Assembly: GCA_003134505.1 (NCBI GenBank)
Contig: PLBK01000025.1
Coordinates: 13,180-45,483, forward strand
Direction of reading: 5' to 3'
Length of the DNA: 32,304 nucleotides
Source of the DNA: Actinomycetota bacterium
GTDB lineage: Bacteria > Actinomycetota > Thermoleophilia > Gaiellales > Gaiellaceae
The translations under genes were made by a program, and so were the position numbers. Below are positions 1-32,304 of this stretch, piece after piece (the first letter of the stretch is position 1; every line of letters starts with the position of its first letter). A model generated the notes under the pieces. It saw only the letters and a program-made list of their open reading frames with translations. It ran no database searches and was not told the DNA's origin.

Positions 1-336
1 ATCGCGGCCGTCGTCAACGTCGTGCTCAACGTGATCCTGATCCCGCCGTACGGAATGATGGGCGCTGCGATCGCCACCGCAGCCGCCTACCTGGCGCTCT
101 TCCTCGGGATGATCATCTACTCGCAGGAGGTCTACTACGTGCCCTACCAGTGGCGGCGCGTGCTGACCGCTGCGACGGCCGCCGTGGGGCTGAACGTGCT
201 CGGCGGCGCGCTGCACGTCCCGCTGGCCGCGGCCGTCGTGCTCGTGCTCTGCTACCCCTTCGTGCTGCTCATGCTCGGCTTCTACCTGCCGGCGGAGCTG
301 CAACGGCTGCGGCGGCTGGTGCCCGTCGCGCGCTAG
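1..336 (+). CDS. Polysaccharide flippase (Wzx/MATE-like), C-terminal part
   Basis: The reading frame is open from the first base, so the gene begins outside the window and only about 111 C-terminal residues are visible. They contain three hydrophobic segments. The first includes a run with N-V-V-L-N-V-I-L-I-P-P-Y-G and then G-A-A-I-A-T, which is the typical near-terminal helix pair of lipid-linked oligosaccharide flippases, where Asn and Pro precede a small-residue Gly/Ala helix. The tail is basic (QRLRRLVPVAR), as expected for a cytoplasmic C-terminus. Known members move undecaprenyl-linked sugar units across the membrane. This fits the O-antigen-ligase-like and GT-C genes a few kilobases downstream. 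The TAG stop overlaps the predicted -10 element of the next gene. The family call is fairly sure; the substrate is unknown. Confidence 0.75.
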   Translation: MAAVVNVVLNVILIPPYGMMGAAIATAAAYLALFLGMIIYSQEVYYVPYQWRRVLTAATAAVGLNVLGGALHVPLAAAVVLVLCYPFVLLMLGFYLPAELQRLRRLVPVAR

Positions 337-345
337 CCTTCGGAC

Positions 346-588
346 ATGGACGACGCACAGGTACAGCGGCGGATCGAGGAGCTCGTGGCCGAGGAGCACC
401 GGCTCTGGGATGCCGAGGCCGCCGGCGGGGCGAGCGACGACGACCGGCGCCGGCTCGACGAGCTCAAGGTCGGCCTCGACCAGTGCTGGGACCTGCTGCG
501 GCAGCGCCGCGCGCTCGAGCAGTACGGACGCGATCCTGACGACGCCAGCCCGCGCAGCGCCGAGACCGTCGAGAACTACGAGCAGTAG
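346..588 (+). CDS. DUF2630 family protein
   Basis: This 80-residue acidic, charged and probably helical protein starts at ATG and matches the small actinobacterial family DUF2630 in length and pattern. An N-terminal helix carries I-E-E-L-V-A-E-E-H-R-L-W. A linker follows, then L-D-E-L-K-V-G-L-D-Q-C-W-D-L-L-R-Q-R-R-A and a C-terminal R-D-P-D-D-A segment ending in V-E-N-Y-E-Q. The family has no established function, and none is proposed here. There is no Shine-Dalgarno sequence. Instead TAGCCT at 334-339, which includes the stop codon of the flippase gene, lies six bases before the ATG, as expected for a leaderless transcript. No signal peptide or membrane segment is visible. Confidence 0.85.
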   Translation: MDDAQVQRRIEELVAEEHRLWDAEAAGGASDDDRRRLDELKVGLDQCWDLLRQRRALEQYGRDPDDASPRSAETVENYEQ

Positions 589-614
589 CCCGCCCGAGCT
601 CGACCTCGCGCGAA

Positions 615-660
615 TACGCACGTTTGCGACTCGCAATCTTGCGAGTCGCATGTTTGCGTA
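615..660. repeat. 46-bp interrupted palindrome before the AAA ATPase gene
   Basis: Two perfect 12-base arms (625-636 TGCGACTCGCAA and 639-650 TTGCGAGTCGCA) are separated by TC. Outer arms TACGCA (615-620) and TGCGTA (655-660) share the same symmetry centre, giving 18 Watson-Crick pairs in total. It lies 27 bases after the DUF2630 stop and just before the predicted ATPase promoter, in a locally A/T-richer stretch. It could be a regulator's operator. A terminator is less likely because no real T-run follows the stem. Confidence 0.75.
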
Positions 661-680
661 TAAACTCGCTCGCATAATGC

Positions 681-686
681 TACATT
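681..686 (+). promoter_or_regulatory. Predicted -10 element for a leaderless AAA ATPase mRNA
   Basis: TACATT lies exactly six bases before the ATG at 693, and no purine-rich ribosome binding site is present. A second -10-like hexamer, CATAAT, is at 673-678. No convincing -35 was found at normal spacing. The call is by pattern only. Confidence 0.5.
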
Positions 687-692
687 GACGCG

Positions 693-1844
693 ATGACATC
701 CCGGAACCCGTTCAACTTCGGGGATCTGGCGCTCGACGAGAGCTTCACCGACCGCGAGGTAGAGCTCTCAGAGCTGAAGTCCGACGTGCTGAACGGCCAG
801 AACGTGGTCGTCTTCGCGCCGCGGCGATACGGAAAATCGTCGCTCGTCTGGCGCGCGACGCAGGAGCTCGTCAGCGACGACGACGTGCTCGTCGCGCAGG
901 TCGATCTGATGAGGACGGCGACCAAGGAGCAGTTCGCTGCCAAGCTCGCGCAAGCCGTCTATGAGCAGATCGCGACGCCGCTCTTCAGAGCACGCGAGCG
1001 AGCCTCCCAGGTGTTCCGCGGACTTCGGATCCTGCCCGTGATGACAGTGGATGCCAGTGACGGCACGCTGGGCTTCAGCTTCACATCCGGCCACACCGAC
1101 ACGGATGTCGACGCGACGATCGAGAAGCTCTTCGAGCTTCCGGCGGAGCTCTCCGCCGAGCGTGGCCGACGAGCAGCCGTGGTGTTCGACGAGTTCCAGG
1201 AGATTCTCGACATCGACCCGCATCTCCCCGGCCTCATGCGCGCGAGCTTCCAGGCCCAGCCGGACGTCGCGCACGTGTACCTGGGGAGCAAGCGCAGCAT
1301 GATGGAGCGGCTCTTCAACGACGAGAACGAGCCGTTCTGGCGAAGCGCGAAGCAGATGGAGCTCGGTGTCATCGCCCCAACCGCCTTCGCCGAGTTCATC
1401 CGTGAGCGCTTCCAGTCGACCGCCCGCGGAGTCGAGGACAGCGTGGTCGACGCGGTCCTGGCCGTTACGCAAGGTCATCCGTACGGGACGCAGGAGCTGT
1501 GCTACGCCCTCTGGGAGGAGACGCCGGACGGAGAGACTGCGGCTGACACGTCTTTCCGTGCGGCACTCGACCGGGTTCTCCGGTCCGAGAATGCGCACTT
1601 CACTCGCATCTGGGACGACTCGCCGACCAGCCAGAAGCTCCTGCTCCAGGCGCTCGCCCGAGAGCCTCTCCAGAAGATCACAAGCGGTGATTTCCGTCGA
1701 CGGCACGGCCTGCCGACGAGTTCGAGCGTGCAACGGGCCGTGGATGCACTGCTCGACGACGAGCTGATCGCGAAGGATGCCCCCGGGGCGTACAGGATCG
1801 CGGAGCCGTTTTTGGCTGAGTGGGTCCTTCGATTCGGAAGTTAG
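693..1844 (+). CDS. AAA ATPase of the archaeal-ATPase type with C-terminal winged helix
   Basis: This 383-residue protein carries an N-terminal F-x-D-R-E-x-E-L segment, then a Walker A variant A-P-R-R-Y-G-K-S-S (about residues 42-50). The first Gly is replaced by Ala, as is common in the archaeal-ATPase (PF01637-like) family. Walker B is V-V-F-D-E-F-Q-E-I, with the Asp near residue 166. A sensor-like Y-L-G-S-K-R-S-M-M-E-R-L-F segment follows. The C-terminus (roughly residues 315-383) looks like a winged helix ending in E-P-F-L-A-E-W-V-L-R-F. Family members are STAND-like P-loop ATPases often found as single, mobile genes, and their biological roles are mostly unknown. The gene stands alone between a palindrome and a convergent permease gene, and its codon use looks less extreme in G+C than its neighbours. 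Recent acquisition is possible but not shown. Confidence 0.85.
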   Translation: MTSRNPFNFGDLALDESFTDREVELSELKSDVLNGQNVVVFAPRRYGKSSLVWRATQELVSDDDVLVAQVDLMRTATKEQFAAKLAQAVYEQIATPLFRARERASQVFRGLRILPVMTVDASDGTLGFSFTSGHTDTDVDATIEKLFELPAELSAERGRRAAVVFDEFQEILDIDPHLPGLMRASFQAQPDVAHVYLGSKRSMMERLFNDENEPFWRSAKQMELGVIAPTAFAEFIRERFQSTARGVEDSVVDAVLAVTQGHPYGTQELCYALWEETPDGETAADTSFRAALDRVLRSENAHFTRIWDDSPTSQKLLLQALAREPLQKITSGDFRRRHGLPTSSSVQRAVDALLDDELIAKDAPGAYRIAEPFLAEWVLRFGS

Positions 1845-1854
1845 CCCCGGTCTG

Positions 1855-2841
1855 CTAGCCGAGCCTGACCGGATCGGCCAGGCGGATGCGCGGGTCGAGG
1901 AAGCCGTAGGCGATGTCCACGACCAGATTGAGCGCGATCACGATCATCGCGGTGAAGACGACGATGCCGCAGATCATCGGCAGGTCGAGCTGATTCGTCG
2001 CGATCAGGAGCTGGCGGCCGACGCCCGGCAAGTTGAACACCGACTCGATGAAGATCGCGCCCGCGAACGCGAGGCCGGCGTCCATCCCGAGGATGGTGAC
2101 GACCGGCAGCATGCTGTTCCGCGCCGCGTGGTGGAGGATCACGCGCCGCTCCGACGCGCCCTTCGCCCGGGCGGTGCGGACGTAGTCCTCGCTCAGCGCC
2201 TCCAGGAGCTGTGCGCGGATCATCCGCACGTACAGGGCCGCGAACAGGACACTGAACGTGATCCAGGGGAGGAGCATGTGGTAGGCCCACTGGAACGCCC
2301 CGCCGCAGTCCTGGTACTGGTCCGCGAAGGCGTTGCAGTAGCCCGCGATCGGCGTGATCCCGAGCTTGTAGCCGAAGATCCAGGACAGCATCAGCCCGAG
2401 CCAGGCCGGCTGTGAGGAGATTCCGATCAGCACGAGGATCATCGAGACGCGGTCGAGGAGCGAGCGCGGCCGGATGGCGGAGAGGATCCCGATCGGGATC
2501 GAGACGGTGAGATAGAGAATCGCGCCGCCGACGATCAGCGACGCGGTCACGGGCAGGCCGTCCTCGATCAGCGCCTTGACGCTCGCCCGGTTGATGAACG
2601 AGATGCCGAGCGACTGGTGCACGACCAGGTTCCAGACGAACCGGCCGTACTGCTTCCAGACCGGCTCGTCGAGGTGCAGCAGGTGGCGGACCCGCTCGAT
2701 CGAGTCGGGGGAGGCGCCGCGCCCGGCCGCAAGCGCCGCCGGGTCGGTCGGGAGCAGGAAGAAGATGGCGTAGGTGACGACAGTGACGACGAAGACGAGG
2801 AAGATCGCCCAGAACAAGCGCCTGATGAGGAACCGCCACAT
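1855..2841 (-). CDS. DppB-type peptide/nickel ABC transporter permease
   Basis: The protein has 328 residues, the usual length for DppB/OppB permeases. It begins M-W-R-F-L-I-R-R-L-F-W-A-I-F-L, the standard first helix of the family, followed by five more hydrophobic segments. The cytoplasmic EAA loop reads E-D-Y-V-R-T-A-R-A-K-G-A-S, followed by N-S-M-L-P-V-V-T. The late G-V-G-R-Q-L-L-I-A and F-L-D-P-R-I-R-L motifs are also typical. Known members form the membrane channel together with a DppC permease, two ATPases and an extracytoplasmic binding protein that imports di- or oligopeptides or similar solutes. None of those partners lies next to it: on one side is a convergent ATPase gene and on the other a divergent patatin gene. 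Partners must be elsewhere, or the gene is an orphan. The substrate cannot be read from the sequence. Confidence 0.9.
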   Translation of the reverse strand: MWRFLIRRLFWAIFLVFVVTVVTYAIFFLLPTDPAALAAGRGASPDSIERVRHLLHLDEPVWKQYGRFVWNLVVHQSLGISFINRASVKALIEDGLPVTASLIVGGAILYLTVSIPIGILSAIRPRSLLDRVSMILVLIGISSQPAWLGLMLSWIFGYKLGITPIAGYCNAFADQYQDCGGAFQWAYHMLLPWITFSVLFAALYVRMIRAQLLEALSEDYVRTARAKGASERRVILHHAARNSMLPVVTILGMDAGLAFAGAIFIESVFNLPGVGRQLLIATNQLDLPMICGIVVFTAMIVIALNLVVDIAYGFLDPRIRLADPVRLG

Positions 2842-2960
2842 CCCCGCCCCGCATTCTTAGCCGACCGCCGCCGTCACGGGGTGGGACGCCCACAGTGCGG
2901 AGCAGTTAGCCGATCGCCGTCTGCCGCTTCCCGCCTGCCTTGACACCGCGGTCGACCCCT

Positions 2961-2999
2961 GACAGGCTCGTTCGTGACAGACAGGCCAATCTCGTGACA
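2961..2999 (+). repeat. Tandem imperfect 19/20-bp direct repeat upstream of the patatin gene
   Basis: Copy one (2961-2979) and copy two (2980-2999) abut exactly. Both begin GACAGG and end TCGTGACA, with a variable 5-6 base centre. TTGACA occurs just upstream at 2940-2945. The spacing of about two helical turns between equivalent bases suits a regulator bound twice on one face of the DNA. The end of the array is 35 bases before the patatin ATG. Confidence 0.5.
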
Positions 3000-3034
3000 C
3001 CTCGTTGCGGCCGGGGTGACCTCACGCGAGGAAG

Positions 3035-6000
3035 ATGCTCGTGCACACCGCAGAACAGCCAGCACCGGAACAGGGGCAATCCGCCACCGGCGGCCACACC
3101 CGGATCGACGACGAGGAGATCCGGATCGCGATCGCCTGGAACGGCGGGGTCAGCCTCGCCGTCTGGATGGGCGGCGTCGCGGTGGAGCTCGACTGCGCAC
3201 GCCGCGCGGCCTTCGGCGAGGAGGATGCCGGCACCAGGGACGCTCCGGCGCCACGGCGGATCTACGCAGCCCTCTCTCGGGTGCTCGAGCGCCGACTCGT
3301 CCCCGACATCCTGACGGGCGCGAGCGCGGGCGGCCTGAACGGCGCGCTGCTGGCGGCCGTCATTCGCTCGGGACGGCAGTTGCCGCCGAACCTGCTCCGG
3401 GAGAAGTGGCTGCAGGTCGGCGATTTCTCGAAGCTCCTGCATCCGACCGAGGAGCGTGCCCCGCAATCGCTCATGCAGGGAGACCTGTTCCTCGACGAGA
3501 TGAAGCTCATGTTCGCGGCCGTCCTCGGCGAGGCACAGCCGCCGCCGACACCCCATGTCGACGCGAGCGGATACGCGAACGACCTCGCCGCAACGGAGCC
3601 GCCGGCCCACCAGGTGGCGAACGGTCTCGCGTCCTTTCCGGTTCTGCTCGACGTGATGATGACCGACGTCCTCGGCGAGCCTCACGGCTACGCCGACTAC
3701 TGGAGCAACGAGCTCGTCGCGCGTGAGTACCGGGCGCCCGCGCGCTTCCGGAACACCGACGACTTCACGCTCCTCGCGCTGGCGACGGCGGCTCGGGCGT
3801 CGTCGTCGTTCCCGGCCGCGTTCGAGCCCGTCAAGCTCTCGGGCGACGTCGCGGTGCGCGCAGGCCTGGGCGCGGGCGATGTCCGCTGGGCGGTCGACGG
3901 CGGCCTGCTCGAGAACGCCCCCGTCAAGTACGCCATCGACCTGATCCCGGTCTCCGGCGGGAGCGACCGCGCCGCGAAGCGCTTCCTCTGCTACCTGGAC
4001 GCCGCACCCGACCGGCGTGCCGAGGCTCCACCCGAATCGCCTCAACCCGACCTCGCCGCCGTGATCGGCTACGTCGTCAATCTTCCGCGCAACGCGCGCG
4101 TGGTCGACCAGCTCTACGCGGTCGAGCAGGCCGTCCGTGACTCCGGGTTCTCGGGCGAGATCCAGGACCACCTGTTCGCGTTCGGCAACCTCGACGGCCT
4201 GCTCGGCCTCGCGAGCGCGCTGTTCCCGGTCTACCGCCGCCGGCGCACCTTCCTCGCCCTCGACGAGCTTCTGAAGAGCGTGGCGGAGGCCCGGAGGGTC
4301 TTCGAGTCGCTCGGGGGCGACGTTCCGCTGCCGTGGCTGCCGGGGGAGCATCCCTTCACGAACCTCGCGGGAGACCTTGCGGCGGGCCGGTGGTCCTGGG
4401 GCTTCCGGGCCGCGCAGCGCCTGCTCCTGCTCGAGCGCGACCTGCTCCGGGACGAGCCCGAGACGGTCGCCACCTCGAGCATGCTCGCCGACGCCTGGAA
4501 GACGATCGACGCCGAGCTCGCAGCGCTCGCCGATCTGAGGACATCCTTCCTCGCCAGCGACCTGATCCACCAGGCGGCCCTCCGGCTGGCGGCGTCGCCG
4601 ACGGCGACGCGAGAGGAGTTCGGAGCGCTCCCGGATCCGTATCAACCCTCGATCGCGGCCTCCGTTTTCCGGGCCACCGAAGCCTTCATCGGCGCAGTCG
4701 AGAGCCGACGCGTCGCCGGGATCGAGGAGTTCCTCCAGCGCGGGCTCGCGATCGAGGTGATCCGCCGAGCGATCGCCGCTGACAACGACTTCGACACGGC
4801 CGAAGAGATCAGATTCGTCCAGCTCACGCCGGTCTGCCCCTCACCGATCTTCACCGGGCAACCCCTGCGGGAGAACGGACCGGACAGCCCGGACAAGAAG
4901 CTCGCCGGAATCAGGCTGGCGCACTTCTCGGGCTTCTACCGGAGCTCGTGGCGGGCGAACGACTTCATGTGGGGAAGGCTGGACGCCGCCGTCCGGATCG
5001 TCGATCTCCTGCTCAGCGACGCTCACAGCCGCGCCGCGAGCATCGACTGCGACGCGATCGCCGGCGCCCTAGCCGAAACGCTCGTGCCCGACGATGCCGA
5101 GGACGACGCGAAGGACCGGCACTGGCTCGCCCACGAGGCGCTGGTGGACGCGAAGTCGCCTGCTCCCCCCGATCGCAAGATTCCACCCGGGATCCTCGCG
5201 GCAGTTACGGACTACCCGTCCGGCGACGACCCGCCGCCCGCGGCGGAGCTCCGGACCTTCATGCACGCGGCTCTGCGCGCCGACCTGTCCGACCCCGGGC
5301 GCCAGCTCTTCACGCGCACCGTGTGCGCGCGAGCCGCGCAGCTCGAGATCGTGGGTCAGGAGCTGGGGCCGCTCGTCGCCCAGACCGAGGTCGACGCACG
5401 GCTGGGTGACTTCACGGCGCCGCTCGACCTCCAGTCTGCCGACGACAAGAGCGTTCGAGACGCGGTCGTGAGCCTCCGCAAGTGCTGGGACAAGCCCGAG
5501 ACCTACCTGCCTCTACGGCTCGGGCGCGACAGCGGCGACGAGTCGGTCAGCAACCTCGCTCTCCAGACGATCACGCACGCCATGTTCGTCGCCCTGTCCA
5601 TGGCGCGGGGCGCAAACGCGGCGCTCGGAAGCCTGCTCGGCGTCCTGCGCATTCCGCTGCTCTCCATCTCGGGCGTGGCCTCGCGGAGCTTTGTGACCCG
5701 GGCCGCGGTGCTGGCATCGTTCGTGAGCGCGGCGGCGTACGTGGCCAGCCGGCTCGTCCAGACGAGCAAGGACGGGACCGCCTCGCTCGACTCGCTCTGG
5801 TCGGGATGGGTCCTGCTCAGCTGGGTCGCGGCGATCGGGTTGCTCGGAGTCGCTCTCGTTCCGATGATCCGCGCCGTCCGCTCGGCAAGCGGCTGGCGGA
5901 AGGCGGGACAGGCCGCGTGGGCGGCAGGCCTCGCCGTTCCGTTGCTTGCCGCCCTCGGGTTCGCCCTGATCTGGGGCGGGCTCGGAGCCATCCAGGTCGT

Positions 6001-6520
6001 CGGCACCCCACAGGCCGGCAATGGTCCTCAGACGGCCATCACGATCCACGCCCACGGCACCGTCCAGGCCAGCGGCACCGTTCGCACGAGCGGCACCGCC
6101 CCAGCCGGCGGCACCGTCCACGGGAGCGGCACCTTCGACGCCGACGCAACCATTCACGCGACCGGCGCTCGCCAGGGCCGAGGGACCACCGAGCCTCCGT
6201 CCTGGCTCGTCTGGCTGGCGCTCGGCCTGATCTTCGTCGGCGTGCCGGCACTCCAGACCGTGAAGCTGCCTCTGCTCGGCTCCGCCCAGAATCTGCTCTT
6301 CGCGCGGATCGGCAAGCTGTTCCCGATCGCGGTGGCCCTGGCAATCGTCTCGCTGGCGCTCCTCGGGTGGTCGGTGCGGGCGCTGGTCGACGTGCTCGAC
6401 GGCGCGAACTGGCAGATCGCGACGGCGGCGCTCGCGTTCGCGAGCCTCCCGCTGTGCCTGGCCTATCTCCTCCTCGGCACCCAGCCGGTCCGTGACCGCC
6501 GGCTCCGCGACCTTCGCTAG
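3035..6520 (+). CDS. Patatin-like protein (DUF3376 type) with C-terminal membrane domain
   Basis: This 1161-residue protein resembles the large actinobacterial patatin-related family. The N-terminal domain holds the oxyanion-loop segment N-G-G-V-S-L-A-V-W-M-G-G (about residues 36-47), the nucleophile elbow G-A-S-A-G with Ser97, and the second dyad member in V-D-G-G-L-L-E-N (Asp near 288). This is the Ser-Asp dyad of patatin lipases, so acyl hydrolase activity on lipids is expected. The long middle region is mostly soluble. The C-terminal ~270 residues contain about six hydrophobic helices, interrupted after the third by a hexapeptide-repeat loop (6056-6145). The ATG follows GAGGAAG very closely; the conserved domain starts about 28 residues later, so a slightly later start would not lose the active site. 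The stop overlaps the convergent deacetylase stop by three bases. Substrate and partner are unknown. Confidence 0.85.
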   Translation: MLVHTAEQPAPEQGQSATGGHTRIDDEEIRIAIAWNGGVSLAVWMGGVAVELDCARRAAFGEEDAGTRDAPAPRRIYAALSRVLERRLVPDILTGASAGGLNGALLAAVIRSGRQLPPNLLREKWLQVGDFSKLLHPTEERAPQSLMQGDLFLDEMKLMFAAVLGEAQPPPTPHVDASGYANDLAATEPPAHQVANGLASFPVLLDVMMTDVLGEPHGYADYWSNELVAREYRAPARFRNTDDFTLLALATAARASSSFPAAFEPVKLSGDVAVRAGLGAGDVRWAVDGGLLENAPVKYAIDLIPVSGGSDRAAKRFLCYLDAAPDRRAEAPPESPQPDLAAVIGYVVNLPRNARVVDQLYAVEQAVRDSGFSGEIQDHLFAFGNLDGLLGLASALFPVYRRRRTFLALDELLKSVAEARRVFESLGGDVPLPWLPGEHPFTNLAGDLAAGRWSWGFRAAQRLLLLERDLLRDEPETVATSSMLADAWKTIDAELAALADLRTSFLASDLIHQAALRLAASPTATREEFGALPDPYQPSIAASVFRATEAFIGAVESRRVAGIEEFLQRGLAIEVIRRAIAADNDFDTAEEIRFVQLTPVCPSPIFTGQPLRENGPDSPDKKLAGIRLAHFSGFYRSSWRANDFMWGRLDAAVRIVDLLLSDAHSRAASIDCDAIAGALAETLVPDDAEDDAKDRHWLAHEALVDAKSPAPPDRKIPPGILAAVTDYPSGDDPPPAAELRTFMHAALRADLSDPGRQLFTRTVCARAAQLEIVGQELGPLVAQTEVDARLGDFTAPLDLQSADDKSVRDAVVSLRKCWDKPETYLPLRLGRDSGDESVSNLALQTITHAMFVALSMARGANAALGSLLGVLRIPLLSISGVASRSFVTRAAVLASFVSAAAYVASRLVQTSKDGTASLDSLWSGWVLLSWVAAIGLLGVALVPMIRAVRSASGWRKAGQAAWAAGLAVPLLAALGFALIWGGLGAIQVVGTPQAGNGPQTAITIHAHGTVQASGTVRTSGTAPAGGTVHGSGTFDADATIHATGARQGRGTTEPPSWLVWLALGLIFVGVPALQTVKLPLLGSAQNLLFARIGKLFPIAVALAIVSLALLGWSVRALVDVLDGANWQIATAALAFASLPLCLAYLLLGTQPVRDRRLRDLR
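6056..6145 (+). repeat. Five 18-bp in-frame repeats coding hexapeptides in the patatin protein
   Basis: Each 18-base unit begins GGCACC and encodes G-T-x-x-x-S/G/D: GTVQAS, GTVRTS, GTAPAG, GTVHGS and GTFDAD, at about residues 1008-1037. Degenerate units continue to about 6190. The array lies between the third and fourth predicted membrane helices, so it forms a loop or small beta-rich insert outside the lipid phase. Confidence 0.8.
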
Positions 6521-7152
6521 GCGACGATGCGGTACACCTGGAAGCACTCGGCGTACTCGCGGTTCACGTTCACGCCGTGGATGCGCGCGACGTTCCAGAC
6601 GTACTCGGGGTCCGCGTAGCGGCGGTGCTGCTGCGAGGCGTACTTCGCCAGCGCGGCGACCTTGCGCTCCACGTGTGAGCGCTCCAGCGAGATGTAGGCC
6701 TGGTAGGTGAAGTCGAAGTTGTTCCAGGGGATCTCGTAGCCGAGGATCGTGGTCCGCTTGAAGGCACGCAGGCCCTCGGCGGCGATCACCTGGTGATCCT
6801 GGTGCACGTCGTGGAGGCTGGGCTGGAAGACGACGTCGGGCTTCCACTCCTCCCACAGCTCGATCAGGAGCTCGAGGATCTCCTGCCGGTGCACCGGGAA
6901 GCTGCGCACGTCGAAGTCGTGCACGGTCAGGCTCGCCTCCGGGATGCCGAGCTCGGTCGTCGCCTCGCGCACCTCGCGGGCCAGCGTGTCCGGCGGGAAT
7001 CCTTCGGGGAGCGACTTGGTGGCGATCGAGAAGGCGACGTAGCGGACGTCGGCACCCTGCTCGACGAGGCGCGCCATCGTGCCGCCGCACCCGAACTCGC
7101 CGTCGTCGGTGTGCGGCGCCAAGACGAGAGCTCGCTCCCAACCGGCAATCAC
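6517..7152 (-). CDS. PIG-L/LmbE family deacetylase
   Basis: This 211-residue protein belongs to the LmbE/PIG-L zinc hydrolases, which remove an N-acetyl group from sugars such as GlcNAc conjugates. The N-terminal motif is A-P-H-T-D-D-G-E-F-G-C-G-G-T (residues 12-25). The family's usual H-P-D-D-E appears here as H-T-D-D-G-E, a variant seen in a known subgroup; His14 and Asp17 would bind zinc and Asp16 would act as base. A second motif, H-D-V-H-Q-D-H, supplies the third zinc ligand. The start is GTG at 7152, preceded by GGAAGGA about ten bases upstream. Length is normal and no signal peptide is visible, so it is probably cytoplasmic. It faces the O-antigen ligase gene across a perfect inverted repeat, which suggests a role in surface sugar or thiol-conjugate metabolism; the substrate is not known. 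Confidence 0.88.
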   Translation of the reverse strand: MIAGWERALVLAPHTDDGEFGCGGTMARLVEQGADVRYVAFSIATKSLPEGFPPDTLAREVREATTELGIPEASLTVHDFDVRSFPVHRQEILELLIELWEEWKPDVVFQPSLHDVHQDHQVIAAEGLRAFKRTTILGYEIPWNNFDFTYQAYISLERSHVERKVAALAKYASQQHRRYADPEYVWNVARIHGVNVNREYAECFQVYRIVA

Positions 7153-7180
7153 TTCTCGCTCATCCTTCCAGAACGGCAGC

Positions 7181-7209
7181 GGGATTGATCGGATGGTCCG
7201 ATCAATCCC
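7181..7209. promoter_or_regulatory. Perfect 13-bp inverted repeat between divergent genes (likely operator)
   Basis: The arms GGGATTGATCGGA (7181-7193) and TCCGATCAATCCC (7197-7209) are perfect reverse complements separated by TGG. The site lies 28 bases before the PIG-L start and about 100 before the preferred ligase start. Because both flanking genes point away, a terminator makes no sense here and a dimeric regulator's operator is the simplest reading. A second, weaker hairpin (TTGGCCG 7260-7266 with CGGCCAA 7274-7280) lies nearer the ligase gene. Confidence 0.6.
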
Positions 7210-7311
7210 TAGTTGACGGCGGTTGTAGTGGCGCGTCTGCCGACAGCTCTAGTGGACGGTTGGCCGGCGTTTTCGGCCAAGCGTCTACTAGTGTTCGCCG
7301 CCGGTCGCCCC

Positions 7312-8748
7312 ATGCCCCACACCGACCTCGCCCACTCGGCAGCAGTCCTCGGGGCCATCGCGACCTTGCCGCTGCTGCTCGGCCGGGCTCGCGCCGCCGT
7401 CCTGTCGGGGCTCGTGCTGCTGACGGCGGCCGAGATCGCGCTGGCGGTCGCGCTCGTCCCGGGGAGCGACCTGAGGCGGATCGAGTCGGCGGCCCGCATC
7501 GGCGTGCTCGTGGTGGCCGCGATCGCCGTCCTCGTCCTCGCGGCCGTCCTCGCGCGCTATCCGGGCATCGCCGTCGTGCTCCTGCTGGCCGCGGCACCGT
7601 TTCGCATCACCGTCACGCTCGGCTCGCAGCACGCGATGCTGCTGCTGCCGCTGTACGGCATCCTCGCCGCGGCCGTGCTCGCCTTCGCCTGGCAGCTCGT
7701 GCACGGCCCGGCGGTGCGCCCGATCGCCCCCTGGCTCGCCGTTCCGAGCGCCGCGCTGATCGGCCTCTACGCGCTCTCCCTGCTCTGGACGAAGGACGTG
7801 CACGCCGGGAGCATCGAGCTCCTGTTCTTCCTCTTCCCGTTCGCAGCGCTCGTCACCGCCGTCGCCCACGGCCCCTGCCCTACGTGGCTTCCGCGGGCGC
7901 TCGGCGTCACGCTCGTCGGGGAGGCGCTGATCTTCGCCGTGATCGGCCTGTGGCAGGAGGCGACCCAGCACGTGTTCTTCTCCCGCTACCTCGAGGTCGC
8001 GAACGCCTACACGACGTACTTCCGCGTCAACTCGCTCTTCTACGACCCGAACATCTACGCGCGCCACCTGGTGCTGGCGATCACCGTGCTGCTGCTCGCG
8101 CTCTGGCGGAGGCACGTCGGGATCGCGTGGGCGGCCCTGGCGGGCGCCATCCTCTGGTTCGGCCTCTACTACTCGTACTCGCAGTCCGGCCTCGTGGCGC
8201 TGTTCGTGGTCGTCGTCGCCGTCACGCTCGTCGGCGGCGACAGGCGCGGGCGGCGCGTCGTCGCGATCGCGACGGCAGGCTTCGTCCTGGTCGGCGCCGG
8301 CCTCGTCGCGGCGAACGTCAAGGGGCAGTCGGCGCGCTCGCTGACGAGCGGCCGGTCGCACCTCGTCGCCGTCGCGGGGCGCGTGTTCCTCGACCATCCG
8401 CTCGTCGGCGTCGGCGTCGGCGCGCAGCCGCTCGCGAGCCGGGAGCTGGCCAAGTCGAGCACGCCGTCGAAGGGCGACGTCTCGCACACGACGCCGGTCA
8501 CGGTCGCGGCCGAGCTCGGGATCCTCGGGCTCGCCGGGTACCTCGCCTGGCTCCTCGGCGCCGCCGCCGTTCTCCGCGACGGCTGGCGACGAGACTCGAC
8601 GATCGGGCTCGGGATGGCCGCGGTCTTCTTCGTCCTGTTCGTGCACTCGCTCTTCTACAGCGGCTTCTTCGAGGACCCGATCACGTGGGGGACGCTGGCC
8701 TTCGCGGCGGCGTTCGCCGCGGCCCGTTCTCCCGCAGCGGTCGGCTGA
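7312..8748 (+). CDS. O-antigen ligase/polymerase-like membrane protein
   Basis: From the ATG at 7312 the protein has 478 residues and about ten to twelve hydrophobic helices. The large extracytoplasmic loop in the second half contains the Wzy_C-like pattern: T-S-G-R-S-H-L, then F-L-D-H-P-L-V-G-V-G-V-G-A-Q, and S-H-T-T-P-V-T-V-A-A-E-L-G-I-L-G, where the H-x-x-x-x-x-x-x-x-E-x-G segment is characteristic. Members join lipid-linked glycan to an acceptor or polymerise repeat units outside the cytoplasmic membrane. The open frame extends back to TTG at 7213 with GTG codons at 7228, 7252 and 7291, but those residues are not membrane-like and lack a ribosome binding site, so ATG 7312 is preferred. 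TAGTGT at 7289-7294 could serve as a -10. The gene leads a rightward group with a beta-propeller and a GT87-like gene. Confidence 0.8.
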   Translation: MPHTDLAHSAAVLGAIATLPLLLGRARAAVLSGLVLLTAAEIALAVALVPGSDLRRIESAARIGVLVVAAIAVLVLAAVLARYPGIAVVLLLAAAPFRITVTLGSQHAMLLLPLYGILAAAVLAFAWQLVHGPAVRPIAPWLAVPSAALIGLYALSLLWTKDVHAGSIELLFFLFPFAALVTAVAHGPCPTWLPRALGVTLVGEALIFAVIGLWQEATQHVFFSRYLEVANAYTTYFRVNSLFYDPNIYARHLVLAITVLLLALWRRHVGIAWAALAGAILWFGLYYSYSQSGLVALFVVVVAVTLVGGDRRGRRVVAIATAGFVLVGAGLVAANVKGQSARSLTSGRSHLVAVAGRVFLDHPLVGVGVGAQPLASRELAKSSTPSKGDVSHTTPVTVAAELGILGLAGYLAWLLGAAAVLRDGWRRDSTIGLGMAAVFFVLFVHSLFYSGFFEDPITWGTLAFAAAFAAARSPAAVG

Positions 8749-8769
8749 GCCGCAGGCATACTGGGCTTC

Positions 8770-10056
8770 TTGTCCCGCCTCCCTTCCTGGCTGAGGCGCA
8801 AGAGGGTCGTCATCCCGCTCGCCGTCGTCGCGCTCGCCGGACTCGGTGCGCTCGGCGCGGCGCTCGCGCTCCACAATCGCCGCCCCTCGGTCGGCGGACT
8901 GGTCACGTCGTCGCTGACCGACGTCTCGGTGAGCACGGCGAACCCGCCGCCGCCGAAGCCCGTCAAGCACCCCAGGCCGACCGGCCCGAAGGAGACGTGC
9001 TGGGACAACTTCGGCGGGAACCCCGAGCGCACGCTCGCGCTGGCGAACACGGCGCTCGGAACACCGACCAAGGTCCTCTGGGCCAAGGGCCTCCACGGCC
9101 TGATGGAGTACCCGCCGAGCTACTGCGACGGGCGCCTCTACGTCAACCTCGAGCAGGGCGAGACGCTGGCGATCGACGCGAGGACGGGCCGGACGATCTG
9201 GAGGCGCAAGGCCGCCGGCTTCACGGCGTCGACGCCCGCGATCGCCGGGCCGCGCCTGATCGTCAGCTCCCACGGCGGCACCGTGACCGCCTTCCGGCGC
9301 TCGGACGGCCAGACGCTGTGGCAGCTGAAGACGAACGCACCGGTGGAGTCGTCCCCCGTCGTCGTGGGCGGCACCGTCTTCGTGGGCGCGGCCGACGGGA
9401 GGCTGTTCGCGCTGAACGTCGTGACGGGGCGACCACGGTGGGTGTACGACGTCGGCGGGCGGATCAGCTCGAGCCCGTCCGTCTTCAGCGGCCGTGTCTG
9501 CATCACGACCTACAGCGGCCTCGTCCTCTGCCTGCACGTCGGGACCGGCCGCCTGATCTGGGCAACGGCCGTGCGCCGCGACTTCGTGCAGTACGACAGC
9601 TTCTACGCGAGCCCGTCCACGGACGGCACCCGCGTGTTCACCGTCTCCCGGTCCGGAAAGGTCGTGGCTCTCTCGGCCGAGGACGGGCGCATCCTGTGGA
9701 CGTACGGCCTCGGCACGACGGCCTACGGAACGCCCTCGGTCGCGAACGGCCGCGTCTTCGTCGGCGACTTCAACGGGGATGTGAACGCGTTCCGCACCAC
9801 GACCGGCAAGCTCCTCTGGCGCGCCCACGTAGGCGGGCGCATCCTTGGCCCGACGCTCGTCGTCGGCGGCCTCGTCTACTGCTCGTCGCTCGAGGGGAAC
9901 ACGTACGCGATCCAAACGGTGGACGGGCGCGTCGTCTGGCACTTCCACGCCGGCAAGTACGCGCCGGGGATCGCGACGAACCGCTTCTACTACTTCTCGT
10001 TTAACGGCCTTCTGATCGCCTACCAGGGCAAGTACGCGAGCCGCGCGACGGGCTGA
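8770..10056 (+). CDS. Membrane-anchored PQQ-like beta-propeller protein
   Basis: This 428-residue protein has a basic start (RLPSWLRRKR), one hydrophobic helix at about residues 13-33 and a Pro-rich linker (NPPPPKPVKHPRP). The rest is a set of repeats of the type D-A-R-T-G-R-T-I-W-R-R and V-V-G-G-T-V-F-V-G-A-A-D-G-R-L-F-A-L, with about seven or eight blades. These are PQQ/BamB-like blades, in which a Trp closes each one. The residues needed for a quinoprotein dehydrogenase are not evident, so a structural or binding role on the outer face of the membrane is more likely than an enzyme. The start is TTG at 8770: CATACT at 8757-8762 lies seven bases upstream and there is no Shine-Dalgarno sequence. 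It sits between an O-antigen-ligase-like gene and a GT-C gene and may assist glycan assembly, which is inference. Confidence 0.85.
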   Translation: MSRLPSWLRRKRVVIPLAVVALAGLGALGAALALHNRRPSVGGLVTSSLTDVSVSTANPPPPKPVKHPRPTGPKETCWDNFGGNPERTLALANTALGTPTKVLWAKGLHGLMEYPPSYCDGRLYVNLEQGETLAIDARTGRTIWRRKAAGFTASTPAIAGPRLIVSSHGGTVTAFRRSDGQTLWQLKTNAPVESSPVVVGGTVFVGAADGRLFALNVVTGRPRWVYDVGGRISSSPSVFSGRVCITTYSGLVLCLHVGTGRLIWATAVRRDFVQYDSFYASPSTDGTRVFTVSRSGKVVALSAEDGRILWTYGLGTTAYGTPSVANGRVFVGDFNGDVNAFRTTTGKLLWRAHVGGRILGPTLVVGGLVYCSSLEGNTYAIQTVDGRVVWHFHAGKYAPGIATNRFYYFSFNGLLIAYQGKYASRATG

Positions 10057-10085
10057 GCCGAGCGGTCTGCTAGTGATAGGCAGCC

Positions 10086-11462
10086 TTGAGCACGGCTGCG
10101 ACCCCCAAGCACTGCACGATCGCCGGTCGCCAGGCCTGGCTCGTGATCGGGACGCTCGGCGCGCTCGTCGTGCTCGGCGTGCCGGCGCTCGGCTCCGACC
10201 CGTGGCCGTTCCGGCCGGGGCCCGTCCACCCGACGGGGATCTTCGCCGCCGCCGTCCGCGCCGCGCACGAGCGCTGGGACCTCGGAATCCTGCGCACGCC
10301 GGCCGTGCTGGGCGGCGTCCTCGTGGTCGCGCTCGCGATTTGGCTGCTCGCGTCCGGGCGGCTCCCGTTGCGCCTCGCCGTCGGCGGGACGGTCGTGACC
10401 TCCGTCCTCCTGCTCCTCCCCGGCGTGATCCTGCAGGCCGGGCTCCGGCAGTCGACGGCGCCGTGGTTCTACACGAACGACTCGACCTACCAGATCGAGC
10501 TGGCCGGGCAGCTCATCCGTGACGGCCACGACCCGTACGGACACGACTACGGCTCGTCGGGCCTCGAGCGCTTCTACAGCCTCGACGGCTCGAGACCGAA
10601 GCCCGACGCGGAGCGCCAGGTCGCGCTGCGTCATTTCGCGTACTTCCCGGGCACGGCGCTCGCGGCCGCTGCATGGGGCGTGCTGCCGAAGCCGCTGGAC
10701 GACTACCGCTTCCTGGTCGCGCTCTGCGCGCTCTGCCTGCTCCCGGCCGCCCTGCTCTTCCCCGGTCCGGTCGGCCTTCGCCTCGCCGTCGGCGCCGGGC
10801 TCGCCGCCGGCCCGCTGATCACGCGCGCGGCCTGGTTCGGAACGGCCGACGCGCCGAGCCTGCTCCTGCTCGTCCTCGCGTTCGGCCTGGCCAGCCGCTC
10901 CCGGTGGACGTGGGCGGCCGCGTCGCTCGGCGGCGCGATCCTGGTTAAGCAGTTCGCGCTCGTCGCGCTGCCGTTCTTCGTGCTCCTGCTGCTCCGCCGG
11001 GCCGGCCGCGACCGGCTCGCGGCTCCCGCGGCCGCCTTCTGCGCCGTCCTCCTGGCCGGCTTCCTCCCCTTCCTGGTCGCAGGCCCGGGGGCGCTCTGGC
11101 GCGACACGGTCACGTACGGCGCCGGGACGTACCGGATCATCGGCTACGGCCTCGCCGCGCTGCTCCTGCGGGCGCACGCCCTCTCGAGCCGCACCGGCTC
11201 CTACCCGTTCGTGCCGCTCGTCCTCGCCGTCTGGGCTCCGGTGACGGCCTGGCTCCTGCGCGTCCAGTGGCGCTCACAGGCGGCCTGGACGGGAGCGGCG
11301 GCGTTCACGGTGTCGATGTTCCTGCTGCTCTTCCTCGCACGCGTGTTCCAGACGTCGTACCTCATCTGGCCGTTCGCGGGCGCGGCGCTCGCGCTGCTGC
11401 TCGCGGGCGCCGAGACACCAGATGGAGGTTCCCCGACGCTCGGTTCAGCCCGAGATGCTTGA
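10086..11462 (+). CDS. GT87/GT-C-like membrane glycosyltransferase
   Basis: This 458-residue polytopic protein has about eleven hydrophobic helices. After the third helix is the acidic loop F-Y-T-N-D-S-T-Y-Q-I-E-L-A-G-Q-L, followed by D-G-H-D-P-Y-G-H-D-Y; this is the usual position of the catalytic Asp in GT-C polyprenyl-phosphosugar transferases. Later come A-W-F-G-T-A-D-A-P-S and G-A-I-L-V-K-Q-F-A-L-V-A-L-P-F-F, matching the G-x-x-D and Lys-helix patterns of the GT87 (DUF2029) family of mannosyltransferase-like proteins. A role in adding sugars to a lipid or surface glycan outside the membrane is expected from the family; donor and acceptor are unknown. The TTG start at 10086 follows GCTAGTGAT about eight bases upstream without a good ribosome binding site; GTG 10143 is an alternative. 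The 3' end overlaps a convergent gene by 18 bases. Confidence 0.75.
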   Translation: MSTAATPKHCTIAGRQAWLVIGTLGALVVLGVPALGSDPWPFRPGPVHPTGIFAAAVRAAHERWDLGILRTPAVLGGVLVVALAIWLLASGRLPLRLAVGGTVVTSVLLLLPGVILQAGLRQSTAPWFYTNDSTYQIELAGQLIRDGHDPYGHDYGSSGLERFYSLDGSRPKPDAERQVALRHFAYFPGTALAAAAWGVLPKPLDDYRFLVALCALCLLPAALLFPGPVGLRLAVGAGLAAGPLITRAAWFGTADAPSLLLLVLAFGLASRSRWTWAAASLGGAILVKQFALVALPFFVLLLLRRAGRDRLAAPAAAFCAVLLAGFLPFLVAGPGALWRDTVTYGAGTYRIIGYGLAALLLRAHALSSRTGSYPFVPLVLAVWAPVTAWLLRVQWRSQAAWTGAAAFTVSMFLLLFLARVFQTSYLIWPFAGAALALLLAGAETPDGGSPTLGSARDA

Positions 11463-11975
11463 GTTAGCGGTGGGGTCCGTGGCTGCTGTTGCGCAGGTTA
11501 CGTGGCGGGCGGTGCGGGTGTCCGCCTCCGCGGCCATGACAGCCTCGAAGCGTTTGTTGAACACCACATAAGGCTCGTGGACAAGGAACCAGCACTCCGC
11601 CAGATTCGGCGCGTCGCTGAATCTCATGGTGCAGTCGTAGAAGTTGCTGACGATTGGCGGCCCGCTTCTTGCTTTCCAAGCAGCTTCCCTCGCGGTGAAG
11701 GCACTCCTGGGCACGCGGACCGCGCAGGTGACCGCCACCGCGTTTGGGCAGGTAGCGCGGTAACCGCCGTACATCGTGTGGCACCCGCCGTTGTCGTAGA
11801 CCCTCAGCACGTAGGACTCGATCGCTGTCCGCGTGTTGAGGTGCGCGTGCGAACGGACGAAGTGGACGCCGGTGTCATGGTCCGGCGGGTAGGTGACCGG
11901 CTTCGATGTCTGGAAGTGTGTCCATCCCCAGAAGCCGATGGCACCGCACGCGAGCAGAATGGACACGAATCGCAT
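11445..11975 (-). CDS. Cys-rich exported hypothetical protein
   Basis: I do not recognise this family. From the ATG at 11975 the protein has 176 residues. It starts with a single hydrophobic segment, M-R-F-V-S-I-L-L-A-C-G-A-I-G-F-W-G-W, which fits a signal anchor or uncleaved signal, followed by an extracytoplasmic domain. Beyond the signal, that domain has six cysteines (in GGCHTMYGG, RATCPN, VTCAV, YDCTM, AECWF and HVTCAT), an even number compatible with disulfides outside the cell. The ATG is preceded by GAGGGAG, which decides against the much longer open frame upstream, whose predicted product is Arg/Ser-rich and out of register with a real protein. Base composition looks lower in G+C than the neighbouring genes. 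It overlaps the GT87-like gene tail-to-tail by 18 bases. Confidence 0.6.
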   Translation of the reverse strand: MRFVSILLACGAIGFWGWTHFQTSKPVTYPPDHDTGVHFVRSHAHLNTRTAIESYVLRVYDNGGCHTMYGGYRATCPNAVAVTCAVRVPRSAFTAREAAWKARSGPPIVSNFYDCTMRFSDAPNLAECWFLVHEPYVVFNKRFEAVMAAEADTRTARHVTCATAATDPTANSSISG

Positions 11976-12042
11976 CTCCCTCGAGCTATCGGCCCGGCTC
12001 GGCTCCACTATGAGACTGCGGTACCGCCCGTATGAGGGACGC

Positions 12043-12978
12043 TCAGCGCTTGACGACCACCACGACCGCGCGGGCGGAGTGCCCGTTCGCCGCGACGACC
12101 AGCGGGTGGCGGCCGAGCTTCGTCGCGCGCAGGACGAGGTGGTGCGGGCGAGACGTGCCGGTCTTGCCCAGGAACTGCCAGCGGACCGACTTCGCGTCCG
12201 CGAGCACACGGACCGTGAAGGTCGAGCCCAGGTGGACACGGATCACCTTCAGGGCGAACGCGACGTAGCGGATCTGGATTCGGACCGACCGCGTCGGGCG
12301 AGAGAGGTTCCCCGCAAGGTCCTGCGCCACGAGGGAGATGCGATGGATGCCGGCCGGAAGCGGCACGCCCCCGAGCGTTCCGGGCCAGTACAGCGTGGCC
12401 TGGAGCCGCGTCGGGCGGCCGCGGACTGCGACGTGCCCGTCCACGAGCAACCGCACGCGGGCCTGCTCCGTCACCCGGTAGCGCACGCTGAGAGCGTCGC
12501 GAACGTGGTCGCCGTCGGGTGAGATCACGAGCGGTTTCACGGCCAGCAGCACGGCGGCGGGGGGCTTCGTGTCCACTCTCGTCCCTCTCGGGAGGACGAT
12601 CGTCCGGTGCTGGCCGCCGAAGTGGAGCCGGAACCGGTAGAGGCCGTCCGGCAGGAGCTGCCCGGCGTCGTTGCGCCCGTTCCACTCGAAGTGCAGCGGG
12701 TTGTGGCGGAAGCGGCGGCTGTTCACGAGCGTGCGCACGACGCGACCGTCCGGCCCGATCACTTCGAGCGTCAGGGTACCGGTATTCCGTAGCTTGAACT
12801 TGATCCGGGCGACGTGCTGCGGGCAGCCGCAGACGGGCGAGAAGCTGTAGTCGACGAACGGGCCGCTGATCGGGTTCTTCTCGAGCTTGAAGCCCTCGAT
12901 CACGCCGAGCGCGACCGCCGTCCCGCCGAGCAGGGCGAGGACGAGCGCCGTCGTGGCGAAGCGGGAGAAGCGGCTCAA
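12043..12978 (-). CDS. Secreted protein with FlgD-Ig-like domain
   Basis: This 311-residue protein has an N-terminal hydrophobic segment (T-T-A-L-V-L-A-L-L-G-G-T-A-V-A-L) and then a FlgD-Ig-like fold. The pattern I-K-F-K-L-R-N-T-G-T-L-T-L-E-V, G-P-D-G-R-V-V-R-T-L, F-E-W-N-G-R-N-D-A-G and L-L-P-D-G-L-Y-R-F-R is the W-x-G plus D-G-x-Y signature of that domain. A second beta-rich section begins at S-P-D-G-D-H-V-R-D (about residue 150) with Y-R-V and W-P-G-T segments, and a third Ig-like section closes the protein. A C-G-C pair near residue 50 could form a disulfide or bind metal. Such proteins act as surface or extracellular binding modules; no catalytic motif is visible. The start is TTG at 12978 with TACAAT nine bases upstream. 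A related domain occurs in the last gene of the window. Confidence 0.8.
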   Translation of the reverse strand: MSRFSRFATTALVLALLGGTAVALGVIEGFKLEKNPISGPFVDYSFSPVCGCPQHVARIKFKLRNTGTLTLEVIGPDGRVVRTLVNSRRFRHNPLHFEWNGRNDAGQLLPDGLYRFRLHFGGQHRTIVLPRGTRVDTKPPAAVLLAVKPLVISPDGDHVRDALSVRYRVTEQARVRLLVDGHVAVRGRPTRLQATLYWPGTLGGVPLPAGIHRISLVAQDLAGNLSRPTRSVRIQIRYVAFALKVIRVHLGSTFTVRVLADAKSVRWQFLGKTGTSRPHHLVLRATKLGRHPLVVAANGHSARAVVVVVKR

Positions 12979-12987
12979 GGCCGGGCG

Positions 12988-12993
12988 ATTGTA
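12988..12993 (-). promoter_or_regulatory. Predicted -10 (TACAAT) for the FlgD-Ig gene
   Basis: Read on the minus strand, TACAAT lies nine bases before the TTG start at 12978 and no ribosome binding site is seen between. It is a near-consensus -10 in a G+C-rich setting and would give a leaderless or nearly leaderless mRNA. Confidence 0.5.
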
Positions 12994-13003
12994 GTTTCGT
13001 CGC

Positions 13004-13021
13004 GTCGCGCCGGAGCGCGAC
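13004..13021 (-). terminator. Possible hairpin after the TauE-like gene
   Basis: GTCGCG (13004-13009) and CGCGAC (13016-13021) form a six-pair stem with a six-base loop. It starts six bases after the exporter stop codon and just before the next gene's promoter. No T-run follows, so termination by this hairpin is only a possibility. Confidence 0.3.
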
Positions 13022-13027
13022 AGCCGC

Positions 13028-13954
13028 CTACGCCGGCTCGGAGCCGACCCTCTGCGGCGGTACCGCAGGAAGCTGGCCGTTCCGGCCGCGCTGGATGCGG
13101 ACCCAGCTGCGGCGGCCGATGTAGATCAGGATCGCCGCCATGCCGACGGCGAGCAGGACGACGATGGCGACGCCCGCGCCCGGGACGTCGACCAGCTTCA
13201 GGCCGGAGAGACCGAGCACGAGCGCGAGCACGAAACGGAGCGGCCGGTCGGGCACCTGGAGCGACAGGCGACCACCGACGAGCACGCCCGGAAGCGAGCC
13301 GAGCAACAGCCAGCCGACCGTGCTCATGTCGACGTTCCCGGCGATGAAGTGCCCGATGCCCGCCACGTAGAGCAGCGCGGCCGCATGGAAGATGTCGGTG
13401 CCGACCACCTTGTGGGCGCGCAGCGGGAAGACCACGAGCAGCGTCAGCCCGAAGAAGACGCCGCTGCCGACCGACGTCAGGCCGACGACGAAGCCGCCGA
13501 ACAGGCCGATCAGGACAGCGGCGAGTCGGTCGCGGCGCTCGAGCGTGAAGTCGACGTCGCCGACGGGCTTCGAGGTGATGAAGTTCTTCGCCACCAGCCC
13601 GACGCAGCCGAACAGGAGCGCGCCGCCGAGGACGCGGCCCATCGTCGACTCGATGCCCTTGCCGTAGTGGTGCTGGAGCCAGTCGGCGAGCCAGACGCCG
13701 AGCAGCGACATCGGCGCCGAGCCGAGCAGCATCCAGCCGGCGAGCTGCGCCCGCACGTTGCCCATCCGCCGGTGCTGCACGGCGCCGAGCGTCTTGAAGA
13801 TCGCGCCGTGGGCGATGTCGGTGCCGATCGCGACCGTCGGGTTGAAGCCGAACACGATGACGAGGATCGGCGTCATCAGCGAGCCGCCGCCCATGCCCGT
13901 CATCCCGACGAGCGTCCCGATCAGCGCGCCGGTGAGCGCCAGCTCCCACCACAT
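13028..13954 (-). CDS. TauE/SafE family sulfite/sulfonate exporter-like permease
   Basis: The 308-residue protein has about eight hydrophobic helices. It opens with G-A-L-I-G-T-L-V-G-M-T-G-M-G-G-G-S-L-M-T-P, the Gly-rich first repeat of the TauE/SafE (DUF81) family. The second half repeats the pattern as G-L-F-G-G-F-V-V-G-L-T-S-V-G-S-G. A charged cytoplasmic loop with D-V-D-F-T-L-E-R-R-D-R-L separates the halves. Family members move sulfite, sulfonates or other small organic anions across the membrane. The gene is last in the sulfur operon, 12 bases after sat, and has no ribosome binding site of its own, so it probably depends on coupled translation. In this setting, export of surplus sulfite or of a sulfonate product, or uptake of sulfate, are all possible; direction and substrate are inference. 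Confidence 0.85.
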   Translation of the reverse strand: MWWELALTGALIGTLVGMTGMGGGSLMTPILVIVFGFNPTVAIGTDIAHGAIFKTLGAVQHRRMGNVRAQLAGWMLLGSAPMSLLGVWLADWLQHHYGKGIESTMGRVLGGALLFGCVGLVAKNFITSKPVGDVDFTLERRDRLAAVLIGLFGGFVVGLTSVGSGVFFGLTLLVVFPLRAHKVVGTDIFHAAALLYVAGIGHFIAGNVDMSTVGWLLLGSLPGVLVGGRLSLQVPDRPLRFVLALVLGLSGLKLVDVPGAGVAIVVLLAVGMAAILIYIGRRSWVRIQRGRNGQLPAVPPQRVGSEPA

Positions 13955-13966
13955 GGCGCTAGCGGA

Positions 13967-15097
13967 TCACGACCTGTACGCCTCGATGAGCGCGGCCGCG
14001 ACCTCGGGCCGGGAGAACTCGACCGGCGGCAGCTCACCCGCCTCGAGCATCTCACGGACCTTCGTCCCCGACAGGAACACGTGCTGCTCCGCCGGGTGCG
14101 GGCAGGTCTTGGCCGAGGCCATCGCCCCGCAGGTGGTGCACCAGAACGTGTGCTCGAAGAACATCGGCTCGATGTCGAGCTCGTGCGGTGAGAAGTCGTC
14201 GAAGATCAGCTGCGCGTCGTAGGAGCCGTAGTACGAGCCGACGCCGGCGTGGTCGCGGCCGACGATGAAGTGCGAGCAGCCGTAGTTCTTGCGGCAGATC
14301 GCGTGCCAGATCGCCTCGCGCGGGCCCGCGTAGCGCATCGCGGCCGGGAACGCCGCCACCAGCACGCGGTCGGCCGGGTAATAGCCGTCGACGAGCAACC
14401 GGTAGCACTCGACGCGGGTCGCGACCGGCACGTCGTCCGACTTCGTCTCGCCGACGAGCGGGTGGATGAGCAGCCCGTCGACCGTCTCGAGCGCGACCTT
14501 GGTCAGGTACTCGTGTGCGCGGTGGATCGGGTTCCGCGTCTGGAAGCCGACCACCCGCCGCCAGCCGCGCTCGGCAAACGTGCGCCGCGTGTCGACCGGG
14601 TCGAGCGCCAGCTCCGGGAACGACGGCTCCGCCCGCTCGAAGACGGTGACGCGCCCGGCCAGGTAGAGCGGCTTCTGCCCGTACAGCCGGGCCACACCGG
14701 GATGCTCGGCGTCGGTCGTGCGGAAGCACTGCTCCGCCTCGTGCTGCTTGTCGTACTCGAAGCTTTCGCGGACGTCCAGCACCGCCAGCGGCCGGCCAGT
14801 CTCGTCGGCGAGCGCGACGCGGTCTCCCCGCGGCGCCTCGTCGACGGCCAGGCACACAGGCAGCGCCCACGGCAGGCCGCTTCCGAGCCGCATCTCCTCG
14901 ACCACGTGCTCGTAGTCCTCGCGGCTCATGAAGCCTTCGAGCGGAGACAGCGCGCCCGAGGCGAGCATGTCCAGATCGGACAGCTCCCGCGACGTGAGCG
15001 TGATCTGCTCCAGCGCCTCGACGTCGTCCGGCCGCTCGCCGGTGCGGTCGACGAGCTCGCCGCCGTGCGGGCGGATCAGGTGATCGGTCGTCGTCAC
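13967..15097 (-). CDS. sat: Sulfate adenylyltransferase (ATP sulfurylase)
   Basis: This 376-residue enzyme makes adenosine 5'-phosphosulfate (APS) from ATP and sulfate in the cytoplasm. It is the homo-oligomeric Sat type rather than CysDN. The nucleotide-binding motif Q-T-R-N-P-I-H-R-A-H-E is at residues 186-196 and G-R-D-H-A-G at 280-285, both intact. A Cys cluster C-T-T-C-x8-C-P-H (Cys320, Cys323, Cys332) matches the zinc site of bacterial and archaeal Sat. Length is normal for a protein without a fused kinase domain. The start is GTG at 15097. It follows cysC by 73 bases holding a strong hairpin and precedes the TauE-like exporter gene by 12 bases. With the adjacent cysC and cysH it completes the activation and first reduction of sulfate. 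Confidence 0.95.
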   Translation of the reverse strand: MTTTDHLIRPHGGELVDRTGERPDDVEALEQITLTSRELSDLDMLASGALSPLEGFMSREDYEHVVEEMRLGSGLPWALPVCLAVDEAPRGDRVALADETGRPLAVLDVRESFEYDKQHEAEQCFRTTDAEHPGVARLYGQKPLYLAGRVTVFERAEPSFPELALDPVDTRRTFAERGWRRVVGFQTRNPIHRAHEYLTKVALETVDGLLIHPLVGETKSDDVPVATRVECYRLLVDGYYPADRVLVAAFPAAMRYAGPREAIWHAICRKNYGCSHFIVGRDHAGVGSYYGSYDAQLIFDDFSPHELDIEPMFFEHTFWCTTCGAMASAKTCPHPAEQHVFLSGTKVREMLEAGELPPVEFSRPEVAAALIEAYRS

Positions 15098-15116
15098 CGC
15101 GCTGATCCCCGCTCCC

Positions 15117-15137
15117 GGCGCCGGCGAAGCCGGCGCC
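15117..15137. repeat. Perfect 9-bp hairpin in the cysC-sat intercistronic space
   Basis: GGCGCCGGC (15117-15125) and GCCGGCGCC (15129-15137) are perfect reverse complements with a three-base GAA loop. This is the only junction in the sulfur operon longer than 12 bases. There is no T-run on the minus strand, so it is more likely an mRNA processing, stability or attenuation element than a simple terminator. Confidence 0.6.
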
Positions 15138-15170
15138 TCCGCTCTCTCTTGAGCTCCGTCGAGCCTACGC

Positions 15171-15770
15171 TCATGCGTTCACCGCGGAGCGGACGAGCCC
15201 GAGCTCCTCGAGCTTGGCGACGACGAGCTGCGCGCTCTCCTCCGGCTCGTGCGCCTCCGTGTCGAGGACGAGCTCCGGGTCGATGGGCGGCTCGTACGGG
15301 TCGTCGACGCCGGTGAAGCCCTTGATCTCGCCGCGGAACGCCTTCTCGTACAGGCCCTTCACGTCGCGGCGGGCACATTCCTCGACCGAAGCGGCGATGT
15401 ACACCTCGACGAACGCACCCCACTCCTCGACCATCGCGCGCGCCTTCTGCCGCGTCTCCTCGTACGGCGAGATCGCGGCGGCGATCACTGCGCCGCCCTG
15501 CCGCGTCAGCCGGGAGGCGACCCATCCGATCCGCTCGATGTTCGTATCGCGGTCCTCCTTCGAGAAGCCGAGGCCCTTCGAGAGGCGCGTGCGGACGGTG
15601 TCGCCGTCCAGATACTCGACGACGAGGCCGCGGCGGTCGAGCTCGGGCCCGACGAGGTGCGCGATCGTCGTCTTGCCGGCGCCGGAGAGGCCGGTGAACC
15701 AGAGCGTGAAGCCGCCCTCGCGGCGCCGCTCCGATTCCGGGTGCTCGTGCGCGTAGATGTGCTCGGTCAT
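15171..15770 (-). CDS. cysC: Adenylylsulfate kinase (APS kinase)
   Basis: This 199-residue kinase phosphorylates APS to PAPS. The P-loop G-L-S-G-A-G-K-T-T is at residues 27-35. The family signatures D-G-D-T-V-R-T-R-L, G-L-G-F-S-K-E-D-R-D-T-N-I-E-R-I-G and I-S-P-Y follow, then the lid segment K-G-L-Y-E-K-A and G-V-D-D-P-Y-E-P-P. All match functional CysC. The ATG overlaps the cysH stop as ATGA, so translation is coupled; this fixes the start although the open frame extends further upstream. Because the adjacent CysH looks like an APS reductase rather than a PAPS reductase, the PAPS made here is not obviously needed for reduction. It could feed a sulfotransferase or provide an APS drain. No sulfotransferase is seen in the window. 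Confidence 0.94.
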   Translation of the reverse strand: MTEHIYAHEHPESERRREGGFTLWFTGLSGAGKTTIAHLVGPELDRRGLVVEYLDGDTVRTRLSKGLGFSKEDRDTNIERIGWVASRLTRQGGAVIAAAISPYEETRQKARAMVEEWGAFVEVYIAASVEECARRDVKGLYEKAFRGEIKGFTGVDDPYEPPIDPELVLDTEAHEPEESAQLVVAKLEELGLVRSAVNA

Positions 15771-16456
15771 TCGTTCCTTTCGATGTGGATGCCACACTCG
15801 AGCTTGTCGGAGCCCGCCCAGCGGCCGGCTCGCTCTTCCTCGTTCGGCGCGACCGGCCGGGTGCAGGGAATGCACCCGATCGAGCGGTAGCCGACGTCGT
15901 GCAGCGGGTTGTAGGGGATCTCGTTGACGTTGATGTAGGCCCAGACGCGCTTCTCGTCCCAGTCGGCGAGCGGGTGCAGCTTCCAGACGCCGTAGCTCTC
16001 CGACCACTCGAGCTTGGGCGTGTCCACGCGGCTCGGCGACTGGTCGCGGCGGATGCCCGAGATCCAGGCGCCGTAGGGCTCGAGCGCCTTCAGGAGCGGC
16101 TCGACCTTGCGGATGTGGCAGCAGCGGTCGGGGTCGCGCTCCCACAGGTTCGGCCCCTCGTCGCGGTGCTGCTCGGCGACGGTTGCGATCCGCGGGCGGA
16201 GCAGGTTGAGGCCGTAGCGCTCGACCAGCCGGTCCCGGGTCTCGTAGCTCTCGCGGAAGAACAGGTGCGTGTCGAGCTCGATCACGTCGATGCCGAGGCC
16301 GAGCTCGGAGACCATGTGCACGAGCACGGACGACTGCTTCTGCCACGAGCAGGTCAGGCAGAGCTTCTCCCCGAACTCGCCGGCGGCCCAGCGGATCACA
16401 TCCTCCGCGGACATGGCCTCGAGGTCAGGCTGCAGGCTCAGGCTCGGCGTCGCCAA
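15767..16456 (-). CDS. cysH: Assimilatory APS reductase (CysH family, Fe-S type)
   Basis: The 229-residue protein reduces activated sulfate to sulfite using thioredoxin-like donors. It has C-C at residues 112-113 and C-I-P-C at 195-198, the four-cysteine [4Fe-4S] signature of APS reductases. The catalytic Cys221 lies in L-E-C-G-I-H. Enzymes that use PAPS usually lack the four cluster cysteines, so APS is the predicted substrate. Substrate-binding segments S-G-I-R-R-D-Q-S and H-P-L-A-D-W are present. The start is taken as TTG at 16456, because a full AAGGAGGT lies five bases upstream inside comA; ATG at 16414 is a poorer alternative. With the TTG start the gene overlaps comA by 32 bases. It overlaps cysC by ATGA. 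Confidence 0.92.
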   Translation of the reverse strand: MATPSLSLQPDLEAMSAEDVIRWAAGEFGEKLCLTCSWQKQSSVLVHMVSELGLGIDVIELDTHLFFRESYETRDRLVERYGLNLLRPRIATVAEQHRDEGPNLWERDPDRCCHIRKVEPLLKALEPYGAWISGIRRDQSPSRVDTPKLEWSESYGVWKLHPLADWDEKRVWAYINVNEIPYNPLHDVGYRSIGCIPCTRPVAPNEEERAGRWAGSDKLECGIHIERNE

Positions 16457-17192
16457 GCAGAACCTCCTTCAACGTGTCGCCGCGCAGGCCGAGCCTGAGC
16501 GTCTCGAGCGGGATGACCTCGTCGGGCGGGATGTTGCCGAGGTTGACCGCGGGGCCGAAGTGCTTGACGAACCAGGCCTGCGAGCTCTTCGTCGGCGCCT
16601 CCCAGATCAGGTCGTGGACGTCGATCGAGTGCGCGATCTCGTCGACGAGCCCGGTGCGCATCTCGCCGGAGGGCCGGAAGATCCCGGCGGTGCCGCTCTC
16701 GCGCGACTCCGTGATCACCTTCCAGGCGCCGGCCGCGAGCTCCTCCGTGATCCATTCGACCCACTCGTAGGGCGCGAAGACGACCTCCGAGTCCTTCGAG
16801 CCGACCTCGGAGAGCACGGTGAAGTCGCGTGCGAAGTCCGCGATCAGCTCCAACTTCCGCTCGCGCGGGATCTCGACGGTGCCGTCGGAGATCTCGACGT
16901 GGCGGATCCCGAGGGAGCCGAGCCAGCGCTTGTAGTCGTCGAGCCGGTCGCGCGCGTACACGACCTCGAAGAACGTCCCGCCGATCACGACCGGCTTGCC
17001 GCGGAGCACGTCGAGCTTGCGGCGCAGGTTGCCGGTCACCCAGGCGGTGCCCCAGCCGAGCTTGACGATGTCGATGTACTCGCCGCTCGTCTCGAGGACG
17101 TCCTCCCACGCGCGCGGGCCGAGGCCCTTGTCGAGCACGTGGGTCAGGCCGCCGTCGCGCTTGATGCCGAGATCGAGGTCAAAGTCGCTCAA
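16425..17192 (-). CDS. comA: Phosphosulfolactate synthase
   Basis: This 255-residue protein has the length and motifs of the ComA family, TIM-barrel enzymes that add sulfite to phosphoenolpyruvate to give phosphosulfolactate. That is the first step to coenzyme M in methanogens and to sulfolactate in some bacteria. Motifs in order are I-V-K-L-G-W-G-T, P-V-V-I-G-G-T-F-F-E, H-V-E-I-S-D-G-T, L-S-E-V-G-S-K-D, I-T-E-S-R-E-S-G and F-G-P-A-V-N-L-G-N-I. These include the acidic and basic residues thought to bind magnesium and PEP. The TTG start at 17192 is preceded by GGAGGGG at good spacing and overlaps the fumarase beta gene by 14 bases. Its position directly before cysH suggests that the sulfite made by CysH is its substrate. 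No comB phosphatase or comC dehydrogenase is in the window. Confidence 0.9.
   Translation of the reverse strand: MSDFDLDLGIKRDGGLTHVLDKGLGPRAWEDVLETSGEYIDIVKLGWGTAWVTGNLRRKLDVLRGKPVVIGGTFFEVVYARDRLDDYKRWLGSLGIRHVEISDGTVEIPRERKLELIADFARDFTVLSEVGSKDSEVVFAPYEWVEWITEELAAGAWKVITESRESGTAGIFRPSGEMRTGLVDEIAHSIDVHDLIWEAPTKSSQAWFVKHFGPAVNLGNIPPDEVIPLETLRLGLRGDTLKEVLLGDAEPEPAA
16462..16469 (-). promoter_or_regulatory. Full-consensus Shine-Dalgarno for cysH inside comA
   Basis: On the minus strand the sequence AAGGAGGT is complementary to the 16S rRNA tail and ends five bases before the TTG at 16456. It is embedded in the comA codons for K-E-V-L-L. It decides the cysH start and suggests strong internal initiation. 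Confidence 0.8.
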
Positions 17193-17778
17193 GGATCCCC
17201 TCCAGTCGCCGGTTGGCCTCCGCCTGGACGTCGTGGTAGAGCGAGTTGCCGTGCGCGTCGATGCCCACCGTCAGAGGGCCGAAGTCCTTGACGCGGAACT
17301 TCCACAGGCACTCGGGCATCAGCTCCTCCCAGGCGACCTCCTCGATCTCCTCGATCTGGGTCGTCTCGAGCGCCGCCGCCCCGCCGACGATGGCGAAGTA
17401 GACCATGCCCAGGCGGCGCATCGGCTCGATCGCCTCGTCCGGGAAGCCGCCCTTGCCGCAGATCGCGCGCACGCCGTAGCGCTCGCCGAGCGGCTCGGTG
17501 AACCGCACCATGCGCGCCGAGGTGGTCGTGCCGATGCAGACCTTCTCGTAGCGGCCTCTGCCCTCGGCATCGGTGCCAAGCTTGCGCACGCCGGGCGCGG
17601 TGTGCAGCAGGAAGGCGCCGCGCAGGTCCATCGGCGGCTCCACGCCCTGGTCGAAGATGCGGATCTGCGTCCGGTCGCGGATGCCGATGACGTGCCCGTC
17701 GACGGTCACCTCGTCGCCCGCACGCAGCTCGCGGATCGCCTCCTCGGTGGTCGGAAACGTCAGTCTGTGCACGGCCAC
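17179..17778 (-). CDS. Class I fumarase/tartrate dehydratase, beta subunit
   Basis: The 199-residue protein matches the C-terminal (beta) half of Fe-S class I hydro-lyases. It has the segment G-D-E-V-T-V-D-G-H-V-I-G-I-R-D-R-T near the start, the conserved I-G-T-T-T-S-A-R-M at about 90-98, I-C-G-K-G-G-F at about 115-121, and D-F-G-P-L-T-V-G-I-D-A-H-G near the end. In the family, the beta subunit supplies substrate-binding residues to the alpha subunit's [4Fe-4S] cluster, and together they add or remove water across a fumarate-like double bond. The GTG start is two bases after the alpha stop, and the 3' end overlaps comA by 14 bases. It may be an ordinary fumarase, but the operon context allows a sulfonated substrate (see findings). 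Confidence 0.9.
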   Translation of the reverse strand: MAVHRLTFPTTEEAIRELRAGDEVTVDGHVIGIRDRTQIRIFDQGVEPPMDLRGAFLLHTAPGVRKLGTDAEGRGRYEKVCIGTTTSARMVRFTEPLGERYGVRAICGKGGFPDEAIEPMRRLGMVYFAIVGGAAALETTQIEEIEEVAWEELMPECLWKFRVKDFGPLTVGIDAHGNSLYHDVQAEANRRLEGILERL

Positions 17779-17780
17779 GC

Positions 17781-18680
17781 CTAGGCCTCCCGGTCATAGT
17801 CGACGTCGCCGTTCGAGCCGATGTGCGCCGAGGCGCGGCGCGCGGCCCAGCACTGGTAGTTGACGGCGACGGGGTTCAGGGTCATGTGCGTGTCCGCGTG
17901 CTCGATGTGGCAGTTGAGGACGGTGACGTCGCCGCCGAGCCCCATCGGGCCGATCCCGGTCTCATTCAGCAGTTGGAAGAGCTCCTCCTCGAGCTTCGCG
18001 ACGTGCGGATCGGCGTTGCGCGTGCCGATAGGCCTTGCGATTGCCTCCTTGGCCAGGTACATGGCGTAGTCGGCCGAGCCGCCGATCCCGACGCCGACGA
18101 TCCCGGGCGGGCACGGCTTGCCGCCGGCGCCGACGATCGACTCGAGCACGAACTGCTTGATGCCCTTCACCCCGTCGGCGGGGACGCACATCTTCAGGAA
18201 GCTCATGTTCTCCGAGCCGGAGCCCTTGGGCACGCACTTGACGTCGAGGCCGTCCCAGTCGGGGATGAACTCCCAGTGGACGATCGGCAGCCGGTAGCCC
18301 GTGTTCGGCCCGGTGTTCTCGCGGGTGAGCGTGTGCACCGAGTTCGAGCGCAGCGGGTGCTCGATCGTCGCGCGCTCGGTGCCGGCCTTCAGCGCCTGGT
18401 AGATACGCACCGGGTGGAGCGGGAACCGCTCGCCGACGCGGCACGTGTAGACCGCGATCCCCGTGTCCTGGCAGACGAGGTTGCCTCCGTCGTCGGCGAC
18501 CTGCACGTTCTTCAGGATCGTGTTGAGGACGCGCTGCCCCGGGATGCTCGTCTCCCGCGCCGCGGCGTCTGCGAGCGCGTCCCGGAGGTCCTGCGGAATG
18601 TCCTTGAGCGCCCAGACGTAGAGGTACGCGGCCGCGTCCTCGACGACGCCGTAGAGATCGGTGTCGACCGCCGTGGTCAT
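17781..18680 (-). CDS. Class I fumarase/tartrate dehydratase, alpha subunit
   Basis: From the ATG at 18680 the protein has 299 residues, the normal length for the alpha subunit of two-subunit Fe-S hydro-lyases. The three cluster cysteines are in place: C-Q-D-T-G (Cys70), G-K-P-C-P-P-G-I-V-G-V-G-I-G-G, and V-N-Y-Q-C-W-A-A-R-R-A near the C-terminus. H-P-L-R-S-N-S-V and the R-E-N-T-G-P-N-T substrate segments are also present. The start codon overlaps the stop of the flavoprotein gene as ATGA, which rules out the 18-residue upstream extension. Malate/fumarate or tartrate interconversion is the known chemistry; the exact substrate cannot be read here. Its place between a fumarate-reductase-like flavoprotein and comA is unusual for a housekeeping fumarase. 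Confidence 0.92.
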   Translation of the reverse strand: MTTAVDTDLYGVVEDAAAYLYVWALKDIPQDLRDALADAAARETSIPGQRVLNTILKNVQVADDGGNLVCQDTGIAVYTCRVGERFPLHPVRIYQALKAGTERATIEHPLRSNSVHTLTRENTGPNTGYRLPIVHWEFIPDWDGLDVKCVPKGSGSENMSFLKMCVPADGVKGIKQFVLESIVGAGGKPCPPGIVGVGIGGSADYAMYLAKEAIARPIGTRNADPHVAKLEEELFQLLNETGIGPMGLGGDVTVLNCHIEHADTHMTLNPVAVNYQCWAARRASAHIGSNGDVDYDREA

Positions 18681-19870
18681 GCCCTTGCCCCCGCCGCCGC
18701 GGCACGGCCCGCACGACGGCCGAACACGCAGCACTCGAGCAGCGAGTTCCCCATCATCCGGTTCCGGCCGTGCGTTCCGCCCGCGATCTCGCCGCAGGCG
18801 TAGAGGCCCTCGACCGTCGACTCGGCGTCGGTGTCGATCACGAGCCCTCCGTTCTGGTAGTGCAGCACCGGGTAGGTGAGAATCGGCTCGCCGAGCGGGT
18901 CGACGCCGGCGGCCCGGTAGCGACGGAGCATGTAGGGAAGCGAGATCTCGGCGTCGGCCGGGGCGATCCGGGTCGTGTCCAGGTAGACCGCAGGCCGCCC
19001 GTCCGGCGTCGTCACGCCCTTCCCTTTCTCGACCTCGTCGAAGATCGCCTGCGAGACCGCGTCGCGCGGCCCCAGCGAGTCGGTGAACTCCTCGCCGTCG
19101 GCGTTCACGAGCACGGCGCCGTACGCCCGCGTCGTCTCGGGGATCGAGTAGCCCTGGGTGTTCGGGGGCCAGGCGCCGCCGTTCGGGTGGTACTGGAGCG
19201 CGTCGAGGTCACGCCCTTCGGCGCCCAGATCGAGTGCGATCTGCGTCACCTCTCCGGTCGCGCCGGGGTGGTTCGTCGACAGCTCGCCGCGCTCCTCGGC
19301 CTCCCGGTAGCACCGGCCGCCGGCCGCGAGGACGACCGTGGCCGCCTCGAGCGTCTCATCGCCGCAGCGTGCGCGCCAGCCGCTCCCGGTCTGGTCCAGC
19401 CCGAGCAAGGGTGACTTCGGAAACGTCTCGACGGTCGCCGCCTCGACGGCGTCACGAAGCGCGGTCGTGATCGCATGCCCAGTCCGGTCGCCGACCTGCA
19501 GCAGCCGCTTGCGGGAGGCGCCGCCGCAGCGCGCGAGCCGGTAGCCGCCATTGGAGCGCGTGAACTCGACGCCAAGCTCCTCGAGCCAGTGGATCGCGTC
19601 CGGCGCCTCGCCGGTCAGCACCTCGACGAGGCGGCGGTCGGCCGTCTCGTGGGAGGAGCGCCAGACGTCCTCGGCGTGCAGCTCGGGCGAGTCGTCGTCC
19701 GCGAACGCGGCCTGGATCCCGCCCTGCGCCTTCGCCGAGTTGCAGGACTGGAGCGTTCCCTTCGTCACGATCGCGACGCTCGCGCCGGCGCGGTCCGCGG
19801 ACAGCGCGGCTGCGAGCCCGGAGGCGCCGCTGCCGACCACGAGCACGTCGAATGACGACCGTCCGGACAC
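18677..19870 (-). CDS. Short SdhA/FrdA/NadB-like FAD oxidoreductase
   Basis: This 397-residue flavoprotein has the FAD-binding V-G-S-G-A-S-G-L-A-A-A near residue 12 and N-S-A-K-A-Q-G-G-I, the His/Ser-type FAD-contact signature of succinate dehydrogenase, fumarate reductase and L-aspartate oxidase. Dicarboxylate-binding positions appear conserved: His in Q-Y-H-P-N-G, Arg in I-P-E-T-T-R-A-Y-G-A, His in L-H-Y-Q-N-G-G and Arg in H-G-R-N-R-M-M-G-N-S-L-L-E. The usual H-P-T is H-P-N here. The protein ends soon after the FAD domain and lacks the C-terminal helical domain, so it is well below the length usual for SdhA or NadB. No iron-sulfur subunit or membrane anchor is adjacent. GTG 19870 follows TACAAT by eight bases. 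It is the first gene of the sulfur operon. L-aspartate oxidase is an alternative, but nadA and nadC are absent. Confidence 0.82.
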   Translation of the reverse strand: MSGRSSFDVLVVGSGASGLAAALSADRAGASVAIVTKGTLQSCNSAKAQGGIQAAFADDDSPELHAEDVWRSSHETADRRLVEVLTGEAPDAIHWLEELGVEFTRSNGGYRLARCGGASRKRLLQVGDRTGHAITTALRDAVEAATVETFPKSPLLGLDQTGSGWRARCGDETLEAATVVLAAGGRCYREAEERGELSTNHPGATGEVTQIALDLGAEGRDLDALQYHPNGGAWPPNTQGYSIPETTRAYGAVLVNADGEEFTDSLGPRDAVSQAIFDEVEKGKGVTTPDGRPAVYLDTTRIAPADAEISLPYMLRRYRAAGVDPLGEPILTYPVLHYQNGGLVIDTDAESTVEGLYACGEIAGGTHGRNRMMGNSLLECCVFGRRAGRAAAAGARA

Positions 19871-19878
19871 GAAGATCG

Positions 19879-19904
19879 ATTGTACCGGCTAATCCCTGGG
19901 ATTA
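19879..19904 (-). promoter_or_regulatory. Predicted promoter and palindromic operator of the sulfur operon
   Basis: On the minus strand TACAAT (19884-19879) is eight bases before the GTG start, and no Shine-Dalgarno sequence is present. Five bases upstream of it is a perfect 15-base palindrome, TAATCCCTGGGATTA on the plus strand (19890-19904, seven-base arms, one central base). It covers the -18 to -35 region and includes the uppP stop codon. No good -35 is visible. A repressor, or an activator replacing the -35, is plausible. Confidence 0.55.
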
Positions 19905-20774
19905 TGAAACGAAATACAACAAGCAGCCCAGACCGGCCAGGAAGCAGTAGAGGGCGAAGGGCGTCAAGCGGTTGGTCTCGAAGAAGCGCATCAGGAAGCG
20001 GACGGCCAGGTAGGCGGTCGCGGCGGAGCAGAGCGCGGCGACGAGCGCCTGCCAGCGAACGCCGTCGCCGGTGTGGCCGAACAGGTCCGGGAGCTTCAGG
20101 ATCGCGGCGGCGCCGATGATCGGCGTCGCGAGCAGGAACGCGAACCGGGCCGCGTCCTCGTTCGAGAGGCCGGCCAGCAGCCCGCCGCCCATCGACGCCC
20201 CGGAGCGCGAGAAGCCGGGAATGAGAGCCACGGCCTGCGCGGTCCCGACCCCGATCGCTTCCTTCCAGCCCACCCGCTTGACGATCCGCACGTCCGGGTC
20301 CCCCTCCTCGTGCACCGGCGCCCGGCGCCGCAGAAGCTCGGCTCCGTAGAGCATGACCCCGTTCAGGATCAGGAACACCGAGGCCGAGCGCGGCGAGGCG
20401 AACACGCTGCGCAGCTTGTGCTCGAGCGCCAGCCCGAGGATGCCGGCGGGAATCGTCCCCACGATCAGAAGCCAGGCGAGCCTGGCGTCGGTGTCGTCGG
20501 GTGCGATCTCGCGATCCCGCAGGCTGCGGCCGAGCCCCTTGACGATCCGCACCCAGTCGGCCCGGAAGAAGCCGAGCAGGACGAGCGCCGTCGCGAGGTG
20601 GGTCGCGACCAGGAAGCTGAGGAAGTACGGGTCGTTCTGGTGGATGTTCCAGCCGAGCAGCCGCGGCAGGATCACCGAGTGCCCGAGGCTCGAGACCGGG
20701 AACAGCTCCGAGACGCCCTGGAGAAGCCCGAGGACGATCGCCTGCGGGTACGAGATCAGCGATCCGAGGATCAC
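19902..20774 (-). CDS. uppP: Undecaprenyl-diphosphatase (UppP/BacA)
   Basis: The 290-residue protein is an integral membrane phosphatase that recycles undecaprenyl diphosphate for cell wall and surface polysaccharide synthesis. Motif one is L-L-Q-G-V-S-E-L-F-P-V-S-S-L-G-H (about residues 17-32). The first Glu of the E. coli-type E-G-x-T-E motif is Gln, which I believe also occurs in other actinobacterial UppP proteins. Motif two is P-G-F-S-R-S-G-A-S, with the catalytic Arg present. About eight hydrophobic helices are seen. The start is the GTG at 20774, which overlaps the upstream small gene's stop as GTGA; the longer open frame upstream is not needed. The stop codon lies inside the palindromic operator of the following sulfur operon. 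Confidence 0.93.
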   Translation of the reverse strand: MILGSLISYPQAIVLGLLQGVSELFPVSSLGHSVILPRLLGWNIHQNDPYFLSFLVATHLATALVLLGFFRADWVRIVKGLGRSLRDREIAPDDTDARLAWLLIVGTIPAGILGLALEHKLRSVFASPRSASVFLILNGVMLYGAELLRRRAPVHEEGDPDVRIVKRVGWKEAIGVGTAQAVALIPGFSRSGASMGGGLLAGLSNEDAARFAFLLATPIIGAAAILKLPDLFGHTGDGVRWQALVAALCSAATAYLAVRFLMRFFETNRLTPFALYCFLAGLGCLLYFVS

Positions 20775-21007
20775 TTGCGAGCGGGCTTCGCGCCGCCGGT
20801 CTGGAACCAGCCGAAGGCGAGCACCGCCAGCCCGACCAGGAACGCCGCGATCCCGTGCTTCAGGTGGTGGGTCGTCGAATGGGCGTCGTGTCCCGGGAAG
20901 AAGCTCGGAAGCGACTTCGCCGGCTCGACCCAGTAGACGATCGCAATCGCGATCAGCACCACGCCGAGCGCGACGGCAGGAAGGATGAGCGCACGGTTCT
21001 TCTTCAC
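20771..21007 (-). CDS. Small two-helix membrane protein preceding uppP
   Basis: I do not recognise this family. The 78-residue protein starts at GTG 21007, with AGAGGG six bases upstream. It has one hydrophobic helix at about residues 6-25, a short loop with F-F-P-G-H-D-A-H-S-T-T-H-H-L-K-H, and a second helix at about residues 52-68 (G-I-A-A-F-L-V-G-L-A-V-L-A-F-G-W-F). The tail is basic (GGAKPARK). Both termini are probably cytoplasmic, with the His-rich loop outside; five His residues within it could bind metal. The stop overlaps the uppP start as GTGA, so the two are almost certainly co-translated and may act together. TATCGT at about 21033-21038 on the minus strand is a possible -10. Confidence 0.65.
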   Translation of the reverse strand: MKKNRALILPAVALGVVLIAIAIVYWVEPAKSLPSFFPGHDAHSTTHHLKHGIAAFLVGLAVLAFGWFQTGGAKPARK

Positions 21008-21079
21008 AGGAGCCCTCTTTCGCCGAGCGCCCTGACGATACCTGCACGTGCCCGACCCGTCAGAGGGAACCGGCTCAGG

Positions 21080-21109
21080 CGGCACGACGCTCGTGCCGAT
21101 GACGGCACG
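21080..21109 (+). promoter_or_regulatory. Mutually exclusive hairpins before a small membrane protein gene
   Basis: CGTGCCG (21092-21098) can pair perfectly with CGGCACG (21103-21109), which ends directly before the ATG. It can also pair with CGGCACG at 21080-21086. The two pairing partners are exact copies, so only one hairpin can form at a time. The downstream form would bury the start region. A protein-binding site with repeated half-sites is the other explanation. Confidence 0.45.
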
Positions 21110-21442
21110 ATGGACGTCGCACGCCCTCGGTCGGGCGCGGGCCCGTGGCGCGGGCGGATCGGCGCCGCGCTCTCGCTCTCGGCGCTCGGACTGGCGGTCG
21201 CCTCGCTCTTCGGCTCGCACGGACAGGCGTGCCCGACCCCCGAGGGATCCACCTCGCTCGACCTGACGCCTCTGCTCCTGTTCGGCCTCGCCACGCTCGC
21301 GATCGTGGTCGACGTCCGGGCCGTCCGCCGAGGCGGGACAGGTGCCTTTTGGGCCCGGATCGGTCTGGCTGCTGTCAGCGCCGCCGCGCTCGTCGGGATC
21401 TGGGCCAGCGCCGCGGGCTTCTTCCGACCCGGCTGCGGCTAG
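21110..21442 (+). CDS. Small membrane protein, three helices, unknown family
   Basis: I do not recognise this 110-residue protein. It has a basic start (DVARPRSGAGPWRGR) and three hydrophobic stretches, at about residues 18-33, 50-66 and 79-102. The loop between the first two is short and has one Cys (G-Q-A-C-P-T-P), and the protein ends F-F-R-P-G-C-G. The two Cys could pair outside the membrane. The ATG at 21110 is the only reasonable start: the in-frame sequence upstream is Arg/His/Asp-rich and not protein-like, and it is antisense to the divergent small gene. There is no clear ribosome binding site, but alternative hairpins lie directly upstream. It is convergent with the maleylacetate-reductase-like gene, 16 bases away. 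Confidence 0.55.
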   Translation: MDVARPRSGAGPWRGRIGAALSLSALGLAVASLFGSHGQACPTPEGSTSLDLTPLLLFGLATLAIVVDVRAVRRGGTGAFWARIGLAAVSAAALVGIWASAAGFFRPGCG

Positions 21443-21458
21443 CCGGCCGGGCTCCCGT

Positions 21459-22379
21459 TTACCAGACCGAGCGGAGCAGCTCTTCGATCTCCGCCGGGCT
21501 CGCGGGCCGCGGGTTCGCCTTCGCGCCGCCGCGCACAGACGTCGCCGCCGCGACCTCAGCGAGCTCGTCCTCCGGGACGCCCAGGTCGCGAAGGCGCGTG
21601 AATCCACAAAGCCGGGCGAGCTCCTCGACGCGCTCGATCCCGAGCGGCTCGGTCGCGCCGTTGAAGCGCATCGCAGCGGGCAGGCAGATCGCGTTCAGCG
21701 CTCCGTGCGGCAGGCCGTAGCGTCCGCCGAGCGCCTGGGCCATCGCGTGGCCGAGATAGAGACCGTGGTCGCGGAGAGCGATGCCGGCGTGCATGGCTCC
21801 TTCGAGCAGGTTCCGTCGTGCGTCTTCGTCCCGGCCGTCCTCGAGCACGGGTGACAGCCACCTGTCGATCAGCTCCGCGCCTTGCCGCGCGTCCGGAGAG
21901 TCCGAGACGTACAGCGCCTCGACACAGTGTGCGAGCGCGTTCATCGCCGTGCCGCCCGATTCGTCGCGGGGCAGGTCGAGCGTCAGCCGCGGCTCGTAGA
22001 CGATCGCGGCGGTGTGCGCGCCGGTTCCGCCACCCTTCACCCGCCTGGCCTCGTCCCGGATGCCGAAGTAGGGCGTCCACTCGGCTCCCGCGTAGGTGGT
22101 CGGCACGGCGACGAGCGGGAGGCCGGTCGACGCCGAGACCGCCTTGGCCGTGTCGATCGCGCTGCCGCCGCCGAGGCCGACGATGGCATCGGCGCGCGTG
22201 TCCCCGGCTCTGGCGGTCGCAGCCTCGACGCCCGCCAGCTCGGCGTGCGAGCGCGCGCCGTGGAAGCGCTCCGCGATCGGAACGTCGAGCGCGCGCCAGC
22301 GCTCGGTCGAGACCAGCAGCGGTCGCAAGTACGCCTCGAGCACGCCGGGCAGCCCGTCGAGGCCCCAGCGGACGATCAC
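21459..22379 (-). CDS. Maleylacetate reductase-like iron-dependent alcohol dehydrogenase
   Basis: The 306-residue protein belongs to the iron-containing alcohol dehydrogenase superfamily and looks closest to maleylacetate reductases, which reduce maleylacetate to 3-oxoadipate at the end of chlorocatechol or hydroxyquinol degradation. The nucleotide site is I-V-G-L-G-G-G-S-A-I-D-T-A-K-A. Then come V-P-T-T-Y-A-G-A-E-W-T-P-Y-F and the metal-site helices A-M-N-A-L-A-H-C-V-E-A-L-Y and L-G-H-A-M-A-Q-A-L-G-G-R-Y-G-L-P-H-G. The N-terminus is shorter than in most members but begins with the first strand (VIVRWGLDGL). The GTG at 22379 overlaps the LysR gene's stop as GTGA. No ring-cleavage dioxygenase is nearby, so the physiological substrate is open. 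Confidence 0.82.
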   Translation of the reverse strand: MIVRWGLDGLPGVLEAYLRPLLVSTERWRALDVPIAERFHGARSHAELAGVEAATARAGDTRADAIVGLGGGSAIDTAKAVSASTGLPLVAVPTTYAGAEWTPYFGIRDEARRVKGGGTGAHTAAIVYEPRLTLDLPRDESGGTAMNALAHCVEALYVSDSPDARQGAELIDRWLSPVLEDGRDEDARRNLLEGAMHAGIALRDHGLYLGHAMAQALGGRYGLPHGALNAICLPAAMRFNGATEPLGIERVEELARLCGFTRLRDLGVPEDELAEVAAATSVRGGAKANPRPASPAEIEELLRSVW

Positions 22380-23272
22380 TTCGGCAGACGGTCGCGCGCG
22401 AACGTGAGGAACGCCTCCGCGATCCGGCTGGGCGCGCGCCCGACCGAGCGGACGAGCGAGATCTCGCGCACCGCCTCGAGCCCCTCGACCCGCGCGACGG
22501 CCAGCGCTCCCGCAGCGAGCTCGGACTCGACGGCCGACCGTGAGATGAACGTCACGCCGTAGCCGGCGACGACGGCGCTCTTCACGGACTCCTGCAGCCC
22601 GAGCTCGAGGTGGACGTCGAAGTCGCGGAGCCTCGTCCCGGCGGCGCGGAGCTCCTCCTCGATCACCGCCCGGACGCCCGCGCCGGCCTGCATCATGATC
22701 AGCGGCTCGCCGTGAAGCTCGTCGAGCGTCAGCGTTCTCCCGGCGAAGCGATGCCTCGGCGGGCAGACGAGCACGACCTCGTCCCGGAAGAAGGTCTCGA
22801 ACGACACCGAGCGCTGCCGTCGTGCCGCGCCGACGACACCGAGCTCGAGCTCGCGCCCCGCGACCAGCTCGACGATGCGCTGGGTGTCGTGAACGGAGAG
22901 CGCGACGGTGAGCTCGGGGTTGCGCTGCTGGAACTCGCAGAGGAGCAGCGTGACGACGTTGGCGCCCGGGCCGGTCGAGGCGCCGATCTCGAGCCGCCCG
23001 CGCAGAGCACCCTCGTCCTCGGCTGCGACGACCTCGAGCAATTGCTTTTCGAGCGCGAGCAAGCGCTGTGCCCCCCGGTACAGCCGGAGACCCGCCTCGG
23101 TCGGGACGACTCGTCGGCCGGACCGGTCGAGCAGCTGCTGCCCGACACGCTTCTCGAGCGCGCGCACCTGCTGGCTGACCGCCGGCTGCGTGACCCCGAG
23201 GCGGGCCGCCGCCTGCGAGAAGCTCTCGCGCTCGACGACCGCGCAGAAGGCTGCAAGCTGCCGAGTGTCCAT
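22376..23272 (-). CDS. LysR family transcriptional regulator
   Basis: From the ATG at 23272 the protein has 298 residues, normal for LysR. The N-terminal winged helix-turn-helix reads R-Q-L-A-A-F-C-A-V-V-E-R-E-S-F-S-Q-A-A and then L-G-V-T-Q-P-A-V-S-Q-Q-V-R-A-L-E. A linker helix and a periplasmic-binding-like effector domain follow, with G-V-T-F-I-S-R near the end. Two ATGs are possible (23278 and 23272). The second is preferred because CATAAT lies eight bases before it and only two before the first. It overlaps the maleylacetate-reductase-like gene on the same strand, so the pair is co-transcribed. It probably controls that enzyme in response to a small acid, as is common for LysR proteins in aromatic degradation; this is inference. 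Confidence 0.93.
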   Translation of the reverse strand: MDTRQLAAFCAVVERESFSQAAARLGVTQPAVSQQVRALEKRVGQQLLDRSGRRVVPTEAGLRLYRGAQRLLALEKQLLEVVAAEDEGALRGRLEIGASTGPGANVVTLLLCEFQQRNPELTVALSVHDTQRIVELVAGRELELGVVGAARRQRSVSFETFFRDEVVLVCPPRHRFAGRTLTLDELHGEPLIMMQAGAGVRAVIEEELRAAGTRLRDFDVHLELGLQESVKSAVVAGYGVTFISRSAVESELAAGALAVARVEGLEAVREISLVRSVGRAPSRIAEAFLTFARDRLPK

Positions 23273-23280
23273 AAGCATCC

Positions 23281-23286
23281 ATTATG
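23281..23286 (-). promoter_or_regulatory. Predicted -10 (CATAAT) of the LysR gene
   Basis: On the minus strand CATAAT is eight bases before the ATG at 23272. No ribosome binding site is present, so a leaderless mRNA is likely. The 72 bases between LysR and the divergent DUF354 gene hold the promoters of both. Confidence 0.5.
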
Positions 23287-23344
23287 CGCGTGCGCGCGCG
23301 GGCGGGGCGATTCCCGCGACGTGGCTAGCTGCGAGGATGCGGGC

Positions 23345-24358
23345 GTGAAGGTCTGGATCGACATCACGAACTCGCCCCACGTGCTCGTGTTCCGGCCGCT
23401 GATCCGGATCCTGCGCGAGCGGGGTGCCGAGGTCGACGTCACGGCCCGCGAGTATGCGCAGACGCTCGAGCTGCTCGCGCTGCACGAGATCGAGACGACC
23501 GTCGTCGGGCGGCACGGTGGAGCGTCTGCGCTCGGCAAGGCGCGCGCGATGGGGGAGCGGCTCTCGGCGCTCCACCGGTTCGCGCGCGGACGCGGCTACG
23601 ACATCGCGCTGGCTCACGGCTCGTACGACCTCACGCTCACGGCGCGCCGGCTCGGCATTCCGAGCGCGACGACCTTCGACTACGAGTTCGCGTGGTTGCA
23701 GCACCAGCTCGGGTGTCGCGCCGCGACGCGGGTCGTCGTCCCCGACGCGATCCCGCCCGAGCGGCTCGAGCGCTACGGGGTGCGCGGCCAGAAGCTGGGT
23801 CGCTACCCGGGCCTGAAGGAGGACTACTACCTCTCCGACCTCGAGCCCGACCCGTCCGTCCTCGACGAGCTCGGCGTCGACCGCAGCCGGGTCGTCGTCG
23901 TCCTGCGCCCGCCGCCCGACGTCTCGCTCTACCACCGGCACGCGAACCCGCTCTTTCCCGAGACGCTGCGCGCGCTCGGCCGGCGGGAGGACGTGCATGC
24001 GGTGGTGCTGCCGCGCATCGCCGGCCAGCGCGATTTCGTTCGTAGCCTCGATCTGCCGTCGGTGATCGTCCCCGATCACGCCGTCGACGCGCAGAGCCTG
24101 ATCGCGTTCGCCGATCTCGTCGTCTCGGCCGGCGGCACGATGAACCGGGAGGCGGTCTCGCTCGGCGTCCCCGTCTACACCGTGTTCGGCGGACGGCTGG
24201 GCGCGGTCGACGAGCAGCTCGTCCGCGAGGGCCGGTTGCGGCCGCTCACCGATCCGACTGCGATCGAGCTCCGCAAGCGCGATGAGCGCACCGGCTTCGA
24301 GCGAGCCCGACGCGACCCGACGGAGCTGCTCGACCTTCTGCTCTCAGGCCTCGACTAG
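23345..24358 (+). CDS. DUF354 family protein (glycosyltransferase/epimerase-like fold)
   Basis: This 337-residue protein begins V-K-V-W-I-D-I-T-N-S-P-H-V-L-V-F-R-P-L-I, the signature of DUF354 (PF04007-like), a family resembling UDP-GlcNAc 2-epimerases and GT-B glycosyltransferases. A second domain carries V-V-V-V-L-R-P-P-P-D-V-S-L-Y, then F-A-D-L-V-V-S-A-G-G-T-M-N-R-E-A-V-S-L-G-V-P-V-Y, the typical donor-binding Gly-Glu segment of such enzymes. No signal peptide is visible, so it is cytoplasmic. The GTG at 23345 follows GAGGA by seven bases. An in-frame open stretch upstream is antisense to the LysR gene and should be ignored. Other members occur in archaeal and bacterial surface-sugar clusters, but no reaction is established for this one. 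It overlaps the helicase gene tail-to-tail by 15 bases. Confidence 0.85.
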   Translation: MKVWIDITNSPHVLVFRPLIRILRERGAEVDVTAREYAQTLELLALHEIETTVVGRHGGASALGKARAMGERLSALHRFARGRGYDIALAHGSYDLTLTARRLGIPSATTFDYEFAWLQHQLGCRAATRVVVPDAIPPERLERYGVRGQKLGRYPGLKEDYYLSDLEPDPSVLDELGVDRSRVVVVLRPPPDVSLYHRHANPLFPETLRALGRREDVHAVVLPRIAGQRDFVRSLDLPSVIVPDHAVDAQSLIAFADLVVSAGGTMNREAVSLGVPVYTVFGGRLGAVDEQLVREGRLRPLTDPTAIELRKRDERTGFERARRDPTELLDLLLSGLD

Positions 24359-26158
24359 AGCATCGAGCGCGGCGAGCACGCCCTCGCCGTAGCGCTCGAG
24401 CTTCGCGGGGCCAACACCCGGGACGGCGGCGAGCTCGTCGAGCGTCCGCGGCCGCCGCGCCGCGATCTCCTCCAGCGTCGTGTTGTGGAAGACGAGGTAG
24501 GCCGGCACCTCGTCCTCACGGGCGCGGGTGAGCCGCCACGCCTTCAGCGCGTCGAAGCCGGGCGGGGGCTCGGTCCGGCTCGGTCCGACGCCTAGCTCTT
24601 CGAGGAACCGGCTCGGCTTCTTGACCCAGGTCACGACCAGCTCGCGCTTGGCGCGGGTGATGCCGACGTAGAGCAGGCGTCGCTCCTCGGCGATCTGGGC
24701 ATCGGTGCGCGCCTGCTTGGCCGGCAGCTCGCGCTCTTCGAGCCGCGGCAGGAAGACGAGCTCGAACTCGAGCCCCTTGGCGGCGTGGTAGGTGAGCAGG
24801 TGGACGCCGCGACGCTCAGCGCCGCTGTCGCCGAACCGCCGCTCGAGCTCGGCCACGAAGTCGCCGACCCTCGCCGGGGCGAGCGACTCGGCCAGCCGCA
24901 CGAGCCGCGTCAGATCGTCCTGGCGGATCTGCTCGCGCTCGCCGAGGCCCTCGGGCGGCGTCTCGAGCCACCCCTGCTGGAGCGTCAGGCTGCGCACCTG
25001 CTCGTCGACCCGGCCGTCGCCGTCCTGCAGGCGGCGCAGGAGGAAGCGCGCGGCTTCGCGGCCGAGGAACGCGGCGCCCTGGAACGGGATGCCGGCCTCG
25101 TGCAGCGCCTGCTCGAAGTCGACCAGCCGCGAGTTGGTGCGGCAGAGGATGGCGACCTCCTCGAGCGGGCAGGACGCCGCCCGGATCCGCTCGACGACGA
25201 ACGCCGCCTCGACCTCCACGGACACGACCGGGCGCACCACCGGCTCCGGCCCGGGCGGCAGCTCGGTGCGGAGCTTCGGAGCGAGCCGGTTCGCGAGCTC
25301 GAGCACCTGCGGTGTCGAGCGGTAGTTCTGCTCGAGCCGCACCACGGCCGCGCCCGGGAACCGCTCCGGGAGCGCCAGCAGGTACGAGGGGCTCGCGCCG
25401 GTGAAGCCGTAGATCGCCTGGTTGTCGTCTCCGACCGCGCACAGCTCGTCGCGATCGCCGAGCCAGCGCTCGAGCAGCGTCTGCTGGAGCAGGTTGACGT
25501 CCTGGTACTCGTCGACCGTGAAGGCGAGATAGCGCTCGCGGAAGGCGCGTGCCGCCTCGGGGCTCGAGTCGTAGAGCTGGATCGTGAGCTCGAGCAGGTC
25601 CTCGAAGTCGGTGCGGCCCTGCGAGCGCTTGACCTCCTCGTACTGCTGGTAGACGCGCACCATCAGGTCGGAGGGGATCGGAGGCTGGTGGTCGCCGAGC
25701 GAGGCGACGTAGCGCTCTGGAGTGATCCGGCGGTTCCGGGCCCATTCGATCTCGGTGGCCAGATCGCCGGCCGGCCGGAAGCGGAACGGCGTCGGCAGCG
25801 AGTTGGCGATGTGCCGGAGCGTCAGCGCCTTCGACGGCAGGATTCGGCCCACCGCCGTCGGGGCGAAGTGGCGGAGCTGCGCCAGGGCGGCCGAGTGGAA
25901 GGTGCGCGCCTGCACGCCGTCGGCGCCGAGCGCGGCCAGTCGGCTGCGCATCTCGCCCGCCGCCTTGTCCGTGAAGGTCACGGCCAGGATCTCTCCGGCC
26001 GCGAACGCCCCGGTCGCGACCTGGTTCGCGATCCGGCGCGTGATCGTCGTCGTCTTGCCGGTGCCGGCCCCCGCGAGGATGCAGACCGGCCCGCGAACGA
26101 GCTCGGCCGCCCGCCGCTGCTCGGGGTTCAGGCCTTCGAGAACGCGCTCCGGGTCCAT
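24344..26158 (-). CDS. UvrD/PcrA-like DNA helicase with HRDC domain
   Basis: The 604-residue protein is an SF1A 3'-5' helicase. Motif I is A-G-A-G-T-G-K-T-T (29-37). Ia, A-V-T-F-T-D-K-A-A-G-E-M, motif II V-D-E-Y-Q-D-V-N, III D-D-N-Q-A-I-Y-G-F, IV Q-N-Y-R-S, V A-A-K-G-L-E-F and VI V-G-I-T-R-A-K-R follow in order. The C-terminus is an HRDC domain with P-A-Y-L-V-F-H-N-T-T-L-E-E-I-A and L-D-E-L-A-A-V-P-G-V-G-P-A-K-L. This layout resembles mycobacterial UvrD2, but no four-cysteine motif is seen between helicase and HRDC. It is smaller than UvrD/PcrA because the 1B and 2B insertions are short. It probably works in DNA repair or recombination. TAGGGT is six bases before the ATG. It is a single-gene unit. 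Confidence 0.93.
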   Translation of the reverse strand: MDPERVLEGLNPEQRRAAELVRGPVCILAGAGTGKTTTITRRIANQVATGAFAAGEILAVTFTDKAAGEMRSRLAALGADGVQARTFHSAALAQLRHFAPTAVGRILPSKALTLRHIANSLPTPFRFRPAGDLATEIEWARNRRITPERYVASLGDHQPPIPSDLMVRVYQQYEEVKRSQGRTDFEDLLELTIQLYDSSPEAARAFRERYLAFTVDEYQDVNLLQQTLLERWLGDRDELCAVGDDNQAIYGFTGASPSYLLALPERFPGAAVVRLEQNYRSTPQVLELANRLAPKLRTELPPGPEPVVRPVVSVEVEAAFVVERIRAASCPLEEVAILCRTNSRLVDFEQALHEAGIPFQGAAFLGREAARFLLRRLQDGDGRVDEQVRSLTLQQGWLETPPEGLGEREQIRQDDLTRLVRLAESLAPARVGDFVAELERRFGDSGAERRGVHLLTYHAAKGLEFELVFLPRLEERELPAKQARTDAQIAEERRLLYVGITRAKRELVVTWVKKPSRFLEELGVGPSRTEPPPGFDALKAWRLTRAREDEVPAYLVFHNTTLEEIAARRPRTLDELAAVPGVGPAKLERYGEGVLAALDALVEA

Positions 26159-26164
26159 GCAGCC

Positions 26165-26170
26165 ACCCTA
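26165..26170 (-). promoter_or_regulatory. Predicted -10 (TAGGGT) of the helicase gene
   Basis: On the minus strand TAGGGT lies exactly six bases before the ATG at 26158, and there is no Shine-Dalgarno sequence in between. It has the same TAnnnT-N6 spacing seen at several other starts in this window. Confidence 0.5.
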
Positions 26171-26233
26171 GACGCCCACGCAGACGGCGACGCCCCGAAA
26201 ACGTGACGAGAGCGTAACGGCTTTGCGCCTTTT

Positions 26234-26335
26234 GAGTTCCTTTCAGAATGAGGCTTCGCCGACGGGGTGCGATGGACGCCGCATCGCGCCGCCCAGCGCG
26301 GCCCGACGGCACCAGCGTCATTTTGAAAGGGACTC
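26234..26335. repeat. 102-bp imperfect palindromic element (MITE- or REP-like)
   Basis: The outer 18 bases at 26234-26251 and 26318-26335 are inverted copies with two mismatches; the left arm begins GAGTTCCTTTCA and the right arm, reversed, GAGTCCCTTTCA. Partial symmetry continues inward (GCT, GCCG and CGGG blocks), so the whole element can fold on itself. Its right end abuts the stop codon of the secreted-protein gene. The arms are richer in A/T than the surroundings. No transposase and no clear target duplication are visible. Confidence 0.6.
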
Positions 26336-27436
26336 TTAGTGCAGCTTCGCCTGGAGGGTGGCCCAGGGGACGAACACGACGCGTCCGCGCGAGCTCCCGC
26401 TCTTCAGGTTGTAGGCGTAGAAGAGCCCCGACGCCTCGATCTGGGCGCCGACGGCACGCCGGCCCGGGACCACGAAGGCCACGTGCTTGGAATCCGCCAG
26501 CCGGATGGCGTGAACGGCGCGGCCGCGCAGGTAGACGGCAACGCCGTTCTGCACGTCCTCGAGATGGGGCGCCCCGGCACCCACCGGCAGCGGGACGACG
26601 CCGTTCAGGTGCCCGCTCGAGGCGTCCCACACCTGCAGGCTCGTGTTGCGGAGCGTGACGACCTGCGACGCCTGCATCGCCGTCCCTGAGCTCGTCGCGC
26701 CGGTGATCGCCGACGAGGTCAGCCTGTTGCCGTGGCTGTCGACGACGATGACCGAGCCGTCCCGGACGCTCTGCAGCGCGACCCGGCCGCCGTCGACGGC
26801 AACCGCCTCGAACGCGTCGTCCCCGGACCGGATCCGTGCCTTGGTCGTGCCGACGAGCTTCCACAGCGTCTGCTTGGTGTAGATCGTGCTCCCGGAGATC
26901 AGCCCCTGGTCGCACGGGGCCGCGCCCTCGGGTCGCGCCAGCGCGCACTCGTGCCAGCTGTTGTAGACGAGCAGCGTGCCGTCGCCGAAGAGCCCGCCGA
27001 TCCAGTCCCCGTCGACGCCTCCCTCGGCGCCGGCGTCGTTCTCGGCGAACGTGACCTGCGAGATCTTCGGCTTGCCGAGGGTCGCCGCCTCCAGGGTCAT
27101 GTCCTGCAGGTTGCCGCCGGTGGTCGCGACCCACTCGACGCGGTTGCCCGCGATCGCGATCTCCGAGATGCCGTGGAAGACGGCACCGGCGCAGGACGTC
27201 TTCGAGACGTACGTCACCGAGGTCGTTCCCGGAGCCGTCCAGACGACGGCGCGGTCGCAACCGCCGGGATTCCCGACCGCGATCGCTGCGCGCGAGCCGT
27301 CGGCGGCGATCGCGGTCACGGTGCCGGGGACGCTGAAGACCTGGACGGCACTCGCGTGGGCCTGAGCGAAGGCGGCCGCGGCCACGAGCCCGGCGAGGAG
27401 CGCCGATCCCACAACGAGCAAGCAGCCTCGCACCAT
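26336..27436 (-). CDS. Secreted beta-propeller-like protein
   Basis: From the ATG at 27436 the protein has 366 residues. A signal peptide (M-V-R-G-C-L-L-V-V-G-S-A-L-L-A-G-L-V-A-A) probably ends near A-H-A-S. The mature part repeats short beta motifs such as V-T-A-I-A-A-D-G-S-R-A-A-I-A-V, I-A-I-A-G-N-R-V-E-W and V-A-V-D-G-G-R-V-A-L-Q. These resemble blades of a divergent beta-propeller. Cysteines occur in pairs that could form disulfides (GGCDR with TSCAG; HECAL with APCDQ). I do not recognise a specific family or any catalytic motif. The gene begins only two bases after the stop of the CapD-type gene, so it is in that operon; a role at the cell surface with the polysaccharide is inference. 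Its stop codon abuts the palindromic element. Confidence 0.75.
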   Translation of the reverse strand: MVRGCLLVVGSALLAGLVAAAAFAQAHASAVQVFSVPGTVTAIAADGSRAAIAVGNPGGCDRAVVWTAPGTTSVTYVSKTSCAGAVFHGISEIAIAGNRVEWVATTGGNLQDMTLEAATLGKPKISQVTFAENDAGAEGGVDGDWIGGLFGDGTLLVYNSWHECALARPEGAAPCDQGLISGSTIYTKQTLWKLVGTTKARIRSGDDAFEAVAVDGGRVALQSVRDGSVIVVDSHGNRLTSSAITGATSSGTAMQASQVVTLRNTSLQVWDASSGHLNGVVPLPVGAGAPHLEDVQNGVAVYLRGRAVHAIRLADSKHVAFVVPGRRAVGAQIEASGLFYAYNLKSGSSRGRVVFVPWATLQAKLH

Positions 27437-27438
27437 GG

Positions 27439-29346
27439 CTAGCCGGACGCGAACGGCTCGCCGCCGGCTCGCGCGGCATCGGCGGGTGCGGTGGACGTCT
27501 CCCGGCGGGGCTCCTTCACCATCGCACCGAGGAGCGAGACCAGCTCGAGTGTCTCGCCGTCTGTGACGAGGCGCTCGAGCTCGGCCAGCTCCTCGTCGAG
27601 CCAGGCCGCATCGATCTGAGGCCTCGTCACGCGCAGGATCTTCGGGTGCTTCGTCGCGCCGACCGTCTCGTCGGCCGACCACAGCTCCTCGTGCAGCTTC
27701 TCGCCGGGCAGCGCGCCGGTGAACTCGATCTTGACGTCGCGATCGGGCTCGAGGCCGGACAGCTGGATCATGTTCCGCGCCAGGTCGAGAATGCGCACGG
27801 GCTCGCCCATGTCGAGCACGAAGATCTCGCCTCGGCCGCCGATCGAGCCGGCCTGCACGACGAGCGAGACCGCCTCGGGAATGGTCATGAAGTAGCGCGT
27901 CATCTCGGCGTGCCTGACCGTGACCGGGCCGCCGCGCTCGATCTGGCGGCGGAAGATCGGGATCACGCTCCCGGACGAGCCGAGCACGTTGCCGAAGCGC
28001 ACGCCCACGAAGCGGGTCGGGACGTCGGCGCGATGGCCGAGCGCTTCGACGATCCACTCGCAGAGCGCCTTCGACTGGCCCATCAGGTTCTTCGGGTTGG
28101 CCGCCTTGTCGGTGGAGACGAGCACGAACCGCTTCGTCTCGAACTCGACCGCGACGTCGGCGACGATCCGTGTCACGAGCGCGTTGTTGCGGACGGCCTC
28201 GATCGGGTTCGCCTCCAGGAGGCCGACGTGCTTGTAGGCCGCCGCGTGGAAGACGACGCCCGGCCGGTAGCGCTCGAACACCTCTCGCAGCTTGCGGCGG
28301 TTGCCGACGTCGGCCAGCACCGCGGCGCAGGCGGGGAAGCCGCGCTCGCCGACCAGCTCCCGCTCGATCTCGAACAGCGCCCGTTCCGAGTTCTCGACCA
28401 GGACGAGCCGAGCCGCGCCGAGACGGGCGATCTGGCGGCAGAGCTCGGAGCCGATCGAGCCGCCGGCGCCCGTGACGAGCACGGTCTCGTCCGCGAGGTA
28501 CGAGGCGATCGACTCGAGGTCGACCTCGACCGGCTCGCGGCCGAGGACGTCCTCCACCTGCACCGGTCGGATCTGGCCGGCCAGGTCGACGTCGCCGGAG
28601 ATCAGCTCGTGGATCCCCGGCAGCGTCTTGACGGGGATCGACTCCACCCGCGCCATCTCGACCACCTTGCCGCGCACGCTGCCCGGTGCCGACGGGATCG
28701 CGATCAGCACCTCGTCGGGACGCTGCTCGTGCATGATCCCCGGCAGGTCGTCGGTGGTGCCGAGCACGCGGATCCCGTGGACCCGGAGGTTGCGGGTCTT
28801 CGGGTCGTCGTCGACGAGGCCGATCGGCGTGTAGCCGAGCGCCGGCCGGCGCAGCATCTCCTTGACCACCAGGTGCCCGGCGTCTCCCGCCCCGACGATG
28901 ATCACCCCCTTGCCGTGGGCGACGAGGTCGCGCGCGGCCGGCCGCTCGATCAGCGACCGGGCGAGCAGCCGCGTGCCGGCGACGAAGGCGAGCAGCAGCA
29001 GCCAGTCCATGATCGCGATCGAGCGGGGCAGGCGAACGTGCGAGACGGGATTGGCGAAGTAGACGACGAGGCTCGAGATCCCGCACGCCACGGTGACGCC
29101 CCGCGCCGCGCCCCACATGTCGCGCGTCGACACGTACCGCCACCAGCGGTTGTAGAAGCCGAACGCGACGAAGACGACGAGCTGGACGCCGATCACGATT
29201 GCGACCGAGCGCTCGAACAGCGTGCCGTAGTAGATCGGGATGCCGTTGTCGAAGCGGAGCTGGAAGGCGAGGTACCAGGCGGCGGCGATCAGCCCCGCGT
29301 CGACCGCCACTTGCCACAGCCTGTGCTTGTTGATCGGGAAGTTCAC
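27439..29346 (-). CDS. CapD/WbpM-type membrane nucleotide-sugar 4,6-dehydratase
   Basis: The 635-residue protein has four N-terminal hydrophobic helices (about residues 12-125). A Rossmann domain with V-G-A-G-D-A-G (151-157) is followed by the link motif V-L-G-R-E-P-V-E-V-D (268-277). The catalytic SDR domain has V-T-G-A-G-G-S-I-G-S (291-300), H-A-A-A-Y-K-H-V-G (367-375) and S-T-D-K-A-A-N-P-K-N-L-M-G-Q-S-K (411-426), where the usual Tyr of the triad is replaced by Met, as in PglF/WbpM/FlaA1. Such enzymes convert UDP-GlcNAc to a 4-keto-6-deoxy sugar at the membrane. The GTG start overlaps the aminotransferase stop as GTGA. Together the two would make a 4-amino-4,6-dideoxy sugar such as bacillosamine precursors or a related amino sugar for a surface polymer. 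Confidence 0.92.
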   Translation of the reverse strand: MNFPINKHRLWQVAVDAGLIAAAWYLAFQLRFDNGIPIYYGTLFERSVAIVIGVQLVVFVAFGFYNRWWRYVSTRDMWGAARGVTVACGISSLVVYFANPVSHVRLPRSIAIMDWLLLLAFVAGTRLLARSLIERPAARDLVAHGKGVIIVGAGDAGHLVVKEMLRRPALGYTPIGLVDDDPKTRNLRVHGIRVLGTTDDLPGIMHEQRPDEVLIAIPSAPGSVRGKVVEMARVESIPVKTLPGIHELISGDVDLAGQIRPVQVEDVLGREPVEVDLESIASYLADETVLVTGAGGSIGSELCRQIARLGAARLVLVENSERALFEIERELVGERGFPACAAVLADVGNRRKLREVFERYRPGVVFHAAAYKHVGLLEANPIEAVRNNALVTRIVADVAVEFETKRFVLVSTDKAANPKNLMGQSKALCEWIVEALGHRADVPTRFVGVRFGNVLGSSGSVIPIFRRQIERGGPVTVRHAEMTRYFMTIPEAVSLVVQAGSIGGRGEIFVLDMGEPVRILDLARNMIQLSGLEPDRDVKIEFTGALPGEKLHEELWSADETVGATKHPKILRVTRPQIDAAWLDEELAELERLVTDGETLELVSLLGAMVKEPRRETSTAPADAARAGGEPFASG

Positions 29347-30428
29347 GAGACGGACACCGTCATAGCTTCGCGGACCGCGTCGACGACCTGCTCCTGGGTG
29401 TCCGCGTCGATCCCGGCCCAGATCGGCACGGAGAAGTTGTCGCGGGCGAGCTGCTCCGTCACGGGCAGCGAGTCGAGCCCGTAGTCGAGGTACGCGAGAG
29501 CCGGCTGCAGATGGAGCGGCGGCTCGTAGTAGGTGGCCGTGGAGATCCCTCGCTCGGCCAGCGCCGAGCAGATCGCGTCGCGCTGCGGCGAGCGGCAGAC
29601 GAACAGGTGGTAGACATGTCCCGGCTCGTCGTCGGGCACCTCCACGAGGTCGCCGAGCCCGAGCTCGCGGTAGCGCGCCGCCGCCTCACGGCGCAGCCGC
29701 GTCCACTCGTCGAGATGCCGCAAGAAGATCCGCAGCGCGGCGGCCTGGATCTCGTCGAGACGCGAGTTGTAGCCCACGTATTCGAACATCTTCTTCGCTT
29801 TCGACCCGTGGAAGCGGAGCATGCGGATGCGCTCGGCGAGCTCGGGGTCGCGGACGCCGACGAGCCCGCCGTCGCCGAGCGCGAACAGGTTCTTCGTCGG
29901 GTAGAAGCTGAACGTCGAGGCGACGCCGTGACCGGCGATGTCGGCCGAGCCGAAGGCCTGCGCGGCGTCCTCGATCAGCGGGAGCCCGAGCGCGGCCAGG
30001 TCGTCGAGCCGGGCCGGACGGCCGAACAGGTGCACGGGCATGATCGCGCGCGTGCGGCTCGTGATCCGCCCGGCCACATCCTCCGGGTCGAGGTTGCACG
30101 TCGACGGGTCGATCTCGGCGAAGACCGGAGTCGCGCCGCGGCGGGCGATCGCCTCGGCCGTGGCGAAGAACGTGAAGGCGGGGCAGATCACCTCGTCGCC
30201 CGGGCCGATGCCCATCGCGTCCATGACCAGCACGAGAGCATCGGTGCCGTTCCCGACGCCGATCGTCTCCGGGACGCCGAGATAAGCGGCTGCCTCGAGC
30301 TCGAAGGCGGCCACGTTCGGGCCGAACACGAACTGTCCCTGGTCCAGCACGTCGGCGAACGCCTGCTGGAGCTCGGGAATCAGCGGTGCGTACTGCGCCC
30401 TGACGTCAACGAGCGGAATCTTCGGCAC
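29343..30428 (-). CDS. DegT/DnrJ/EryC1/StrS sugar aminotransferase
   Basis: From the GTG at 30428 the protein has 361 residues, the usual size. It is a PLP enzyme that transaminates keto sugars. Motifs: I-P-L-V-D-V-R-A-Q-Y at the start, G-N-G-T-D-A-L near residue 60, P-A-F-T-F-F-A-T-A-E-A, P-V-H-L-F-G-R, I-E-D-A-A-Q-A-F-G-S, and S-F-Y-P-T-K-N-L-F-A-L-G-D-G-G with the PLP lysine. The C-terminal R-L-D-E-I-Q-A-A-A-L segment is also typical. The start is chosen because family proteins begin with this P-L-V-D-V sequence and because TACCAT lies eight bases upstream. It overlaps the DedA gene by 23 bases and the dehydratase gene by GTGA. The likely substrate is the dehydratase's keto sugar. Confidence 0.93.
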   Translation of the reverse strand: MPKIPLVDVRAQYAPLIPELQQAFADVLDQGQFVFGPNVAAFELEAAAYLGVPETIGVGNGTDALVLVMDAMGIGPGDEVICPAFTFFATAEAIARRGATPVFAEIDPSTCNLDPEDVAGRITSRTRAIMPVHLFGRPARLDDLAALGLPLIEDAAQAFGSADIAGHGVASTFSFYPTKNLFALGDGGLVGVRDPELAERIRMLRFHGSKAKKMFEYVGYNSRLDEIQAAALRIFLRHLDEWTRLRREAAARYRELGLGDLVEVPDDEPGHVYHLFVCRSPQRDAICSALAERGISTATYYEPPLHLQPALAYLDYGLDSLPVTEQLARDNFSVPIWAGIDADTQEQVVDAVREAMTVSVS

Positions 30429-31068
30429 GCCGAGACATGGTAGACGAGCGCTTCCTGTACCAGACGACACCAGCCGTCACGACGACGCAGACGACCAGCA
30501 CGATGCCGACGTACTGGAGGGCGTCGTGCAGCGAGTTGTAGCTCGAGCCGAGCGCCCAACCGCCCGCGGCGAGCCCGAAGCAGAAGACCGTGCAGCCGAG
30601 CGCCGCAAGCGGCACGAACTGCGACAGCCGTTCCCGGAACAGGCCGGCCGGGATGGCGACGAACGAGCGCACGACGGGCGCCGCGAAGCCGAGCGGCACG
30701 GCGACGCGGCCGAAGCGCTCGAACCAGGCCTCGGCGCGCTCGATCCGCTTCGGTGTGATGTGGAGCCAGCGGCCATAGCGCTCGAGCAGCGGCCTGCCGC
30801 CGAAGTCGCCGATCGCCCAGCCGGCGACCGCGCCGAGCGTGTTGCCGAGCGCGCCGGCGACCACGATCGTCACGTAGGCCCAGGCGTGGGAGTGGATCCG
30901 GTCGCCGAACAGCACGACGTGCCCCGACACCGCGCCCGAAGCCAGAGCGCCCCCGTAGACCATCACGAGCTCGCTCGCCGCCGGGACGACGGCGGCCGCG
31001 GCCATCAGCGCGAAGACGGCGTAGACGCCATGGTCGCCGACGAACGAGGTGAGGGAGGCGACGACCAC
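30406..31068 (-). CDS. DedA family membrane protein
   Basis: The 220-residue protein has about five hydrophobic helices and the DedA/SNARE-associated pattern. P-A-A-S-E-L-V-M-V-Y-G-G-A-L-A is the conserved acidic re-entrant segment. A-G-A-L-G-N-T-L-G-A-V-A-G-W-A-I-G follows, then W-F-E-R-F-G-R-V-A-V-P-L-G-F-A-A-P-V-V-R-S-F-V-A-I-P-A-G, containing the conserved Arg and Pro. DedA proteins are integral membrane proteins, and several are lipid flippases, including undecaprenyl-phosphate carriers; that would suit the UppP and sugar genes nearby, but the substrate here is unproven. GTG at 31068 follows TAGGAT by six bases. That element includes the stop codon of the gene upstream. The 3' end overlaps the aminotransferase start. 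Confidence 0.9.
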   Translation of the reverse strand: MVVASLTSFVGDHGVYAVFALMAAAAVVPAASELVMVYGGALASGAVSGHVVLFGDRIHSHAWAYVTIVVAGALGNTLGAVAGWAIGDFGGRPLLERYGRWLHITPKRIERAEAWFERFGRVAVPLGFAAPVVRSFVAIPAGLFRERLSQFVPLAALGCTVFCFGLAAGGWALGSSYNSLHDALQYVGIVLVVCVVVTAGVVWYRKRSSTMSRRAEDSAR

Positions 31069-31074
31069 GCTTCG

Positions 31075-31080
31075 ATCCTA
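31075..31080 (-). promoter_or_regulatory. Predicted -10 (TAGGAT) of the DedA gene
   Basis: On the minus strand TAGGAT is six bases before the GTG at 31068. Its first three bases are the TAG stop codon of the preceding gene, the same arrangement as at 334-339. No ribosome binding site is present. Confidence 0.5.
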
Positions 31081-32304
31081 CGCGGCCCGGCGCCGGACGG
31101 TGAACGGTGCCGTGAGCTCGCTCGTCCCGATCGGGCTCGCCGCGATCACATGGGCGACGTACCGGCCGGAGTAGACGGTGGCTCCCGAGGCCGCCTTCCC
31201 GTCCCAGGCGACGGCGAGCGTGCCGGGACCGGCGGTCGCGGTCCCGAGTCTGCGGACGACCACGCCCGACGTCGTCTCGATCCGCGTCGTCACGCGCGCG
31301 CGCCGCGTCAGCGCGAAGCTCGCGACGGGGCGCGGCTTGGCCCGCGGCACGGTCAGCGCCGGCGCGATCGTCGCCGGCGAGCCGAGCGTCAGGTCGAGGG
31401 AGAAGTCGCGCTCGATGCTCGAGGCACGCCCGAGGTCATCGACGGCTCCCACCGTGAAGCGCCAGAGGCCCTCCTGCTCGGGAGAGCCGTCCGCCTTCCG
31501 GCCGTTCCACTGGAACGGATACGTCCCGGGGGCGAGCTGCGTCTGCGTCGTCTGCCGGGGGACGCCGTCGGGCCCGACGAGCGAGACGGTCACGGTCGAC
31601 GGCCTGACGACCCTGTACGTGAGCGACTGGGTCTCGCCGACGCCGTCCCCGTTCGGCGACAGAACCGGCGCGACCGGCAGCGACGCATAGACGCCGGCGT
31701 ATTCGACCAGCAGCGCGTCCGCGATTCCCTGCTCGCCGCCGGATGGGAGCGCGCTCAGCAGCCGGCCGTCGAAGGCCATGGCGCTCGCGGGGCCGCCGGC
31801 GAGCGCAGCGCCGCTGACCGCGCCGAGACGGGCGAGCGTCTGCGCGAGCTCGAAGTTGGTCAGGCCCGCCCCCGGGAGACCGCCGTCGACGGTGACCAGC
31901 ACGACGCTGCCGTCCGCCTTCTGGCCGACGGCGGTACGCGGCTGCCGGAGCGCCAGCGACGCGGTGGGAACGGACTCGGCGGCGTCGAAGACGGGCTTGC
32001 CGTTCTTCACCAGCAGCGGCCCGCCGCCGAGCGCGGCGGTCACGCCCATCCCGGGCCAGTCCGGCAGCAGCGCGAAGCGGACGCCGACGGCCTGGCCGAC
32101 CGGCGCCTCGGCCTGAAGCGCGGCGGCCGCCAATCCGCGCGCGACGAGCACGGCGCCGTCGGGCGGGATCGCGACGGCGCCTGCGATAACGACCTGCGCC
32201 GACGTGCCCGTGAGGTCAGTGTTCGGCGCCGCGGCGGGAAACGGCCGCAGCACGACGGCGACCGACCCGGAGGCAGCCGGCGTCGCCGGTCCCCAGGCAG
32301 GCGT
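31078..32304 (-). CDS. Phosphodiester glycosidase (NAGPA-like) with FlgD-Ig domain, 5' end missing
   Basis: The frame is open to the window edge, so the N-terminus lies outside; 408 residues are visible. The first part resembles the NAGPA/phosphodiester glycosidase family: A-L-G-G-G-P-L-L-V-K-N-G-K-P-V, R-Q-P-R-T-A-V-G-Q-K-A-D-G-S-V-V-L-V-T-V-D-G, then L-T-N-F-E-L-A-Q-T-L and A-L-A-G-G-P-A-S-A-M-A-F-D-G. Members cleave sugars joined through a phosphodiester. The usual acidic residue in N-L-D-G-G-G-S appears as A-G-G-P-A-S, so activity is uncertain. The second part is a FlgD-Ig-like unit (L-S-P-N-G-D-G-V-G-E, F-Q-W-N-G-R-K-A-D-G) and a further Ig-like repeat (V-A-W-D-G-K-A-A-S-G). It is probably secreted or wall-attached. 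It closes the minus-strand envelope gene group. Confidence 0.8.
   Translation of the reverse strand, partial: TPAWGPATPAASGSVAVVLRPFPAAAPNTDLTGTSAQVVIAGAVAIPPDGAVLVARGLAAAALQAEAPVGQAVGVRFALLPDWPGMGVTAALGGGPLLVKNGKPVFDAAESVPTASLALRQPRTAVGQKADGSVVLVTVDGGLPGAGLTNFELAQTLARLGAVSGAALAGGPASAMAFDGRLLSALPSGGEQGIADALLVEYAGVYASLPVAPVLSPNGDGVGETQSLTYRVVRPSTVTVSLVGPDGVPRQTTQTQLAPGTYPFQWNGRKADGSPEQEGLWRFTVGAVDDLGRASSIERDFSLDLTLGSPATIAPALTVPRAKPRPVASFALTRRARVTTRIETTSGVVVRRLGTATAGPGTLAVAWDGKAASGATVYSGRYVAHVIAASPIGTSELTAPFTVRRRAA

Follow-up and report, generated by a model that had tools for sequence, protein, structure and literature searches.

A sulfur gene operon of Thermoleophilia and its flavoprotein, a putative sulfoacrylate reductase

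The window, viz. the whole stretch of 32,304 nucleotides that was analysed, from an actinobacterium of soil, carries on its minus strand a gene (18677..19870, an open reading frame with a Pfam match) for a FAD_binding_2 flavoprotein of 397 amino acids, and based on sequence evidence we propose, with a probability of about 0.55, that this protein is the terminal reductase of an operon for sulfonate biosynthesis, which would reduce sulfoacrylate to 3-sulfopropionate. Each reaction of this pathway, its direction and its end product are what we infer from the observed gene set, its synteny and co-occurrence, the clades, the residue changes and a link to sulfolactate genes.

The flavoprotein gene starts with GTG and is followed on the minus strand by genes for the alpha (17781..18680; PF05681) and beta (17179..17778; PF05683) subunits of a class I fumarase-like enzyme, a ComA-type phosphosulfolactate synthase (16425..17192; PF02679), a CysH-type APS/PAPS reductase predicted to make sulfite (15767..16456), a frame of 199 amino acids (15171..15770) that we take, from its GLSGAGKTT motif, to be a CysC-like adenylylsulfate kinase, the ATP sulfurylase Sat (13967..15097; NF003166, 525 bits), and a TauE/SafE family permease (13028..13954; PF01925, 141.7 bits), which may be either a sulfate importer or a sulfonate/sulfite exporter. 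The start codons of the comA and cysH genes are uncertain; ATGA overlaps join the flavoprotein stop with the fumA start, and cysH with cysC. Upstream are a UppP-like gene and, on the same strand, a gene for a LysR protein (22376..23278), a possible regulator of the operon; 41 of 43 related loci have a homologue of it in the upstream region. The ComA-like protein matches PF02679 with 272.9 bits (cut-off 25.2) and can be aligned over its length to 1u83 and 1qwg; however, it misses the archaeal ComA equivalog TIGR03849 (232.6 versus 280 bits), and this counts against the pathway.

In the proposed pathway, sulfate would be converted into sulfite by Sat, CysC and CysH, ComA would join sulfite to phosphoenolpyruvate to form phosphosulfolactate, and a phosphatase (cf. 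a ComB-family gene present elsewhere in the genome, outside the operon) would yield sulfolactate, the analogue of malate. The fumarase-like pair, as a putative sulfolactate dehydratase, would then dehydrate this to sulfoacrylate, which corresponds to fumarate, and the flavoprotein would turn sulfoacrylate into 3-sulfopropionate, the succinate analogue, its reduced FAD being the hydride donor and the proton arriving through an Arg/Glu/Arg relay. As in fumarate reductase, the carboxylate would be bound at the end of the site with H337 and R371, and the sulfonate at the opposite end, where a Thr/Ser has become Pro. Degradation of 3-sulfopropionate through sulfoacrylate and sulfolactate is mentioned in an excerpt of a paper that cites a thesis for it. 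Among the best matches in the openly licensed PMC literature no title describes an operon of this type, and a description may be in print elsewhere. Two further observations run counter to the pathway, viz. that no redox partner was found for the flavoprotein, and that the same genome also encodes a NIR_SIR protein with a second CysH. ComB was considered as a mark of the operon and rejected as not specific, as one genome (G009) has ComB and no ComA match.

The initial annotation of this DNA had noted that the flavoprotein stops right after its FAD domain and that no Fe-S subunit or membrane anchor is adjacent. Both observations are borne out: FAD_binding_2 (PF00890; 233.1 bits versus a cut-off of 20.4, profile positions 1-414 of 414) spans residues 8-377, there is no C-terminal domain, and the neighbouring genes that were checked are the UppP-like and fumarase-like genes. 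The 20 NadB/SdhA-like paralogues that were fetched, with lengths of 445-579 amino acids, are 48-182 longer than the flavoprotein. A truncated or broken gene was considered and rejected. In a set of 85 distinct homologues longer than 380 amino acids, the one in the window included (65 in its own group and 20 in the families f2 and f3), 83 end with a stop codon at 390-420 amino acids and two run off the contig; nine shorter rows were left out, seven of them at a contig end and two (L101 and L102) matched in two pieces. Since the relatives with an intact frame are of this length, the protein is not a fragment. However, the missing domain alone does not prove a new substrate, because soluble fumarate reductases also lack it.

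The FAD motif and the substrate His/Arg positions pointed out earlier were likewise recovered: GSGASG occupies residues 13-18, and H228, R248, R269, H337 and R371 align with H244, R263, R290, H351 and R386 of E. coli NadB. Together with E245 these residues make up the SdhA/FrdA catalytic set, in which E245, R248 and R269 are presumably the Arg/Glu/Arg proton relay. The initial annotation had also relied on HPN in place of the usual HPT as an argument for a changed substrate. The HPN is indeed seen at residues 228-230; however, it is limited to the window's own group (64 of 65 rows) and occurs in none of the 20 rows of f2 and f3, which keep HPT while having both the flavoprotein and ComA, and HPN was thus rejected as the key residue. 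A different change, which like the surrounding operon was absent from that annotation, is found in all 85 rows, where the motif [TS]-E-x-x-R-G-E-G has become P-E-T-T-R-[ASG]-Y-G and a Pro has replaced the Thr/Ser of the dicarboxylate site; at this position all 11 comparison rows have Thr/Ser and three SuyAB-linked SdhA-like proteins have Glu. Further, Glu121 of NadB, which we take to be linked to the amino group of the substrate, is replaced by Cys115, with RCGG read in 78 of 85 rows, and an Asn is aligned with the FrdA His that is presumably the covalent FAD site. Nothing on the roles of residues by these numbers was found in the openly licensed PMC literature.

The synteny was assessed at 72 close loci, the counts covering those with enough sequence beyond the flavoprotein gene: fumA is kept at 58 of 61, fumB at 57 of 59, comA at 49 of 50, the TauE gene at 32 of 36, cysH at 35 of 45 (copies of 42-46% counted in), cysC at 32 of 43 and sat at 24 of 42. 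In a survey of 149 genomes of the class Thermoleophilia, the flavoprotein was present in 53, all 53 of which also have ComA, and in 50 genomes the two lie on one contig, 30-2461 bases apart. Several distributions run counter to the pathway. Three genomes of the window's own family (f1) have ComA and lack the flavoprotein, and G069 keeps FumB with no FumA match. Of the 15 genomes of family f4, 12 have ComA and none has the flavoprotein; in 10 stretches from this family, FumAB of the operon type adjoins ComA in two, lies about 7 kb off in one, occurs without ComA in one and was not seen in six. One such FumAB (L183) belongs to a genome in which ComA has no match. Finally, the flavoprotein-positive genomes of f3 (27) and f2 (2) have ComA and no match for a class I fumarase, and in three f3 genomes examined there was no ComB-family gene. 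An XcbC1-like lyase, encoded away from the operon in 26 of the 27 flavoprotein-positive f3 genomes, could be the sulfoacrylate source in this family; however, the lyase is also found in 2 of the 5 f3 genomes without the flavoprotein.

The f3 and f2 genomes are what one would expect under the main rival explanation, viz. that the flavoprotein takes the place of ComC and forms sulfopyruvate by oxidising C2 of sulfolactate (or cysteate), FumAB acting in another branch. NadB oxidises aspartate likewise and succinate dehydrogenase slowly oxidises malate, and it is NadB, a C-N oxidising relative, that gives the best NCBIfam score. However, the change of NadB Glu121, the position of the flavoprotein outside NadB in the tree, and the candidate sulfoacrylate source in most f3 genomes speak against this explanation, which also leaves the conserved FumAB genes between the flavoprotein and ComA unaccounted for; we consider it unlikely.

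The fumarase-like pair provides the link to sulfolactate. Its beta subunit has the motifs GIRDxTQI/HTAP/GTTTS (GIRDRTQ and GTTTS in the window) versus ARDxAH/GP/GPTTS in the canonical beta subunits that were compared, and the former motifs are present in 10 of 10 rows of its clade and 0 of 13 others (L042 and L079 were left out of the comparison). The operon-type FumAB form one clade (100/100) with the FumAB of M. radiotolerans, M. oryzae, G085 and R. jostii, and in Methylobacterium, Rhodococcus and Gaiella these are found beside or near SuyAB-type sulfolactate pairs and SDH-like genes. A cluster of Pseudomonas sp. MPC6 (SDH-like genes, FumAB and a sulfate exporter family gene) was also considered as encoding a sulfo-fumarase and rejected, the beta motifs being absent. 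Counter to the pathway, the alpha subunit passes the fumarate hydratase equivalog NF004885 (303.2 versus 276 bits), whereas the beta subunit misses NF004708 (145.7 versus 269 bits). A sulfonate-type substrate is thus well supported, mostly by the operon, the ComA co-occurrence and this fumarase link, although the reasons for which it was first suggested are weak.

The alpha-subunit score, the kept catalytic residues and a structure search in which FrdA and SdhA rank first (with a modest predicted model; mean pLDDT 73, residues 340-397 below 50) would also accord with an ordinary soluble reductase of fumarate or another unsaturated acid, the operon-type FumAB then being the cell's fumarase and the proximity of the sulfur genes indirect. 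Five of the 27 ComA-positive f1 genomes, in which no FumaraseC_C match is shown, fit this explanation; however, the other 22 have such a match (one below the cut-off), in a domain that also occurs in aspartases, and three f4 genomes have operon-type and canonical FumAB together. As the flavoprotein is also nested with ComA in all 53 genomes, and the SuyAB-linked enzymes fall inside the operon-type FumAB clade, we regard an ordinary fumarate reductase as distinctly improbable. An L-aspartate oxidase that has lost its C-terminal domain is hardly credible, as the nadB profile TIGR00551, although the best NCBIfam score, is missed (about 261 bits versus a cut-off of 452.75), the protein lies outside the NadB clade (100/99) with its Glu121 changed, and another protein of this genome, encoded on contig C27, is a higher-scoring NadB candidate (424 bits versus about 262 for the flavoprotein). 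The profiles for SdhA/FrdA (TIGR01812; 229.5 versus 567.3 bits) and for the flavocytochrome c type (TIGR01813; 191.8 versus 285.45 bits) are missed as well. Membership in NadB and in SdhA/FrdA was therefore rejected on score cut-offs, residues and trees, and judged by sequence the flavoprotein is neither. The trees do not show the firm place inside the L-aspartate oxidases that, by the initial annotation, would have spoken against its reading. Its nearest tree group (joint support 100/100) consists of FAD proteins of Ilyobacter, Pseudoroseomonas, Paraburkholderia and G399; in the final tree L171 was left out and L191 placed in its own group.

We tentatively suggest, at less than even odds, that Thermoleophilia make 3-sulfopropionate from sulfate and phosphoenolpyruvate by a route that copies, with sulfonates, the steps from malate through fumarate to succinate and uses a dedicated "sulfo-fumarase" of class I and a "sulfoacrylate reductase" that has no partner, and that they are a hitherto unrecognised soil source of C3 sulfonates. 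In 19 of 27 ComA-positive f1 genomes and 12 of 12 ComA-positive f4 genomes the search for a NIR_SIR domain gave no match; sulfite made by CysH would therefore need another sink there, and most of it would enter sulfonate. Sulfolactate, 3-sulfopropionate and other sulfonates feed sulfur cycling, and in the literature excerpts 3-sulfopropionate is treated as a breakdown product or intermediate. If the suggestion is true, it would account for an origin of 3-sulfopropionate from sulfate, add two enzyme activities to those known, supply a sequence signature to tell sulfonate fumarases from carboxylate fumarases, and correct the annotation of genes that in the examined records are named fumarate hydratase or FAD-binding protein. 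The operon-type FumAB clade would also mark candidate 3-sulfopropionate degraders.

Compared with known systems, the flavoprotein resembles FrdA/SdhA in the FAD_binding_2 fold, the substrate His/Arg and the relay positions, but differs in lacking the C-terminal domain, Fe-S subunit and anchor, in the Asn and Pro replacements and in its profile scores. With NadB it shares a stand-alone nature and the lack of a His at the position where FrdA binds FAD covalently, but not Glu121, the C-terminal domain or the clade. The Hdr- or 4Fe-4S/NuoF-linked FAD proteins of its nearest group have LHYQNGG and HG[RK]NRLMGN in common with it; however, they keep T/S-E, adjoin electron-transfer genes and, in the three measured (L191, L195 and L196), are of 535-540 amino acids with an N-terminal extension. 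The bacterial coenzyme M pathway (Xanthobacter pXAUT01, with ComA and two fumarate lyases) begins like this operon with ComA and passes to coenzyme M through sulfoacrylate made by an enzyme of the fumarate lyase family, whereas the operon has an enzyme of the class I Fe-S type and the flavoprotein instead. Lastly, the putative 3-sulfopropionate degradation clusters (SDH-like genes, FumAB and a SuyAB-type pair) share the FumAB clade and motifs with the operon and, in Methylobacterium, a TauE-family permease nearby; however, they presumably run in the opposite direction, have SDH-like genes in place of the 397-amino-acid flavoprotein, and contain no ComA or CysH among the genes of those stretches.

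The flavoprotein gene (18677-19870, minus strand) lies within a minus-strand series that starts with a LysR gene (22376-23278), followed directly by an Fe-containing alcohol dehydrogenase family gene (21459-22430), UppP, the flavoprotein, FumA-like alpha (17781-18680) and FumB-like beta (17179-17778) subunits, ComA, CysH, CysC, Sat and a TauE-family permease, with ATGA overlaps at flavoprotein/FumA and CysH/CysC. We compared this arrangement with 72 close loci (67-86% identity), whose titles are nearly all those of actinobacterial MAGs, some called Thermoleophilia, Gaiellaceae or Gaiella, together with one Acidobacteriota bin and one Burkholderiales bin. Counting each gene only where enough sequence extends past it, fumA is present in 58/61 loci, fumB in 57/59, comA in 49/50, cysH in 35/45 (inclusive of copies at 42-46%), cysC in 32/43, sat in 24/42, TauE in 32/36 and an upstream LysR in 41/43; in some loci CysD/CysN-like genes (named by eye) replace Sat. 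The alcohol dehydrogenase family gene recurs in some related loci (cluster c10), and in two loci (L079 and L103) a sulfotransferase-like gene (by eye; cluster c35) is found a few kb past ComA, with no CysH or Sat called nearby.

The open reading frame and FAD domain described in the initial annotation are real, the 397-aa protein showing a FAD_binding_2 match across the full profile, and the stop immediately after this domain leaves it 48-182 residues shorter than 20 NadB/SdhA-like paralogues. This short form is the normal one, because 83 of the 85 distinct sequences (those >380 aa, inclusive of the window's) run to a stop codon, with lengths of 390-420 aa; nine shorter rows were left out, seven being at contig ends and two (L101 and L102) having the match in two pieces. 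Inspection of the neighbouring genes also bears out that no Fe-S subunit or anchor adjoins the gene. In the alignment to E. coli NadB the expected His/Arg set is present (H228, R269, H337 and R371), as are E245 and R248, which we take to belong to the proton relay. The replacement of HPT by HPN, to which importance was also attached, holds within the window's own group for 64/65 rows (the exception, with HPT, being L093), but for 0/20 rows of the sister families f2 and f3. HGRNR (A to R beside R371) is seen in 66/85 rows and in 0/18 f3 rows. All 85 rows share PETTR[ASG]YG, in contrast to [TS]E..RG[EA]G in NadB/SdhA/FrdA rows; Cys115, part of an RCGG found in 78/85 rows, aligns with E. coli NadB Glu121, and Asn occupies the position of a FrdA His that is presumably the covalent FAD site.

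The 12 flavoprotein rows in a tree of 35 rows form their own clade (100/100); the L-aspartate oxidases (NadB, 11 rows) branch separately, and so do the 8 Sdh/Frd rows (support 86/86). The nearest group (joint support 100/100) consists of four FAD proteins, of which L191 and L195 adjoin Hdr-type genes, L196 is near 4Fe-4S and NuoF-like genes, and L197 is without annotation. The NCBIfam cut-offs were missed for nadB (261 vs 452.75), sdhA/frdA (229.5 vs 567.3) and flavocytochrome c (191.8 vs 285.45); the genome's own NadB candidate (contig C27, 424 bits) is itself slightly below the nadB cut-off. Within the phylum, 14/396 sampled genomes match the flavoprotein at 1e-62, and 10 of these are from the window's class; among the four from outside it, G399 (258 bits) joins the nearest group, the other three score 212-218 bits, and G173, the only one of those three put in trees, groups with Sdh/Frd. 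An AlphaFold2 model from 39 sequences has a mean pLDDT of 73.3 and pTM of 0.78, with residues 340-397 unreliable; its Foldseek ranking, with FrdA and SdhA on top and NadB at rank 23, supports superfamily membership only.

Among 149 genomes of the class, which are related to each other, the flavoprotein is present in 53 (all at least 348 bits; next match 211) and ComA in 76, viz. these 53 and 23 others, with neither in 73 and the flavoprotein without ComA in 0/149; given that relatedness, the Fisher value for this cross-table should not be read as a true probability. The two genes are 30-2461 bases apart on one contig in 50/53 genomes, and on different contigs in G075, G078 and G091. In the window's family (30 genomes) flavoprotein, ComA and FumA occur in 24, 27 and 24 genomes, in f2 (3) in 2, 2 and 0, in f3 (32) in 27, 27 and 0, in family f4 (15) in 0, 12 and 13, and in family f8 (18) in 0, 8 and 0. 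Exceptions in the window's family are G114 and G117, with ComA alone, and G123, where ComA and FumB are present and the FumA match falls into two pieces. Genome G069 has the flavoprotein, FumB and ComA, with no FumA or PF05681 match in the genome; at its locus and that of a named record (L127/L095), the FumB-like beta lies by ComA and the flavoprotein and the FumA-like alpha is absent. NIR_SIR, a Pfam family that also takes in nitrite reductases, was not found, among mostly draft genomes, in 19/27 ComA-positive genomes of the window's family, 12/12 of f4, 2/2 of f2, 2/27 of f3 and 0/8 of f8; counting all sampled genomes, ComA-positive or not, 15/15 of f4 and 21/30 of the window's family give no match. 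The window's genome has a NIR_SIR protein and a second CysH on contig C44.

It is probable that the flavoprotein acts on a ComA-derived C3 sulfonate. From the observed genes, synteny, clades and motifs we infer each reaction of a pathway in which ComA would convert PEP and sulfite to phosphosulfolactate, a ComB-type phosphatase (PF04029, present on contig C20) would yield sulfolactate, the operon-type FumAB would form sulfoacrylate, and the flavoprotein would reduce this to 3-sulfopropionate. We put the identity as sulfoacrylate reductase at slightly better than even (about 0.55), the main rival being that the flavoprotein oxidises sulfolactate instead. In PMC11489063, a remark taken from a thesis has Roseovarius degrading 3-sulfopropionate via sulfoacrylate and sulfolactate, and a TauE is named as the probable 3-sulfopropionate exporter.

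FumAB is lacking in f3 and f2, and ComB in the 3 f3 genomes tested. An XcbC1-like lyase (34-40% identity to Xaut_5053, which we take to be XcbC1) occurs in 26/27 flavoprotein-positive f3, 1/3 f2 and 4/30 genomes of the window's family (not the window's own), but also in 2/5 f3 genomes that lack the flavoprotein, and one f7 genome has a copy at 31%. Its gene is remote from the operon or on a different contig; as a stand-in for the FumAB step in f3 it is a lead, not proof. Of ten f4 stretches (L133-L142), L133 and L134 have operon-type FumAB next to ComA and L135 has it ~7 kb away; L141 contains FumAB but no ComA within the stretch, and the remaining six (L136-L140 and L142) contain ComA but no FumAB. 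L183 has operon-type FumAB too, and its genome gives no match to ComA. A histidine phosphatase-like gene (cluster x1; the one of the eight scanned is PF00300) lies by ComA in 8/10 stretches (L133, L135-L140, L142) and is a possible stand-in for ComB. A distant ComA in G121 (L148:7399-8933) is directly followed by 2-phosphosulfolactate phosphatase (PF04029), a classic ComA-ComB pair. In f8 (L143, L147, L149) an ATP-grasp ligase-like gene (by eye; cluster x6) adjoins ComA, a hint that sulfolactate may be coupled to another molecule.

The operon-type beta subunit (71 rows) differs from canonical class I fumarase (10 rows) at fixed sites, with T37/Q38 in place of A/H of RDxAH, A61 in place of G, T84 in place of the P of GPTTS, and E138/T139; three f4 genomes (G002, G014, G056) have both types. 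A second operon-type FumAB copy in G085 lies by genes for an SdhA-like and an Sdh_cyt protein and for a two-part enzyme of the UxaA type, for which NCBIfam gives only a below-cut-off galactarate dehydratase match. The large subunit of this enzyme shares 64% identity with a Paracoccus seriniphilus counterpart, neighboured by histidinol-dehydrogenase-like, hydroxyacid dehydrogenase, Ldh-family and sulfate exporter family genes, presumably the known sulfolactate/DHPS set (HpsN, SlcC, ComC, SuyAB). The G085 stretch (L182:2723-9951: SdhA-like, Sdh_cyt, SuyAB-like pair with the large SuyB-like gene split over two frames in the assembly, FumAB, AcnX, aldehyde dehydrogenase) is a candidate 3-sulfopropionate/sulfolactate degradation cluster. 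In Methylobacterium radiotolerans (two records) and M. oryzae, a single stretch combines genes for SDH-like subunits and FumAB with a TauE-family gene and a UxaA pair; in one of the M. radiotolerans records, NAD(P)-dependent and Ldh-family oxidoreductases come next. On R. jostii pRHL1, SdhA/B-like genes accompany FumAB, and ~15-24 kb from there are SuyAB-, SlcC- and ComC-like genes. A Pseudomonas sp. MPC6 plasmid (L206) carries SDH-like subunits, an FAD protein, FumAB, a CoA-acylating semialdehyde dehydrogenase and a sulfate exporter family gene, its beta subunit having neither canonical nor operon motifs. An alpha+beta tree of 23 rows groups 6 operon-type rows with 4 SuyAB-linked ones in a single clade (100/100), and GIRDx[TS][QL]I, HTAP and GTTTS occur in 10/10 of its beta subunits and 0/13 others. 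Lastly, the dicarboxylate-site position that is Thr or Ser in 11/11 comparison rows is Glu in the SuyAB-linked SdhA-like proteins (G085, Methylobacterium, Rhodococcus) and Pro in the window's flavoprotein clade, two unlike changes which, as judged from the alignment, would fit the binding of a non-carboxylate group there.
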